Part shown: piece after piece, positions 1 through 64,000 of the stretch
How positions within the stretch are numbered: position 1 is the first letter of the stretch
Layout of the letters: each line of letters opens with the position of its first letter
Assembly (NCBI GenBank): GCA_902791985.1
Contig: CADAYD010000003.1
Coordinates: forward strand, 1-64,000
Direction: 5' to 3'
DNA: 64,000 bases
Origin: an uncultured bacterium
Lineage (GTDB): Bacteria; Cyanobacteriota; Vampirovibrionia; Gastranaerophilales; Gastranaerophilaceae
The notes under the pieces: model-generated
Told to the model about the DNA's origin: nothing
Databases searched by the model: none
What the model saw: only the letters and a program-made list of their open reading frames with translations
Position numbers and translations under genes: made by a program

Positions 1-1
1 T

Positions 2-121
2 ATATGCAGACTTTTACATAAAGAATATAAACCTAAGTTTTATAAAATTGATGACGTTCCGCTTGAACACAGAACCTATGCAAATAAAAAAGATTTTGCA
101 ATATTTCATTTAGGGTATTAA
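2..121 (+). CDS. C-terminal end of an unknown protein (partial)
   Basis: An open frame enters from the left edge and ends at the TAA at 119-121. It gives 39 residues of a charged, aromatic-rich tail ending in FAIFHLGY. The start lies outside the window and the tail matches no family I recognise. The frame is open throughout and its lysine-rich, AT-rich codon use resembles the neighbours, so it is probably a real gene end. The stretch from 122 to 235 holds no gene. Confidence 0.5.
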   Translation: MCRLLHKEYKPKFYKIDDVPLEHRTYANKKDFAIFHLGY

Positions 122-235
122 ATCTTATCTTTATTATATGAGAAAAATTTAACTAAATCATTATTTCATATCTTGTAGCGTGCATCTTAATGCACGAAAT
201 ATTTCAAATTACCTATTTCTGCCCTTTTATGTAAT

Positions 236-424
236 TTATTTTAAAATTTCATCAAGTAATTGTGCATTTTTTGATGCGCTTTCAATTTGAGTTTTTGATA
301 GTCTGCGCATGTAATTTTTTAATGCTTCTCTTATAAGCTCACTTCTTGAAAGCTTTTCGCTGTCTGCAAGTCCATCTACCTTATTTAAAAAATCATCAGG
401 CATAGTAACCAAAACTTTTGCCAT
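236..424 (-). CDS. Ribbon-helix-helix (CopG/Arc-type) DNA-binding protein
   Basis: This 62-residue protein has the layout of the ribbon-helix-helix family: a beta strand near the N terminus (AKVLVTMPDDFLNKVD) and two helices, with LSRSELIREALKNYMRR as the second part. Such proteins dimerise and bind operators, often their own, and many are antitoxins. No toxin gene lies beside it, so a plain transcription regulator is as likely as an orphan antitoxin. An AAAGGG ribosome site sits 6 bases before the ATG. It is divergent from dapL. Its promoter (460-488) overlaps the dapL promoter region and contains the palindrome CATTAATG (473-480), a possible operator. Confidence 0.75.
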   Translation of the reverse strand: MAKVLVTMPDDFLNKVDGLADSEKLSRSELIREALKNYMRRLSKTQIESASKNAQLLDEILK

Positions 425-459
425 ATAAAACCCTTTCTTGCACTTATTTATCTGTATGG

Positions 460-488
460 ATTATAACACGCGCATTAATGTTTGACAA
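460..488 (-). promoter_or_regulatory. Promoter of the ribbon-helix-helix gene
   Basis: Read on the minus strand there is TTGTCA (483-488), a 17-base spacer, then TATAAT (460-465) preceded by TGT, giving an extended -10. It is the best promoter match in the window. The spacer contains the palindrome CATTAATG. Confidence 0.6.
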
Positions 489-505
489 GCGCCTTTAGTT
501 GTTTA

Positions 506-514
506 TGTTATAAT
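506..514 (+). promoter_or_regulatory. Extended -10 promoter of dapL
   Basis: TGTTATAAT forms a TGn-TATAAT extended -10 element 24 bases before the dapL start. A TTGACA at 482-487 lies 21 bases upstream of the hexamer, too far for a standard spacer, so the extended -10 probably does most of the work. It overlaps the divergent promoter at 460-488. Confidence 0.5.
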
Positions 515-538
515 TTGTTTAAATAAGGAGTATGAGAG

Positions 539-1720
539 ATGAAAGTAAATAAAAATTATCAAAATATAGCACAGAGTTATCTGTTTTCGACAATAGCTAA
601 AAAAGTTGCAGAGTACTCCAGCGCGAATCCTGACAAAAAAATCATTAAACTGGGTATCGGCGATGTCACTTTACCATTGTGTGAGTGTGTTGTTAAAGCC
701 CTGAAAGATGCTTCAGATGAAATGGGAATTAAAGAAACATTTAAAGGTTATGGTCCGGAGCAAGGTTACGAATTTTTAAAAACTTCTGTTCAAGGATACT
801 ATAAAACTCACAATGTTGATTTAAAAAGCGACGAAATATTTATTTCCGACGGAGCGAAATCAGATTTAGGCAACATTTTAGACTTATTTGACAAAGACAA
901 TACAGTCCTTGTTCCTGATCCTGTTTACCCTGTTTATGTTGATACAAACGTCATGAACGGAAGAAAAATAGTTTATATAAACGCTAATGCTGATAACGAA
1001 TTTTTGCCGCTGCCGGATGAAAATATTAAAGCAGACATTATTTATATTTGTTCACCTAATAATCCGACCGGCGCTGTTTATAATAGGGAACAGCTAAAAA
1101 AATGGGTAGATTACGCAAACAAAAATAATGCGATTATCTTATTTGATGCAGCATATGAATGTTTTATAACGGATGAAAATTTACCGCGCAGCATCTATGA
1201 AATTGAAGGCGCAAAAACTTGTGCAATTGAGTTTTGTTCATTCTCAAAAATGGCAGGTTTTACAGGTACACGCTGCGGTTGGACAGTTGTTCCTGAAAAT
1301 TTAATTTTTGACGATATGAGCCTCAATAAAATGTGGCTTCGCCGGCAAACAACAAAATTCAATGGAGTTCCTTATATTGTTCAAAAAGGAGCTCAAGCGG
1401 TATTTACCCCGAGCGGTCAAAAAGAAATACAGCAAAACCTTAATTATTATAAAGAAAATGCCAAACTCATTTCTGACGTATTGAAAAAACATAATATCTG
1501 GCATATCGGAGGGAAACATTCGCCTTATATTTGGTTAAAATGTCCAAATAATATGGGATCTTGGGAATTTTTTGACTATCTGCTGGAAAATGTACAAATT
1601 GTCGGAACTCCGGGTTCAGGCTTTGGGAACAACGGAGAAGGATATTTTCGCCTAACATCATTTGGCAGCCGCGAAAATACAAAAGAAGCCGTAGATAGGT
1701 TGGATAAATTTTTACCATAA
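539..1720 (+). CDS. dapL: LL-diaminopimelate aminotransferase
   Basis: The enzyme converts tetrahydrodipicolinate and glutamate directly to LL-2,6-diaminopimelate, a short route to lysine and peptidoglycan used by plants, Chlamydiae, cyanobacteria and relatives. The 393 residues match the usual family length of about 410. The start (YQNIAQSYLFSTIAKKV) and KLGIGDVTLPL are typical of DapL. The PLP-binding lysine is K237 in SFSKMAGFTGTRCGW, and SPNNPTGAVY is the usual class I/II aminotransferase motif. GGAG lies 8 bases before the ATG. The gene stands alone and is divergent from the ribbon-helix-helix gene, which might regulate it. Confidence 0.95.
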   Translation: MKVNKNYQNIAQSYLFSTIAKKVAEYSSANPDKKIIKLGIGDVTLPLCECVVKALKDASDEMGIKETFKGYGPEQGYEFLKTSVQGYYKTHNVDLKSDEIFISDGAKSDLGNILDLFDKDNTVLVPDPVYPVYVDTNVMNGRKIVYINANADNEFLPLPDENIKADIIYICSPNNPTGAVYNREQLKKWVDYANKNNAIILFDAAYECFITDENLPRSIYEIEGAKTCAIEFCSFSKMAGFTGTRCGWTVVPENLIFDDMSLNKMWLRRQTTKFNGVPYIVQKGAQAVFTPSGQKEIQQNLNYYKENAKLISDVLKKHNIWHIGGKHSPYIWLKCPNNMGSWEFFDYLLENVQIVGTPGSGFGNNGEGYFRLTSFGSRENTKEAVDRLDKFLP

Positions 1721-1825
1721 ATGGTTAGTCTAAAAGAGCAATCATTGCTGGTAATATCGGTAATGTAACTATGTATTAAAACTCATAAACTTATAATGTA
1801 CACCTAAAAAGTTAAAGGAGGCATT

Positions 1826-2107
1826 ATGAAAAAGATATTACCTATGTTTGCACTATTAGCACTTTTAGCAGCACCTCAAGGCGCATTTGCATGGACCTAT
1901 GACGGGATACAAAGCCTAAACCCTTTTACAGGATTTAGAAATTGCAATCCGTGTAAGGTAGAGCGCTGCCAAAAGCGTAAATTAACAAAATGCGAAAAGT
2001 TGCACGGCTACAAACTAATTCGAGGTACAAATTGCGGATGCGCAGCCCCTGTAGAACCTATCTACATGGAACCTAAAAACTGTGCAGGGTGCCGCAGAGC
2101 ATTCTAA
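1826..2107 (+). CDS. Small secreted cysteine-rich protein
   Basis: The protein has 93 residues. The first 22 form a clear signal peptide (MKKILPMFALLALLAAPQGAFA) ending in an AFA cleavage site. The mature part of about 70 residues has eight cysteines, in paired spacings such as CNPC, CGC and CAGC, which suggests disulfides or metal binding. An AAAGGAGG ribosome site ends 4 bases before the ATG. A hairpin terminator follows immediately, so it is a single-gene unit. I do not recognise the family. Confidence 0.8.
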   Translation: MKKILPMFALLALLAAPQGAFAWTYDGIQSLNPFTGFRNCNPCKVERCQKRKLTKCEKLHGYKLIRGTNCGCAAPVEPIYMEPKNCAGCRRAF

Positions 2108-2110
2108 AAT

Positions 2111-2150
2111 CAAAAGGATGTGCTATTTTAGCACATCCTTCTTAATATTC
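2111..2150. terminator. Bidirectional terminator between the Cys-rich gene and the kinase gene
   Basis: A 12-bp perfect stem, AAGGATGTGCTA (2114-2125) with TAGCACATCCTT (2129-2140), has a 3-base loop. T-rich sequence follows on both strands, so it can end both convergent genes. Confidence 0.85.
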
Positions 2151-2978
2151 AATATCTCTCAATGCCTTAAAAATTTTATCCGTAATTTCTTGAATATATT
2201 CCTGACTCACAAGACCATTTATTATCGCATCAGAAATTTGATATGTCGGGCGAATATATTGCTGCGCAGTTTTATTCACATCAGCGAATTGTAAATCTGC
2301 CGCTGTACCCTCTTTCCCTCTTTGTTTCGCACGTCTGTACCAGCGTTCTTTTATAACTTCAAGCGGCGTGAATACGTAGACTTTTACATCCATAATATTT
2401 CTTAAACCTTCGTTTAAAACATATAAACCTTCAGTTAAAATAACTTTTGCGGGTCTTTTTTCCTCGCCGTCGGGGAATGATTCACAAGTTACAAAATCAT
2501 ATCTTGGAGATTTTATTGTTAGACCTTCTTTTAAAGATACCAAATGCTGTTGCATAAGATTTAGATTAATAGCATCAGGAGTATCAAAACTAAAACCTGT
2601 CTTAAAAAGTTCTTCATAACTACCGGCTTCTTTGAGTTCTTTTGAAGTATCTTTATAATAATCATCACAACGGATAACAGTATAAATTCCTTCTTTTTTA
2701 TCTTTAACACAAGCTTTTATAGTATTATCAACAAAAACAGTTTTCCCCGATGCACTTTCACCTGTTATTCCGATAAGAAAAGTTTTTTTCTTATCTTGAA
2801 CTACTTTACGCGCAATATCCATTATAAGATTATCAGAAATCTTTAAAAACAATGGTTGCTCTTGCTTTTTATCTTCTTCTAATATTTTATTCAAAACGTC
2901 AACTATATTAGAAATAATTCCCATATCTCTGCGGTTCGAATAATAATCATAACTTGTCAATTCTAAATCCCTAATCAT
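2142..2978 (-). CDS. Uridine kinase / phosphoribulokinase-family P-loop kinase
   Basis: The P-loop GITGESASGKT, followed by a CDDYYKD segment, places this in the uridine kinase/phosphoribulokinase family, which phosphorylates nucleosides or related small alcohols with ATP. The lid-like region contains ERWYRRAKQRG. It is longer than Udk (about 210 residues), with about 60 extra N-terminal residues of unknown role, so the substrate is uncertain. I start it at 2978 because AAGGGA lies just upstream of that ATG. An in-frame ATG at 2999 has no ribosome site. Confidence 0.75.
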   Translation of the reverse strand: MIRDLELTSYDYYSNRRDMGIISNIVDVLNKILEEDKKQEQPLFLKISDNLIMDIARKVVQDKKKTFLIGITGESASGKTVFVDNTIKACVKDKKEGIYTVIRCDDYYKDTSKELKEAGSYEELFKTGFSFDTPDAINLNLMQQHLVSLKEGLTIKSPRYDFVTCESFPDGEEKRPAKVILTEGLYVLNEGLRNIMDVKVYVFTPLEVIKERWYRRAKQRGKEGTAADLQFADVNKTAQQYIRPTYQISDAIINGLVSQEYIQEITDKIFKALRDIEY

Positions 2979-3033
2979 ATCTTTCCCTTGCAATAACATA
3001 AGACAATTCTAATTCAGAATAAAATAAACTTCC

Positions 3034-3080
3034 ACTAAAGTTTTACTTTTGTAACAAAAAGTTTATATTACTAAAGTTTT
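3034..3080. repeat. Direct repeat upstream of the 57-residue gene
   Basis: ACTAAAGTTTT occurs at 3034-3044 and again at 3070-3080, 36 bases apart, in the region before the gene at 3135. The spacing could suit an operator, but this is speculative. Confidence 0.35.
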
Positions 3081-3134
3081 TAACAATTTGTGTCGTGAAT
3101 ATAGTTGTCGAAAGTTAAAGAGGAGTTATAGTTT

Positions 3135-3308
3135 ATGTACGAAGACACTTTTAATGATGACTCTGTAAAACAGGCTCAAGAAGCAGGGTTGAACAGTTTG
3201 AAGTGCGAAGTTAGGACAATTGAGGCATTAATTGAAAGATTTTTATCTCAAATTCTTGAATGTACTTCGACCATGTCAGAAAGAGATTTTTTAGTTTGCG
3301 GAATTTAA
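3135..3308 (+). CDS. Small unknown protein, 57 residues
   Basis: The frame opens with MYEDTFNDDSVKQAQE and ends DFLVCGI. It has an AGAGGAG ribosome site about 9 bases before the ATG and is followed by a strong terminator, which together argue that it is expressed. The protein is acidic at the start, probably helical, has three cysteines and no signal peptide or membrane segment. I recognise no family. Confidence 0.6.
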   Translation: MYEDTFNDDSVKQAQEAGLNSLKCEVRTIEALIERFLSQILECTSTMSERDFLVCGI

Positions 3309-3330
3309 AAATTTCGTCGAAAAAATACTC

Positions 3331-3366
3331 AAAAAAAAGAACCTTATTTCTAAGGTTCTTTTTTAT
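3331..3366. terminator. Bidirectional terminator
   Basis: The stem AAGAACCTTA (3337-3346) pairs with TAAGGTTCTT (3351-3360) around a TTTC loop. It is flanked by an A tract on one side and a T tract on the other, so it serves both the 57-residue gene and the convergent gene ending at 3379. Confidence 0.9.
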
Positions 3367-3378
3367 ATTAAATATCAT

Positions 3379-4425
3379 TTATTGAAATGTATACTGGAAT
3401 TTATAATTTGACGGATATTTTTGGAATATATTTTCACCCGGCATAAACATATTCCCGAGAGGATTATTGAAATCTCCGAACATATAAGGACTTGTAAATC
3501 CTATCCCGTAGCCAAACGGATTTGTACCCATACCATAATTTATTCCCATTCCAAACGGATTTGTCATACCCATACCATAGTTTATTCCCATTCCGAACGG
3601 ATTAGTTAAACTTGTTGATGAATCAGAACCGCTTGTCGTAACGGGAGCAGACTGATCAGTCGTAGTAGACGGAGTTGGTGTGGTTGTTGTAGTCGAAGTT
3701 GAAGGATTAGTTGTTGTAGTTGAAGTTGTCGGGGACGTAGTTGTTGTAGTTTGCTGAGTATCAGCATCTTCTGTCCCTTCTGTTCCTTCAGTTTCTTGAG
3801 GAGTTTCTTCATCAGATGGTTCAGGGAAAGTTAAAGCCCTTACACCCCATCCAACAAGTCCGCCAATAAGACCACCAATTGCAGAACCAATACCCGGAGC
3901 AATACAAGAACCTATAGCGGCACCCGCAGCCATACAACCGAGTTCAACGCCAGCACCGGCACATTGTTCTAATGCTCCTTTGATCCCGCCTCGTTTGTAT
4001 CCCTCTATAATACTTGGTAATTCAAAACATATAGTAATTAATGCTCCAATATACGGCATCTTTTTAGCAATAGTAGAACCTATACTTTTAAGCCCGCCCC
4101 AAAAACCGCTTTTACCTGCTGCTTTAGCAGCTTGCTTACCGAGTTTACCGGCCTTACATAAGTCCGGTATTAAATTTTTAGTACTTGTCCACAAACGTTT
4201 AAAAAAACCACCCTGAGTTGCTTTTAATGCTCCGACATGACTTTCGAAAGCCTTTGCGGCAGTTTTTGCCTTTGTGAAAATTGAGCCCTTTGGTGCTGAT
4301 CTGTATGCTTTTCCAATTACTTCTGCGCTTTCGCCCAAAACAAACTCCGGCGCACAATTCAGCACACGCTTGCCATAATTAAAGGCTTTTGCTCCAATTT
4401 TTGCGATAGAACTAATCAATCCCAT
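3379..4425 (-). CDS. Glycine-zipper protein with Thr-rich linker and NPFG repeats
   Basis: The 348 residues fall into distinct blocks. Residues 1-160 are basic and alanine/lysine rich. Residues 160-207 form a long glycine zipper (for example GIGSAIGGLIGGLVGWG) able to enter a membrane. Then come a short acidic stretch, a linker of about 40 residues almost entirely Thr, Ser and Pro, and two 14-residue copies of TNPFGMGINYGMGM with a shorter third variant. There is no signal peptide at the start. Glycine zippers of this kind occur in pore-forming bacteriocins and in membrane-spanning export substrates, but nothing here fixes a function. It is a single gene between two terminated units. Confidence 0.75.
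   Translation of the reverse strand: MGLISSIAKIGAKAFNYGKRVLNCAPEFVLGESAEVIGKAYRSAPKGSIFTKAKTAAKAFESHVGALKATQGGFFKRLWTSTKNLIPDLCKAGKLGKQAAKAAGKSGFWGGLKSIGSTIAKKMPYIGALITICFELPSIIEGYKRGGIKGALEQCAGAGVELGCMAAGAAIGSCIAPGIGSAIGGLIGGLVGWGVRALTFPEPSDEETPQETEGTEGTEDADTQQTTTTTSPTTSTTTTNPSTSTTTTTPTPSTTTDQSAPVTTSGSDSSTSLTNPFGMGINYGMGMTNPFGMGINYGMGTNPFGYGIGFTSPYMFGDFNNPLGNMFMPGENIFQKYPSNYKFQYTFQ
3527..3610 (-). repeat. Tandem 42-bp coding repeat
   Basis: Two copies with a 42-base period (starting at 3527 and 3569) differ at only a few positions and encode the 14-residue TNPFGMGINYGMGM unit of the glycine-zipper protein. Near-identity at the DNA level points to recent duplication or gene-conversion-like upkeep. 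Confidence 0.8.
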
Positions 4426-4615
4426 GATTTTCCCCTTTATTTATCCCCTTTATATATAGATAAAGTTTTTTTCTTTTCATAAATTGCCAAAAAAAAATAA
4501 ATTATTAAGAAATGTAAAAATAGCTTACACTAAAATTTATTTTAATATTTGTAAACTATTACCAGAAAGTGAGATATTTATTGTATAATTAACTTAACTG
4601 TTTAGGGATTATTTG

Positions 4616-5110
4616 ATGAATTTAAAACAAAAAGCTTCAAAAATTAAACTTCTGGTTTTCGATGTTGACGGAGTAATGACAGATGGCAGCATTACATACG
4701 ATGAAAATGGAATTGAATATAAAACGTTTAACGCTAAAGACGGGCACGGACTTGCTAAAATGATAAAAAACGGACTTATGACAGCAGTGATTACAGGTCG
4801 TAAAAACGGAACCGTTGACAGAAGAGCCCAAGACCTTAGATTTACCGAAGTATATCAGGGAGTCAAAAATAAGTTACCCATATTGGAAGCAATTATGCAA
4901 AAATATGAACTGGATTTTTCTCAAGTATCTTATATGGGCGATGATGAACCGGATATACCTGTACTTGAAAAAGTAGGAATATCAGCCTGTCCTGCCGATG
5001 CAGTAAGAAAAGTAAAAGATATTTGCAATTTTATATCTTCCAAAGATGGAGGAAAAGGCGCAGTAAGAGAGTTATGTGATTTAATTTATGAATCGCAATT
5101 TGAAAATTGA
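4616..5110 (+). CDS. kdsC: 3-deoxy-D-manno-octulosonate 8-phosphate phosphatase
   Basis: This HAD-superfamily phosphatase removes phosphate from KDO-8-P in the cytoplasm, on the way to CMP-KDO and the lipopolysaccharide core. The nucleophile motif is LVFDVDGVMTDG near residue 14, ITGRKN follows as motif II and YMGDDEPDIPVL carries the magnesium acidic residues. The length of 164 residues is normal. The ATG at 4616 has AGGGA 7 bases upstream. A TTG one codon earlier is in frame but less likely. It leads a unit with queD and uppP. Its presence implies a KDO-bearing outer membrane. Confidence 0.85.
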   Translation: MNLKQKASKIKLLVFDVDGVMTDGSITYDENGIEYKTFNAKDGHGLAKMIKNGLMTAVITGRKNGTVDRRAQDLRFTEVYQGVKNKLPILEAIMQKYELDFSQVSYMGDDEPDIPVLEKVGISACPADAVRKVKDICNFISSKDGGKGAVRELCDLIYESQFEN

Positions 5111-5124
5111 TATAGGAGCATAAA

Positions 5125-5487
5125 ATGTACGAAATTAAAACACAGGCATTTTTTTCAGCAGCACACCACTTGTTAAATTATGACGGGGCTTGCGAAAATC
5201 AACATGGTCACAACTGGATGGTTGAAGCATTCGTTAGGGGTGAATCACTTGATAAAAGTAATATTCTGATAGATTATAAAGTCCTAAAAAAGGAACTAAA
5301 TGAAGTTTTGGAAGGTCTTGATCATAAAGATATAAATGAGCTATCGGATTTCAAAGGGGAAAGTCCGTCAAGTGAAATGATTGCTCTATATATTTATTCA
5401 AAACTAAAAGAAAAAATTGTTCAATTATATAAAGTTTCAGTTTGGGAAACACAAACATCTTGTTGCTCATATTTTGAGGAAGAATAA
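5125..5487 (+). CDS. queD: 6-carboxy-5,6,7,8-tetrahydropterin synthase (QueD)
   Basis: QueD makes 6-carboxytetrahydropterin from dihydroneopterin triphosphate, the second step to queuosine in tRNA. The zinc histidines are in FSAAHHLL and HGHNW, and the catalytic cysteine lies just before (CENQHGHNW). The 120 residues fit the family. It starts 14 bases after kdsC with AGGAG before the ATG, so the two are probably cotranscribed. No other queuosine gene is in the window. A pterin-synthase role is the main alternative. Confidence 0.88.
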   Translation: MYEIKTQAFFSAAHHLLNYDGACENQHGHNWMVEAFVRGESLDKSNILIDYKVLKKELNEVLEGLDHKDINELSDFKGESPSSEMIALYIYSKLKEKIVQLYKVSVWETQTSCCSYFEEE

Positions 5488-5490
5488 AAA

Positions 5491-5597
5491 TGAACAGTAA
5501 AAAGTGAATAGTGAATAGTCCTTTACAACTTTAAAGTTTATAAAATGTGCAAAAGCACCGAAAATTACTATTCACTTCTCTTAATTCACGGTTCACT
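5491..5597. repeat. Intergenic inverted repeat A
   Basis: Two arms of about 30 bases are imperfect inverses. The left arm contains AAGTGAATAGTGAATAGT (5503-5520), the right ACTATTCACTT (5568-5578) followed by AATTCACGGTTCAC. Between them is a mini-hairpin, GTGC-AAAA-GCAC. The same heptamer-based arms and central GTGC/GCAC hairpin recur at 15814-15875. No T tract follows, so it is not a simple terminator. Confidence 0.7.
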
Positions 5598-5613
5598 TAT
5601 CAAGGAGATTTTA

Positions 5614-6459
5614 ATGCCGATTATACAGACAATTTTAATGGGGATAGTTCAGGGATTGAGCGAATTTTTACCAATATCAAGCTCTGCTCATTTGGTTTTT
5701 ACATCAAATTTTTATAAAGTTTTTAAAGGTATAGAGATAGTTCAGCAATCAAATGAAGAAATATTTTTGGATATTATGCTTCATTTAGGAACATTGATTG
5801 CGGTTATTATATTCTTTAGAAAAGAAATTTTAGAAATTTGCAAAGCACTTTTTTATGCTTGCAAAAACGGAGATTTTACGGATAAAAATTCAAAACTCGG
5901 CATATATATAATAATCGGTACAATTATAACAATTGCGTTGGCACTTCCAATAAACGATGTTGCTGAGCACCTTGTATACCATCCTGCATTAGTCGGAGGA
6001 CTTTTAATTTTGACAGGTTTTGTCCTATTTTTCAGCGAATATCTTTCTAAAAAAAGGACAGACAAAACAGAAGTACCTAATTTTAAACAATCCGTTTTAA
6101 TAGGATTGGCTCAAGGTTTAGCGGTACTTCCAGGATTTTCACGTTCCGGATGGACAATAGCAACCGGCTTATTTTCAGGTTTAAACAGACAAGCCGCAGC
6201 AAAGTATTCATTTTTATTGAGCGTACCAATAATCTTAGGAGCCTCAATGGTTTATCCGCTTATTAAAATCAATATAAAAGAAGCACTCACATATAACTGG
6301 ACAGCAATAATATTAGGTACAACAATTTCAGCAATAGTCGGGTTCCTTTGCATAAAATATTTTATGAAATTCATTTCAAAATTTTCAATAAATATATTCG
6401 GATGGTACTGCGTAATAATGGGAATTTTTACTACAATTTTTTTCTCAATTTATAAATAA
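5614..6459 (+). CDS. uppP: Undecaprenyl-diphosphatase
   Basis: This inner-membrane enzyme regenerates undecaprenyl phosphate, the lipid carrier for peptidoglycan and O-antigen. The family motifs are present: GLSEFLPISSSAH near the N terminus and PGFSRSGWT in the second half, which supply the catalytic glutamate, serine and arginine. The 281 residues and about eight hydrophobic helices are normal. The start is fixed by AAGGAG before the ATG at 5614. An upstream in-frame ATG would run through inverted repeat A and is rejected. It also gives bacitracin tolerance in other species. Confidence 0.95.
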   Translation: MPIIQTILMGIVQGLSEFLPISSSAHLVFTSNFYKVFKGIEIVQQSNEEIFLDIMLHLGTLIAVIIFFRKEILEICKALFYACKNGDFTDKNSKLGIYIIIGTIITIALALPINDVAEHLVYHPALVGGLLILTGFVLFFSEYLSKKRTDKTEVPNFKQSVLIGLAQGLAVLPGFSRSGWTIATGLFSGLNRQAAAKYSFLLSVPIILGASMVYPLIKINIKEALTYNWTAIILGTTISAIVGFLCIKYFMKFISKFSINIFGWYCVIMGIFTTIFFSIYK

Positions 6460-6547
6460 AAATAATATTAAAAATTGTAAATAAAATATAATAAAATAAC
6501 AAAAAAAAATATTGACGAGCATTCTAATAGCACAAAGCGGAGTTGGC

Positions 6548-7576
6548 ATGATTTTACCGGTAAGTAATTTCAATAAGCACATAAAATTTAAGGGGAAAGA
6601 CTCTAAGGATGACAAACTTCCTAAGAGCGATACGCTTATGAAAAACAATATTATTACCCGCTCAAGAATTGCAATGGATAAGTTTACCAAAGCTTTTACT
6701 GTTTATCCTGCAAGAGGACTTAAAGGGAGCATAAATTCTGACTTTTACGAATTTCTTACCATGGGCACAGTTCCTTATGTGATTGGCAGTTTAACCTTAA
6801 TGTCAGTTTTTAATTCCGCAGCAAAATATTTTGAGAGCTTTGACCAATCTGCAGCATATAAACTCGGTAATAAAATGGCTCTCGGAGTAGTATTTTACGC
6901 CTTAGCAAGAACCATATCCAAATCTTTTGTTAATTTGCCGGTAAAATGGATCACAGGTGTTGATACCCAACTACCATATATGAAAGTTAATCATCAACTT
7001 CCGGAAAGCAAAGATGATTTTGATTTAACCAGCTATGAATATCATAAAGTTGGAGAAAGCGTAGAATTTACACGTTGGGACTTGCTGTACGGAGAACCTA
7101 CAAATAAAGGCGAGCTCAATAAACGCTACGACAAAATAGCCAAACGCAATGGTCTTGGTACAAATCTTAATGATTCCGACCAAGCAGTTAAACCGATATA
7201 CAGAGAAATATTAGTTAAATCTAACCTTGCAAGAAGCTTTTCATCATATCTATGGGCCGCAGCAGGGGTTGCCTTAGCATTCCAAAAACCTTGGGAAAAT
7301 TATTTCCGTGTAGCAACCGCAAAATTCTGGGATACAAAGAATTTTACACATTCTGCTAAAGTATTCGCTGAAAGTCTTGCAGATAGCGCAAAAGAACTTT
7401 TCAAACCGACAAATCCAAAAAATAAACTTGAAAAATATTCCGGTAAAGCCGTTTTGGGGCTTGCTGCTCTTTCAACAATTTTGGGAGTGCTAAATACTTT
7501 GCATATAACTCAAAAGCCTTCAAAAGTTTCGGAAAAAGATGTTCTAGACAAGAATAAAGAAAGTGTGGTCGGATAA
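6548..7576 (+). CDS. Unknown membrane protein with N-terminal FKG motif
   Basis: The 342-residue protein has about four hydrophobic segments (near residues 74-95, 108-126, 231-248 and 300-318) and a soluble middle part with EFTRWDLLYGEP. The start at 6548 has GGAG 5 bases upstream. A TTG at 6512 has no ribosome site. The first 20 residues are polar and carry KFKG (14-17), the tag-like motif shared with other proteins here. The next gene overlaps its stop by one base. The soluble part resembles a segment of that next protein (FIPWDLYSDEE), so the two are probably distant paralogues or partners. No known family recognised. Confidence 0.7.
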   Translation: MILPVSNFNKHIKFKGKDSKDDKLPKSDTLMKNNIITRSRIAMDKFTKAFTVYPARGLKGSINSDFYEFLTMGTVPYVIGSLTLMSVFNSAAKYFESFDQSAAYKLGNKMALGVVFYALARTISKSFVNLPVKWITGVDTQLPYMKVNHQLPESKDDFDLTSYEYHKVGESVEFTRWDLLYGEPTNKGELNKRYDKIAKRNGLGTNLNDSDQAVKPIYREILVKSNLARSFSSYLWAAAGVALAFQKPWENYFRVATAKFWDTKNFTHSAKVFAESLADSAKELFKPTNPKNKLEKYSGKAVLGLAALSTILGVLNTLHITQKPSKVSEKDVLDKNKESVVG

Positions 7577-10221
7577 TGAGAACAAATTTAATCCAATCAT
7601 ACATACATGATAATTCTCAAGCCATGCAACAATATCGTTCGGATAATGCAAGGAAAAATTTTGATATTCATAAAGAATTATCAAACAGAACATTTATAAA
7701 ACCATTACCAAGCAACGGACATTTAGTCAGAAATTCTTTATTTGATATTCCATCTGAAATTTTCAAAGATATAAAATACAGTGCAAAAGCATTTGTTCAT
7801 TCGGTAAAAGGAACCGCAAATGACAACGAACTGGGGCATTTAAACGATTTGGGGATGAAGCTTGGCGGACTTGCAATAGCATCTTATTTATATCTGCGAA
7901 AATCAGCGCCTTTAGAAAAAGCCATGGAATTCATCGGGCTTGCTTCATTCTTTGGAGCGATGGACATATGGCCAAAACTTGCATTACAACTTCCGGCATA
8001 CCTAATACACGGTTTTGATATAAGACAGCAATACCGAGATAATTACGGAATAAAGAAAACCGTATTTCAAGATCACCAATTTATACCTTGGGATTTATAC
8101 TCCGATGAAGAAATAAATAAAATAGGAGACAGACTCAAAGTTCCAAAAGACATGAAAAATCGCAGAGATTTTATTCAGGAAAAAATGCGAAAAATAGCAT
8201 TACAAAATAATACAATGTGGATGCTTACAGCAGGGTTTGCAACTCCTATTATGAGTGCTCTAATTTGTGAATCATTAAAAGAGCCTATTTCCCGTTATCA
8301 GGATAAGAAAATCAATAAAAAAGCTAATAATTTGTTGGAAAATGTAGGTGAAGAAATAAAAAAATATGATTTTTCTCAAAAAAATAAAGAACTTGAAAAC
8401 ATTTTAGAAGAGTATAAAGGGAAAAATATAACTCCGGAAGCCTTTGAAAATATTACAAAAACCTTATCAAAAGGAATGGATTCAATTACATCTGAAGCAA
8501 TACAAAGAGATTTAAAGAATATTTTGCTGAATCAATCAGGATATGATATCTCAAGAGAAACTTTTGAAGGTTTTAATACATTACTAAAAGATACTCTTAA
8601 AGATTTACCGCAAAATATACAAGAACAAATATTGCCAACCCCCGATGAAATTATATCCAAATTAGATTCAAGCAAACAAGGTATGCTTCGAGATAAAGAA
8701 GTAATAAGTGAACAAAGCGATTTTTCTTCATACATAAAAGCTTTTGAAGATGCAATAGAAGAAAAATTTGATAACTTCAAAAAATCTAATCCAAATCATC
8801 CTGAAGAAACAAAAATAGATTTTCTTATAAATCAAATGTTTGACTCCACTCAAAACGGGGAATCGATTTTTGATAAACCTTTAAAATTAACACCATCTTC
8901 AATTTTAAACGAAACAAAAATCGAGAATTTAAAAGAAATAAATACTATTCTCAACACATTGCATGCCAGACAAAGAGTTTTAAATAAATATTCATATCTA
9001 AAATCTGCACAAGCCCCTGAAACATATCTTGCAAACACATGGAATGGGATTTTAGACAATGATCTGTTAAAAGCACTGGATATTACAGATAAAGATATTA
9101 AAATGACAAGAATGGATACCCGTCTTGTTAATAAACTTCTGAGAGATAAAATAGAAACAATAGTTTCAAATGATACAAAATATAACTTACTTCTTGATAA
9201 AATTATAGAAAAATTAAATTTCTTAAAATCAAGAACAGACTTTGCAAAATACGACAAATATAAAGCAGACGAAACAAACCCGTACAAAACATATGTCGAT
9301 ACAACGTTCAATGAAGCCTCTAATGCTCTGAAAGAACGTAAAATGAAATATACAGTTCAAAGATTGATTGGATATGATGTAGATTCATCAAAAGGAGAAA
9401 TTGATACACATTCTCTCAAAGATTTGCAGCTTTCATTTATTCAAGACCGAGTCAGAGGAGTGAAATGTTCTTTCTATCGTTTATTAAATACCCTTGATTT
9501 CTTTAAACGCGTATCCGACATTGAACATTTAGATTCTTTAAAAGAATATAATTACTATCATCCCACAACAAAAGAATTATTAAAACACGTTGACTTTACC
9601 CGTCCTGTACAGGAAGAAATGATTGAATTAGCAAAACAACTTCTGCTTGGAGGAAGATCATCAGATTATGCCGTAAAATTCTTCTTCTTAAGAGACCCCG
9701 AACTCAATCCGGAAAATTTAACACCCGAACAAAAACAACGGCTCTACTCTAATATTGAAACAAAACTCGGAAAAGTTTTAAATGCTTTTTACGGCAAAAA
9801 AGAATTAAAACAACTTGCAGATAATCCTCATGACAGAATATTTTATGACTCTATTATGCGATTGATGTATTTTGACAGACTCAGCACAAAAACAAAAGAA
9901 AAAATTGAAAATTCAACATTTATAAAAGACTTTGAAGACTACAGAAAAGAATTATTGAGCAAGCTTGGAGGAGATAAATACTTTACCAAGCCAAACCACG
10001 TAGTGAAAGATGCCAAAGAAGCCACCAGTGAATTACAATTCCAACTGTTAGGCAGCGCAATAGACGACATGTTTACCAAACTATTTAAGCAAAAATATAA
10101 CAGTAAGACATGGCTTAACATCTTTGGAGGTCTTGGAGCCGCAGTGTTTGGAATTACTTTAATTTCACAGTTCTTTATGGGTAAAATGCCAAAAGATAAA
10201 ATCATTAAGGAGAATAAATAA
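7576..10221 (+). CDS. Unknown large membrane-anchored helical protein
   Basis: The 881-residue protein is translationally coupled at both ends, overlapping each neighbour by one base (TAATG). Hydrophobic segments lie near residues 96-109, 119-145, 216-231 and 848-868. Residues 240-840 between them are charged, Lys/Glu/Asn-rich and predicted helical, with coiled-coil-like stretches. The section FIPWDLYSDEE plus the helix after it resembles part of the preceding protein. There is no signal peptide and no enzyme motif I can name. The layout suggests a scaffold or structural membrane protein working with its operon partners. Confidence 0.7.
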   Translation: MRTNLIQSYIHDNSQAMQQYRSDNARKNFDIHKELSNRTFIKPLPSNGHLVRNSLFDIPSEIFKDIKYSAKAFVHSVKGTANDNELGHLNDLGMKLGGLAIASYLYLRKSAPLEKAMEFIGLASFFGAMDIWPKLALQLPAYLIHGFDIRQQYRDNYGIKKTVFQDHQFIPWDLYSDEEINKIGDRLKVPKDMKNRRDFIQEKMRKIALQNNTMWMLTAGFATPIMSALICESLKEPISRYQDKKINKKANNLLENVGEEIKKYDFSQKNKELENILEEYKGKNITPEAFENITKTLSKGMDSITSEAIQRDLKNILLNQSGYDISRETFEGFNTLLKDTLKDLPQNIQEQILPTPDEIISKLDSSKQGMLRDKEVISEQSDFSSYIKAFEDAIEEKFDNFKKSNPNHPEETKIDFLINQMFDSTQNGESIFDKPLKLTPSSILNETKIENLKEINTILNTLHARQRVLNKYSYLKSAQAPETYLANTWNGILDNDLLKALDITDKDIKMTRMDTRLVNKLLRDKIETIVSNDTKYNLLLDKIIEKLNFLKSRTDFAKYDKYKADETNPYKTYVDTTFNEASNALKERKMKYTVQRLIGYDVDSSKGEIDTHSLKDLQLSFIQDRVRGVKCSFYRLLNTLDFFKRVSDIEHLDSLKEYNYYHPTTKELLKHVDFTRPVQEEMIELAKQLLLGGRSSDYAVKFFFLRDPELNPENLTPEQKQRLYSNIETKLGKVLNAFYGKKELKQLADNPHDRIFYDSIMRLMYFDRLSTKTKEKIENSTFIKDFEDYRKELLSKLGGDKYFTKPNHVVKDAKEATSELQFQLLGSAIDDMFTKLFKQKYNSKTWLNIFGGLGAAVFGITLISQFFMGKMPKDKIIKENK

Positions 10222-11933
10222 TGATTTCTAATATAACAACAAATTTAATAGCATTAAAGGTCAATTCTCCTTATGAATTAACCCCGAAATCTTTCGGTAC
10301 GACAAACTTTAAAGGAGAATCCAGCAATCTTATACAGCAATATCTTGAATCTCAAGCAGCAATAAATGCTCCTGTAGTTACTTCCCCTGTAACAATTTCA
10401 AATTTGAACTATAAAAATGATTTAAGAACACTTTTTACAACAAACAGTGCAAAAATTCTTGCAATATTACCAAGAACGTTCACTGCACAAGATACTAACG
10501 GGAACGAATACATTGACGGAAACGAAAAAGCAGGGACTTTTTTAAGTGGTATATCCAGACTTGATGAAATAAAATCACAAGGTTTTAATACTTTGCACCT
10601 TCTACCGATAAATCCTCCAGGGAAAGATAACGCTATGGGAACCGCCGGCTCTGTTTATTCCCCTGAAGACTTATTAAAAATTGATCCGGTTCTAATTGAC
10701 AAGAATGATACACGTTCAGATAAAGAACAATTTAAAACTTTTGTCGATGAATGTCATAAACGTGGGATAAGAGTTATGGTGGATATGCCAAGCTGCGCAT
10801 CATACAACCTATACAAAGAAAAACCGGAACTTATGGCAATAGAAAACGGGATCCCCAAAACTCCGCAAGGCTGGGAAGATATCAGAATGTTCCAACCGTG
10901 GGATGATGAAGGTAAAAGAACTTTGAATCCAAAATTGTTAGAGTACCACAGACAATTTGTAGATATGATGATAGATGCAGGAGTTGACGGGATTAGAGCG
11001 GATGTCGCAAGAGCAAAACCGGTAGAATTTTGGGATATTATCATTCCTTATTCAAGAAAAAGAGATCCTGAATTTGCATGGCTTGCAGAAACATACACCT
11101 ATGAGGATGCATCTCCTCAAGCAAATATGCCTTATGACAGACCTGAAGATTCATTAAGAGCAGGATTTGATGCGTATTATGGACAATATCATATATTCCA
11201 CGAATGGCCAAAAGCAAAAGATTTGCATGATTATGTAATTGATAATTTGAACATGTCATACAGAGTAGATACAGGGAAATCTCTAATCGGTTCATTTGCA
11301 ACACACGATGATGTATCTCCAATGTTCCATGGAGGAGAAATTTATTGCAATTTAACATCAGGACTTCAAGCAACATTACCGATGATGAATCCTTATATAG
11401 TTGACGGTTTTCAGTCCGGAGATTACTATGTATACCCTTATCGCAATACAGATAGCGAAGAAACAATGACTGACAACCATGAAAGGACCGTACACAAAGG
11501 GAAGCTTGATATATTTAATCTTTCAAGACAACCTGGTGGTAAAGAACCACAAATCGGCAAATTTATGACTGAATGTTTTAAATTCCGCGATAAATATGAT
11601 GATGTTATGCGCAGAGGTTCATATATTATATTGAACAAAGAAAAAGATAAGCAGGATCAGGTTATAGCATTTGCACGTCACAGACAAGGAAGAACTGTAC
11701 TTGTTCTGGCTAATAAGGATGTTAATCACCCAATTGCTTGTAAAGTAATAGTTCCAACTCTAAAATCGACCCAGAAATTAAATAATTTACTACCTAAATA
11801 CGGACAAGAAAGCAAATTTCAAGTGAACGAAGGAAGCATTTCTGTAGTCTTAGGACCAGGAAGAATCCACGCATTCGAAATTGATACCCCAAATATTCAA
11901 CTTTATTCGGATAAAGTTTATAAACAGCACTAG
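10221..11933 (+). CDS. GH13 alpha-amylase-family glycoside hydrolase, no signal peptide
   Basis: The 570 residues hold the glycoside hydrolase 13 barrel. The nucleophile aspartate is D261 in DGIRADVARAK, the acid/base is E290 in WLAETY, and the third acidic residue is in FATHDDVSP (363-364). The usual NHD of region IV is THDD here. A calcium-loop-like DTNGNEYIDG lies around residue 92. Substrate may be glycogen or another alpha-glucan. There is no signal peptide. Instead the N terminus carries TNFKG (28-32), the tag-like motif shared with other genes here. AAGGAG precedes the ATG, which overlaps the previous stop, so it belongs to the operon of two membrane proteins. Confidence 0.85.
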   Translation: MISNITTNLIALKVNSPYELTPKSFGTTNFKGESSNLIQQYLESQAAINAPVVTSPVTISNLNYKNDLRTLFTTNSAKILAILPRTFTAQDTNGNEYIDGNEKAGTFLSGISRLDEIKSQGFNTLHLLPINPPGKDNAMGTAGSVYSPEDLLKIDPVLIDKNDTRSDKEQFKTFVDECHKRGIRVMVDMPSCASYNLYKEKPELMAIENGIPKTPQGWEDIRMFQPWDDEGKRTLNPKLLEYHRQFVDMMIDAGVDGIRADVARAKPVEFWDIIIPYSRKRDPEFAWLAETYTYEDASPQANMPYDRPEDSLRAGFDAYYGQYHIFHEWPKAKDLHDYVIDNLNMSYRVDTGKSLIGSFATHDDVSPMFHGGEIYCNLTSGLQATLPMMNPYIVDGFQSGDYYVYPYRNTDSEETMTDNHERTVHKGKLDIFNLSRQPGGKEPQIGKFMTECFKFRDKYDDVMRRGSYIILNKEKDKQDQVIAFARHRQGRTVLVLANKDVNHPIACKVIVPTLKSTQKLNNLLPKYGQESKFQVNEGSISVVLGPGRIHAFEIDTPNIQLYSDKVYKQH

Positions 11934-11985
11934 ACCTTTAGAAAGGTAGAAAAAAGTAAGAATAACTAAATGTATAAATAATTTC

Positions 11986-12242
11986 TTTTATAAACCTGTC
12001 AGGCTTATGGAAAAAGCAGGAAATAAATCCGCAGGCGCAGGTACTCCAAAACCCGTTCCGATAGAAATTCGTATGGTACCAAAATACAACAAGCTCCGAT
12101 TTTGGATGCGCTTAATATTAAATATAGAATTACTGCAACTGATTTCGATTATAAATACAAGGATGCAATGGATATTGGAAGGAGATTGAGCGGCAACTTT
12201 GAAGGCGGCAAAAGGCGTAAAACTTATTTATTACTAATATAA
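11986..12242 (+). pseudogene. Decayed gene fragment with a frameshift
   Basis: Two adjacent frames each hold a protein-like piece. One begins with MEKAGNKSAGAGTPKPVPIE at 12007. The other runs from about 12087 to a stop at 12242 and contains ALNIKYRITATDFDYK and DIGRRLSGNFEGGK. They would join with a shift near 12090. No ribosome site or convincing start precedes the first piece, and the end overlaps leuC. I read it as the remnant of a gene downstream of the amylase, of unknown family. A single 60-residue gene at 12007-12189 is the less likely alternative. Confidence 0.4.
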
Positions 12243-13465
12243 CCGTTGATTGCAGTGTATGCTGCGACATACGGAGATGAAAGATAAATAAAACCTTTTG
12301 TATTGCCTAAACGACCGATAAAGTTTCTGTTTTGGGTTGTCAGACAAACTTCGCCATCAGCCAAAATTCCTGCATGAATTCCAACACAAGGTCCGCATCC
12401 AGGAGGTAAAATTGTTGCATTTGCATCTATAAATGTTTCTAATAAACCTTCTTTCAGCGCTTGTTTATAAACAGTTTTTGATGCCGGACAAATCAACATT
12501 CTCACTCCATCGTGGACTTTTTTACCTTTTAAAATACTTGCAACAGTTCTCATATCTTCAATTCTGCCGTTTGTACACGTACCAACATAAACCTGATTAA
12601 CTTTTACATCATTAAGTTCACTTGCAAGCTTTGTGTTATCTACGGTATGCGGGCATGAAACCGTATGTTCGATTTTTGATGCGTCAATTTCAATTATTCT
12701 TTCATAATTTGCGTCTTTATCAGGTTCAATAGTGGAGAATTTATCCCCTCTGCCTTTTTCTTCAAGATATGCTTTTGTTTTTTCATCAGCAACAAAAAGA
12801 CCGCACTTTGCACCCGCTTCAACTGCCATATTTGCTATAGTAAAGCGCTCTGCCATGCACATATTTTTGACGGTTTCCCCGTGAAATTCAAGAGCTTTGT
12901 ATGTTGCACCATCTGCGCCTATCATACCGATAAGGTGCAAAATCAAATCTTTTGCACAAATTCCTTCTTTGAATTTTCCGTTTACAACAACTTTAAATGT
13001 TTGGGGAACTTTTAACCAAGTTTTGCCTAATGCCATAGCAACAGCAATATCAGTTGAGCCCATGCCTGTAGCGAATGCGCCCAAAGCACCTGAAGTACAA
13101 GTATGAGAATCGGCACCAACTAATATTTCACAAGGATTTACAAATGTTTCAACAAGTCTTTGATGACAAACTCCGGAGCCTACTTCCGATAACACTGCGC
13201 CGTAATCTCGTGAAAAATCTCTCAAAGTCGTGTGCATGTTTGATAATTCTTTTCTCGGACTTGGAGATGCGTGATCGATAAAAAGAATTGTTCTTTGAGG
13301 GTTATACAACTTATCTTTGCCGAGTTTTTTAAATTCTTCAACCGTCAAAGGCCCTGTACCGTCCTGTACGGCACAGACATCAACCTTTGCAATTACAAGT
13401 TCGCCTGCTCTAACTTTATGATCCGAATGAAGTGAAATTATTTTTTCTACTAAAGTTTGTCCCAT
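12224..13465 (-). CDS. leuC: 3-isopropylmalate dehydratase large subunit
   Basis: LeuC, with LeuD, isomerises 2-isopropylmalate to 3-isopropylmalate in leucine synthesis. The 413 residues fit the shorter bacterial/archaeal type, close to homoaconitase. The [4Fe-4S] cysteines are in VGTCTNGR and GCGPCVG, with an upstream one in SCPHTVD. DSHTCTSGALGAF and the C-terminal QNRNFIGRLG segment are typical of the aconitase superfamily. AGAGGAT lies before the ATG. LeuD is not adjacent. Homoaconitase is possible but less likely. Confidence 0.9.
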   Translation of the reverse strand: MGQTLVEKIISLHSDHKVRAGELVIAKVDVCAVQDGTGPLTVEEFKKLGKDKLYNPQRTILFIDHASPSPRKELSNMHTTLRDFSRDYGAVLSEVGSGVCHQRLVETFVNPCEILVGADSHTCTSGALGAFATGMGSTDIAVAMALGKTWLKVPQTFKVVVNGKFKEGICAKDLILHLIGMIGADGATYKALEFHGETVKNMCMAERFTIANMAVEAGAKCGLFVADEKTKAYLEEKGRGDKFSTIEPDKDANYERIIEIDASKIEHTVSCPHTVDNTKLASELNDVKVNQVYVGTCTNGRIEDMRTVASILKGKKVHDGVRMLICPASKTVYKQALKEGLLETFIDANATILPPGCGPCVGIHAGILADGEVCLTTQNRNFIGRLGNTKGFIYLSSPYVAAYTAINGYISNK

Positions 13466-13559
13466 TTGTCTATCCTCTTTTCATTTATTCTATCACGAAT
13501 AAACTATTAATGCTTTAAACAAACAATGTATAAAAATTATTAAAATAAAGCAGATAAAT

Positions 13560-15032
13560 CTAAATTTCTCCTAAAATATCAAGCTTATATGAAGCACCTA
13601 TTTCTTCTTGAGCAAGAACAACAATATTATTAATATATAAACTTAATAAAGTGAAAAATATTTGGCGATACTCCATAGGAACCATAATTTTCGGTTGCTC
13701 AATATTCATTTTTTTTGAAAGACGCACTACTTTTTTAGCTATCTTTTCTGCAAAATCAGCATCTATTTTTATTATTGAACCATCAGAATCATCACACCCC
13801 ATAACAAGCGCTGAATAGCTCTTGTCCGATAAATCAAATATACTTATAACTCCTTCATCATTCGCATATTTGCGACAAATTTGTCTTGAAAGAGCCAAAC
13901 GAATTTTATTTATTATATCTACCTTTGAACCCTCATCAGCAAAATCATTTATTTTTTCAAATATATAAGTAATATTTTTTATAGAAACCTGTTCTTTTAT
14001 AAGACTTACCATAATATACTTTATATCCGCATAGGTAAGAATATCCGGAACAATATTATCAACCAAATATGGATTTTCCTTTTCTACGACATCGAGATAC
14101 TTTTCAATATCTTCGTAATCAAGCAAATCCTCAACATGTTTTATTGCAACATATTCTAGCGCCTTTGCAATATATTGAGATGAAGTCAGACCGTTCTGCC
14201 AAAAATCCTTAGCTTTGTCCTTCTCAACCCAAATGACCTTTTTACCCGTAATTTCATCTTCCGAGTTTACGGAATTTTTTATTTTATGCTCTGTATGAAG
14301 TTCATTTGCATAAAACATTTTGTGTTCAGGATAAACAACAGCCTTAAAAACTTCTATCCCTCTGATTTTTATACAAAATTCACAAGGATTAAGATTTTCA
14401 TCATCTTTGAATACAACTTTTGGAATGACATAGCCTGCGCTTTCGGTTAAATCCAATCTTGTTTTTACCGTTTCCGCAACAAGCTGTTCATCTTCATAAT
14501 CCCCACGTTCAAAATCAACAAAACCCAAGAGTTCTTCACTTAAATATATAGATAATTTTTCTTCGTGCAGCTTGGAATACATTAAATCCGGAGAAGTTGC
14601 TTTATTTAACTCGCCTTTCAAATCATCCAAGGCTTTCAAACCTGATGAAATTTTATCATTTAATTTTTTACGGGATACTGAAACATCCCCATCTAACTGA
14701 GATTTGACTTGGTTTATTTCATCACGTTTTTGTTTGATCTTACTTTGAATTTCAAGACATTTTTCATACTCTGTCAAACGAGGAGAAAGCATTTTTTCCA
14801 TTTGACTTTTAAAATCCGAAATACTTATTATATCTCCAGAAGATTCCGATGATTTTGCTTCTCGCATAAAAATACAATTTAATTGAGCACTCTCATCATC
14901 TGTTCCAACCTCAGTCATGCTGTAAAGATCCCAACCTTTCATTGACATTTCATTCAATAAATTTTGAAGCTCTTGAGCATTTTCTGCCGAACAAGTCTTT
15001 ATAATATATTCCATTCTGTTTTTGCCAAGCAT
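13560..15032 (-). CDS. Soluble protein with a FlhA-type (FHIPEP) cytoplasmic domain
   Basis: The 490-residue protein has no membrane segment. Residues 1-60 resemble the DUF4177 fold (NLLNEMSMKGWDLYSMTEV). Residues 75-150 are coiled coil. The rest aligns along its length with the cytoplasmic domain of FlhA/InvA/LcrD, the nonamer-ring export gate of flagellar and type III secretion systems: GYVIPKVVFKDDENLNP, CIKIRGIEV, NPYLVDNIVPDILTYADI, IRLALSRQICRKYA and a final EEIGASYKLDILGEI. FlhA itself is about 690 residues with eight N-terminal membrane helices, absent here. AAAGGA precedes the ATG. It starts 4 bases after the udp stop, so the two are cotranscribed. No flagellar genes are nearby. Confidence 0.85.
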   Translation of the reverse strand: MLGKNRMEYIIKTCSAENAQELQNLLNEMSMKGWDLYSMTEVGTDDESAQLNCIFMREAKSSESSGDIISISDFKSQMEKMLSPRLTEYEKCLEIQSKIKQKRDEINQVKSQLDGDVSVSRKKLNDKISSGLKALDDLKGELNKATSPDLMYSKLHEEKLSIYLSEELLGFVDFERGDYEDEQLVAETVKTRLDLTESAGYVIPKVVFKDDENLNPCEFCIKIRGIEVFKAVVYPEHKMFYANELHTEHKIKNSVNSEDEITGKKVIWVEKDKAKDFWQNGLTSSQYIAKALEYVAIKHVEDLLDYEDIEKYLDVVEKENPYLVDNIVPDILTYADIKYIMVSLIKEQVSIKNITYIFEKINDFADEGSKVDIINKIRLALSRQICRKYANDEGVISIFDLSDKSYSALVMGCDDSDGSIIKIDADFAEKIAKKVVRLSKKMNIEQPKIMVPMEYRQIFFTLLSLYINNIVVLAQEEIGASYKLDILGEI

Positions 15033-15036
15033 AATA

Positions 15037-15795
15037 TTAGTCCTTTAAAATTTTAATTGCCTCTATTGCTGTTTTTATAGCCTTTTGCGTATCATGTTCC
15101 ACCGGATTATCAAATCCTTGTTTTTCTCGTTCCTGATTTGCAACAACCAAAAATACAGAACCTACTCTTACCTTTAAATAACTTGCAACAATAAATAAAG
15201 CAGCAGATTCCATTTCAGAAGCTAAACATCCCAAACGTTTCCAAGCCTCCCACTTATTTAAAAGTTCATTTGAAACAGGCATCGTTTCAGGAGAATGTTG
15301 ACCATAAAAAGAATCTTTGCACTGCACTATACCGGCATGACAATTATAACCCAATTTTTTTGCCGCATTTATAAGAGCATTAGTAACATCCAAATTCGCA
15401 ACAGCAGGGAATTCAATTGGAGCATACTCTTTACTTGTTCCTTCCGCACGTATTGCACCGGTTGCAACAACAACATCTCCACCTTTTACATTTACATCTA
15501 TTCCTCCGCAAGTCCCAACACGAATAAAAGTCCTTGCTCCTACCCGTGTCAATTCCTCCAAAGCAATAGCAGCAGAAGGACCGCCAATTCCTGTTGACGT
15601 TACACTAACCTTTTCACCGTCAATAAAACCTGTATATGTAACATACTCTCTGTTGTCAGCAATTTTTACTGGATCATCAAAATATTGTGCTATTATCTCA
15701 CAACGCTTTGGATCTCCGGGAAGTATAACATATTTACCTACATCCCCTTCTTTTAAACCTATATGGTACTGTTTCCCATCACTCGTATAATTCAT
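15037..15795 (-). CDS. udp: Uridine phosphorylase-family nucleoside phosphorylase
   Basis: The enzyme splits a pyrimidine (or purine) nucleoside with phosphate into base and ribose 1-phosphate, for nucleoside salvage. The 252 residues show the phosphate-binding [16 protein letters not shown] and the ribose-binding SEMESAALF typical of the NP-1 family. The residues around [13 protein letters not shown] favour uridine phosphorylase over purine nucleoside phosphorylase, but the substrate is not certain. It is the first gene of a two-gene unit with the FlhA-domain protein. Inverted repeat B lies just upstream. Confidence 0.87.
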
Positions 15796-15813
15796 TAGTA
15801 TGCCTCTTTTTAA

Positions 15814-15875
15814 GGGAATAGTGAATAGCCATTATCAAGTGCTATTGCACATTTAATAATCTATTCACCATTCAC
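15814..15875. repeat. Intergenic inverted repeat B
   Basis: The left arm GGGAATAGTGAATAG (15814-15828) pairs with the right arm CTATTCACCATTCAC (15861-15875), with two mismatches in 15. The centre holds a GTGC-TATT-GCAC hairpin. Arms and centre match the design of repeat A at 5491-5597. Confidence 0.75.
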
Positions 15876-15895
15876 TTTCAAGTGTTAACTCTATA

Positions 15896-16345
15896 TTAAT
15901 GACCTTTGAGCTTCGCAATAACTTGATCAGTTACGTCTACTCCGCCGACAAATACAACCTGATCAGACAAAATAGCCTCAAGTCTTTGGGCAACCATTAC
16001 AGCTTTTGCCGCAGTTTGAACTTGATTCAAAATTTGAGTTTCCTTATCTCTTTGCAATTTTATAAGTGCTTCTTGCTTAGATTTTAATGTATTTGCGGCT
16101 TGAGTTTCAAAATTTTGTTTTTGCAATGGAGTAGATAAATTCTTATACTGTTTTTCTTGCTCCAACATATATTGCTGTAATTCCAAACTCTTTGCATCTA
16201 TTTCTTTAACAGCAGCTTGAGCTGCAGGATAATTTTCCAACACTCTTTGATAATCTATATATCCGACTTCGGCATTTGCAGCATTTGCACATGACAAAAC
16301 AAGTCCGGATGTTAATAACAAAGCCAATAATTTAATTTTTTTCAT
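15896..16345 (-). CDS. OmpH/Skp-family periplasmic chaperone
   Basis: The 149-residue protein starts with a signal peptide of about 25 residues (MKKIKLLALLLTSG...), probably cut after ANA. The mature part begins EVGYIDYQRVLENYP, the usual OmpH/Skp opening, followed by a long alpha-helical hairpin region. Skp-like chaperones hold unfolded outer-membrane proteins on the way to the BAM complex. It lies 67 bases downstream of bamA, the classic pairing, and probably shares its transcript. Confidence 0.87.
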   Translation of the reverse strand: MKKIKLLALLLTSGLVLSCANAANAEVGYIDYQRVLENYPAAQAAVKEIDAKSLELQQYMLEQEKQYKNLSTPLQKQNFETQAANTLKSKQEALIKLQRDKETQILNQVQTAAKAVMVAQRLEAILSDQVVFVGGVDVTDQVIAKLKGH

Positions 16346-16412
16346 ACAACCTCCTGTAATTTATATTTTTTAATAATTATAACTATATCTCTTAAATTTT
16401 CAAGTCTGTAAC

Positions 16413-18437
16413 TTAGTACATCAAATCCCCTACACCAAATGTAAAGTATCCGTTTTTAGAACCATTACGTCCGGGATTTGTAAGCGGAATACCATAATCT
16501 ATAGACAACGGTCCCATTCCCGGAATAAATACTTTTAACCCGACACCTGCCGATACAGCATACATAGGTCTGTCATAAATTTTGTCTGATACCGTTGCAT
16601 TAAAGACCTTACCTGCATCAACCCACATCGTGAATCTCAAATTATTCAAGAACGCGATTCTTGTTCTATCCATAAACGGGATTGGAGTCGCAAATTCAGC
16701 AGATCCCATCACAAAGGCATTACCCGTACCTACTCCACTCATTTTGAAACCTCTGATAGAATAAGGTCCACCTAAACGATATGCCATAACTTCAGGAATA
16801 TGCCCATGTATAGCACCGCCCCCTTTAACAGATAAAGAGAACGAAGATTTTTTGGCAACAGGAATATACTGTTTAATCATACCCGTAAGCTTGCCATTTG
16901 TTTTATCAAAACCATTGATACCAATATTCTCATCAAATCTTAAACTTGCCATGGTACCATGTCTTGAAACCGTAGCAGAATCACGGGTATCATACATAAG
17001 AGCAGGGCTTAAAGATATAAACAAACCTCCCTCAAGCTGTTTTGCACGTTCAGAAAGTGGAATATTATATTGCTTATACAGATTTGCAATTCTTTTAGCG
17101 TCACCCTCTTTGACATTTATATTTTCTACCCCAAAACCGAATGAAGATGTAGCATGTCTATTTTTCTTCAATCGATGGGAAACAGTCATTTCACCGCCAA
17201 ATCGTTGTTCAATAGCCATAGGAACCTGATAAGAACCAAAATCCCTGAAGAATAATCTTGTGTTCAAAGAAGTATCGGAGTTAAAGAAATACGGTTTAAA
17301 GTAACTTAATTCTGCCTGCAAATTCATATGATTAACAACAGAATTATCATTCATAATTACTCCGGTGCCGGCCAAACCTGTCAAAGAAATTCTTTCAGCT
17401 CTGCCTCTGAAATTATTTTCCGAAATACCAACAGATCCAAAAAGCCCTGTAGCAGTGTCTAAACCGCCGCCAACAGATATGCTTGCCGTTCTTTGCTCTT
17501 TAATTTTTATTGTTATATCGTAGGCATCCGGCATATCTTCACTAGGTTCAATTTCTCTTGTAACATCTTTAAAAGCCTGAGTTGCATACAAACGAACCAA
17601 ATCTTCCTTTATCAAATTTTCGTTATAGACCATGCCCGGTTCTGTCAATATATTTCTGGCAACGACATAATCCTTTGTTTTTTCGTTGCCTTCAATCATA
17701 ATTTTATCGATAATACCTTCTTTTATCTCAATATTTATTGTCCCATCAGGGTCATCAGTAACAGAGGAAATTCGGGCTAATATGTAGCCTTTTTGCATAT
17801 ACAAATCTTGAATTTTTATAATAGACTCATTGATTTTAACAATATTTTGAGGCTTGCCTTTTAATTCTTCAAGATTTTCCAATATATCCGCAGTCGAAAT
17901 GACCGTATTCCCATCTATTGTAAAATCTTTAACAGGAAGATTTTCTTCAACAATAATTTTAATTGAAACCGTACCATCATCATTATAAGTAGGTACTGCT
18001 TTCATTCTTTCAGAAAAATATCCGGTTTCATATATGGTTTTTAAATCATCCTGCATGTCGGAGCGAGAATATCCTTCTCCGACTTTCATTTTCATTTGAG
18101 ACAAGAGTTCGTCTTTTGGAAGAGAATTTAATCCATAGAAATCAATACTTTTTATAGTTTTATTTTCTTTATCACTTACAATCGAATAAGAAGTATTCTC
18201 GGGCTGAGAATAAGCATCAACTGCAGGGGTCGATTCTATCGCAGGGGTAATCTGTTGCGGAGCAGTTGCAGCATTTGAAGCATCAAAAATAGTATTACTC
18301 GTGGCATTTTGCTTAATAGCATCCTCCGTAATACCCATGCTTGAGCCCCAAACATCGTCAATAGAAAATGCCGGCACTTGCGCCAGCGAAATCAATAATG
18401 TAGTTAATAATATCTTTTTCAATGAAATAATATTCAA
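16413..18437 (-). CDS. bamA: Outer-membrane assembly factor BamA (Omp85 family)
   Basis: BamA inserts beta-barrel proteins into the outer membrane. The 674-residue protein has a signal peptide (1-25), a low-complexity Ala/Thr/Pro segment, three or so POTRA domains (about 110-390, for example NLPVKDFTIDGNTVISTAD) and a C-terminal barrel from about 400, with RGFKMSGVGTGNAF (the conserved VRGF-type loop) and GPLSIDYGIPL. The last strand ends FTFGVGDLMY, not the canonical aromatic terminus. The number of POTRA domains is three, as in cyanobacteria, rather than five as in proteobacteria. It is followed by the Skp-like gene. Confidence 0.92.
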   Translation of the reverse strand: MNIISLKKILLTTLLISLAQVPAFSIDDVWGSSMGITEDAIKQNATSNTIFDASNAATAPQQITPAIESTPAVDAYSQPENTSYSIVSDKENKTIKSIDFYGLNSLPKDELLSQMKMKVGEGYSRSDMQDDLKTIYETGYFSERMKAVPTYNDDGTVSIKIIVEENLPVKDFTIDGNTVISTADILENLEELKGKPQNIVKINESIIKIQDLYMQKGYILARISSVTDDPDGTINIEIKEGIIDKIMIEGNEKTKDYVVARNILTEPGMVYNENLIKEDLVRLYATQAFKDVTREIEPSEDMPDAYDITIKIKEQRTASISVGGGLDTATGLFGSVGISENNFRGRAERISLTGLAGTGVIMNDNSVVNHMNLQAELSYFKPYFFNSDTSLNTRLFFRDFGSYQVPMAIEQRFGGEMTVSHRLKKNRHATSSFGFGVENINVKEGDAKRIANLYKQYNIPLSERAKQLEGGLFISLSPALMYDTRDSATVSRHGTMASLRFDENIGINGFDKTNGKLTGMIKQYIPVAKKSSFSLSVKGGGAIHGHIPEVMAYRLGGPYSIRGFKMSGVGTGNAFVMGSAEFATPIPFMDRTRIAFLNNLRFTMWVDAGKVFNATVSDKIYDRPMYAVSAGVGLKVFIPGMGPLSIDYGIPLTNPGRNGSKNGYFTFGVGDLMY

Positions 18438-18514
18438 AAATATTTCCTTAGACTATCACTTCTCTCCAATAAAATATTAGCATAAAATTATTAAAAAAGT
18501 AAAATATGTTACAT

Positions 18515-19327
18515 CTATTTACCAATTGAAATTTTGTAAACATTATTTTTATTAAATCCGTATAATTCTGACAAAATAACGGAAATATCTTTTGGTGTAA
18601 AACCTTTATCTCTTAACAATTTTACTTTCTTTTCAATCTCATATTCCTGAGATAAATTATTATTTGCAAAAACCATAACGACAAATTCCCCTCTGGGAGA
18701 CTCATTATTAAAATGTTCAATTATATTATCGACATTATCTACGATAATTTCTTCAAACATTTTTGTAAGTTCACGTCCGATTGCAATTTGAGCATTTGGG
18801 CGAATAGTTTTTATAATATTCAGAGTCTGCAAAACTCTGTTTGGAGATTCATAAAATACAAAATTTTTATCTTCATAATCTGTTACAAGTTTTTGTATTT
18901 TTTGTTCTGATTTTGGCAAGAAGCCTACAAAACTAAAATTTTCAACCTCTCTTGATATTTGGGATAAGAGAGTCACAACCGCATTTGCCCCTGGCAAAGC
19001 CGTAACACTAAAACCTCGCTTACGAAGTTCTTTTACAATTATGCTTCCGGGGTCACAAATTAACGGAGTCCCTGCATCAGATACGAGCGCCATTTTTTGA
19101 CCTGCTTCAAGGATTTTGACTATTTGTTCAACACGTTCTTTTTCATTATATTTGTGATAAGAAAGACATTTTGTGCGGATGTCATAATGATTAAGTAATT
19201 TTTGTGTAACCCTTGAATCTTCGCAAGCAATAATATCAACAGATTTCAAAACCTCTATCGCACGCAGTGTTATATCACTCAAATTCCCGATTGGAGTCGG
19301 TACAATATAAAAATCATATCCTTTCAT
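18515..19327 (-). CDS. rsmI: 16S rRNA (cytidine(1402)-2'-O)-methyltransferase
   Basis: RsmI adds a 2'-O-methyl group to C1402 in the decoding centre. The 270 residues show the tetrapyrrole-methylase-like SAM fold: IVPTPIGNLSDITLRA at the start, ACEDSRVTQKLL, SDAGTPLICDPG and ALPGANAVVTLLS. All are diagnostic of the RsmI family. The C-terminal KDISVILSELYGFNKNNVYK matches the helical tail of RsmI. It stands alone between bamA and the divergent gap gene. Confidence 0.95.
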   Translation of the reverse strand: MKGYDFYIVPTPIGNLSDITLRAIEVLKSVDIIACEDSRVTQKLLNHYDIRTKCLSYHKYNEKERVEQIVKILEAGQKMALVSDAGTPLICDPGSIIVKELRKRGFSVTALPGANAVVTLLSQISREVENFSFVGFLPKSEQKIQKLVTDYEDKNFVFYESPNRVLQTLNIIKTIRPNAQIAIGRELTKMFEEIIVDNVDNIIEHFNNESPRGEFVVMVFANNNLSQEYEIEKKVKLLRDKGFTPKDISVILSELYGFNKNNVYKISIGK

Positions 19328-19418
19328 AAATATATATTAGCATAAATATTAACATTATCTTAATTATTCTGACAGTAATTTTACTTGATTACTGTTTTTT
19401 TTTGTAATACCATCAACA

Positions 19419-19427
19419 TGTTATAGT
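19419..19427 (+). promoter_or_regulatory. Extended -10 promoter of gap
   Basis: TGTTATAGT fits the TGn-TATAAT pattern with one change. It lies about 28 bases before the gap start. No good -35 is seen at the standard distance. Confidence 0.45.
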
Positions 19428-19455
19428 AGTTACCAATTAAGAAGGAGAAAAAATT

Positions 19456-20460
19456 ATGGTAAACGTAGCAATTAACGGATTTGGCAGAATAGGTAGAAAT
19501 ACTTTAAGAGCTGCAATCAGAGAAGGTATTTTTGACAAAATCAATTATGTAGCAATCAATGACCCTGGTTTGAAACCGGAAGATGCTGCAAGAATTTTCA
19601 AATATGACTCAGTTATGGGTAAATTTGACGGAACAGTTGAAGCATACGAAGAAGGCATTATCGTTAACGGTAAGAAAATTAAATTCTTTGCAGAAAAAGA
19701 TCCCGCTCAACTTCCTTGGAAAGATTTAGGTGTTGAAGTTGTTGTTGAATCAACAGGTTTCTTTACAGATGCAACTAAAGCTCATGCTCACATTGATGCA
19801 GGTGCTAAAAAAGTTATCATTTCAGCTCCGGCTACAAACGAAGATATTACAATCGTTTTGGGCGTAAACGACAAAGAATACGATACAACAAAACACAACG
19901 TAATTTCTATGGCATCTTGTACTACAAACTGCTTAGCACCTGTTGCTAAAGTTATCGACGAAAAATTCGGTATCGTTAAAGGTTTGATGACAACTGTTCA
20001 CTCTTATACAGGTGACCAAAGAATCTTAGACGCAGGTCACAAAGATCCTCGTCGTGCAAGAGCTGGTGCATTGAACATCGTTCCTACAAAAACTGGGGCT
20101 GCTAAAGCAGTTGCATTAGTATTACCTCAATTAAAAGGTAAATTGGACGGTTTTGCTATGAGAGTTCCAACTCCTGACGTATCATTAGTTGACGTTGTAT
20201 TTGAACTTGCTAAAAACGTTACGGTTGAAGAAGTTAACGCAGCATTAAAAGCAGGTGCTGACGGACACGTTCTTTGCTATACGGAAGAACCGTTAGTATC
20301 TTCTGATTATGTTGGTACTTCTCAATCTTCAACAGTTGACGCCTTATTAACTCGTGTAATGGGTGGCAATCAAGTTAAAATCATTTCTTGGTACGATAAC
20401 GAAATGGGTTATTCAACAAGACTTGCTGAAACAACTTACATGGTTGCTTCTAAATTATAA
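19456..20460 (+). CDS. gap: Glyceraldehyde-3-phosphate dehydrogenase, type I
   Basis: This NAD(P)-linked enzyme oxidises glyceraldehyde 3-phosphate in glycolysis or runs in reverse in gluconeogenesis. The N terminus (VAINGFGRIGRNTLR) is the Rossmann nucleotide site and C155 in MASCTTNCLAP is the catalytic cysteine. Length 334 is normal. AAGAAGGAG precedes the ATG. Codon use is more GC-balanced and regular than in the neighbours, as expected for a highly expressed gene. It is a single-gene unit with its own promoter and terminator. Confidence 0.97.
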   Translation: MVNVAINGFGRIGRNTLRAAIREGIFDKINYVAINDPGLKPEDAARIFKYDSVMGKFDGTVEAYEEGIIVNGKKIKFFAEKDPAQLPWKDLGVEVVVESTGFFTDATKAHAHIDAGAKKVIISAPATNEDITIVLGVNDKEYDTTKHNVISMASCTTNCLAPVAKVIDEKFGIVKGLMTTVHSYTGDQRILDAGHKDPRRARAGALNIVPTKTGAAKAVALVLPQLKGKLDGFAMRVPTPDVSLVDVVFELAKNVTVEEVNAALKAGADGHVLCYTEEPLVSSDYVGTSQSSTVDALLTRVMGGNQVKIISWYDNEMGYSTRLAETTYMVASKL

Positions 20461-20492
20461 TGTGTTAGGGTTAAATCCCTAATTTACAATAA

Positions 20493-20526
20493 AACGGGCA
20501 TATCTTATGATATGTCCGTTTTTTAT
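20493..20526 (+). terminator. Terminator of gap
   Basis: The stem AACGGGCATATC (20493-20504) pairs with GATATGTCCGTT (20509-20520), with one G-U pair, followed by a run of T. A smaller inverted repeat, TTAGGG/CCCTAA, lies just upstream at about 20465-20482. Confidence 0.85.
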
Positions 20527-20550
20527 TTCTTAAACTTAAATGTTTTTAAT

Positions 20551-20820
20551 TTATGCATTCACATTCAATTTTAACATTGCAGCATCATCCATTGCTTGAT
20601 CAAAATATTCATCATAATCATGATAAATAAGTTGTGACATTGATTGCAGTGTTTTACCTAACATTTCATTTTGATTTTTTATAAGTTTTTCCTGATTAGC
20701 AGTAATTCTATCTTCCATTTCATACAAATCCTGCAAAGTTGCCACTCTGTCAGTATTAGTTTTGCGGGAATTATTAGAAGTAAAATTTGATTGTGCCAAT
20801 GAAACTGATTGTATATTCAT
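20551..20820 (-). CDS. Small unknown protein with N-terminal NFTS motif
   Basis: The 89-residue protein begins MNIQSVSLAQSNFTSNNSRK, carrying the tag-like motif NFTS at 12-15. The rest is a charged, probably coiled helix (LQDLYEMEDRITANQEKLIK) and an acidic tail. AAAGG precedes the ATG. It lies 13 bases after the gene at 20834, and both share the motif type, so they are probably one operon with a common job. No family recognised. Confidence 0.65.
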   Translation of the reverse strand: MNIQSVSLAQSNFTSNNSRKTNTDRVATLQDLYEMEDRITANQEKLIKNQNEMLGKTLQSMSQLIYHDYDEYFDQAMDDAAMLKLNVNA

Positions 20821-20833
20821 ATTTTGCCTTTCT

Positions 20834-21637
20834 TTATACTTTATCCGATTTTGTTAAATATTTTACCAAATCAAAATCCTTAAATTTATCACCTATACCT
20901 TCAAGAACTTTCGGGAGCATTTTCAATCTCGCTCTGACATCTTCTACATCTGCTTTAGAAGTCAGATAACCCAAAACATCTATTTCAAAAGTCTCAGGTC
21001 TTTTTTCAGTAAAAGGTACAACATCTCTGAATAAAGATGTAATTTTATCTGATTTGGTATCTTTATTTACCATTGATTTTATGAAACTCATAAAAGATTC
21101 TTGCTTTGACAAGTCCATTGTATATCCGCCGCTTAGAGTTTCTTTTGCAATATCAGGTACAACTTTTGTAGTTGCAGCCATTTGATGAGCAAGAGATTTA
21201 TCATTCAAAACTCCGCCGGACATTACATGTAATGCGTATTTTGAAGTCGTTGAATCCGTATTATTTATAATTGCATTTATTAAATCCATACCTTCAGGAT
21301 TTTCTTTTGATGCCTTTACCATTTGTGGGATAAGTTTTTCTCTGAGAGTTTTGGAATATGCTTTATCTACATTTGCTTCAACTTTAGTTAATAATGCGTG
21401 ATAACTGTTCAATTCCAAAGTATCACAAATTGTGCCCAAATCTTTTGGATTCAGAGTTTTTAATTCTTTTGCAAACTGTTTTACTTCAGGAATTTTATCC
21501 GCATAATAATCTATATTATCTTGTAATACATTATATGTTCGACGGTCAATATCTCTTTTTACCGCACCCATTTGAGAAAAGCCACCGGTAAACAGCCGTC
21601 TTACAGGTTCTTTTGGAACTGAATTAATTTTAAACAT
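20834..21637 (-). CDS. Unknown helical protein with N-terminal LFTGG motif
   Basis: The 267-residue protein has neither signal peptide nor membrane helix. The opening MFKINSVPKEPVRRLFTGG carries the tag-like motif FTG at 16-18. The body is a series of amphipathic helices with no motif I can name. AAGGAG lies just before the ATG. It is the first gene of a two-gene unit with the 89-residue protein. Confidence 0.65.
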   Translation of the reverse strand: MFKINSVPKEPVRRLFTGGFSQMGAVKRDIDRRTYNVLQDNIDYYADKIPEVKQFAKELKTLNPKDLGTICDTLELNSYHALLTKVEANVDKAYSKTLREKLIPQMVKASKENPEGMDLINAIINNTDSTTSKYALHVMSGGVLNDKSLAHQMAATTKVVPDIAKETLSGGYTMDLSKQESFMSFIKSMVNKDTKSDKITSLFRDVVPFTEKRPETFEIDVLGYLTSKADVEDVRARLKMLPKVLEGIGDKFKDFDLVKYLTKSDKV

Positions 21638-21707
21638 GGTTACTCCTTTTCGCTACTGATAATATCAGTAAAACCTGTAAAAAAAATTTTTGCGCAGGTT
21701 AAAATCG

Positions 21708-22766
21708 TTATTTTACAACTTTATTCAGACCATGGGGTTTATCAACATCTCTGTGGAGTTTTAGTGCAATTTCAAGTGCCAGAAGTTGAATTATTACCAA
21801 AATTCCAAAAGTTTTAATAATCGGCTTAGTGCAATCAATATTAAGATTATAAGTCGATTTAATCTGGTTTGTCCTGTTTCCTATTATACAAATTGGCGGT
21901 TTATAATTTTCTTTAATATTATTCAGATTCTTTACTGCGAAATAATTAAGTTCAGTGTTGGATATATAAATCATCGCACTCTTAGCATTATTCAATACAG
22001 CAACATGTCCGTGCATAAATTCACCTAAGATATATGAACAAGTATTGATATAAGAAGTTTCTTTGATTTTTAGCGAAGCCTCTTTAGCGAACGCATACAT
22101 TTCACCATCAGCACTCATCACAATACTTTTATATCGTGACAAAAACCTGGCAGCTTGCTTAATTTTCGAATGTAGTTTGTAAGCCATATTTATAACATCG
22201 GGGATATCATTTAAATCTCTTATTAAATCATTTACATTGATACCTTTATCTTGCGCAAGTTTCAAAACAAGCATTGTGCTGCACAAAAGCTGAGATGTAA
22301 AAGATTTTGTAGCCGCAATGCTTTTTTCCTCCCCTGCATGACAAGCAATATGATATTGAGAAGAATTCCAAATTGAAGAATTTTCTTTATTCGTTATACA
22401 AAGGGTCTTTACCCCAAGCTCTTTTGCCCTTAGCAACGCAGCATTCGTGTCTGTTGTTTCTCCTGATTGAGTAATAAAAACATACAAAATATCTTTACTG
22501 TCTGCAATTTTGGCTTGAAGTAAAAATTCACTTGAATAAATTGCTCTTGCTTCAATATCAGCAACCGAACCAAATAAACTTGCGCAATATCTTGCGCAGT
22601 GATAGGACGAACCGCTTGCTATTAAAAATACACGGTTTATATTTTGCGGTACATCAATATTTATCTGTCCGTCTTTTATGTAATCGTTTATAATTTGCTC
22701 ACTAATTTTACTCTGAGCAAATATTTCGATTTCCATTGACGATTTTTTGCGTTTAATTAATGGCAT
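21708..22766 (-). CDS. GlmS-like SIS sugar-phosphate isomerase without glutaminase domain
   Basis: The 352 residues match the isomerase half of glucosamine-6-phosphate synthase: two SIS domains with IASGSSYHCAR, ITQSGETTDTNAALL and AATKSFTSQL, then the catalytic LKIKETSYINTCSYILGEFM with HGHVAVL, and a C-terminal DKPHGLNKVVK. GlmS-type glutamate, lysine and histidine positions look kept. The N-terminal glutaminase that supplies ammonia is absent, so it may be a deaminase/deglycase of the AgaS/FrlB/GlmD kind or use free ammonia. It starts one base after the gatB stop, with AAGG inside the gatB end. Confidence 0.8.
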   Translation of the reverse strand: MPLIKRKKSSMEIEIFAQSKISEQIINDYIKDGQINIDVPQNINRVFLIASGSSYHCARYCASLFGSVADIEARAIYSSEFLLQAKIADSKDILYVFITQSGETTDTNAALLRAKELGVKTLCITNKENSSIWNSSQYHIACHAGEEKSIAATKSFTSQLLCSTMLVLKLAQDKGINVNDLIRDLNDIPDVINMAYKLHSKIKQAARFLSRYKSIVMSADGEMYAFAKEASLKIKETSYINTCSYILGEFMHGHVAVLNNAKSAMIYISNTELNYFAVKNLNNIKENYKPPICIIGNRTNQIKSTYNLNIDCTKPIIKTFGILVIIQLLALEIALKLHRDVDKPHGLNKVVK

Positions 22767-22767
22767 A

Positions 22768-24222
22768 CTAACCTTCCAAAAATTCTCTCACAAACTTATT
22801 GACAGTTTGCGGATTTGCTCTGCCTTTGGTTTCTTTCATAACCTGACCGACAAAGAAACCTAAAAGATTGGTTTTCCCATTTTTGTATGCTTCAACTTCA
22901 TTTGGATGTGCTTCAACGATACCTTTAACCATATCTTTAATAGCACTCTCATCGTTGATTTGGCTCAAGCCTTTTCTTTCAACGATAGCTGTTGCAGCTT
23001 CGCCTTTTGTAATCATATCTTCAACAAGAATTTGCTTACCGATATTATTTGATATTGTACCCTTTTCAATTAAAGCGATAAGTTCTGCCAAATTTTCAGG
23101 CGTCAATTTTGTTTCGTTTATTTCGACATGATTTTCTTTTAAATACGCTGCAATTTCGCCAGTCAAAAAATTTACCGCAGTTTTCGGGTTAGCACCGAGT
23201 TCAATAACTTTATCAAAGAACTTTGCAAGTTCCATTTGAGAAACAACAACATTTGCATCGTACTCGCTTAAACCTAACCCTTGATATCTTGCACGCTTTT
23301 GGTTGGGGAGTTCCGGCATTGTTGAACGGACTTTTTCAACCCATTCACAGGAAATCTCGAGCGGCATCAAATCAGGCTCAGGGAAGTAACGGTAATCGTT
23401 TGCATCTTCTTTACTTCTCATTGACTTTGTTTCACGCGTATCATCATTCCAAAGTCTTGTTTCTTGAACTACCTCACCACCTTCTTCAACAATTTCTATC
23501 TGGCGGTCGATTTCATATTCAAGTGCTCTTTCTAAAGCAGAGAACGAGTTAATATTTTTGATTTCCGCTCTTGTGCCAAATTCCTTTGAACCTTTCGGCA
23601 TAATAGAAATATTGGCATCACATCTCATAGAACCTTCTTCAAGGTTTCCGTCGCAAACTCCGGCATATCGAACAATGTCACGAAGTTCTTCCATATATGC
23701 TCTTGCTTCTTGAGGACTGCGCATATCCGGTTCTGATACAATTTCTAATAGCGGAGTGCCTGCCCTGTTTAAATCGACAAGTGAATAGATAGAACCTGCT
23801 AAACCATTTGCACCGGCGTGAACAAGTTTGCCTGCATCTTCTTCCAAATGTGCACGGGTAATTCCAATTCTTTTGCCGTTGATATCAATATGCCCGTTTA
23901 CGCAAATCGGTTCATCATATTGAGATATTTGATAACCTTTTGGTAAATCAGGATAAAAATACTGCTTTCTGTCAAATTTACAACGCGCAGGGATTTCGCA
24001 ATTAAGTGCCAAACCGGCCAAGATTCCCATATTAACAACTTCTTTATTCAATACAGGTAACACTCCCGGCATACCAAGCGTAATCGGACTGGTAAGGCTG
24101 TTTGGTTCCTGACCGAATTCATTTTTATCAGGTGCAAAAATCTTTGTTTTAGTTTTTAATTGTGCATGAACTTCAAGCCCTATAACAACTTCATATTTAT
24201 CTCTTAATTCTTGTTCTACCAT
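22768..24222 (-). CDS. gatB: Aspartyl/glutamyl-tRNA amidotransferase subunit B
   Basis: GatB is the kinase/transamidation subunit of GatCAB, which converts Glu-tRNA(Gln) and Asp-tRNA(Asn) to the amides. The start YEVVIGLEVHAQLKTKTKIF, the segment GSMRCDANISI and DYRYFPEPDLMPL are diagnostic. The C terminus is the YqeY-like tRNA-binding domain ending NPQTVNKFVREFLEG. The start at 24222 has AAGGAG 7 bases upstream. A longer frame to 24288 lacks a ribosome site. gatA and gatC are not in the window. Confidence 0.96.
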   Translation of the reverse strand: MVEQELRDKYEVVIGLEVHAQLKTKTKIFAPDKNEFGQEPNSLTSPITLGMPGVLPVLNKEVVNMGILAGLALNCEIPARCKFDRKQYFYPDLPKGYQISQYDEPICVNGHIDINGKRIGITRAHLEEDAGKLVHAGANGLAGSIYSLVDLNRAGTPLLEIVSEPDMRSPQEARAYMEELRDIVRYAGVCDGNLEEGSMRCDANISIMPKGSKEFGTRAEIKNINSFSALERALEYEIDRQIEIVEEGGEVVQETRLWNDDTRETKSMRSKEDANDYRYFPEPDLMPLEISCEWVEKVRSTMPELPNQKRARYQGLGLSEYDANVVVSQMELAKFFDKVIELGANPKTAVNFLTGEIAAYLKENHVEINETKLTPENLAELIALIEKGTISNNIGKQILVEDMITKGEAATAIVERKGLSQINDESAIKDMVKGIVEAHPNEVEAYKNGKTNLLGFFVGQVMKETKGRANPQTVNKFVREFLEG

Positions 24223-24358
24223 TTTTATCTCCTTATTTATTAAAATAATTCTAACATAAACAAGAAACGTAATCAGAGAACATAGCAATATAAAATAAGT
24301 TCTTTACAAAAATTAGTAAAAATCCGCTATTTTAAATTTCGCTTATCCACATTTAACA

Positions 24359-27109
24359 TTACTGCCACTTTGAAAGCCGTTTTGATTTAGGACGATTCAT
24401 GTTTGAAAACGCATTTTTTCGAGCGTTCAAAAGAGTAATTCTCCCTTGTGTGTTCCTTGTGTAAATAATTTCACACTCCCCAATATACTTCTTCCAGAGT
24501 GACATAAACATGTCCACATCTCTTTTATTGCTTGATAAAATTGCAGGAATAGAAAAATAATCTATCTGCTTTTTGCCAAGAAAATTATCATACCTTATTA
24601 ACAAATATCTGGGGTTTTCAACGGGATTCAAAAACTCCTGCAAACATTTTATAAATAAATTATTATCTTCTGTCGGAAGATTAGCACAAGATACATATAC
24701 CCCTTCGCTGTCTTGAGTGACTTGCAGCCCTACATTTTTTAATGTCGATTTTATGTGACCTTGATAAGAAAGTGTCTCAAGCATAACAATAGCGACTTGT
24801 TTCATAACTCCGGCAACCGAACCTGTTTTAAGACATTTTAGTCCTATACCACCAAATATAAACAAAAATATAACTATAACTATTATATCAATATACAAAC
24901 ATAATTCGGTACCAACACCAATATTAAATAATATTACTACCATCATCCAAAATAATGAGCTGAAAATTTGCCGATAACCATTATATGTCAAAGTTCTTAG
25001 ATACATTTTCTCTGCTTCAACACCGGTGCGAAGCTTCATTTGTCCTGCATTATATCCAAGATTTAAAGCGCGATCCCACCACTGTTTGGTTTGCTCTCTA
25101 TTTTTTGCATATTCAATTGTTTGTTTGTTTAATTCACTAAAAGCTTTTTCCCCTTTATCCTGTATAAGTCTATTTATTGTTTTAGCCGTAAATAATCGTC
25201 CTAAACCGTTACGAATTTCGTGTTTGTCATAATATGATGGGGCTTCAAACCCTTCAAAACGTTTTGCCAATTGGTTGTAATCATAAAATAATGAATTATT
25301 TTCATCTTGCTGGTCAAGATCCGTCTGCGCAGTACCGAAAATTAAATCATGTAAAGACAACTTGGACGGCAGCCCGATAGATGCAAGATGCCAAATGTTT
25401 GAAATCTTATCAGGGTTATTATTGTCAATTCTAATCGCCCTCCCCCGCATTTGGTTAGAAAGCATATAAGAACTCACTGTGCTGGATAAAATCAAAGAAT
25501 TTATACTCGGTGCATCCCAGCCTTCTCCTAAAAGAGCTTGTGTTCCAACTAAAACAGTTAAATACCCTCTGTTAAACATTTCTGTTATTAGTCGTACAAT
25601 AACATTCTTTGCACTATCTTTCGGGGTAATTTTAAGATAATTTTCATCCTCCGTATTTTTTGAAACCGTAACACTTGAAGTGTCTATATTATTTTCCTCA
25701 AGCAATTGATTGAAATCACTTTCCTTCTCTTTTGGCAATAAGATTAACGACCCGCAAAGCACACCTAGTGTAATTTGTTCGGATGTAAATTTATTTTTTA
25801 AAGTCCGCCAAATCGGTACAACTCCAAGATGAGTATTATCGGTATCTTTATCTTTTATATAATCCGCAAGAATAACCATCCTTAAATCTTTACCTAATGA
25901 CTCTGCCTCTACCTGAACAATTTGAATAATAGAATCTAATTTACCTAAACTTGATGCAACCTGACGCTGAATTTTAGCCCCTGCACTTAATACAATTCGT
26001 TTATTTTGGACAATTCCGATACGTTTTGCCTGAGCCAAATATATTTCAATTTTTTCTTCTAATCCTTTAAATTCCTCACAATGGGAACAGAGAAATCCGT
26101 TTAAAAATCGAGTCGCTTGAATTTTGTCAAACGGAGGAATATCTTTTTCTTTCGCACTAAATAATTCGGGAAACTCTTTTGATATTATAAATCCTAGTTT
26201 ATGCAAGAGTGATGCTACAGAAACATAAAACTCCGGATCTTCGAGAATTTTTTCTACATTATCATTAGTTTTAACAAGAAAATCCATCCTTGAAAGATAT
26301 TTAATCAGTTCACCGTCATTTATAACTTTATCAATAAATTCCAATGCGGCTTGTTCATGCTTTTTTATCATATCTTTTTCACTCTGCCGAAGTCGTGAAA
26401 AATATATAAAATCCTGATGAGGACACAGGTCATTATTTTTAACTAGTTCCGGTATAGAAATTACTTCATCTATCTCACCGCAAAGATTTTCATACCTTTG
26501 CCACTCGTTGTAATCGGCATCATAAGGTGGAGTTGCAGTAAGAGCAAGGGTTTGTTCGGGTTCAAGATTATCGTTTAAATATGTCAGCGCTTTCCACCAT
26601 TCTTTGCGCAGGTGATGCGCCTCGTCAAAACACAACAGAGATATTTTTGCTTTTTTAAGAATTTTTATTATTTCATCGGCTTTTTTCTCGCTAAATCGGC
26701 CTGAAGAAGTGATTGAATCAACGTCAATTTCTTCTTCTGAATTTTCATCGTAAGTCTGAGGTTCTTTATCTTCATTTTGCCCGCAAAACGCCGCAAGCAA
26801 TGCTTGATAAGTTATTACAGTAATATATTGAGGATTCCTTATATCTGTTGAAACAATACCATAATCTTTTTCATCCAAAAACGCGCTGCAAATACGGTCT
26901 CTCCACTGATTTTTTATAGTATTTGTCGGTGCTAAAATCAATGTCGGACGATTTATTCTTGAGATAACTTCTATCCCAAGTGTTGTTTTTCCTGCTCCGG
27001 GCGCTGCTACAACATGGAGTTTTTTATCTCTCAAGTGAAACGACAGATTATTTAAAATCCGTTCTTGATAATCTCTCCAGCTTCCCTTAAATTTTAGTAA
27101 ATTTCCCAA
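24359..27109 (-). CDS. SF2 DEAH helicase with C-terminal membrane helices
   Basis: The 916-residue protein has the superfamily 2 helicase core: WRDYQ (Q-like motif), AAPGAGKTTLG (Walker A, 33-43), CFDEAHHLR (about 160), LTATPPY, and GTQALLGEGWDAP plus NQMRGRAIRID as motifs V and VI. Residues 710-757 form two strong hydrophobic helices, unusual for a helicase, and a conserved-looking C-terminal domain follows (IIYTRNTQGRITLLNARK). The start codon is TTG with AAAGGA 7 bases upstream, 10 bases after the response regulator stop. It is presumably cotranscribed with that gene. Family members are often annotated near defence loci, but no such partner is here. Confidence 0.75.
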   Translation of the reverse strand: MGNLLKFKGSWRDYQERILNNLSFHLRDKKLHVVAAPGAGKTTLGIEVISRINRPTLILAPTNTIKNQWRDRICSAFLDEKDYGIVSTDIRNPQYITVITYQALLAAFCGQNEDKEPQTYDENSEEEIDVDSITSSGRFSEKKADEIIKILKKAKISLLCFDEAHHLRKEWWKALTYLNDNLEPEQTLALTATPPYDADYNEWQRYENLCGEIDEVISIPELVKNNDLCPHQDFIYFSRLRQSEKDMIKKHEQAALEFIDKVINDGELIKYLSRMDFLVKTNDNVEKILEDPEFYVSVASLLHKLGFIISKEFPELFSAKEKDIPPFDKIQATRFLNGFLCSHCEEFKGLEEKIEIYLAQAKRIGIVQNKRIVLSAGAKIQRQVASSLGKLDSIIQIVQVEAESLGKDLRMVILADYIKDKDTDNTHLGVVPIWRTLKNKFTSEQITLGVLCGSLILLPKEKESDFNQLLEENNIDTSSVTVSKNTEDENYLKITPKDSAKNVIVRLITEMFNRGYLTVLVGTQALLGEGWDAPSINSLILSSTVSSYMLSNQMRGRAIRIDNNNPDKISNIWHLASIGLPSKLSLHDLIFGTAQTDLDQQDENNSLFYDYNQLAKRFEGFEAPSYYDKHEIRNGLGRLFTAKTINRLIQDKGEKAFSELNKQTIEYAKNREQTKQWWDRALNLGYNAGQMKLRTGVEAEKMYLRTLTYNGYRQIFSSLFWMMVVILFNIGVGTELCLYIDIIVIVIFLFIFGGIGLKCLKTGSVAGVMKQVAIVMLETLSYQGHIKSTLKNVGLQVTQDSEGVYVSCANLPTEDNNLFIKCLQEFLNPVENPRYLLIRYDNFLGKKQIDYFSIPAILSSNKRDVDMFMSLWKKYIGECEIIYTRNTQGRITLLNARKNAFSNMNRPKSKRLSKWQ

Positions 27110-27119
27110 AATAAATCCT

Positions 27120-27818
27120 TTAAATATTTAACTTATATCCGCCGCCATAGACTGTTTCAATATACTTCTTGCCGTTAGATATTTTATCTATCTTGCTTCT
27201 TAGGTGTCTGATATGAACTCTTATCGTTTCGACATCATCATCAGGCGAATATCCCCAGATATCCTTTAATAATTTTGCTGACGAAACAATATTCCCGTGA
27301 TTTTGAAACAACAAATTAAAAATATCAAATTCAATAGGGGTTAATTTTGCCTGTTTATCGCCGATTCTGACACTATATTGTTCCGGTAAAAGTGTAATTT
27401 CACCTATAGATTGCAAATCTCTGACTGAAGCAGATTTAGGAATTTGATTGGTTCGTTTTAACAGTGCACGAACTCGGACTAAAAGTTCTTCAATTTCAAA
27501 CGGCTTAATAAGATAATCGTCAACTCCGATATTAAACCCGTTAACCTTATCATTAAGCTGTGAAAGTGCTGTGAGCATAATTATCGGGATATTTTTTGTA
27601 TCTTCATTTTCTCTTATGCGCTTTGCGACAGTAAATCCGTCAACTTCAGGCATCATAACATCCAGCACAACCAAAGAAGGTAATTCTTGTTTTGTCAGTG
27701 CAAACCCCTTTATCCCGTCAAAAGCCTGAACAACTTGATAACCGGCAAGTTCAAGATTAACTTTTATCAGTTCGTTTATTGAAGTATCATCATCTATTAC
27801 AAGAATTTTATTATTCAT
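27120..27818 (-). CDS. OmpR-family response regulator
   Basis: The 232-residue protein has a receiver domain (1-120) with acidic pocket DDD (10-12), phosphorylation site D53 in VVLDVMMPEVDG, T in MLTA and K in LIKPFE. A winged-helix DNA-binding domain follows (about 135-232), with DDDVETIRVHIRHLRSKID and the final TVYGGGYKLNI. The DNA-binding part looks like cyanobacterial RpaA/NblR-type regulators. No histidine kinase is adjacent. It sits in a unit with the TSCPD gene (3 bases upstream) and the helicase (10 bases downstream). Confidence 0.9.
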   Translation of the reverse strand: MNNKILVIDDDTSINELIKVNLELAGYQVVQAFDGIKGFALTKQELPSLVVLDVMMPEVDGFTVAKRIRENEDTKNIPIIMLTALSQLNDKVNGFNIGVDDYLIKPFEIEELLVRVRALLKRTNQIPKSASVRDLQSIGEITLLPEQYSVRIGDKQAKLTPIEFDIFNLLFQNHGNIVSSAKLLKDIWGYSPDDDVETIRVHIRHLRSKIDKISNGKKYIETVYGGGYKLNI

Positions 27819-27821
27819 AAA

Positions 27822-28100
27822 TTATTTTGCCTGTGCCAATTTTTTCTGCTTATACTCTAAAAGACAAGTTGCCAACTGATCCGGACAACTTGTTGCCTTT
27901 GGACCGCAAGTAATTCCGCCGAGCCTGTCTATAACTTCATCAATCGTCATTCCTTTAATAAGCTCTCTAATTCCGCTCAAGTTACCATTACAACCTCCAA
28001 AGAATGCAGCATCGACAATTATGTTATCCTCAATTGCAACTTGCATCATCTGGCAGCAAACCCCTTGCGGCTGATATTGTAAAATTTCCTGTTTACCCAT
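27822..28100 (-). CDS. TSCPD-domain protein
   Basis: A protein of about 92 residues matching the TSCPD domain, named from its conserved TSCPDQLA motif near the C terminus. It also has GVCCQMMQVAI and FGGCNGNLSGI. Stand-alone TSCPD proteins (the TIGR03905 type) are common in anaerobes and may be metal-binding. Their role is not known. I take the ATG at 28100 because GAGG lies 8 bases upstream. A GTG three codons earlier overlaps that ribosome site. Confidence 0.8.
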   Translation of the reverse strand: MGKQEILQYQPQGVCCQMMQVAIEDNIIVDAAFFGGCNGNLSGIRELIKGMTIDEVIDRLGGITCGPKATSCPDQLATCLLEYKQKKLAQAK

Positions 28101-28204
28101 CTTTTTCACCTCTTATCTATAATGTTATCGCTATTAGACTACTTGTCAAGTTGTTAAAATTTAATATCTTAGTGGTACAGAATTTTAAAATATTAAGAAA
28201 TAAT

Positions 28205-28237
28205 TTGCATAATAACATGTTTATAGTATACTATAAT
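28205..28237 (+). promoter_or_regulatory. Promoter of rpsB
   Basis: TTGCAT (28205-28210) lies 16 bases before TATACT (28227-28232), which overlaps TATAAT (28232-28237). Transcription would begin close to 28243, right at the first stem of the leader. Confidence 0.45.
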
Positions 28238-28242
28238 TGGTT

Positions 28243-28352
28243 ACACTGGCTTGATAGGTTTTGCCCTAGTCGGGATATGATGAGAATACACCTTTAGCCC
28301 CGATGGAGCAGTGTTTCCCGTAGTACAATACATTATAAAAAAGGAGAAAAAG
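28243..28352 (+). ncRNA. Structured rpsB leader, possible S2 autoregulation site
   Basis: A closing stem pairs ACACTGGCT (28243-28251) with AGCAGTGT (28307-28314) with one bulge. Inside it TCGGG (28270-28274) pairs with CCCGA (28299-28303), and AGGT with ACCT may pair. The element begins about where transcription should start and ends shortly before the AAGGAG site. Ribosomal protein leaders of this build often bind the encoded protein. That role is inference here. Confidence 0.45.
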
Positions 28353-29126
28353 ATGCCAAGTGCTTCAATGATTGAACTTTTGGAATCAGGTGTACATTTC
28401 GGACACCAAACACAAAGATGGAACCCAAAAATGAAACCGTATATCTACGGCGCAAGAAACGGAATTTACGTTATTGACTTAAGAAAAACCACCGTACTGC
28501 TTGATGAAGCATACGATTTAGTCAGAGATGCCGCAGCAAAAGGAAGAAATATTCTTTTTGTAGGTACAAAAAAACAAGCTGCAGAAGTTGTTGAAACCGA
28601 GGCTAAAAGATCGGGTGCATACTACATTAACAGACGTTGGTTAGGCGGGATGTTAACTAACTTTGAAACAATCAGAGGCAGAGTTAACAAGTTAAAAGAA
28701 TTAGAAGAATTTATTTCTAACGGATATGCCGACAAACTTCCTAAAAAAGAAGTCGCTCAGTTAAACAGACAAGTAGCAAAACTTTCTAAAACATTGGGCG
28801 GAATTAAGGAAATGAGAGGTTTACCTGAACTTATCTTCGTTATTGACCAAGAAAAAGAAGATATCGCTATAAAAGAAGCAAATAAATTAGGAATTCCTAT
28901 TATTTGCTTAGCTGATACAGATGCAAATCCGGATGGAATAGACAAAATTATTCCTGGAAATGATGATGCTATTCGCTCAATTCAATTGATTACTTCTAAA
29001 CTCGCTGATGCAGTATTGGAAGGAAAACAATTGAGAGAAAATAAAGCAGCAGAAGCAAAGAAAATACAAAAAATTTCTGCAGAAGATGCAGGAGTAACTG
29101 CTGAAGAAGCAAAAACAGAAGAATAA
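28353..29126 (+). CDS. rpsB: 30S ribosomal protein S2
   Basis: The protein has 257 residues with the S2 signatures [20 protein letters not shown] near the start and [19 protein letters not shown]. The C-terminal tail is Lys/Ala/Glu-rich. AAGGAG precedes the ATG at 28353. A longer frame that begins at 28311 runs through the leader and is rejected. It is followed by tsf, the usual order, after an unusually long gap holding inverted repeat C. Confidence 0.98.
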
Positions 29127-29130
29127 TTTT

Positions 29131-29267
29131 AAGTCTGATAAGTCGGATGTCAGATAAGTCCGATAAGTTCTTTACAAGAATTTTATTATTATTAAGCAAT
29201 TAAAATTAATACTGAATATTGAATTGAACTTATTGACTTAACAGACCTATCCGACTTATTTGACCTT
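29131..29267. repeat. Intergenic inverted repeat C, between rpsB and tsf
   Basis: Two arms of about 40 bases (29131-29170 and 29226-29267) are inverses at roughly 85%. Each contains repeats of GATAAGTC-like units, for example AAGTCGGAT against ATCCGACTT. The centre is AT-rich and begins TCTTTACAAG, as repeat A begins CCTTTACAAC. The 15-mer ATAAGTTCTTTACAA of the left arm end also occurs near 24295, upstream of the helicase end. The arms could form a long stem in the rpsB-tsf transcript. Confidence 0.75.
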
Positions 29268-29292
29268 TAAACAAAAGAAGGAGAATTATAAA

Positions 29293-30153
29293 ATGACAGT
29301 TACAGCTCAAATGGTAAAAGAACTTCGTGATAAAACCGGTGCCGGTATGATGGATGCTAAAAAAGCACTCGTTGAAGCAGATGGTGATATGGAAAAAGCA
29401 TCAGAAATTTTGCGCCAAAAAGGTATTGCTTCAGCCGATAAAAAAATGGGCAGAATAGCAGCAGAAGGACGCGTAGATTCTTATGTAGACGCTAACGGCG
29501 GATCTATGATAGAAGTAAACTGCGAAACAGATTTCGTTGCAAAGAATGACGAATTCAAAGAATTAACTGCAGGACTTGCTCAGAATGTTGAAGAACAAAA
29601 ACCGGCTGATGTCGATGCATTACTTGGAATGACTTGCAAACAGTGCGGCAAGGTTATTGCTGATGCATTAAAAGAAAAAATCGCTTCAATCGGAGAAAAA
29701 ATTACTGTTAGAAGATTCGTAAGATACGAGGGTAATGTTGCAACATACATTCATAACGGTAAAATAGGTGTTTTATTGAACACAGACGTTAAAAACGATG
29801 AATTAGCAAACGATTTGTGCTTACATATCGCATCTTGCGCACCTCAATTCATTTCGAGAGATCAGATTCCTCAATCTGTTATCGACGAAGAAACAAGAAT
29901 TGAAATGGGAAAAGAAGACTTACTTAAGAAACCTGAAGCAATCAGAGGCAAAATTGTTGAAGGTCGTATTAATAAGTTAATGGCTGAAAGATGCTTACTT
30001 GACCAAGGTTTTGTTAAAGACCCGAACCAAACTGTTGCTCAACTTATTGAAGGCAAAATGAAAGTTTTAGCTTTCACAAGATATGAACTCGGTGAAGGAC
30101 TTGAAAAACGTCAAGATAACTTTGCTGAAGAAGTTATGAGCCAATTAGGTTAA
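29293..30153 (+). CDS. tsf: Elongation factor Ts
   Basis: EF-Ts recharges EF-Tu with GTP. The N-terminal VKELRDKTGAGMMDAKKAL is the signature UBA-like domain and EVNCETDFVAKN is the conserved core motif. The protein has 286 residues. A CKQCGK pair of cysteines sits in the middle of the core, an uncommon feature that could bind metal. The ATG at 29293 has AAGAAGGAG upstream. A longer frame from 29260 is rejected. Downstream is a hairpin terminator. Confidence 0.97.
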   Translation: MTVTAQMVKELRDKTGAGMMDAKKALVEADGDMEKASEILRQKGIASADKKMGRIAAEGRVDSYVDANGGSMIEVNCETDFVAKNDEFKELTAGLAQNVEEQKPADVDALLGMTCKQCGKVIADALKEKIASIGEKITVRRFVRYEGNVATYIHNGKIGVLLNTDVKNDELANDLCLHIASCAPQFISRDQIPQSVIDEETRIEMGKEDLLKKPEAIRGKIVEGRINKLMAERCLLDQGFVKDPNQTVAQLIEGKMKVLAFTRYELGEGLEKRQDNFAEEVMSQLG

Positions 30154-30176
30154 TAACAAAATATTAAACAATTTAT

Positions 30177-30232
30177 AACGGATGTTTTAATTTTCTGAAA
30201 TAATTTTGGAATAGCAATACATCCGTTTTTAT
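30177..30232 (+). terminator. Probable terminator after tsf
   Basis: AACGGATG (30177-30184) pairs with CATCCGTT (30220-30227), followed by TTTTATT. The loop of 35 bases is long, so efficiency is uncertain. Confidence 0.6.
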
Positions 30233-30240
30233 TCGCAGTC

Positions 30241-30269
30241 TTGACAAAATACTATTTTTATGTTACAAA
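30241..30269 (+). promoter_or_regulatory. Promoter of the SprA-like gene
   Basis: TTGACA (30241-30246) lies 17 bases before TACAAA (30264-30269), which is preceded by TGT, giving an extended -10 form. Confidence 0.5.
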
Positions 30270-30292
30270 AGTAGTAAGAATAGGGGTGTATT

Positions 30293-30652
30293 ATGATTTT
30301 ATATAATGGTCTGACTAAACAAGAATTGATATCAAAAAATTATAATCATATTTATAACCACGAAATGTCTCATAAGGTTGCCGGGGGTCCTTTTGCAGGA
30401 GCTATTACAATCGAGAAGAACTCGGAAGGAATACCGGTAAGCGGACACGTTCCTATTGCAATGCCTGTTTTAGACAAAAATAATCCGCAAAAAACAATAG
30501 ACCACGCAAATACTGTAATACGTGCAGCTTTGGCCCCGTCTGATCCCTCAGCACAGGACTATAAAGTTGCACAAAACGCCGAAAAAATTAAAATGAAAGC
30601 ACAAGCAATCAAAGATAAGAAAATCGGAAATAAACTGGACGTTACAGTATAA
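30293..30652 (+). CDS. SprA-related putative metalloprotease, short form
   Basis: The 119-residue protein carries HEMSHKVAGGPFAGA (from H23), with the HExxH zinc-protease motif, then GHVPIAM and ANTVIRAALAPSDPSAQD. This string of motifs matches the SprA-related family (Pfam PF12118, CJM1_0395 type), in which the usual form is AHE..H...AGG and ALAP.EPSAQD. Those proteins are usually longer, with a variable Pro/Gln-rich N terminus, which is absent here. No signal peptide is seen. AGGGG lies 6 bases before the ATG, and it has its own promoter. Confidence 0.75.
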   Translation: MILYNGLTKQELISKNYNHIYNHEMSHKVAGGPFAGAITIEKNSEGIPVSGHVPIAMPVLDKNNPQKTIDHANTVIRAALAPSDPSAQDYKVAQNAEKIKMKAQAIKDKKIGNKLDVTV

Positions 30653-30761
30653 AACAATAATTAAACGGGTGGATTCTAATCCACCCTGCTTTTTAGGTTT
30701 TCAAAAATTAATATATTTTATTACAAAACTTCAATAAATGTGTCAAAAATTTTTTTTATTA

Positions 30762-30767
30762 TATAAT
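30762..30767 (+). promoter_or_regulatory. Possible -10 of ftsZ
   Basis: TATAAT lies 35 bases before the ftsZ start. No convincing -35 is at the standard distance, so the call is weak. Confidence 0.35.
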
Positions 30768-30801
30768 GTATGGTATATAGTTGTGAATTGCAGGAGGCAA
30801 A

Positions 30802-31905
30802 ATGGAAAACATTATATCAAACCATGAAAATACAAACAGACCGAGTATAAACCCAACAAGGATTAAGGTTGTCGGAGTCGGCGGCGGCGGCGGAAACGCA
30901 GTAAACCGTATGATGCAGGCAAAACTTGCCGGTGTTGATTTTTGGTTGATGAATACGGATTTGCAAGTATTGAGCTGCAGTAATGTTCCAAATAAACTGC
31001 AACTGGGAGTTGAAACAACTAACGGTCTTGGCTGCGGTGCTGATCCTGTAATGGGTGAAAGAGCAGCATTAGAAGTAAAAGAACAAATAACAAAAGCTCT
31101 GGATAACACAGATATGTTATTTATCACTGCAGGAATGGGTGGCGGAACCGGTACAGGTGCGGCTCCTGTTGTTGCACAAATCGCTCAGGATTTGGGCATT
31201 TTAACTATCGCATTTGTCACAAAACCATTCTTCTGGGAAGGCAAAAAGAGAATGACTCAAGCAGAAGAAGGTATTGAAAAATTAAAAAAATACGTTGATG
31301 CAATTCTTGTTGTTCCAAACGATAAGCTTCTTCAAGTTGTTAAACGTGAATTTGGTGTAAGAGAAGCATTTTGTGTTACCGATGAAGTTTTATTCCGTGG
31401 GATTCAAGGCTTATCAGATATAATAACAATTCCGGGTATGATAAATATCGATTTTGCCGATGTAAGAAAAGTTGTCAGAAATTCTGGAACTGCGCTGATG
31501 GGTATCGGTCGTGCACAAGGCGAAGGCAGAGCAATCAAAGCTGCTGAAATGGCTATTAATTCACAGCTTCTTGAATCTTCAATTGACGGTGCTGGAGGAA
31601 TTATTGTTAATATTACAGGAAGCTCAAATATGACGTTATATGAAATTAACGATGCGACAAATGTTATAAATAACGTTGTAAAAGATGATGCAGATGTAAT
31701 TATCGGTACAGCAATCAATGAATCATTACAGAATGAAATTCAAATCACCGTTATTGCTACGGGATTTGCGGAAAAAACGTCAAGAGGAGCGCTGCAAATG
31801 TCAGCAGCTGAATATTTCAGCGGTCAAACATCGTCAAGCACTTCAGAATCTTCAAATCTTCAATTTTCAAATTTAGATGTTCCTGAATTTTTGAAGAAAA
31901 ATTAA
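30802..31905 (+). CDS. ftsZ: Cell division protein FtsZ
   Basis: FtsZ is the tubulin-like GTPase that builds the division ring. It has KVVGVGGGGGNAVNRM at the start, the tubulin signature GGGTGTGAAPVVA at about 115, and NIDFADVRKVV (the T7 loop). The 367 residues include a short C-terminal linker and an acidic-hydrophobic tail, LDVPEFLKKN, which fits the ZipA/FtsA/SepF-binding peptide. AGGAGG precedes the ATG. The gene is alone, without ftsA or the mur cluster, as in cyanobacteria. Confidence 0.98.
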   Translation: MENIISNHENTNRPSINPTRIKVVGVGGGGGNAVNRMMQAKLAGVDFWLMNTDLQVLSCSNVPNKLQLGVETTNGLGCGADPVMGERAALEVKEQITKALDNTDMLFITAGMGGGTGTGAAPVVAQIAQDLGILTIAFVTKPFFWEGKKRMTQAEEGIEKLKKYVDAILVVPNDKLLQVVKREFGVREAFCVTDEVLFRGIQGLSDIITIPGMINIDFADVRKVVRNSGTALMGIGRAQGEGRAIKAAEMAINSQLLESSIDGAGGIIVNITGSSNMTLYEINDATNVINNVVKDDADVIIGTAINESLQNEIQITVIATGFAEKTSRGALQMSAAEYFSGQTSSSTSESSNLQFSNLDVPEFLKKN

Positions 31906-31922
31906 TTAAGTATATATAATAA

Positions 31923-31958
31923 AAACCTCAAGATTTAATAATCTTGAGGTTTTTATTT
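31923..31958. terminator. Bidirectional terminator between ftsZ and the giant gene
   Basis: AAACCTCAAGAT (31923-31934) pairs with ATCTTGAGGTTT (31941-31952) around a 6-base loop. An A tract precedes it and T tracts follow it, so both convergent genes can end here. Confidence 0.88.
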
Positions 31959-31975
31959 TGTTTTACACACTCTTA

Positions 31976-34900
31976 CTAACTTCCCTGTGAAATTTGAATA
32001 TTGGGATAAACTTTTGAATTGGCATTTTCATATTCAATGAGCTCCTGACATTTAGTTACAAAATCCTGAGCAACATCAATAACCTCAGAATTATCAGGAA
32101 GCAGCAATTTATTCATCAAATTATACTTTACTTGTATATTTTCTAAAGGTTGATTTAGCTTATCAATATAATTTACAACTAATTCTCGCAAAGCCGATAT
32201 CCCCAAATCTACATTTGCTTTTAACAATACTGTTTTTGACTGATTAGGTTTATCATTTATTTCCTGAATAGTATGATCAATTACAACACTGAATATTCGT
32301 GCTCCTTTTCTAAAACTCGTTTTAAGAGCTTTTTGTTTTATTTTTTCACCAAATTCTTTTATTTTTTGTTCATAATCAGGATCATTATCAATGTTGCCAA
32401 GTTTTTCAAGCTCTTTTTGTACAAATATCGTTTGAGAATCTGCGCTTTTTAAAATAGTTTGAATTCGGTTAAAACTTTTATAAGCAGCATCAAGAGAACT
32501 ACCTTTTACAATCAATTTAACGACCTGTTCAGATAATCCAAGTTGATTTAAAAACATTGCAGCAGTATCAAGATTTTCTTCGTGCAGCATTTGGGAAACT
32601 GTCATATTCAAAACTTCATCAGAACCCATATTAACAACACGCCCATCCTTTAGAACAAGAGTAGATTTCTTAAATTCATCACTAACGACATTGAGATTTC
32701 CTTTTTCTGCACATTTCATCAATATATTTTTCAATTCTAATAATTCTGATTTTTGCAATAAAGCTTTAAGAGTATCTTTATAAATTTCTCTCAACACTTC
32801 CAAAGCCTTTTTATCTTCATCGGTTCCAGAATTATACATGTTATCAGGATGTTTTGCATCCTTAGCACACAAAAGCAGATATTCTTTCATATACTTATCC
32901 GGAGCTGCAAGAAGCCTATGCTTTACATATAAATCTCTGAATTGATCAAATATTTCATCCGCATTTTCAATATTCTGCTGATATTTGGAAGATATAGCCT
33001 GCGCTTTCTCACTTGTAGCCGAATCCAAAGTTGAATTAAAATAATCATTTACAAAGATTGCTTTTGATTTTGCGGCAATCCATTTATCAATTAAATTAAT
33101 GGCCTTACTACGATATTCAGGACCAAAAGAATTAATTATATACTGTTTTTTATAAGTATTCAAATTTTTGCGAACAATTTCTTCTGATTCCTTCATTGTT
33201 TTGCCATCGGCGGTTTTTTCATACATTTTTAACTGATTATACAAAGAATTAATATAATCTTTTAATTCTTTTGCATTATGAGTTTCAGAAAGACTATAAG
33301 CACGCCACTTATCAACTTTGTCCGCGAACACTTCATCTTTGGATTTTAGAGCCATTAATCTATTTAAATCTCGCGAGATTTTAGAATATTGTTTTTCAGT
33401 GATAACACCATCCTGAGGTAATATATTATCAGAATATTTTTTCAATTCTCCTATAATTTTTAAAGCCATATCCTGCTTTTTATACACTAATATATAATCA
33501 ATCCCGTCACTTAATTTCTCATATAATGTATCAAGCGATTCTTCTAATTCTTCATCTGTAGAAATCTCAACTTCAGGATACGCAGGGAACACAAAATATT
33601 TTTTGAATGCATCATCTTTATTTTTATCAAATTCTTTTTTTATAGTCATCTCTTTGAATATGTTGAAAAAATCAGAATATATATCATCAAATGAGCGTAT
33701 CCCTCCAATATAGGTCCCACCGCTTAGTTTTCTTGAGAGTTTATCTAAATCGTAATATGCTCTGGTTTTGCTTTCATCTATATCTTTGTAATAACATTCC
33801 GCAAATACGGTATTTATAAACGATTCTCTGATACTTTTACTCCCGGAGCGTATAGTTTTTACAATATCATAACCACTTATCGGTTTTATACCCATATCCT
33901 CATCCGATATTTTTGAGTCATAATTCTTTTTAAAATCTTCAGTTTTCATATTACGGATAGAATTAAGGACTTGTGCAAATTCTTTATCAGATTTTGGATT
34001 GAATATCCTATCAATCCAATCTGCTATATTCTTATTTCGTCCCGATGAAAATTCTTTTTTTACATCTTCTTCTGTTATATAAAGATTTGATTTAATAACT
34101 TCTCGTATTTTAGCAGAAACTTCTTTAATCTTATCATTTGGAGCACCTGTTTTAAGTTTTAAAGATTTTTCAAAATTCAAAAGCATCAAATCGATACCTT
34201 GCTCTAAACACCCGTTATAATCATTCTTTTTAACTCTCTTCATTGAATTTATTATTTTAGTCATATTATTGGCACTTAGGTTTATATTATTTTCTTTTGA
34301 GAATTCTTTTAAATAAATATAAGCATCTTTTCTTGAACTTTCAGCAGCATAATTAAAAATATCAGTGTTTTTAGCCATTATATAATCAAAATTATTCCTG
34401 GCGGCAATACGAAGTTTCCCACGCAATGTATTTATATCTTTTTGAGATTTTACTTCTATGTGATAAGTATTTATATCCGGAATATCATCATAAGCTTTAA
34501 TTATAGCCACTTTTTCAGCTATAAGCCGTAATTTATCATTTGGAGAAAGCTTATAATATTTTTCTTCGCTATCAATTCCCCTATCAAAAATTTCATCACC
34601 CTTAATTCTCTTTAGTAAAACTTTATATATTTTTTTTGCATTATTACCAGCCAACTCAATATTTTTTATTTTTGATTTCAATTGATCTTGAGTCATTTCA
34701 GAAGCATAGGTTGTTAAATCATCCAAATAATTAATTGAATTTGTCAATAAAATCTGCTTTATTTCTTTCACGGATTCCATTGCTATAGGAGAAACACCTG
34801 ACATAATAATAGTATCAATTAATGGGAATGTATATTCTTCACTATCCTTGATATTTAATTTTTTGAGCATTTTACTCGGGATTTTTGACGGAACAAACCG

Positions 34901-37900
34901 ACCTTGTTTATTTATTAAATTACCTTCCAATTTACCGTTTTGGTACTTTTCATTTGTTATATAACCTGCATCGCCACCATAGTCAGCACTGTAATCAGTT
35001 CTTAAAAAACCGTATTTATCAACCCATGTGTTTTCATGTTCAGAAACACCCCATGTATTATCGTGAAAAATTATATTTTCAACTTTTTCATTACCATTAT
35101 CCGATAAAACAGTTGGTTTAACATCCGCAATATACTGCTCGTGCAGCGCAGCCTCATTAGTCAAAACAGAAGTAGAGGAAGCACCGGAATAAGGAGATTC
35201 TTTTATTTTATTAATCCCGGCTTTTATATCATCTTCCATATAGTAATGTCTGTCTGTCATGTGCTCAAAAATTTTAAGCACTTGTTCATCTGATAATCCG
35301 CTGTCATTTTCTTTTACCCAGTATTTCCCTTCTTGAACTCCGATTTCCTTATTTAAAGCTTCTAAGGGCTCTTTCATTTCTCTGTATACTTCGTCCAAAC
35401 ATCTTGATGAATAAGCATACCAAGCATTTATATTATTCCTATACTTACTTAATGCCTCTTTTTCCATAGGGGTAAAGCCGGTTATATTTTGGGGGAGTTT
35501 TACAAATTTTATTTTCAAGCCTTCTTTACTGTAGCGCTCATTATAAAATCTATCAAATTTATCTCTCAATGAATTTAGTTCTTTTTCTGTCGGAACATCT
35601 CCCATATTTTCAAGTTTTTTGAGAACTGCATATTTGGGATCTGCAGAATTTAAAACTATACCATCATTAGAATATACTTGAAGTCTATCTTGAAGACTTT
35701 TTATAAAAATAGAAATATTATTAAAACTTTCTGCCAATACCTTGTACAAATCTTGTGTTGTTTCAATAGGAGAATCAGCAGGTGCTCCGTTTATAGTATT
35801 GAAGCCCATAATTATATAAGGATTTTGATTTACAAATAACGATTCATATACAGTATCAAATGAACTTTTAATATCCATAAGACGAGATTTATGTCCTGTT
35901 TTATTCATTATGTCAATATATTGTTCATCGCTGCAATTTTCATCTTTTAAAGTTTCAATATATTTATCGAGAGTTTTTAATAATATTTTTTTATCTGAGT
36001 TCATCCCCAATTTTGATGATATACTATCAATTTCATATTTATCAGCATTAATTGCTTCCTCTCTTACAGCCGATAGTTTTGTTAATAACACTTTTTTTCT
36101 GTTTTCATACATAAGTGCAGCATACAAATCATCCGTTAATTGACCCAGCATTAATTTAACCGTATCCGAATACTCATCAAAAATTTCGGCCAATATTTCA
36201 TCGCCATCGACCACAGATTTTTGTTCCTGTTTTTTATCATTAATATCATTTTCAAAAATTTCGAAAAGCTTTTCTTTTAGTTCCGGATCCATTTTACCTG
36301 AACGTAATTTCTTGCTAAGGCTGTTTAAATTCTGAATTAGATAAGATTCATTATCGGGAATATTATACTTTATCATCATAGGATATAAACATTCCGGAAT
36401 ATCAAGTGCAAACGATTGCATCGTCCTGTATGCTGCTGCAGCATCAAATAAAGACTTACTTTGAAGGAATTTTCTTAATTGAGCATCTGAAGCATTCGCA
36501 CTTATATGGTTAATTTCTTCTATAAGCCTTACCATTTCTAAAGATTTTTCATCTAAAATCTTATTATTTACACCATCAGTAAGAATATGCCCGATATAAT
36601 TTTTAATTTTTTCTGATTTGACATCATCATCTTCATTAACAATAAAAGCATATTTTTGTTTTGTTTCATCCATTTTGGATTTTTGTTCTGAATTAACAAC
36701 ACACAATGATAACAAATCATTCATAACTTTTCTTAAATCGTCATTATCAAGAGATGGGGATATTTGACTAATGATTGATCGCAATAGTTTTGTATTTAGA
36801 GAGCAAGCCTCTATATCCTCTTTCATTTTTGAAGATTTAACAGAAATATTATATTTTTGCAATTCATATCTTTTTTTGCACCTCGCAGCCGCATCTTTTG
36901 ATTTTTTACAACTTCTAAAATAAGACTGATATTTACCACTTTTATCAGTAATATCTCTGTGAATATGGGTATCATCAAAGGTTCCAAAGTTTTCCTTGTC
37001 AAAAGCATTGTATGTACCCATTATATCATTAAATGCACCAGCCGTATCTGCAACATTCATCCAATTCATAGCAGATGTATCAACAATACGATATCCTTTT
37101 TTAATTGCATAATTATAATCAATCGGCGACTTTGGAATTGGGACTTTTTTATGCTGACCTAAATTCGCTCTATCATAAACTTCCATATAATCTTTGTCAT
37201 CCAATTCTGTTAAAAGCATATCTACATAATTGGCTTTATCTTCATACGCAAGAGCCTTACGGCAAATTGATATTGCGGCACATATACCATGTTGTCTTTG
37301 ATTTATAGACTTAATATTAGGAATTTTTGACTCCGGAGTATCAATAACAATATCATTTAAAATTTCTGCAAGAAGTTTTGTCTTTTTGTCTTTGAGCTGA
37401 GGATTAATTTTATAATCATCACTCATCATATAATTTAATCTTTTTAAAATATAAATCTTTTGAGCCAAAGATACTTCAGAAGATATAAGAAAATAATTTA
37501 GATTTCTATATAACTTCGTTTCATTTATATTTTTTAGATTTTTAACATCATCAGGATTAATTTTTTCAAGAAGCAATTCTTTATGCGCTAACAACTCTCT
37601 TTCTTCGAATGTTAATATTTTGGGAGCATTAATTACTTGCTCTACTTTCTTTGATAATTTAGTTTGCACTGACTTATCAGACAATTTTAAAGACATTAAT
37701 GCCGCATTATTTAATCTTTCTTTCCAGTTGTTATAAGGCTTTTTACCTAAATCAAAATTTGTACCATATCTTAAATTTTGAGAGACATCAAGTAAGAAGC
37801 TTACATTATCTTCTCCGGGGATTTTAGCCAATTCGTCGATTGCATTTAAAATCCTGCGCTGATTTGGCAAATTTAAATTGTAAGCATTATCCTGTTTTAA

Positions 37901-37972
37901 CTGCTCAACGGTGTTTCTATCCTGACGTATACCATTAAAATTGGTACATGAATTTACTCTATATATTCTCAT
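31976..37972 (-). CDS. Giant protein with papain/bleomycin-hydrolase-like motifs
   Basis: A protein of 1998 residues, mostly helical and charged, without signal peptide or membrane helix when started at the ATG 37972. An in-frame TTG at 38038 would add a hydrophobic start but has no ribosome site. Near residue 225-231 NQRQHGICAAIS has a Gln six residues before a Cys, as in papain-fold peptidases. Near 970 FHDNTWG followed by KYGFLRTD resembles the NSWG...GY block of the same fold, with a candidate His at 944. About 710 residues are inserted between. The N terminus (MRIYRVNSCTNFNG) carries the tag-like motif. Function is unknown. An effector or surface protease is one idea. Confidence 0.7.
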   Translation of the reverse strand: MRIYRVNSCTNFNGIRQDRNTVEQLKQDNAYNLNLPNQRRILNAIDELAKIPGEDNVSFLLDVSQNLRYGTNFDLGKKPYNNWKERLNNAALMSLKLSDKSVQTKLSKKVEQVINAPKILTFEERELLAHKELLLEKINPDDVKNLKNINETKLYRNLNYFLISSEVSLAQKIYILKRLNYMMSDDYKINPQLKDKKTKLLAEILNDIVIDTPESKIPNIKSINQRQHGICAAISICRKALAYEDKANYVDMLLTELDDKDYMEVYDRANLGQHKKVPIPKSPIDYNYAIKKGYRIVDTSAMNWMNVADTAGAFNDIMGTYNAFDKENFGTFDDTHIHRDITDKSGKYQSYFRSCKKSKDAAARCKKRYELQKYNISVKSSKMKEDIEACSLNTKLLRSIISQISPSLDNDDLRKVMNDLLSLCVVNSEQKSKMDETKQKYAFIVNEDDDVKSEKIKNYIGHILTDGVNNKILDEKSLEMVRLIEEINHISANASDAQLRKFLQSKSLFDAAAAYRTMQSFALDIPECLYPMMIKYNIPDNESYLIQNLNSLSKKLRSGKMDPELKEKLFEIFENDINDKKQEQKSVVDGDEILAEIFDEYSDTVKLMLGQLTDDLYAALMYENRKKVLLTKLSAVREEAINADKYEIDSISSKLGMNSDKKILLKTLDKYIETLKDENCSDEQYIDIMNKTGHKSRLMDIKSSFDTVYESLFVNQNPYIIMGFNTINGAPADSPIETTQDLYKVLAESFNNISIFIKSLQDRLQVYSNDGIVLNSADPKYAVLKKLENMGDVPTEKELNSLRDKFDRFYNERYSKEGLKIKFVKLPQNITGFTPMEKEALSKYRNNINAWYAYSSRCLDEVYREMKEPLEALNKEIGVQEGKYWVKENDSGLSDEQVLKIFEHMTDRHYYMEDDIKAGINKIKESPYSGASSTSVLTNEAALHEQYIADVKPTVLSDNGNEKVENIIFHDNTWGVSEHENTWVDKYGFLRTDYSADYGGDAGYITNEKYQNGKLEGNLINKQGRFVPSKIPSKMLKKLNIKDSEEYTFPLIDTIIMSGVSPIAMESVKEIKQILLTNSINYLDDLTTYASEMTQDQLKSKIKNIELAGNNAKKIYKVLLKRIKGDEIFDRGIDSEEKYYKLSPNDKLRLIAEKVAIIKAYDDIPDINTYHIEVKSQKDINTLRGKLRIAARNNFDYIMAKNTDIFNYAAESSRKDAYIYLKEFSKENNINLSANNMTKIINSMKRVKKNDYNGCLEQGIDLMLLNFEKSLKLKTGAPNDKIKEVSAKIREVIKSNLYITEEDVKKEFSSGRNKNIADWIDRIFNPKSDKEFAQVLNSIRNMKTEDFKKNYDSKISDEDMGIKPISGYDIVKTIRSGSKSIRESFINTVFAECYYKDIDESKTRAYYDLDKLSRKLSGGTYIGGIRSFDDIYSDFFNIFKEMTIKKEFDKNKDDAFKKYFVFPAYPEVEISTDEELEESLDTLYEKLSDGIDYILVYKKQDMALKIIGELKKYSDNILPQDGVITEKQYSKISRDLNRLMALKSKDEVFADKVDKWRAYSLSETHNAKELKDYINSLYNQLKMYEKTADGKTMKESEEIVRKNLNTYKKQYIINSFGPEYRSKAINLIDKWIAAKSKAIFVNDYFNSTLDSATSEKAQAISSKYQQNIENADEIFDQFRDLYVKHRLLAAPDKYMKEYLLLCAKDAKHPDNMYNSGTDEDKKALEVLREIYKDTLKALLQKSELLELKNILMKCAEKGNLNVVSDEFKKSTLVLKDGRVVNMGSDEVLNMTVSQMLHEENLDTAAMFLNQLGLSEQVVKLIVKGSSLDAAYKSFNRIQTILKSADSQTIFVQKELEKLGNIDNDPDYEQKIKEFGEKIKQKALKTSFRKGARIFSVVIDHTIQEINDKPNQSKTVLLKANVDLGISALRELVVNYIDKLNQPLENIQVKYNLMNKLLLPDNSEVIDVAQDFVTKCQELIEYENANSKVYPNIQISQGS

Positions 37973-38089
37973 GTTTATACTAAAATCCGTAAAAATAAAT
38001 TTTGCCACTATTGCAAATAATATAAAAAAACTTAACAATTAGTGCTCTAATGATTCTTATACAGATGAAACATTAAAATAAACTTAAAG

Positions 38090-38118
38090 TTGCAAAATTT
38101 TTTTTTTTGAGGTTTAAT
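38090..38118 (+). promoter_or_regulatory. Promoter of rpsT
   Basis: TTGCAA (38090-38095), a 17-base spacer, and TTTAAT (38113-38118). Transcription would begin near 38124, at the first leader hairpin. Confidence 0.5.
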
Positions 38119-38123
38119 ACTTG

Positions 38124-38166
38124 TACTCACATCCTCAAATGAGTAGTTGCGGAGTCATTAACCGCA
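38124..38166 (+). ncRNA. Two-hairpin leader of rpsT
   Basis: TACTCA (38124-38129) pairs with TGAGTA (38140-38145), then TGCGG (38148-38152) pairs with CCGCA (38162-38166), all just upstream of the AAAGG ribosome site. It may act in feedback control by S20. That is inference. Confidence 0.4.
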
Positions 38167-38187
38167 CAAATTTGAAAGGTAAAGAAA

Positions 38188-38454
38188 ATGGCAAATATTA
38201 AATCTGCTAAAAAAAGAGTGCTAGTCGCTGAAAAAAACAGACTTAAAAACGTAGCATGGAAATCTTCAATTAAAACTGCAACAAAAAAAGTTTTAGAACT
38301 TGCTGACAGTAAAGATAAAGAAGCATTAAATGCCGCTCTGTCAAAAGTTTATCAACTTTGCGATAAGGCTGTTGTTAAAGGTATTTTACACAAAAATACT
38401 GCAGCAAGAAAAAAATCAAGATTAGCACTTGCAATCAAAAAACTTGCTAAATAA
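38188..38454 (+). CDS. rpsT: 30S ribosomal protein S20
   Basis: The 88-residue, very basic helical protein opens MANIKSAKKRVLVAEKNRLK and has KGILHKNTAARKKSRLA near the end, the S20 signature. It binds 16S rRNA early in 30S assembly. AAAGG precedes the ATG. It is a single gene between its leader and a terminator. Confidence 0.97.
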   Translation: MANIKSAKKRVLVAEKNRLKNVAWKSSIKTATKKVLELADSKDKEALNAALSKVYQLCDKAVVKGILHKNTAARKKSRLALAIKKLAK

Positions 38455-38480
38455 TTATTTTAGACAAGTAAATATGTGAG

Positions 38481-38512
38481 AAACGGAAAAGATACATTCT
38501 TTTCCGTTTTAT
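38481..38512 (+). terminator. Terminator of rpsT
   Basis: AAACGGAAAAGA (38481-38492) pairs with TCTTTTCCGTTT (38498-38509), then a T-rich tail. Confidence 0.85.
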
Positions 38513-38834
38513 TATTTTTATAATTATCACAAAATTTTAAAAGTTCCATCAGACTTAAACAACGAAATGACAACACTTTACAGAATAAAAAATAATTTTT
38601 TTTTGACAAAATTTTTCTATTTTTTGGGGGATATATCTCATTTTTTTAGCATTATCAAAAAAAATACTCCAATTTACGATATTTTTCAAAATTTTTGTTA
38701 TAAAATTATAGAAAGTTTAAAAAATATTAAAGGGTAAAGTCCTTCTATTGCAAGGCTTTTAGACTTTTTACAAATAAGCTATTGATTTATTTTTTATAAG
38801 TTGTAATATAAAAATATAAAAAAGGAGGCTCAAC
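38513..38834 (+). promoter_or_regulatory. AT-rich non-coding region and upstream of the winged-helix gene
   Basis: I see no gene in this 320-base, very AT-rich stretch. TGTTATAAA at 38696-38704 is an extended -10 candidate. After it, AAAGTC at 38736-38741 can pair with GACTTT at 38762-38767 as a hairpin in the long 5' untranslated region of the gene at 38835. A TTGACA at 38603 has no partner at the right distance. Confidence 0.4.
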
Positions 38835-39065
38835 ATGTTCACAAAAACAAACAAAGAAGTAAAAGAAATGCAACAACAAATTATTGAATCTGCAGGTAAA
38901 ATTTATAATTACCTATCAAGCAGAGGTGAAGTTACAATCAACAAATTAAGAAAAGATATGGATTTAGATGACAACTTCACATACATGGGCTTAGGATGGT
39001 TATCAAGAGAAGACAAAATTACTTATACTCAAAAACCAAAATCAGTTACAGTTCAATTGAGCTAA
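38835..39065 (+). CDS. Winged helix-turn-helix protein (DUF2582 type)
   Basis: The 76-residue protein has AGKIYNYLSSRGEVTINKLR, then LDDNFTYMGLGWLSREDKI, the layout of the DUF2582 winged helix-turn-helix family (Pfam PF10771). These are small DNA-binding or protein-binding domains of unknown target. AAGGAGG precedes the ATG by 6 bases and a strong terminator follows, so it is likely well expressed. It has a long AT-rich leader. Confidence 0.8.
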   Translation: MFTKTNKEVKEMQQQIIESAGKIYNYLSSRGEVTINKLRKDMDLDDNFTYMGLGWLSREDKITYTQKPKSVTVQLS

Positions 39066-39083
39066 TTGATTAAAAATTAAAAA

Positions 39084-39118
39084 AGTACCCCGTAGAATTT
39101 TTTACGGGGTATTTTTTA
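39084..39118 (+). terminator. Terminator of the winged-helix gene
   Basis: TACCCCGTA (39086-39094) pairs with TACGGGGTA (39103-39111), followed by TTTTTTATT. Confidence 0.85.
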
Positions 39119-39189
39119 TTTATAACAATATAGCAAAAAAAATTTTTTCATGTTTTTATGTGGTTAATATAAATATCGAAAGGATAAAA

Positions 39190-39663
39190 ATGTTTAAAAT
39201 ATTATTTTCTGCAAAACCACAAAACTACAAAAAAATAGATGCAATTCTTTCTCGTTCTGCAAAACTTACACCACGCAATATGAAATGGTTAAAAAAAGAC
39301 GGAATAACCGATATTATTGACTTGAGAGCAATGATGCAAGAAACTGAAGAAGAAAAAATTGCAAATACGCTCGGTATAAAATATCACAATATACCATCTG
39401 TAGCAAAGTATCCTAAAAAAGAAAATGTCGGAAAATTTTTAGACATTATAGAAGGAGTTAAAATGAACGGCGGTAAAGCACACGTTCACGGAGAAGAAGG
39501 TGCTGACAGAACAGGAATGTATTCATATATATACGAAAGACTAAATAATATAGGAACTCCGAAAGATAATTTAGAAGAATTGAAAAAGCATTTCTGGAAT
39601 ATAAAAGAATACCCCTTCTTAAAAGAGTGGGCAGAAATTTTTATATCAATGATTAAAAAATAA
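39190..39663 (+). CDS. Dual-specificity-phosphatase-like protein lacking the catalytic Cys
   Basis: The 157-residue protein has the fold motifs of a tyrosine/dual-specificity phosphatase: GITDIIDLRAMMQETEEEK, GIKYHNIPSVAKYP, VGKFLDIIEG and then VHGEEGADRTGMY. In active enzymes the last reads VHCxxGxDRTG. Here the cysteine position is glycine (codon GGA), so phosphocysteine chemistry should be impossible. The Arg, Asp and the P-loop glycines remain, so phosphate or phosphopeptide binding may persist. The start at 39190 has AAAGGA upstream. A longer frame to 39160 lacks one. Its stop touches that of plsY. Confidence 0.75.
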   Translation: MFKILFSAKPQNYKKIDAILSRSAKLTPRNMKWLKKDGITDIIDLRAMMQETEEEKIANTLGIKYHNIPSVAKYPKKENVGKFLDIIEGVKMNGGKAHVHGEEGADRTGMYSYIYERLNNIGTPKDNLEELKKHFWNIKEYPFLKEWAEIFISMIKK

Positions 39664-40275
39664 TTATCTTACCTTATTTTCGTTTCCTGCAATAAGTCTT
39701 TTAATATTTTCTCTATGAAGATAAATTACGTATATTGCTGCAACAGCTGCATATATTATGTATGAAATTGGGGCATTTAAAAACCACATTACAATGGGTG
39801 CAGCCGCCAATGCAATTATTGATCCTAATGATACATAACGAGAGACCCAAGTTATTATTGCCCAGATAGCGGCAATAATAAGCCCGACTTGCCAATTTAG
39901 AGCCAACAAAGTCCCTACTCCTGAAGCAACAGACTTCCCTCCGGTAAATTTTAAAAATACAGATTTACTATGCCCAATTATGACAAAAACCGCTGCAATT
40001 ACAGGAAGAAGACCAATTTCCTTTAATGAAGCTGTCAAAAAATATGCCAAAACAACCGGTAATGCACCTTTTATTGCATCAAGTATCATTACAGCAAAAA
40101 ACCATTTTTTACCCATAACTCTTTTTACGTTTGTTGCTCCGGTTGAACCAGAACCGATTGTCCTAATATCTTGTCCCGTAAAGAGTTTAACGATGATATA
40201 TCCTGTAGGTATTGAGCCTATAATATAAGCCCCTAACATTACAAAAATTATTTCTAAAATCATTTTAATATCCAT
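39664..40275 (-). CDS. plsY: Glycerol-3-phosphate acyltransferase PlsY
   Basis: PlsY transfers an acyl group from acyl-phosphate to glycerol 3-phosphate, the first step of phospholipid synthesis, in the inner membrane. The 203 residues show IIGSIPTGYI, GSGSTGATNVKRVMG and FTGGKSVASGVGTL, the three conserved cytoplasmic motifs, with about five hydrophobic helices. GGGAGAG precedes the ATG. It is convergent with the phosphatase-like gene with no space between the stops. Confidence 0.95.
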   Translation of the reverse strand: MDIKMILEIIFVMLGAYIIGSIPTGYIIVKLFTGQDIRTIGSGSTGATNVKRVMGKKWFFAVMILDAIKGALPVVLAYFLTASLKEIGLLPVIAAVFVIIGHSKSVFLKFTGGKSVASGVGTLLALNWQVGLIIAAIWAIITWVSRYVSLGSIIALAAAPIVMWFLNAPISYIIYAAVAAIYVIYLHRENIKRLIAGNENKVR

Positions 40276-40391
40276 TGCTCTCTCCCTAACTCTGCTACTA
40301 TAATATATTAAAACAACAATTTGTGCAAAATGTTAAAAAAGAACAATAATGCACAAAAAATTTTACATTTGCAAGAACGATATACTTAAAT

Positions 40392-40988
40392 TTATCTGGA
40401 ATAAATTTCATGCTTTGTTGGAGTTTTTTCAGGCTTTATATAGTTTTTGATATAATCAATTGCTTCTTGTGGTGTATTTGCAACGAAAATCAAATCTCTT
40501 GCATAATTATTCGCGAATTTTTCTTCTATCATTTTCTCAAAAAATTTTAAAAGGTCATCATAAAAGCCATTAGTATTAAGCAAAACTATTGCTTTTTTAT
40601 TAAACCCAAGCTGTTTTTGAATACACATTTCTGCAAATTCCTCTAAAGTACCGAATCCTCCGGCCATTGCAATAACGGCATCAGAAATATCATCCATTTT
40701 TTGCTTACGGTCGCGCATACCTTGAGCAAGATGGAATTCATCACAATTATCAGTTCTGCAACCTAAATCTACAAGCCTTTGCGGCATGACTCCGTAAATT
40801 TTCCCACCGTTATTTTTAACTTCAGATGCGCAAGTCCACATCATTCCGAGAGTTGAACCACCATAAACTATATTATAGCCGTTTTGCCCTATTAAACGAC
40901 CGAGCTCTTTTGCATCTTTGTAATAAACATCATCAAGATAATCACTGGATGAACAGAATACGCATATATTTTTTATATTATTCAACAA
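40392..40988 (-). CDS. LOG-family Rossmann-fold protein
   Basis: The 198-residue protein belongs to the LOG/TIGR00730 family, which includes phosphoribohydrolases that release free bases from nucleoside 5'-monophosphates. The motif GGFGTLEEFAEM (PGGxGTxxE type) and the glycine-rich YGGSTLGMM are present, and the MRDRKQKMDDISD segment is typical. In bacteria the actual substrate is usually AMP. It overlaps the previous gene by 11 bases in a run of five coupled genes. Confidence 0.88.
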   Translation of the reverse strand: MLNNIKNICVFCSSSDYLDDVYYKDAKELGRLIGQNGYNIVYGGSTLGMMWTCASEVKNNGGKIYGVMPQRLVDLGCRTDNCDEFHLAQGMRDRKQKMDDISDAVIAMAGGFGTLEEFAEMCIQKQLGFNKKAIVLLNTNGFYDDLLKFFEKMIEEKFANNYARDLIFVANTPQEAIDYIKNYIKPEKTPTKHEIYSR

Positions 40989-41610
40989 ATTCTCCTCCTA
41001 TCCGATAAAAATAAGAACACGAAAGTCCTGTTCCGTTTTTAGAACAATCTTTGCGCAAATTATCAACATTCCATCCATAACCGATAGGATTAACATTTCC
41101 ATCTTTATAAATATTTAAACCAAAAATATCTCGCCCCCACATATTCGGCTTTTTGTATCCGTTTGTATCAATCATCATAATAAAAACAGGAGAATCCGGT
41201 GTTTTATTTTCTATTTCCTTTACCCCAATAACCATACCATCGCGAGAATTATATAATGTATCAAAATAATACAAATCATCCGTAGGAACTTGTTTCCCAT
41301 TCATTAAGCGCTGATTATATTTTTCTTTCTTTAATGGCTCTTCTAGTCTTAAATACGGCTTTACGAGCTCAATCATATACTTTTCGCGCAGCAATCCAGT
41401 TTTTGCGTTTTTTAAATTCTCAACAATATCAGATTCCGCTTGCGCGCTCATTGCCGAAAACATATATTCTATTTTATTATATTCAGAATTCCACTTTGAT
41501 ACATGCACCGCAGCCTTTGAAGCAAAGGACATCGGAATTAATAACAATGTACCTGCAAAAATTGCCAAAATTATTAAAGAATATTCCGTTTTCCATTTTA
41601 TTTGTTTCAT
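40978..41610 (-). CDS. Unknown membrane-anchored, pilin-like protein
   Basis: The 210-residue protein has one hydrophobic helix near the start (YSLIILAIFAGTLLLIPM), then an extracytoplasmic part. The segment DTNGYKKPNMWGRDIFGLNI looks like the C-terminal part of some pseudopilins, but the usual prepilin cleavage pattern (Gly then Phe-x3-Glu) is missing. Two cysteines near the end (DCSKNGTGLSC) may pair. It starts two bases after the PHP gene and overlaps the LOG gene. Assignment as pilin-like is tentative. Confidence 0.5.
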   Translation of the reverse strand: MKQIKWKTEYSLIILAIFAGTLLLIPMSFASKAAVHVSKWNSEYNKIEYMFSAMSAQAESDIVENLKNAKTGLLREKYMIELVKPYLRLEEPLKKEKYNQRLMNGKQVPTDDLYYFDTLYNSRDGMVIGVKEIENKTPDSPVFIMMIDTNGYKKPNMWGRDIFGLNIYKDGNVNPIGYGWNVDNLRKDCSKNGTGLSCSYFYRIGGEFVE

Positions 41611-41612
41611 TA

Positions 41613-42485
41613 TTAACCTACTGCAGCAATATCAAGTCGCTTTTTTTCCTCAACCAATTTGTCATAAACCCAATCAGGTATAAAGTTTTTACCCAAAACA
41701 ATTTGACCATTTATTACATTTGGAGCATGAAAATCTGACCCGCCGGTAACTATTAAGCCAAGATTTTCTGCCATTGAAGAGAAATATTCAACCATTGCAG
41801 GAGAATGTTTTCTGTGATATGCTTCAATACCTCGTAAACCGTAATTCATAAGATCCTTAATTAAGCTTTCTGCCATGTTTTCCAAATCGTGAGGATGAGC
41901 AATTACAGGAATCCCGCCTGCATCATAGATAATTTCAACTGCATCTTGAGGTGAAACAGTCTTTCTTTGAACATAAACAGGAGATTTTAAATGAATATAT
42001 TTTGCATAAGCATCCATGACGTTAGTAGTCCCACCTGCCGATGTTATAGCCCTTGCAATATGAGGACGTCCGATACTTCCGCCCGGAGCAACAAGTTTTT
42101 TAATATCCTCAAATTTAATTCTTATACCCTCTTTTTTGGCAAGTAACCCTAAAATTTCTTTTGTTTGTTTAACCCTTGCCTGTTGCTGGGATTTTATCAT
42201 ACTCTGAAAATCAGAATTATTTACATCCATAAAATAACCTAAAATATGAACTTCATAATCATTATACAAAGTATTTACTTCTATTCCGCGCAACACTTGA
42301 ATTTTATCATTCAAACCTTTTTCATTGATGTATTTTTTAGCAACATCATAAGCAAGCACATTATCATGATCCGTAATTGCAATTGCACCAAGCCCGACAT
42401 CAAGAGCACTGTCCACAATTTTTTCCGGAGTAAATACGCCGTCGGAAAAATATGTGTGAATGTGTAAATCAGTTTTCATCTCCAT
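41613..42485 (-). CDS. PHP-domain metal-dependent phosphoesterase
   Basis: The 290-residue protein has the polymerase-and-histidinol-phosphatase motifs: TDLHIHTYFSDG, AITDHDN, LRGIEVNT, IAHPHD and GGSDFHAPN. These supply the tri-metal histidines and aspartates. The closest known group is TrpH/YciV (Rnm), which removes 5' nucleotides from short RNAs or hydrolyses 3',5'-nucleoside bisphosphates. The position next to ymdB and rny fits an RNA-turnover role. It overlaps ymdB by 17 bases. Confidence 0.87.
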   Translation of the reverse strand: MEMKTDLHIHTYFSDGVFTPEKIVDSALDVGLGAIAITDHDNVLAYDVAKKYINEKGLNDKIQVLRGIEVNTLYNDYEVHILGYFMDVNNSDFQSMIKSQQQARVKQTKEILGLLAKKEGIRIKFEDIKKLVAPGGSIGRPHIARAITSAGGTTNVMDAYAKYIHLKSPVYVQRKTVSPQDAVEIIYDAGGIPVIAHPHDLENMAESLIKDLMNYGLRGIEAYHRKHSPAMVEYFSSMAENLGLIVTGGSDFHAPNVINGQIVLGKNFIPDWVYDKLVEEKKRLDIAAVG

Positions 42486-43287
42486 TTTCCTCTACTTTAC
42501 TATTACTACAAAAAACTCTTTTTACTGCCAAAGCCTGACCGCTATTTACGTCAATATCAACCTCGAGGGCATTAACCTGTGTTGTCAAACCCTGTGCAAC
42601 TTCATACCTTTCGGGAATACCTGTTAAAAATCTTGAAAGAGATGTTTGATATTCCATCCCGATAACCCCGTCGCTTGCTCCACAAAAACCGGCATCTGTA
42701 ATATATGCCATACCATTTATAATAGATTCATCTGCGGTTTGAACATGTGTATGTGTCCCCAAAAACGCACTCAAACCTAGCTCTGAGCAATATTTTCCAA
42801 AACAAACTTTCTCTGCAGTCGCTTCAGCATGAAAATCCATTACAATTATAGGAGTTATTTCTTTAATCTTAGCAATTTCTTCTTTAACTATTTCCCACGG
42901 AGAATCAACCATATTCATAAATACTCTGCCTATAGCATTAATTACCCCGATTTTAATTCCGTTTATTTCAAAAATATGACTGCCTACCCCTTTAACACAA
43001 CTGGGGTAATTTATCGGCCTGATAAGCCTTTCTGCATTATCAATATAAGAATAAATATCTTTTTTATCCCAAATATGATTGCCACAAGTCATCGCATCAA
43101 TACCATATTCGATAAAATCGTTATAATTTTTTTCAGTCAAGCCAAAACCGTGTGATGCATTTTCAATATTTGCAATAACAAAATCATATTTTTCTTTGTT
43201 TAACGTCAAAAACTCCCTGACGGCAGTGCGCCCAGGCTTGCCGACTATATCTCCGAAAAATATAATTTTGATTATTTTATTAGTCAT
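42469..43287 (-). CDS. ymdB: Metallophosphoesterase YmdB (TIGR00282)
   Basis: The 272-residue protein starts with IIFFGDIVGKPGRTAVREFL, and has NIENASHGFG, TCGNHIWDKK, DFHAEATAEK and GTHTHVQTADE, the metal-binding motifs of the TIGR00282 family. In Bacillus YmdB is a 2',3'-cyclic nucleotide phosphodiesterase that affects motility and biofilm choice. It overlaps the rny stop by one base, the order seen in many bacteria, so co-expression with RNase Y is likely. Confidence 0.93.
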   Translation of the reverse strand: MTNKIIKIIFFGDIVGKPGRTAVREFLTLNKEKYDFVIANIENASHGFGLTEKNYNDFIEYGIDAMTCGNHIWDKKDIYSYIDNAERLIRPINYPSCVKGVGSHIFEINGIKIGVINAIGRVFMNMVDSPWEIVKEEIAKIKEITPIIVMDFHAEATAEKVCFGKYCSELGLSAFLGTHTHVQTADESIINGMAYITDAGFCGASDGVIGMEYQTSLSRFLTGIPERYEVAQGLTTQVNALEVDIDVNSGQALAVKRVFCSNSKVEENGDEN

Positions 43288-44816
43288 TATTTTGCTATTT
43301 CAGTTGCTCTGAACTCTCTTACAACCGTTACTCTGATTTGTCCCGGATAATCAAGTTCATCTTCAATACGTTTTGCAACATCACGTGCAAGTTTACCGGA
43401 AGCTAAATCATCAAACATTTCCGCCTGAACGATTATACGAACCTCACGACCTGCCTGCACCGCAAAAGATTGCTTTATACCTTCATAACTGTTAACTATT
43501 TCTTCAATCTTTTGCAGACGTTTAATATAAATTTCTAAAGTGTCACGTCTTGCCCCCGGTCTGCCTGCCGAAATTGCATCAGCAACTTTGACTAATACTG
43601 CCTCAATAGTATTTGCAACAACATCATCATGATGCGCCTCAATTGCATGAATTACTTCCGGCTTTTCCCCGTATCTTGAAGCTATTTCTACCCCAAGTTG
43701 AATATGAGTACCTTCTTGAGTTTGGTCAACGGCCTTACCTATATCATGTAATAAGCCTGCTCGTTTTGCAATTTTTTCATTCGCTCCTAATTCGGCAGCT
43801 AACATCCCTGCAATATGTCCAACTTCTAAAGAGTGTTTCAAAACGTTTTGACCGTAACTTGTTCTGTAATACAAACGCCCTAACGTTTTGATTAACTCTT
43901 TATTTAAACCCATAACACCCATTTCGAGTGCGGCATTTTCACCCTCGGTCCAAATTTTCTTATCAATTTCTTCTTGAGCCTTCGCAACCATTTCTTCAAT
44001 TCTTACAGGGTGGATACGACCATCAACTATAAGTTTTTCTAAAGCTAACTTTGCAATTTCACGCCTTACTGGGTCGAAACTTGATAAAACAACAGCCTCA
44101 GGAGTATCATCAATAATCAAATCAACTCCGGTTAATGTTTCTAATGCTCTTATATTACGACCTTCACGCCCGATTATACGACCTTTCATTTCATCGTTCG
44201 GTAATGCAACAACTGACACGGTCGTTTCAACAACTTGCTCAATCATACAGCGCTGCATAGTTGTGGAAAGAATTTCTTGAGCTTTTTCTAAGGAAGCCTC
44301 TTTTATTTTTGCTTCATTCTCTCTTATAAGCTGCATCTGTTCTTGTGCAAGATCATTCTTTAACTGTTCCAAAAGACTATTTTTTGCTTCTTCACAAGAC
44401 ATTCCCGAAATTCTTTCTAATTCTTCTGTCTGTTTTTGCACAAGTTCTGCTAAATAATCTTCTTTATCTAAAAGTTCATCTTTTTTACGCTGGACTTCAG
44501 CTTCTTTATCTGTATATTCTTGGATTTTTTCTTCAAGAGCATCTTCTCTTTTAGCTAATTTTTGTTCTTGTCTTGAAAGCTCTTGACGTCTTTCCCTTTC
44601 TTCTTCATTTAATGCTTCTCTGTCATTTTGCAATTCCTCTAAAGCCTTAATTTTTGCTTCTTTTTGTAAAATCTTTTCTCTTTCGTCCAGTGCATCTTTA
44701 TCCTTTTGAATAGACAACAAAGCAGCACTAACTTTGTTCTTTTGAATAATCAGTATTACAACTAAAACTATTACCGCAATAGTTGCAATAACCAATAGCA
44801 AGGTTTTTGCATCCAT
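43287..44816 (-). CDS. rny: Ribonuclease Y
   Basis: RNase Y is a membrane-anchored endoribonuclease that starts mRNA decay. The 509 residues have an N-terminal membrane helix ([19 protein letters not shown]), a long coiled coil (about 30-200), a KH domain with [15 protein letters not shown], and an HD domain with [11 protein letters not shown]. All the parts are in the expected order and length. It is the first of five coupled genes: rny, ymdB, PHP, pilin-like and LOG. Confidence 0.97.
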
Positions 44817-45010
44817 AAAGTTAATACCTTATCCTTTTCTATTTTTTTATAATACATGCAATCAGGTGTACATATAGCCTACACCTGCATTTATTCAGTT
44901 TTTAAGTTAAATAAAATTTATTGCATATATTTCCTAAAAAAATTTTTATACTACATCTGTTAAAATAATAGCATGTTTTTTTAATTTTGTATAGTAGTTT
45001 TTTTAAGGAA

Positions 45011-45120
45011 ATAGGGCAATAAATCTGTAAGGCAGTATGCTCGTTTTAGGGTAATAATAGTCATAATACAATAGTAAAACTTTAGCAGTCATAATTTCAC
45101 TATTGTACTAATGCCCTAAT
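45011..45120. repeat. Intergenic inverted repeat D, between rny and ychF
   Basis: The 310-base gap before rny holds no gene. Its right half has two arms: TTAGGGTAATAATAG and TACAATAGTAAAA (45046-45079), then TTTCACTATTGTA and CTAATGCCCTAA (45095-45119). They pair imperfectly through TACAATAGT with ACTATTGTA and TTAGGG with CCCTAA. A weaker extra copy, TAGGGCAATAA, lies at about 45013. The design resembles repeats A-C. Confidence 0.55.
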
Positions 45121-45128
45121 CGCCTTTT

Positions 45129-46226
45129 TTACAGAGCAAACCTAAAATGTGCCAAATCCCCGTCTTGCATAATGTATTCTTTACCTTCAAGACGAGTAAC
45201 CCCTTTTTCTTTACACGCATTATATGAACCAAGCTCAATAAAATCCTTGCAAGGAGTAATTTCTGCTCTAATGAAACCTTTTTCAAAATCAGTATGAATA
45301 ACACCTGCCGCTTGCGGCGCTTTTGTTCCGGCCGTAATTGTCCATGCACGAACTTCTTTTTCGCCGGCAGTAATGAATGTTCTTAATTTTAAAAGAGAAT
45401 AAACCGATTTTATCATTCGATTTATTCCACTGTCTTCAATTCCTAAATCGTGAAGATATTCTTTGGCTTCGTCTTGCCCGAGTTCTGCAAGTTCTTCTTC
45501 AATTTTAGCTGAAATTATAACCATTTCAGCACCATGTTCATCAGCATATTTTTGGACCTTGCGAGTATAATCGTTTCCGTCTTTAAGATCAAACTCAGAA
45601 ACATTCGCGCAATAGATTACCGGCTTAATCGACATCAAATTAAGCATTTTTACAAACGGAATTTCATCTTCATCAAAATGCTCTTTAACATTTATAAACG
45701 TACAATTCTGTAAAAGCCCCATAAGTTTGTCCAATACTTTGTTTTCCAAAACCGCATCTTTATCATTACCTTTTGCAGCTTTTGAAATCCGCTGCTGACG
45801 GCGTTCAACAGAAGCCATATCCGCAAGCGCAAGCTCAGTATTTATGGTTTCTATATCACTTATCGGATCAACCTTCCCTTCAACATGAATAGTATTTACA
45901 TCATCAAAACATCTTACGACCTGAATGATAGCATCAACTTCTCTGATATTTTGCAGAAATTGATTACCTAAACCTTCCCCTTTGCTTGCACCTTTGACAA
46001 GTCCTGCTATATCTACAAACTCAATAGCCGTCGGAATAATATTTTCTGTTTTGCATAATTTTGCAAGAATAGGGAGTCTTTCGTCAGGAACTTCAACGAC
46101 TCCGATATTAGGTTCAATAGTACAAAACGGATAATTAGCACTTTGTGCATTTCTTGTGCTGGTCAAAGCATTAAATAAAGTTGATTTCCCTACATTTGGT
46201 AATCCGACTATCCCTGTTCTGAGCAT
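45129..46226 (-). CDS. ychF: Redox-regulated P-loop ATPase YchF
   Basis: YchF belongs to the Obg-related GTPase class but prefers ATP and associates with ribosomes. The 365 residues show [18 protein letters not shown] at the start, [18 protein letters not shown], and a C-terminal TGS domain ending [13 protein letters not shown], all diagnostic. AAAGGA precedes the ATG. It stands alone, divergent from the 41-residue gene. Confidence 0.97.
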
Positions 46227-46237
46227 TTATATGTCCT

Positions 46238-46316
46238 TTCTTATAAAGTGTACAGGTAAGAATATTAGTAAGTATGTCTTCCTTACTCCCAAACTTACAT
46301 AAACATCTTACCCCAA
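46238..46316. repeat. Intergenic inverted repeat E upstream of ychF
   Basis: GGTAAGAATATTAGTAAGTATG on the left (in two blocks) is roughly inverse to CTTACATAAACATCTTACC on the right, about 70% alike. Each arm has the unit GTAAG twice. It lies in the ychF 5' region and is weaker than repeats A-C. Confidence 0.4.
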
Positions 46317-46452
46317 ACCAACTTTAAATGCACATGAAAGCGAAATAAATTTATGTTAAGTTTTATTAAGTAGTATATACAAAATATGGCAATTTTCTAT
46401 AATAAAAATACTTTATATAAATGTAAGGGAAAAGTTATAAAAGGCAATAGCG

Positions 46453-46578
46453 ATGAAAAACTACGAAATGATAACAGTAAAAGATTATGTAAAAGAATTA
46501 AGTGAAAAAGAAAAATACGTTTTGACTACTGTTGAAGAATACTTAAAAAAAGTGGAAAAAGAAGAACACGTTGCTTAA
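46453..46578 (+). CDS. Small unknown protein, 41 residues
   Basis: It runs MKNYEMITVKDYVKELSEKE to the end KKVEKEEHVA. It is charged, with Lys and Glu making up close to half of it, and likely a single helix. An AAGG ribosome site lies about 10 bases before the ATG. A strong terminator follows directly (46605-46632), which supports expression. No family recognised. Confidence 0.55.
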   Translation: MKNYEMITVKDYVKELSEKEKYVLTTVEEYLKKVEKEEHVA

Positions 46579-46604
46579 AGGGGATTGAACAAAAATTCAA
46601 AACA

Positions 46605-46632
46605 GGGCTTAGTTGACAAACTAAGCCTTTTT
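46605..46632. terminator. Terminator after the 41-residue gene
   Basis: GGCTTAGTT (46606-46614) pairs with AACTAAGCC (46619-46627) around a 4-base loop, followed by TTTTT. It also lies just after the convergent exbD gene. Confidence 0.85.
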
Positions 46633-46648
46633 CGATTAATAACAAAAA

Positions 46649-47032
46649 CTACATTCTGTCTATTGAAATAGCTTTTACACCGGCATAGCGGGCTTTGTCC
46701 ATAAGCGTAACAACCGCACCATGCTTTGCCTCTTCATCGGTTTTTATTAATAGACCGTCAGGATAATTTTTTATCTCTGTAGCCAAAACTGTTCCAAGTC
46801 GATCTTTTTCGATTTCTTCGTTGTTTATAAAATATTTACCGGCACTTGATACATACACAGTTAAAATTTGCGGGTCTTTATCAATCTGCTGTTCTTCTAC
46901 ATTTTCAGGGACACTAAGACTAATACCTTGCTGATCCAAAAGTGGAGCAACAACCATCATTATGATTAAAAGAACCAAAAATATATCTGTTAACGGAGTA
47001 ATATTTATTTCATTGAATGTTTTTCTTGCCAT
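46649..47032 (-). CDS. exbD: ExbD/TolR-family energy transducer, second copy
   Basis: The 127-residue protein has NEINITPLTDIFLVLLIIMM (the N-terminal helix with the proton-carrying Asp in LTDIF) and a short periplasmic domain. It forms the ion-conducting complex with ExbB to drive TonB. It overlaps the previous exbD by one base and is the last gene of the unit. Two ExbD proteins in one operon suggest mixed stators or two partners. Confidence 0.93.
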   Translation of the reverse strand: MARKTFNEINITPLTDIFLVLLIIMMVVAPLLDQQGISLSVPENVEEQQIDKDPQILTVYVSSAGKYFINNEEIEKDRLGTVLATEIKNYPDGLLIKTDEEAKHGAVVTLMDKARYAGVKAISIDRM

Positions 47033-47514
47033 TATTCTTCCTCCGTTGGAATATTAATCGAATCAATTTCAGATGAATTATTTTTTAATACTTTTTGTTC
47101 TTTTTTACTTAAAGGTTCTCCTGCAACAATAAGTTTTTTATATTCGGCATTTTGAGCAGCATCCATAATATCAAGGACCTTAGAACTTGAAACATTTTTA
47201 TCAGCCTTAACAACAACTTCTTGTTTTTCATTATCAGGATCCTTTACTGCAATCAATGCATCCGTAAGTTTTGAAGTCTCCGTTGGGCTACCGTTAACAT
47301 AAATTAAGCCATCTGCGGTAACTGATACTGAGACCTTTGATTCCTCAATATTTACACCGTTATTTATCTCCGGAATATCCACCGGAGTGTCATTTGATTG
47401 CAACACAGGTGCAACAACCATCATAATAATTAACAATACCAAGAAGATATCCGTTAATGGCGTTATATTTATTTCTGAAAATATTTTACCTTGTCTTTCA
47501 CTGCCAAATGCCAT
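47032..47514 (-). CDS. exbD: ExbD/TolR-family energy transducer, first copy
   Basis: It has 160 residues, with SEINITPLTDIFLVLLIIMM matching the second copy almost exactly, but with a different periplasmic region and a longer C-terminal extension rich in Lys, Asn and Glu. The ATG at 47514 has GAGG 6 bases upstream. A GTG four codons earlier is less likely. The periplasmic difference may select another partner. Confidence 0.92.
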   Translation of the reverse strand: MAFGSERQGKIFSEINITPLTDIFLVLLIIMMVVAPVLQSNDTPVDIPEINNGVNIEESKVSVSVTADGLIYVNGSPTETSKLTDALIAVKDPDNEKQEVVVKADKNVSSSKVLDIMDAAQNAEYKKLIVAGEPLSKKEQKVLKNNSSEIDSINIPTEEE

Positions 47515-47529
47515 GTTTAGCCTCACCTA

Positions 47530-48189
47530 TTATAAATTCACCTTTGGTGACGAATTATAGTTTGATTGTGTTTGTCCTTCAGAATCAACATAATTTAAGA
47601 ACAATAATTTTATCAAATTAAAATCATTTTCAAAATGTTTAACAACAGATTGGAACATGTTGAAGAAAATTACCGCAACAATTGCAACACCTAAACCAAA
47701 AGCAGTTGCAATCAACGCTGAACCAATCCCGTACATAACGTCTGCGGCTTGAGCAGCATGACCTGCGGCAGCCATATCTTTAAAAGTTAAAAGTATACGA
47801 ACAACCGTACCAAACAAACCTAAGAAAGGCGCAACACCACCAATTGTACCTAATATTGTTAAATTTGATTCTAACTTTCTGGTTGCCAGAGTTGCAGAAA
47901 TATCAAATGCTCTTGAAAATCCTTTTTTCTGCTCATTAAAAATTCTGACTGCTTCTTCTATGACTTCCCCTACAACTCCGCCACAACGAAGCGCAGTGTC
48001 TTGAGCCGCTCTCAAATCATTTGATTCAAGTTCTCTATTGAGTTCCCGCATATAAACAGCTATATCTCTTCTGTTTTTCTTAAAATAAGACCACTTGTTG
48101 ATAACAACACCAAGCACAAGTATTGAACATATTAATATTGGTAACAATACCGGCCAGTCCATTTTGATTGATTCGATTAATAATTCCAT
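47530..48189 (-). CDS. exbB: ExbB/TolQ/MotA-family proton channel
   Basis: The 219-residue protein has three hydrophobic helices (about 15-34, 115-135, 150-180) and the conserved NLTILGTIGGVAPFLGLFGTV with helix-breaking glycines, diagnostic of ExbB/TolQ. It forms the ring around ExbD and couples the proton gradient to TonB. It lies between tonB and the two exbD genes, 27 and 15 bases apart. Confidence 0.92.
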   Translation of the reverse strand: MELLIESIKMDWPVLLPILICSILVLGVVINKWSYFKKNRRDIAVYMRELNRELESNDLRAAQDTALRCGGVVGEVIEEAVRIFNEQKKGFSRAFDISATLATRKLESNLTILGTIGGVAPFLGLFGTVVRILLTFKDMAAAGHAAQAADVMYGIGSALIATAFGLGVAIVAVIFFNMFQSVVKHFENDFNLIKLLFLNYVDSEGQTQSNYNSSPKVNL

Positions 48190-48215
48190 AATTTTATCCT
48201 CATTTTTGTATTACT

Positions 48216-49448
48216 CTAATATTTTGTTGCTCCAAAAACGTTGTAATCAAACGTAAATTGAATATCTATACTTTGACCTTTAAATTCAGGCGGTAAAGGT
48301 CTGAACGGTGCTGCCAGTTTTACGGCATTAAGAGCTGCCGCATCTGCATTCTGCAAACCGGAAGACTTGAATACACTGCAAGAAAGTAATCTTCCGTCTT
48401 TAGCAATCTTAAATAACAGAACAACTCGTTTACTTTCGTTTCCTTTAGGCGGATCCCAGTTCATTTTAATCCGTCGTTGCAATTCTCTCATATATGGGCC
48501 AAAATCAGGTTCTCTGATTGCGTCAATCCCCGGACGGCCACCTCCGCCACCAGGGTTACCTCCTCCTGAGCCGCTGCCACCACTTGAACCTGCACCGCTG
48601 CCTGTCCTTGAGCCCGTACCTGAACCTCTTGATGTAGAAGAGCCTGAACCGTTTCCTACTGGAGCTAAAGACGGGTTAGGAGCATATGTACCGGAGCCCT
48701 TTGAGCCACCATTATTTGAAGTTCCGCTGCCGCTAATAGGACCGGTTGCGTACTGTCCCGTTGTTGTACCACCTGTCGGAACAGGGACCTTAAACGGAGT
48801 ATTAGTTGGCTTTTGAACCGTCTTTGGAGTAATAGGAGGCTTCATAGACGGACGAGCAGTCGGAGGCTGAGGTTTAGCAATCTCAGGTTTTGGAACAGCC
48901 GGAGTCGGAACAGCCGACGGCGTAACATTCTTTTGAGTTGTTGTTGGAGATGATTGAGGCTTGATAACACTCTGTTTAACTCTATCCATCAAAGATTGAT
49001 TTTGAGGTTTTGCACTCGGATTTTTTGGAGCCCCGCCACCTGCCGGTTTAGCCGACGGTCTTTGAGATGAAGGCATTGATACAGGTAACTTCGGATTATT
49101 TATTCCGCCTGAGCGAGAATTCATATCCGCACGATTTTTAGTATTCAAGTCCCTTGGAGTATCCTCTTTATCAACCAAAACGAACTCTATGTCATTTACT
49201 TTAGGTTTTGGCTTATCAAATATTGATAAATGGATACCTAACAAAGCACAAATTAAAAATATTAACCAGAGCACTCCTACAGTAGCAGGATGAATGATTG
49301 CAGAAATAAATAACCCTTTTTTAAGAGAAATTGAACCATCATCGTCTTCACGAGTAACTGCAGGCATAACAAATTTATCCTCTATCGGATCAGATGTTAA
49401 GTTATGATTTGCTTCTCTTTCTTTTGTATATTTCCCAAGTAATGACAT
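48216..49448 (-). CDS. tonB: TonB-family protein with long linker
   Basis: TonB carries energy to outer-membrane receptors. The 410 residues have a membrane helix (about 46-74, AIIHPATVGVLWLIFLICAL), a long linker of about 230 residues rich in Pro, Ser, Gly and Lys that spans the periplasm, and the C-terminal TonB domain (about 315-410) with KMNWDPPKGNESKRVVLLF-type TonB-C motifs and SSGLQNADAAALNAVKLA. The linker is unusually long and repetitive in Gly/Ser. No receptor gene is in the window. Confidence 0.88.
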   Translation of the reverse strand: MSLLGKYTKEREANHNLTSDPIEDKFVMPAVTREDDDGSISLKKGLFISAIIHPATVGVLWLIFLICALLGIHLSIFDKPKPKVNDIEFVLVDKEDTPRDLNTKNRADMNSRSGGINNPKLPVSMPSSQRPSAKPAGGGAPKNPSAKPQNQSLMDRVKQSVIKPQSSPTTTQKNVTPSAVPTPAVPKPEIAKPQPPTARPSMKPPITPKTVQKPTNTPFKVPVPTGGTTTGQYATGPISGSGTSNNGGSKGSGTYAPNPSLAPVGNGSGSSTSRGSGTGSRTGSGAGSSGGSGSGGGNPGGGGGRPGIDAIREPDFGPYMRELQRRIKMNWDPPKGNESKRVVLLFKIAKDGRLLSCSVFKSSGLQNADAAALNAVKLAAPFRPLPPEFKGQSIDIQFTFDYNVFGATKY

Positions 49449-49527
49449 TTATTTTCCTAACAGAATTTATTTTCAATGATAATTCTATTTTAAATAATAA
49501 ATAAAATTATCACCCGACTAACTCATT

Positions 49528-50241
49528 TTAATTATCAGTCGGAGTAACAGTAATAGGTTGAGTTAAAATCAATTCAACAGCAGTATTTGCTGAAATATCA
49601 ACATCAACCCCTTTATCCCAAACAGACTTTAGCAAGCTGCCACCGTTTGTTTTAACTGCAGTTGTCATTGCTGCTGCAGTACCTGCACTCGCCCCTATAA
49701 AAGGCGGTGTAAAAGTTCTTGCACTTTCAGATTCCGGTACAACTCCGTTCCCGAAAGTAAACATTAAATCGCTTCCACCCAATAATACTCCGGTTTTATC
49801 AGGAGTTCTGATTATCGCAGATATAGGAATATCAAGTCCTGAAGGAGTAATAATATGGGTAAATCTCATAGCCAACTTTCCATTCAGAGATCCGTGTTTT
49901 GCTTTTGACACTTCTATAACACTGCCCGTAACGGTACTACCGGCCGGCGCAACTTTTTTATCCTTACAGTAAAAATCATTTGTTAATGCAAGGCTGACCT
50001 CCTGCCCGTTGAAAGCCGTTTCAGAACTTACAGGGGACAAAAATACCCCTCTGAATGTTTGACCGGCAGGGACAGTAACTATTGAATTTTTAAGAGTTTT
50101 TGCATCAAAATTATAAATTGTAGCGTTATTTGCATTGTAATTTATATTTGATGGAATATTATCCGTAATAGAATTGTCTTGCGCAAACACATTTGCACAT
50201 GAAAAAGCCATACATACAACGGCTATAAGAAATTTCTTCAT
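49528..50241 (-). CDS. Secreted beta-rich protein of unknown family, VirB10-like hint
   Basis: The 237 residues have a signal peptide (MKKFLIAVVCMAFSCANVFA). The mature part is beta-rich: VPAGQTFRGVFLSPVS, a VSLALTNDF strand, VAPAGSTVTGSVIEVSKAKH and FTHIITPSGLDIPISAII. This arrangement of paired strands resembles the beta-barrel of VirB10/TrbI, but the similarity is a reading of the pattern, not proven. It lies upstream of tonB and next to the similar gene at 50324. Both may be outer-membrane or periplasmic partners of the ExbB/ExbD/TonB motor. Confidence 0.6.
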   Translation of the reverse strand: MKKFLIAVVCMAFSCANVFAQDNSITDNIPSNINYNANNATIYNFDAKTLKNSIVTVPAGQTFRGVFLSPVSSETAFNGQEVSLALTNDFYCKDKKVAPAGSTVTGSVIEVSKAKHGSLNGKLAMRFTHIITPSGLDIPISAIIRTPDKTGVLLGGSDLMFTFGNGVVPESESARTFTPPFIGASAGTAAAMTTAVKTNGGSLLKSVWDKGVDVDISANTAVELILTQPITVTPTDN

Positions 50242-50323
50242 AATACACGTATACCTTTCAACAATATTGCTGTCTATAATTATTTTATACTACGAACAAT
50301 ATTTGTCAATTTATTAAGTGTTA

Positions 50324-50983
50324 TCATTCGCTTATTGTATGAGTAAGCGAAACAGGAGCAATAAATATTATCAAATGTCTTTCGCCAACAGGCAGCTTTG
50401 TATGAGCACCCATTGAGCGTTTTCCTCCCGGTCTCATTTGTAACGTTGCCCCTCTGTGAATCCAAGATATTCCTTGATAAGTGTCCTGATAATGGGGCAT
50501 TCTTACCCACTCTGCAGGAGCAGTGAGCTCACCTCCGATAAGATTGTTGTTTGTAGTATAAATATAAGCTTTTACATTTTGTTCGTAATTGTCGGGGTAA
50601 ACAAGTTTTGTTATTTTGACTTTCATTGAAGCATTTGTACCTACAATCGGATCATTAATCTTCTCTATATAACCATAAAAAACCGTATTTTCAGGAATAA
50701 CTTTTATATCTCCTACATACAAATCATTTGTTGAAACGAATTTTACTTTATAACCGACAGGGCAATTTTGCGTAGATATTTCCTGCATATTTATAACAGG
50801 AACAACAATCCCTGCGGGAATTTCAACACTGGCTTGCTCTCTTAATTCCACTCTAACATCAGGTAATTCGTCTTTAACAGACTCCTGAGTTTGAGTATCA
50901 CTATCAGCGACCTCGTCAGCCAGAGAAAATCCGGTACCTAATAAAGAAAATACCATTAAGATTAATATTAAAAACCTTTTCAT
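50324..50983 (-). CDS. Second secreted beta-rich protein in the TonB operon
   Basis: This 219-residue protein has a signal peptide (MKRFLILILMVFSLLGTGFS) and a mature domain with VEIPAGIVVPVINMQEI, FVSTNDLYVGDIKVIPENT and TKLVYPDNYEQNVKAYIY. The pattern parallels the next gene (49528), including a strand pair around ND(F/L)Y. It is probably a diverged paralogue. Function unknown. It may work with TonB, given the operon. Confidence 0.6.
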   Translation of the reverse strand: MKRFLILILMVFSLLGTGFSLADEVADSDTQTQESVKDELPDVRVELREQASVEIPAGIVVPVINMQEISTQNCPVGYKVKFVSTNDLYVGDIKVIPENTVFYGYIEKINDPIVGTNASMKVKITKLVYPDNYEQNVKAYIYTTNNNLIGGELTAPAEWVRMPHYQDTYQGISWIHRGATLQMRPGGKRSMGAHTKLPVGERHLIIFIAPVSLTHTISE

Positions 50984-51016
50984 AACAACATAATTATAAC
51001 AATTTTTTTGAATATA

Positions 51017-52006
51017 TCAAGATAATTCTAAATCTTTTTCTATAACCTTGAAATATTCAAGCAATTTGTTATAACTTTCTTCTTTTATCAGAACCCCTCT
51101 GTATTTTGAGGCATTTTGTATCCCTGAGATATAATACGGATAAAACTTTCTAAAGAATTTTACCCCAATCATTTCCCCGCGCAATTCTACTTCTTGCGCC
51201 AAGTGTTTTTTCATTATCTTCAATTTTTCACTAATCGACGGAGCAGGTAAAATTTCATTCGTATTGAAATAATGGTCAATTCTATATAATAGGGTTGGAT
51301 CACCTAAAACTCCTCGTCCGACTGCAACTCCGTCTGCACCGCTTTGTTTTACACACTCAATTGCACTTTCAACACTTGTTATATCACCATTTGCAAAAAC
51401 AGGAACATCTACATTATTTTTTAAATCTCTGATTTTCTCCCAGTCTGCTTTTCCTGAGTACATTTGTGATCTGGTACGCGCATGGATTGTTATGAATTCC
51501 GCTCCTGCTTCCTGCATTTTTTGCCCAAATTCGACGTAATTCATATCATCTTGAGTATAACCAAGACGAAATTTTACACTTACAGGCAATTCAGTACCTT
51601 CTTTTACTGCCTGAACAATATCATAAGCAAGCTCAGGCTCACGCATTAACGCCGAACCGTCATGACCACAAACAACCTTTCTGACAGGACAGCCCATATT
51701 TATATCTATAATATCAGCAACTTCCGACAATTTTCTTGCCGCATCCTGCATCATAAACGGTTTATGCCCGCATATTTGATAAGCAATCGGATGATGAGAA
51801 TTATCAAGCATCAAAATATCCGTTTGATTTCGATTTTGTGCTAAAAATTCCGAACTTATCATTTCTGTTGTAATAAGACAATTTTTGCAATAACTTCTTA
51901 TAATACTACGCAATACATAATCTGTTATTCCGGCCATCGGGGCAAGAGAAACTTTTGATTTTAATACATTTGATATTTTATTTTTTTGCGGCTGAAGTAT
52001 TGGCAT
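51017..52006 (-). CDS. dusB: tRNA-dihydrouridine synthase
   Basis: DusB-type enzymes reduce uridines in the tRNA D-loop with an FMN cofactor. The 329 residues have VSLAPMAGITDYVLRS, NMGCPVRKVVCGHDGSALM (catalytic cysteine), TIHARTRSQMYSG and VFANGDITS. The start ATG overlaps the TPR gene by 29 bases, so translation may be coupled. Confidence 0.94.
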   Translation of the reverse strand: MPILQPQKNKISNVLKSKVSLAPMAGITDYVLRSIIRSYCKNCLITTEMISSEFLAQNRNQTDILMLDNSHHPIAYQICGHKPFMMQDAARKLSEVADIIDINMGCPVRKVVCGHDGSALMREPELAYDIVQAVKEGTELPVSVKFRLGYTQDDMNYVEFGQKMQEAGAEFITIHARTRSQMYSGKADWEKIRDLKNNVDVPVFANGDITSVESAIECVKQSGADGVAVGRGVLGDPTLLYRIDHYFNTNEILPAPSISEKLKIMKKHLAQEVELRGEMIGVKFFRKFYPYYISGIQNASKYRGVLIKEESYNKLLEYFKVIEKDLELS

Positions 52007-54125
52007 TTTCTCTTAATTCCTCTGCCCTTGCTTTTGCATATTTTTTGTAATCATCATCCTCAACATCTGAATTAGCATATAGCTCATAATATTTTATAGC
52101 ATCTTCATACTTATTTAGAGCATCATAATTTGATGCTATCATATAATTACATATTTTAAAATCTTTATTCAATGCAATGGCATTCTTCAAATCTTTGACA
52201 GCCTCATATCTCCTGCCTTTTGCATCATATATCATACCTCGATAATAAAGCGCATAATCATTTTTTTCATTTTTTTCAAGAAGCTTATTTAAATCCGCAA
52301 GACTTTCATCGTATTTTTCCGCTTCATAATTAGCAATTGCGTTATTTAAAAGATTTGAATCCTCCGCTTCATTAATAGATTTTAAATATTCATGTGCCTG
52401 AGTATTATTTTTATTAAATGCAATAGCCTTCCCTAAATAATTTTTTGCATTTTCGTAATCTTCTTTCTCTCCATACAAGACTGCAATATAATATGCAATA
52501 TCCGAATCAACTTTCTTTAAATCTAAAGCTTTTTTATAATATTCAATAGCATTATCTTTATCTCCCATTTCTTGATAGGATGTTGCAGCCCCTAGCATTG
52601 TATTAACAGTCGGCGGAGTTATTGCAATATATGCCATTGCTGCTTGTTCATAACACTTACTTTTATACAACTCGGCTGCAGCCGTCATTTTTGTATCATA
52701 TAGCATATTTTCAATATTTTTAATATTAGCTGATATTTTTTCATCTCCGGGATACTTATCCTGAACTGATTTTAATGTATTTATTGCATCGTTGTATCTG
52801 CCTGCTTGTGCTTGAGCAAGCGCAATATTGACATAAATTTCAGAATTCGGAGATCCGGCAGTCAATTCAATGGTTTCATTATACATATAGATTGCATCGT
52901 CAATTTTATTTGCCCTATGAAGTTCTAAAGCATAATCATATATAACATCCGCTTGAGTATTTTTGGGCAGATTAACCTTTACATAATCAACAAATTGGAT
53001 AGGAGTAGAAGATTTTTTCACATTATCAAGCATTTGTTTCTTAATTATTACATTCTCGGGATCAACTAAAAGAACTTTTTTATAAGCCTCTTGGGCAATT
53101 TTATTATCCCCGAGTTTTTCGTAACATTGCGCTCTGTAAACATTTGCAAGGACATTATCCGGATACAAAATCAGAACTGATTCATACGCTTTAATCGCCG
53201 TTTTATAATCCTCTTTTTGCTGATACAAAGTACCTACATTAATTCGCGTATTTATATTAGAAGGATCGTAAGATTCAGCTTTTTTATAATAAGACAACGC
53301 CTCATCAAGTCTGTTTTCCTTCTGCAGCACAGCACCCATATTGGCATTGAAGTTTGCACTTGTCGGATTTTCATTTAGCTTTTTAACGAAAATTCTTTCT
53401 AATACATACAAAAGCTCTTTATCATCTTGACGCGCTTTTGACAAAACATAAGAATATTCTTTCAGTGCATCGTCACTATTATCCATATCGTCGAGAGCTT
53501 TTGCATATGTTAATCTTAAATTTAAATCAGAAGGTGCAACCGCAACAGCTTTTTTGTAATATTCTACTGATTTTTTCTTATTCCCCAAAAGAGCCATTAT
53601 ATCGCCAATTTGCTCAAAACTTGATTTTTGTAAATTCTTTGCCCCAAGAGAGTGATTAAATTCATACGCAGCAGCAGCAAAATTCCCCTCTGCACGTAGT
53701 TTTCTGGCATTGTTAAATCTGTTTTGAGGACTTCTGTCGTAATTCATTTCCGTTAAACATCTGTCCAAATTACTGACAACTTGATCAATCGCTTGCGCTG
53801 AATTACTTACATCTCTATCGTCAGGATAATATTTTAAATAGAACAACGCACTACGATAATCGTCCGCCGCCTTATCCCAAGACTTACTTTTATTCGCATA
53901 GTCAGTACCCCTTGCAAGATATGCATTAATCAATCCTATACGAGCAGATTTGTCTTTATAATTAATGCGTAAAGCGCTCTTAAATTCGGAAATTGCACCG
54001 GAATATTGATATTGAGATAAGTAACTCTGACCTAAATCAAAATGCTCTTTAAAATCCGCAAAGGCTCCTGTACCAATAAAACAGACCGATAAAACCAAGC
54101 TCAATATCAACGATAATTTTTTCAT
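51978..54125 (-). CDS. Secreted TPR-repeat protein
   Basis: The 715-residue protein has a signal peptide (MKKLSLILSLVLSVCFIGTG...) followed by about a dozen tetratricopeptide repeats along the full length, for example EAYKKVLLVDPENVIIK and AIEYYKKALDLKKVDSDIA. TPR arrays bind other proteins, so it likely acts as a periplasmic or outer-membrane scaffold. It is the first gene of the unit with dusB, the two beta-rich proteins and the TonB motor. In many bacteria TPR proteins of this type help in outer-membrane or polysaccharide export. The partner is not visible here. Confidence 0.85.
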   Translation of the reverse strand: MKKLSLILSLVLSVCFIGTGAFADFKEHFDLGQSYLSQYQYSGAISEFKSALRINYKDKSARIGLINAYLARGTDYANKSKSWDKAADDYRSALFYLKYYPDDRDVSNSAQAIDQVVSNLDRCLTEMNYDRSPQNRFNNARKLRAEGNFAAAAYEFNHSLGAKNLQKSSFEQIGDIMALLGNKKKSVEYYKKAVAVAPSDLNLRLTYAKALDDMDNSDDALKEYSYVLSKARQDDKELLYVLERIFVKKLNENPTSANFNANMGAVLQKENRLDEALSYYKKAESYDPSNINTRINVGTLYQQKEDYKTAIKAYESVLILYPDNVLANVYRAQCYEKLGDNKIAQEAYKKVLLVDPENVIIKKQMLDNVKKSSTPIQFVDYVKVNLPKNTQADVIYDYALELHRANKIDDAIYMYNETIELTAGSPNSEIYVNIALAQAQAGRYNDAINTLKSVQDKYPGDEKISANIKNIENMLYDTKMTAAAELYKSKCYEQAAMAYIAITPPTVNTMLGAATSYQEMGDKDNAIEYYKKALDLKKVDSDIAYYIAVLYGEKEDYENAKNYLGKAIAFNKNNTQAHEYLKSINEAEDSNLLNNAIANYEAEKYDESLADLNKLLEKNEKNDYALYYRGMIYDAKGRRYEAVKDLKNAIALNKDFKICNYMIASNYDALNKYEDAIKYYELYANSDVEDDDYKKYAKARAEELRENANTSAAKK

Positions 54126-54311
54126 GCTTAAATCCCTTCTTAGGTTAATTCTATAATATTTTTTTCAATATGTATATACACTCGGAGGATAATTTACATT
54201 TGTCTATTCAATAATTTAACATTTTAAACAATATTTGAAAATTATTCACATAAATTTACAAACACTGACTTTAGAAAGCAAAAAATTATTTTTTTGTTTT
54301 TTTTTAATGAT

Positions 54312-55103
54312 ATGCATATTTCATCAATTAATAACATACAATCAAGTAATAAATTCAATCCTCATTTTACAAGCTGTACAAGAATTTATAAACCGGAAAC
54401 CGTTACAAATAAAAATATATTTTCAACGGATACGGTAAGAACAACATCAAACATTTTCAGATACGATGAAGATTGGAATTTTTTGATGGAATATATTATG
54501 TGGAATTTCGTCGGAATTGATAAGGTAAACATATATTCTTTAGGGTGTTCTGACGGTTCGGAAGCATACACGTATGCAATGTATATATACGATAAATTAC
54601 CTGAAAATCTTTTAAAAAAATATACCCCGATTTTTGCCTGTGACATTGACTCAGAAATAATTAAAGCCGCAAAATCAGGCAAAATTAATCTGTCAAAATA
54701 TGATATTGATAATATTAACATACATCTAAAACACGGGAAAAATTATATAAAAGAAAAAAAAGGAATTCTAAAAATAAAAAATAATATAACAACTAACGAA
54801 AAAGCATATGAGATAATCCCTGAAATACGTAAAATGGTCGAATTTAAGCAATCGGATATTTTAACCGAACTCAAAAAAATTGAAGACGAAGGTAATTCTG
54901 TAATTAATATAAGAAATGTATTTCCCTATATGAGTGAAAAATATGCGAATGAAGTTCTTGAAACACTTGCCCAGAAATTAAAAAGCGGCAGCATATTTGT
55001 ATTCGGTCATTATGACCACAGAATCCCAAATTTCAGACAACGCTTGCATGATTTAGGCTTTTATTCCCCTGTTCAAAACGGCAACTTTGTCCAAAAAATT
55101 TAA
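54312..55103 (+). CDS. CheR-like SAM methyltransferase with N-terminal FTS motif
   Basis: The protein has 263 residues. IYSLGCSDGSEAYTYAMYIY matches the SAM-binding motif of CheR (GCStGeEpYS), FACDIDSEIIKAAKSGKI the next, and NIRNVFPYMSEK the RNVliYf motif. The N-terminal helical CheR domain is absent. In its place is a polar segment, MHISSINNIQSSNKFNPHFTSC, with the shared tag-like motif (FTS at 19-21). I see no clear ribosome site. A TTG 6 codons earlier is in frame. No chemoreceptor gene is near. The target may be another glutamate side chain or a small molecule. Confidence 0.7.
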   Translation: MHISSINNIQSSNKFNPHFTSCTRIYKPETVTNKNIFSTDTVRTTSNIFRYDEDWNFLMEYIMWNFVGIDKVNIYSLGCSDGSEAYTYAMYIYDKLPENLLKKYTPIFACDIDSEIIKAAKSGKINLSKYDIDNINIHLKHGKNYIKEKKGILKIKNNITTNEKAYEIIPEIRKMVEFKQSDILTELKKIEDEGNSVINIRNVFPYMSEKYANEVLETLAQKLKSGSIFVFGHYDHRIPNFRQRLHDLGFYSPVQNGNFVQKI

Positions 55104-55104
55104 A

Positions 55105-56397
<1,293 letters not shown>

Positions 56398-56430
56398 TTA
56401 AAGGTATTTTATCATAAACTATTTATAAAA

Positions 56431-56904
56431 CTATTCCTCATAACTATTTGCTCTCACAACAAAATTGAAATTAACAGTAATACTGTCTTTTGAAAAGGAC
56501 AGAGGCAACGGAGGCAAAGGAGAAGCCTTTCTTAATGCTGCCAAAGCAGATTCATCTACTCTTTTATCTCCTGAAGATTGCGCAACTTGCTCATCAATAA
56601 CATGACCGTTTTTTAATATAGTAAAGCGCAAGATAACTTCAGAATCCTTATTAACCGCAGGTGGCTGCCATTCCCCGCTGATTTGCTTATGCATTTCTTC
56701 AAGATATGGTTGGAATTCCGGACTTCCAGAGCGATTGGCAGAGCCTTGATTCTGAGCAGATGCCGTATTAGCCTTTGCTGCACCTTTTAATTCATAAGAA
56801 TGGTCTCCTAAAACGATAGTAAACGTTAATATTATAAACGCCAAACCTATAAAAATTAAAAAGCCCTTTGTCATTTTATCCATACCTTTTTTCTGTTCCG
56901 CCAT
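56431..56904 (-). CDS. Small TonB-C domain protein with one membrane helix
   Basis: The protein has 157 residues with an N-terminal helix (KGFLIFIGLAFIILTFTIVLG), a short linker and a TonB-like C-terminal domain with SGEWQPPAVNKDSEVILRF and AALAALRKASPLPPL. The linker is far shorter than in TonB, so it cannot span a normal periplasm alone and may be a TolA-like or regulatory relative. The ATG at 56904 has AAAGGAG upstream. It follows mtnA with 13 bases between. Confidence 0.82.
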   Translation of the reverse strand: MAEQKKGMDKMTKGFLIFIGLAFIILTFTIVLGDHSYELKGAAKANTASAQNQGSANRSGSPEFQPYLEEMHKQISGEWQPPAVNKDSEVILRFTILKNGHVIDEQVAQSSGDKRVDESALAALRKASPLPPLPLSFSKDSITVNFNFVVRANSYEE

Positions 56905-56917
56905 AAAAATTACTCCT

Positions 56918-57973
56918 TTATTCAAATACTTTTGCTATAGAATCCTTATAATCGGGTTTTAGTATCCCTTTTTCAGTAATAATTCCTGTTATAAGTTCAT
57001 GAGGTGTAACATCAAAACCAGGGTTAATAATTTTTACCCCTTCCGAACAAATTCGTTTTCCGTTTATAATTGTAACTTCCTCGTGATTACGTTCTTCAAT
57101 AATTATTTCATCTCCGGTTTTTATAGAAGTATCGATAGTAGACAGAGGCGCTGCAACATAGAACGGGATATTGTGATATTTAGCGGCAATTGCAACAGTA
57201 TATGTGCCTATTTTATTTGCCGCATCCCCATTAGCAGCAATCCTGTCCGCCCCAACACAAACCATATCAATCATACCTTTTTTCATGAAATATGAACACA
57301 TCCCGTCAGTAATAAGAGTAACAGGAATCCCATCCATTACAAGCTCTAACGTGGTAATACGAGCCCCCTGCTGACGAGGTCTTGTTTCATCTGCAAATAC
57401 CTGAATTGTCGAATCATTTGCGTATGCACTGCGTACAACCCCGAGTGCCGTACCATACCCTACGGTTGCAAGAGCTCCCGCATTACAATGCGTAAGAATA
57501 GTCGCACCTTTAGGAACAACCATTGCACCGTAATCACCAATTCTTTTATTTATTTCGATATCCTCAAGCTCTAATTTTTTCCCATTAATTTTTAGTTCGT
57601 TAATCAAGGAATCGATATCAGAAGAACAGCTTTTTATAATATTTTTTTGCTTTTCCACTGCCCAATATAAATTTACGGCAGTTGGGCGAGAAGTTACAAG
57701 ATAATCTGATTTTTTGATTAATTCATTCTTGAATTCCTCAAAATTTAAGTTTTGTTTTTGAAGCTCTTGAGCATACAAAACAACCCCATGCGCTCCGGCA
57801 ATACCGATAGCAGGCGCACCGCGAACAATCATTGTTTTTATTGCATCAAACATCTCATCGCCAGTTTTGATATCAATATAAACAAACTTGTCAGGGAACT
57901 TCGTTTGATCAACCATTCTGGAATAAGAGTCTATCCATTCTATTGTTCTAATTTTTGATTCAAAATTTGCCAT
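56918..57973 (-). CDS. mtnA: S-methyl-5-thioribose-1-phosphate isomerase
   Basis: MtnA isomerises methylthioribose 1-phosphate to the ribulose form in methionine salvage. The 351 residues have RGAPAIGIAGAHGVVLYA, THCNAGALATVGYGTALGV and FADETRPRQQGARIT, which hold the catalytic Cys and Asp of the aIF-2B-like family. Ribose-1,5-bisphosphate isomerase is an alternative of the same fold. AhcY lies two genes on. Other salvage genes are not in the window. Confidence 0.9.
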   Translation of the reverse strand: MANFESKIRTIEWIDSYSRMVDQTKFPDKFVYIDIKTGDEMFDAIKTMIVRGAPAIGIAGAHGVVLYAQELQKQNLNFEEFKNELIKKSDYLVTSRPTAVNLYWAVEKQKNIIKSCSSDIDSLINELKINGKKLELEDIEINKRIGDYGAMVVPKGATILTHCNAGALATVGYGTALGVVRSAYANDSTIQVFADETRPRQQGARITTLELVMDGIPVTLITDGMCSYFMKKGMIDMVCVGADRIAANGDAANKIGTYTVAIAAKYHNIPFYVAAPLSTIDTSIKTGDEIIIEERNHEEVTIINGKRICSEGVKIINPGFDVTPHELITGIITEKGILKPDYKDSIAKVFE

Positions 57974-57985
57974 TTTAATTTTCCT

Positions 57986-58444
57986 TTACTCGTAGTGTTT
58001 TTTTTCATATAAATCACGAATTAAATTTATAACATAATACGTTACAAATCCTGAAAAAGCATTTGTTGTCGCTGTTAAAACTCCAATAAAAAATACAATA
58101 AGAATTAATAACCATATCGGAGAATTCATTATAATAGCTGTTAAAACATAATTAGTTGTATATTTTATAGTTAAGAATAATATTGCGTTAACAATCGAAT
58201 AAGAAAAGGAAAAAGCAATATTAGCACAAAAACCGACAGCAGCACCTCCGACGATACTATCTTTAGTTGTTGTTAAATCAAATTTACCGGCCATTATCAG
58301 TAAAACCATAACAACAGGGGCACATAAAAATAATGTTGAAAAAAGTGCTATCCCTCCTATATATGGCACCCCTGCAATAATACCTAATATTGCCCCAACC
58401 AGTAATCCGGATATTATTAAATATTTTAATACTGCATTATTCAT
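57986..58444 (-). CDS. Unknown four-helix membrane protein
   Basis: The 152-residue protein is almost entirely hydrophobic, with about four membrane helices and a short charged C-terminal tail (LIRDLYEKKHYE). Glycine-rich GGAAVGFCANIAFSFSYSI lies in the middle. No family recognised. It lies 12 bases upstream of mtnA and 31 bases downstream of ruvC, so is likely part of a unit with them. Confidence 0.75.
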   Translation of the reverse strand: MNNAVLKYLIISGLLVGAILGIIAGVPYIGGIALFSTLFLCAPVVMVLLIMAGKFDLTTTKDSIVGGAAVGFCANIAFSFSYSIVNAILFLTIKYTTNYVLTAIIMNSPIWLLILIVFFIGVLTATTNAFSGFVTYYVINLIRDLYEKKHYE

Positions 58445-58475
58445 AAATATATACTACCATTTCTCATATAAAAAC

Positions 58476-58967
58476 TCAATTTTTATATGCATCTAAAAGC
58501 GCATTACTTCTTGTATAAGATATGGCTATCGCAATTGCATCCACCGTATCATCGAGCTTGGGCAAAATCTCAGTATCTAAAGAAATTTTAACCATTTGTT
58601 CAACTTCTTTTTTGGTTGCTCTACCATATCCTGTCAACATTTGTTTTACTTCAATAGGAGTAAATTCAAAAACCGGCAAGTTGTATTCGTTTAAAACTAA
58701 TAAAATAACCCCCCTTGCATGCGCTACAGGCATTACGGTTGTATAATTTCGAAAGAAGAATAATTTTTCTATTGCACAAACATCCGGATTATATTTTTCG
58801 ATAATCAACTTTAAATCCGTATAAATTTCATTTAATCTTTCGCCCTCAGATTTGTCCTTTGAAGTCTGGATAGAACCCGAATTTGTTAAAACGGCTTTCT
58901 TCCCGTCAAATTCTAATATTGCATACCCGACAATCGCCATTCCGGGGTCAATTCCTAATATTTTCAT
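58476..58967 (-). CDS. ruvC: Crossover junction endodeoxyribonuclease RuvC
   Basis: RuvC resolves Holliday junctions. The 163-residue protein opens MKILGIDPGMAIVGYAIL with the first catalytic Asp, and has AIEKLFFFRN and DDTVDAIAIAISY near the end, supplying the other acidic residues. The start at 58967 gives the canonical N terminus. An ATG five codons earlier is less likely. ruvA and ruvB are not adjacent. Confidence 0.95.
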   Translation of the reverse strand: MKILGIDPGMAIVGYAILEFDGKKAVLTNSGSIQTSKDKSEGERLNEIYTDLKLIIEKYNPDVCAIEKLFFFRNYTTVMPVAHARGVILLVLNEYNLPVFEFTPIEVKQMLTGYGRATKKEVEQMVKISLDTEILPKLDDTVDAIAIAISYTRSNALLDAYKN

Positions 58968-59323
58968 GCCAATATTATACAAAATTTAAAATATTTTGAT
59001 AAATTTTATACAATTCTACATAATTTTGTCTTTTTATTATCATTTTTTACATTAATATCGGCAACTTAATAAAAATTTACAAATATTTTTTTTGATTTTT
59101 TTGCATAATTTTAAACAAATTTGAAGAAAAATAGCTATTTTTTTTACATTTTTGATAAAAATTCATTCTAAAAAGTTATATTTTTAGAAAATTATGCAAA
59201 AATTCATCTTTACATTAATTTTACATTTCCTCCGAAATGCGCAATTTTTATTTTGCCCAACTTTTAATTAATATGTACTTTGGTTATAATGAAAAGGCAG
59301 TTTGGTAGTAAAACAAGCAATAT
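58968..59323 (+). promoter_or_regulatory. Long AT-rich region before the paralogue pair
   Basis: This gap of about 350 bases has no gene. It is strongly AT-rich, with repeated runs of A and T. TATAAT at 59285-59290 lies 33 bases before the gene at 59324 and is a likely -10, but no -35 fits well. The ATG has no close ribosome site (AAGG lies more than 25 bases upstream). Confidence 0.4.
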
Positions 59324-61063
59324 ATGATAAGTAAAGTTGAATTAGGTAGTGTAAATAGTAAGAATAGAACCCCTCAAGACCAAATTAGCACAAACAAGAA
59401 AGTGTCTAATCCGAGTTTTACCGGTATTGGTGATTTGGTATTGAGAGGAATACAAACTTGTGAAGCCAATCCGATGATAAACGTTTCGGTATTGGATTTA
59501 TCTACTGCCATTTTGCCAAGAACAATTGTTGAAACATTTATCGGCTCAAAGAAAAAAGATGAAAACGGAGAAAAACAAAAACGTCACTTGAATATATTTG
59601 GCGGCTTTGAAGCATTCAGACGCGAATCATCAGGGCTTATTATTAACTGCTTAATCCCGAGTTTCATCGTTATTGGAGTTGCAAAACTACTTAACAGACC
59701 TATTATGGGCGGCTTCAAAGAATCTAATCTAACCAAATCGTGGGCAAACAGCGAAGCTATTGACAGCATCAACAAGTACTTTACATCAGCAAAAGGTAAA
59801 GACAAGGAAGAACAGATTTATAATGCCTTAAAAGACATGACGTTAGACCTGCATGGTGTCGACGGAGAAAAAGAGAAAGCATTCAAAGATATTCTTGCAA
59901 ATGATGCTGAATATGAAAAACTGCTCAAGAAAACTGCAAATAACATTATTACCGACAATAAAGAATTGTCCCATTCTAAATTCAAATTTGTAAATGCGTT
60001 CAAAAAATTCTTCGGTATTAAATCGTACAAAAATTACACCGATGATTTGTATGAATACATTGTAAATAAAACAGGTACAGCAGAAAACTTGAGATTTACT
60101 GAGCAGAAAGGTTATTCTACAAGTAATTTAAGACATTTACTTGATAGCAGCAGCGATATATTACGCGCATCTGTAGAAGAAAATCTCTCTGCCGGTTCAA
60201 AAGAATACACTAAATATATTTCTAAAGCAAAAAAACTTGTAAATGCAAAGAGCGCAATTGGTTTACTTGGTTTAATTATCCCACTGGCAATATCAGCCCA
60301 ACCGATTAACCGTTGGATTACTCATAAACTTTCAGGTAAGGCAGGTGCTCCAATCTATAACGATGATAAAGACAGACATCTAACCCACGAAGAAAAGAAA
60401 AAATTGACTGCCGAAAAATTCTTTGCAGTACCTTTAATGTGGGCTGTAGCCGGATTGTCAATGCTTTTAGACAGACCTAGCCTAAAAATGTTCCAATTTA
60501 AAAATATATTCCCAACTATGGATCAGGCAAGAATCATTTCTGCTGCGACATTCTCAAGCCGTATTGCTGCTTCGGAAGATTCTAACGAATTAAAAGAAAA
60601 TACAATCAGAGATATTGCAACATTCTCAAGCTTCTATTTCTTAGGTGACTACGCCGCTAAAGCGATTGCAACAATTATCCAAAAACATTCTAAAAATGTC
60701 ACTTTAATAAATAAACTTAAAGAATTGGATCCGAAAGCAAATATGCTTCAAAAAATCTGGCATTGGGCAAAACATACCGCAATGAAATCATCTGATGAAT
60801 TAGAAGCAATAAAAGACACAGCATTAAGAACAAGAAGCAAAAATTTAAGAGCACTTTGTCAGGCAGGGAATTTAGTATTCTCTTTATTATCTCTCGGACT
60901 ATTTATCCCATTATATACAAGAACCCAGACTAACAAAAAGCAAAAAGAATTAGCACAAAAACAAGCTCAAGCACTCGCAGCCTCAGAAGTTTTTACGGGC
61001 AGTCCGTCAAAATCTCCTGTGTTCAAGGCTTTTTCGTTAGGCAGTACAAAAAAGGCAGCATAG
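59324..61063 (+). CDS. Unknown membrane protein with NPSFTG motif, first paralogue
   Basis: The 579-residue protein begins with a polar segment and NPSFTGIGD (29-37), the shared tag-like motif. Hydrophobic segments lie near residues 104-124, 309-328, 366-385 and 518-534. It is paralogous to the next gene, sharing ILPRTIV near 62, RRES in the next part, AQPINRWITHKLSGKAG and NELKENTIRD. The stop is immediately followed by the next ATG. The first ATG has no close ribosome site. Function unknown. Confidence 0.7.
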   Translation: MISKVELGSVNSKNRTPQDQISTNKKVSNPSFTGIGDLVLRGIQTCEANPMINVSVLDLSTAILPRTIVETFIGSKKKDENGEKQKRHLNIFGGFEAFRRESSGLIINCLIPSFIVIGVAKLLNRPIMGGFKESNLTKSWANSEAIDSINKYFTSAKGKDKEEQIYNALKDMTLDLHGVDGEKEKAFKDILANDAEYEKLLKKTANNIITDNKELSHSKFKFVNAFKKFFGIKSYKNYTDDLYEYIVNKTGTAENLRFTEQKGYSTSNLRHLLDSSSDILRASVEENLSAGSKEYTKYISKAKKLVNAKSAIGLLGLIIPLAISAQPINRWITHKLSGKAGAPIYNDDKDRHLTHEEKKKLTAEKFFAVPLMWAVAGLSMLLDRPSLKMFQFKNIFPTMDQARIISAATFSSRIAASEDSNELKENTIRDIATFSSFYFLGDYAAKAIATIIQKHSKNVTLINKLKELDPKANMLQKIWHWAKHTAMKSSDELEAIKDTALRTRSKNLRALCQAGNLVFSLLSLGLFIPLYTRTQTNKKQKELAQKQAQALAASEVFTGSPSKSPVFKAFSLGSTKKAA

Positions 61064-62761
61064 ATGAAAATAGATAGCAATTACGCACAATTTAATTATA
61101 CTCCGCACAAACTTGCACAGCATACAAGTCAGGTCAAGAACGGTCAAAATCCGAGTTTTACAAGTGCAATACCGCTTGTTAGTCTTTTGAATTTCCTCGA
61201 TACAAGTCCTGCTTGGGGTGCAAATGCGGTTGATTTTTTATGTATGGTTCTGCCAAGAACTATTACCGATTTTGGGCGTGGAGTGGCTGCAGGTATGGAA
61301 ACAGGCCGCAGAGAAAGTATGGGGACCATCAATGATTCTGCAGTAGGATTGTATGGAACTCTTGCAGGTCTTGCTCTTGCTATTGGAGTCAACCGAGCAT
61401 TTAATTTAGGTAAAAATGATTTGAAAGCCGCATCCATCTTTGCCGATTCAGAAACAATCGACATGATGGGTAAGATTTGGCATGAAGAACTGCCGCAAGA
61501 AACACAAAACCCGATGTTTGAACGTATCAAAAAAGCACTGGGGAACTATGAAGTCTATGACGGAGAAAAATGGACTAAATTCAAAGAACAAGATATTGAA
61601 AAAGCCGCTAATATTTTTGTGGAAGAACTTAACAAGGGTGAAAAACTAAACAAGGATGCAGGATATAATATAAGAAAAATTTTAACTTCTTCAAATAACC
61701 TTGAAAATAACTTCAGAATAATCGCAAAAGACGGAGAAAGACTACATTCTTCCCGCTACTCAATAGATACAATAACCGAAAATACATTCAAATTATCAAA
61801 AATTTTCTCCAAAGATAAAGTTGTTGAAGCATTCAAAGATGCTGCGAATATTGATGCCAACAAATTCTTGAAAGCACTAAAGAGTATGAACATGAAGCGT
61901 TCAATCCTTGGAGTATTAATAGCAACTTGCGTGGGCTGCTGCGTTCAACCAATTAACATGTGGTTAACAAAGCGCAAAACCGGCGGCGATGGCTTTGTCG
62001 GAGGCGGCAAAAAAGATGATACCTTTGGATTTAAACTCCAAAAACTCCTTGTTGCCGGATTATTTGGCGCAGGTGTAATGGCAACAATAGGAAATCCGAA
62101 AAATTTGCTAAAGAATTTGCAATTTAAAGGATTTACACCAACTATTAATCAGTTGAAATTTATTTACGGTGCAACAATTATGTCAAGATTCCTAGCCGCA
62201 CGTAATGAAAATGAATTAAAAGAATCAACGGTAAAAGACGTTTTAGGTTTTGTTAACTGGTTGATTTTAGGCAACTTTGTTCAAAAACTTGTTGCTCAAG
62301 GATTTGATAAGTCTTTGATAAAACAAGAAAAAAAAGGTGGTATTTTTAACTGGATAACAACTTCCTCTCTCAAAACAAGAGATGAAGTATTACATCAAGC
62401 ACTTGGAGAAAAAGCATTCAAAGATGGCAAAGCATTAAAATTCGGCGAAATGATTAGAGCGCTTGGAGATAATAAAGCCGCTAAAAAGCAACTTAGAATA
62501 TTAACTTTTGCCCAACTGGCAGGATATATCTATTCAGGGCTTGTACTTGGCATAGGAATACCAAAACTTAATATATATCTGACTAAACGCCGAATGGAAA
62601 AAGAAGCGGCACAAGCAGCGGCAAACGAACAGCAAAATTCTGCAGATGTTCAGGATAAAATGCTAACCCCTGAAAACAGAGAATTTTTAAATCAAAAGAA
62701 CTTTACCGGAAAAGATGCTTTTTCAAAAGTCAGAACTATAAAATACGACCAAGCAGCATAA
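61064..62761 (+). CDS. Unknown membrane protein with NPSFTS motif, second paralogue
   Basis: The 565-residue protein repeats the plan of the previous gene: polar N terminus with NPSFTSAIP (29-37), VLPRTIT near 62, and later VQPINMWLTKRKTGG and NELKESTVKDV. Hydrophobic segments lie near 96-114, 278-296, 329-344 and 484-503. Order and spacing of the motifs are close to the first copy although the sequences differ widely. The two are therefore an old tandem duplication. The ATG abuts the previous stop. Function unknown. Confidence 0.7.
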   Translation: MKIDSNYAQFNYTPHKLAQHTSQVKNGQNPSFTSAIPLVSLLNFLDTSPAWGANAVDFLCMVLPRTITDFGRGVAAGMETGRRESMGTINDSAVGLYGTLAGLALAIGVNRAFNLGKNDLKAASIFADSETIDMMGKIWHEELPQETQNPMFERIKKALGNYEVYDGEKWTKFKEQDIEKAANIFVEELNKGEKLNKDAGYNIRKILTSSNNLENNFRIIAKDGERLHSSRYSIDTITENTFKLSKIFSKDKVVEAFKDAANIDANKFLKALKSMNMKRSILGVLIATCVGCCVQPINMWLTKRKTGGDGFVGGGKKDDTFGFKLQKLLVAGLFGAGVMATIGNPKNLLKNLQFKGFTPTINQLKFIYGATIMSRFLAARNENELKESTVKDVLGFVNWLILGNFVQKLVAQGFDKSLIKQEKKGGIFNWITTSSLKTRDEVLHQALGEKAFKDGKALKFGEMIRALGDNKAAKKQLRILTFAQLAGYIYSGLVLGIGIPKLNIYLTKRRMEKEAAQAAANEQQNSADVQDKMLTPENREFLNQKNFTGKDAFSKVRTIKYDQAA

Positions 62762-62816
62762 TTATATTTTAATATTTATTTTAATGAGCTGAATTAAAAA
62801 AATCCGGATTGCACAT

Positions 62817-64000
62817 TTAACTAAACTGCATTTCATAGAGCCTTTTGTATTCACCGTTTGGAATAGCCATGAGTTCTGAATGATTTCCAAGCTCTGTCAG
62901 ATAACCGTTATTTATTACGGCAATACGGTCTGCATTTTGAACAGTTGTTAATCTGTGCGCTATTACGAACACCGTTCTGTCTTTCATCAAGTTTTCTATT
63001 GCCTGCTGAACGATATGCTCTGATTCATTATCAAGCGCAGAAGTTGCCTCATCCAAAACAAGAATTGGTGCATTTTTTAAAAATGCACGTGCAATCCCGA
63101 TACGCTGTTTTTGCCCGCCGGATAATAACATTCCCCTTTCTCCAATTTGAGTATCCAAGCCTTTATCCAAAGATTTTACAAAATCTTCTAAATAAGATTC
63201 TTTAACAGCCTGCCAAATCATTTCATCAGTTGCTTGCAAATTCCCTAAAGCAATGTTTTCCTTAATTGACCCTTCAAACAAAAAATTATCCTGAAATACT
63301 ACTGCAACATTTTGTCGCAAAGAGTCGACTTTTATAGCATTTACGGAAATTCCGTCAAAAGTTAAATCCCCGTTCTTGACATTATAAAATCTGGGGAGAA
63401 GATTGACTAAAGTTGTTTTACCTCCTCCGGAATTCCCGACAAAAGCAATCGTTTCACCCTTTTTAACTTCTAAAGATATACCGTTTAAAACACGCTTTCC
63501 TTTAATATACGAAAATTTAACATCTTTAAATTCTATTTTATCTTTAAACTCCGGAAAATCCACTGCGCCATCACAGTCTTGAATTGAGGGGATTTTTTCA
63601 AGTTTAGAAACAACACGTTCCATAGCACAAAGACAAGTTGAAATGTTTTTGGCATTATTACCAAGTCCCTTGATTGGAGTGTAGAGCATAATTAAAGCAG
63701 TTATGAATGATACAAACTGACCTGCACTCAATTGCCCTTTCACAATAAAATAACTGCCCAAACCGATAACAACCGCAATCCCAATCGATACAATTATATG
63801 CATCATTGGAGAAAGCCATCCTACATGCTGAGTTATTTTCATTTTTAAACCAAATACTGTGTTAACAAGCTTTTTAAATTGATTTTCTTTTAAATTATAT
63901 AAATTGTAGCCTGCAATAACTTTATTACCTGAAAACGCTTCATTATAAGTCGTGAAAACCTTCGCATTTTCTCCTTCTGAACGGTTATATACATCTTTTA
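62817..64000 (-). CDS. ABC exporter, MsbA-like (partial)
   Basis: The gene runs off the right edge, so only the C-terminal 394 residues or so are here. The visible part has the end of the membrane domain (GWLSPMMHIIVSIGIAVVI) and a full nucleotide-binding domain with FVGNSGGGKTTLV (Walker A), LSGGQKQRIGIARA (signature) and LVLDEATSALD (Walker B), then IAHRLTTVQNAD. It is of the half-transporter lipid/peptide exporter type. An MsbA role in lipid A export fits the KDO gene in the same window, but other exporters look alike. Confidence 0.9.
   Translation of the reverse strand, partial: KDVYNRSEGENAKVFTTYNEAFSGNKVIAGYNLYNLKENQFKKLVNTVFGLKMKITQHVGWLSPMMHIIVSIGIAVVIGLGSYFIVKGQLSAGQFVSFITALIMLYTPIKGLGNNAKNISTCLCAMERVVSKLEKIPSIQDCDGAVDFPEFKDKIEFKDVKFSYIKGKRVLNGISLEVKKGETIAFVGNSGGGKTTLVNLLPRFYNVKNGDLTFDGISVNAIKVDSLRQNVAVVFQDNFLFEGSIKENIALGNLQATDEMIWQAVKESYLEDFVKSLDKGLDTQIGERGMLLSGGQKQRIGIARAFLKNAPILVLDEATSALDNESEHIVQQAIENLMKDRTVFVIAHRLTTVQNADRIAVINNGYLTELGNHSELMAIPNGEYKRLYEMQFS

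Follow-up and report, generated by a model that had tools for sequence, protein, structure and literature searches.

A soluble paralog of the FlhA cytoplasmic domain is conserved in the gut bacterial order Gastranaerophilales

Background

The cytoplasmic domain of FlhA (FlhA-C) is known from solved structures such as 7amy, 3a5i and 3mix, and its counterpart is the gate domain of the injectisome protein SctV (7alw, 4a5p, 6wa6). A GYXLI switch motif with Gly-368 has been described for FlhA together with its role (PMC9431611), as has a chaperone dimple containing Asp-456, Phe-459 and Thr-490 (PMC8166844). SctV needs D3 and D4 to form rings, and a substrate is bound in the cleft between D4 domains (PMC9163089). 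In Buchnera, flagella are reduced to basal bodies, for which protein secretion has been proposed in work cited in a passage of PMC3459982.

For the Gastranaerophilales, an order of gut "Melainabacteria", complete or partial flagellar gene sets were reported by Di Rienzi et al. (PMC3787301) and Soo et al. (PMC4040986), the former listing two flhA genes in ACD20. The relevant passages of these papers and of PMC5877343 note fliF, fliH, flhA, fliP, fliQ, fliR, flhB, flgC and flgG as an incomplete flagellum; they treat neither a free FlhA-C nor a separate conserved apparatus. Our search, which covered part of the literature, found no paper on a soluble FlhA paralog and none on type III secretion or a filament-less export system in Melainabacteria.

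The sequence analysed here, referred to as the window, is a stretch of 64,000 nucleotides from a Gastranaerophilales genome of 1.9 Mb (97.8% complete). It encodes a protein that has the whole D1-D4 fold of FlhA-C and part of the FlhA linker. It differs from FlhA in having no membrane domain, in carrying a DUF4177-like head and a helical hairpin, and in its poorly conserved D4.

Results

A complete FlhA cytoplasmic domain without membrane helices

The ORF occupies positions 13560-15032 of the minus strand (490 amino acids, ATG start, stop codon at 13560-13562) and encodes a complete FlhA cytoplasmic domain without membrane helices. Residues 143-481 align with positions 316-655 of the 657 in the Pfam profile PF00771 (FHIPEP) at E=5.2e-50, far above the cut-off, and the B. 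subtilis FlhA-C 3mix was matched by phmmer at 8e-27. An AlphaFold2 model built on 18 aligned family members (pLDDT 79) gave the same picture: residues 154-490 superimpose on the nonameric FlhA-C 7amy with Z=31.2 and an rmsd of 2.7 over 329 residues, and FlhA-C and SctV-C structures as a group match with Z values of 23-31. D1-D4 can thus be assigned to residues 148-490 (13563-14591, minus strand). Identity to the solved FlhA-C chains is about 18-24%. The profile and structural matches together rule out a chance similarity. The SctV domains share the fold (Z 23-30), whereas in sequence the protein is closer to FlhA, with 164 bits for the FlhA equivalog TIGR01398 and 103 bits for the SctV equivalog TIGR01399. 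The TIGR01398 cut-off of 772 bits is not reached, as expected for a protein in which the membrane half of FlhA is missing.

The N-terminal membrane domain, which takes up roughly the first 315 positions of the profile, is absent, since the PF00771 match starts at position 316. No further FHIPEP piece was found near the ORF. PF00771 has just one more match in the genome, on a different contig: a separate, full-length FlhA, here called FlhA2. A full-length gene that has been split or frameshifted can thus be ruled out. The preliminary description of the window had read the C-terminal part of the ORF as the whole FlhA cytoplasmic domain without its membrane helices, and both points are upheld by the profile and structure comparisons that it proposed.

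Head and helical hairpin

Residues 7-58 (14859-15014, minus strand) are predicted by AlphaFold2 to form a beta-alpha-beta-beta head. Its residues 18-58 are similar to the last two thirds of the DUF4177 profile PF13783, but the match of the window protein (E=0.018, 15.7-17.7 bits) stays under the gathering score of 25, and Pfam gives DUF4177 no function. Weak matches to the same profile were found for 13 of 17 homologous heads (E up to 0.1, the best 1.2e-4). After a stretch of low model confidence (residues 61-86) follows a predicted helical hairpin (residues 88-145; 14598-14771, minus strand) with helices at residues 88-114 and 121-145. The best structural neighbours are KCTD5 chains for the head (Z about 6) and generic helical hairpins for the hairpin (Z up to 9.7), which may be only common arrangements.

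A BLASTP alignment with FlhA2 begins at residue 325 of FlhA2 and residue 124 of the free protein, so that the second hairpin helix corresponds to the FlhA2 linker region. The FlhA linker has thus been partly kept rather than wholly replaced. The earlier proposal that a different N-terminal domain and a coiled coil took the place of the membrane part therefore holds for the head, but not for the whole of the hairpin. A role of the hairpin solely as a FliJ replacement was ruled out, a separate FliJ2 being present in nearly all genomes of the order.

Gene neighbourhood

Directly upstream, in the same direction and separated by 4 bp, lies a nucleoside phosphorylase gene (PNP_UDP_1; 15037-15795, minus strand; PF01048, E=6.9e-42), whose functional association with the free FlhA-C is putative. 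In the family to which the window belongs the gene order is bamA-skp-phosphorylase-free FlhA-C, and it is variable elsewhere. Two genomes of a single genus have the free FlhA-C gene just upstream of fliJ (FliJ by Pfam, E=1.4e-17), which is followed downstream by genes read from their sequence as fliK, flgD and flgE. This adjacency is a possible link to export, and as it occurs in one genus only it may also be due to chance.

A flagellum-type export apparatus without flagellin

The genome of the window carries a nearly complete flagellum-type export apparatus and rod-type proteins without flagellin, for which there were no matches to PF00669 in this 97.8% complete assembly. FlhA2 is encoded in the run fliE-fliF-X-fliH-flhA2-LysM protein, where X, at the position of fliG, gives a sub-threshold Pfam match and none in other profile libraries. 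Elsewhere in the genome we found a FliN-type protein together with fliO-fliP-fliQ-fliR, as well as flhB, a likely fliI, fliJ and rod-type genes. All members of the export set tested (FlhA, FlhB, FliP, FliQ, FliR, FliI, FliH, FliJ, FliF and FliE) were present. The export and rod loci extend from L033:18130 to L034:5222 (contig C12) and over L065:10114-11178, L079:7242-11071, L084:803-3056 and L087:1411-2760. The preliminary description had seen no flagellar genes, which is true of the window only, because such genes are carried elsewhere in the genome; the search for other flagellar or type III secretion genes that it suggested yielded this near-complete set.

FlhA2 falls short of both equivalog cut-offs, with 587 bits for SctV (TIGR01399, cut-off 692) and 699 bits for FlhA (cut-off 772). 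FlhB2 is likewise under both its flagellar and its injectisome cut-off. By contrast, a relative (L014) has a flagellar FlhA1 that scores above the FlhA cut-off. Flagellated relatives carry the FlhA2-type apparatus beside a second, normal set.

A motif resembling NFKG/SFTG was observed in the first 45 residues of many proteins (13 occurrences in 12,735 positions, against 12 in about 74,500 positions further on). Carriers include the products of 10221-11933 and 59324-61063 in the window, L079:5139-5957 and L081:12954-13394. The motif may serve as a signal for targeting or export.

Distribution across the order

Three paralogs were distinguished in a survey of 98 genomes, 81 from the order and 17 from other members of the class. 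FlhA1 scores mostly about 860-890 bits and occurs in flagellin-bearing genomes; FlhA2 scores mostly about 670-730 bits and occurs in nearly all genomes of the order. The architecture of the free FlhA-C is present in 78 of the 81 order genomes (one copy is incomplete at its start) and in none of the 17 other class members. A sample of 386 genomes of the phylum, which partly overlaps the first and was queried with the head and hairpin only, gave 172 strong matches, all inside the order; among the genomes listed in this search, G047 was the sole order genome without a match.

Flagellin is missing from 55 genomes of the order, 53 of which keep the free FlhA-C, in line with the earlier expectation that it is conserved in genomes without flagella. 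Nearly all of these genomes also keep one FlhA2, FlhB, FliP and FliJ2. Genomes without flagellin mostly have a single FlhB and a single FliP, whereas flagellated genomes mostly have two of each. G047 (98% complete) and G048 (93%) hold FlhA2, FlhB, FliP and FliJ2 but lack the free FlhA-C, which is thus not essential to the apparatus. In G036 (99% complete) FlhB, FliP and FliJ2 were present and a full-length FlhA was not found, which may reflect an assembly gap. In several genomes of the window's own genus (G004, G012, G016, G017, G024, G031, G034, G038 and G040) the FliJ2 match crosses one or two in-frame stops.

Single genomes encode other proteins derived from FlhA-C (L106:1462-3243, L107:1228-2235, L108:1480-2337, L105:928-1818, L110:1120-1800 and L111:1558-2190). 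All are truncated, lacking the D2 part and in some cases D4 as well, and two have probable membrane segments. The L106 protein has an N-terminal part similar to the product of X, the gene in the place of fliG in the FlhA2 operon (BLASTP, 2e-8).

Relationship to FlhA2 and residue conservation

The free FlhA-C proteins form one clade with a support of 100/100. A profile built from them scores about 250-281 bits with the FlhA2 proteins of the order and about 145-168 bits with the flagellar FlhA1, which suggests descent from FlhA2 over another FlhA. However, their branch is long, and the tree does not settle which FlhA was the parent. Between close relatives, dN/dS is about 0.05-0.12, a rough figure because synonymous sites are near saturation, and one from which several pairs from mis-oriented loci were left out. 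It indicates purifying selection and rules out a pseudogene. Pairwise distances are about four times those of FlhA2 in the same genomes. The domains differ in conservation: with borders transferred by alignment and thus approximate, mean identity is highest in D3 (0.56), the head (0.55) and D1 (0.50) and lowest in D4, which reaches 0.34 as against 0.85 in FlhA2.

Of 65 residues common to FlhA1 and FlhA2, the free proteins keep 20, partly keep 12 and have lost 33. Invariant residues that were retained include R192, G200, P204, W268, E347, E359, R378, R456 and E477. Further residues, such as F208, W278, G281, Y306 and I396, are fixed only in the free proteins. The equivalent of Gly-368 in the GYXLI switch, a glycine in all FlhA1 and FlhA2 compared, is a serine (Ser165) in 95% of the free proteins. 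The dimple positions Asp-456, Phe-459 and Thr-490, mapped by alignment to 6ai2 (an F459A mutant chain), correspond to D259, T262 and K290 of the window protein, so that the aspartate is kept but the other two are not. An invariant proline and histidine neighbouring the dimple are also lost. With these features of the canonical export platform gone, the domain does look repurposed, as the preliminary description had supposed. However, its suggestion of a chaperone platform is unlikely in the usual FlhA sense, given that the canonical dimple is largely not conserved.

Discussion

We read the free protein as a neofunctionalised paralog of FlhA-C. Its build speaks against a docking platform of the canonical type and in favour of a scaffold or adaptor whose head has acquired a new partner. 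The most likely reading, which we put forward tentatively, is that it assists the retained flagellum-type export system as an accessory adaptor or scaffold. In the ancestor of the Gastranaerophilales, a single duplication would have copied the cytoplasmic part of an FlhA, which in sequence comes closest to FlhA2. With the membrane domain replaced by the DUF4177-like head and the hairpin, the copy would have become a soluble protein. The D1/D3 core would have been kept, whereas the switch glycine Gly-368, some of the dimple and most of the constraint on D4 would have been lost. The product would act in the cytosol for an export apparatus that is kept without flagellin (FlhA2/FlhB2/FliPQR/FliHIJ and rod proteins); its FlhA-like core may contact the export gate or other molecules of its own kind, and the head and hairpin may bring in a different partner.

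This accessory role is favoured because of the parent family, the co-presence with the apparatus and the linkage to fliJ in one genus. It also agrees with the further FlhA-C spin-offs produced in this lineage, among them the L106 protein, whose N-terminal part is similar to the product of X. Against it stand the loss of canonical docking residues and the location of the gene, in the window's family, beside bamA, skp and the phosphorylase rather than beside export genes, as do G047 and G048, which hold the apparatus but not the free FlhA-C. Moreover, co-occurrence inside one order is weak evidence because the apparatus and the free FlhA-C are both nearly universal there.

The same neighbourhood could point to a cytosolic scaffold or binding protein that acts independently of export, for instance in connection with envelope biogenesis or the metabolism of nucleosides, and that binds a partner through its DUF4177-like head. 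Such a role would also fit the altered Gly-368 switch, dimple and D4, the residues fixed in the free protein only, and the fact that the protein outlasts the loss of flagellin. However, the neighbourhood is not conserved outside the window's own family, and the tested genomes with a free FlhA-C also hold parts of the export apparatus, so that we consider this explanation possible but doubtful. Less probable still is a decoy or negative regulator that limits export by competing with FlhA2-C for places in the ring or for FliJ/FliI. A kept D1/D3 core with a fast-evolving D4 and missing dimple residues is what a subunit that engages the ring but cannot dock canonical cargo might look like, yet such an interaction is hypothetical, the strongly conserved head suggests a positive partner role, and the decoy would have to be co-expressed with FlhA2, which lies elsewhere. 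We regard it as similarly improbable that the free FlhA-C assembles in the cytosol into a ring or hetero-ring that acts as a sorting platform of its own for a filament-less, flagellum-derived secretion system conserved in gut Melainabacteria. The fast divergence (a distance ratio of about 4 to FlhA2) could be taken as the mark of an evolutionary remnant without function, but this is hardly credible in view of the purifying selection and of genes that are intact in 78 of 81 order genomes, with few in-frame stops across the whole set.

The reduced basal bodies of Buchnera offer a parallel, in that the genome studied here too keeps a flagellum-type export apparatus and basal body without motility, as judged in this case from the genes. 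To our knowledge, a free FlhA-C has not been described in Buchnera.

Conclusions

In the Gastranaerophilales, a cytoplasmic domain of FlhA evolves as a free protein with a head of its own and is retained throughout the order, with or without flagella. The finding also draws attention to the conserved export apparatus of these gut bacteria, which earlier papers recorded only as an incomplete set of flagellar genes. If the free FlhA-C and this apparatus are indeed linked, they would constitute a natural test of an FlhA-type domain without a membrane anchor.
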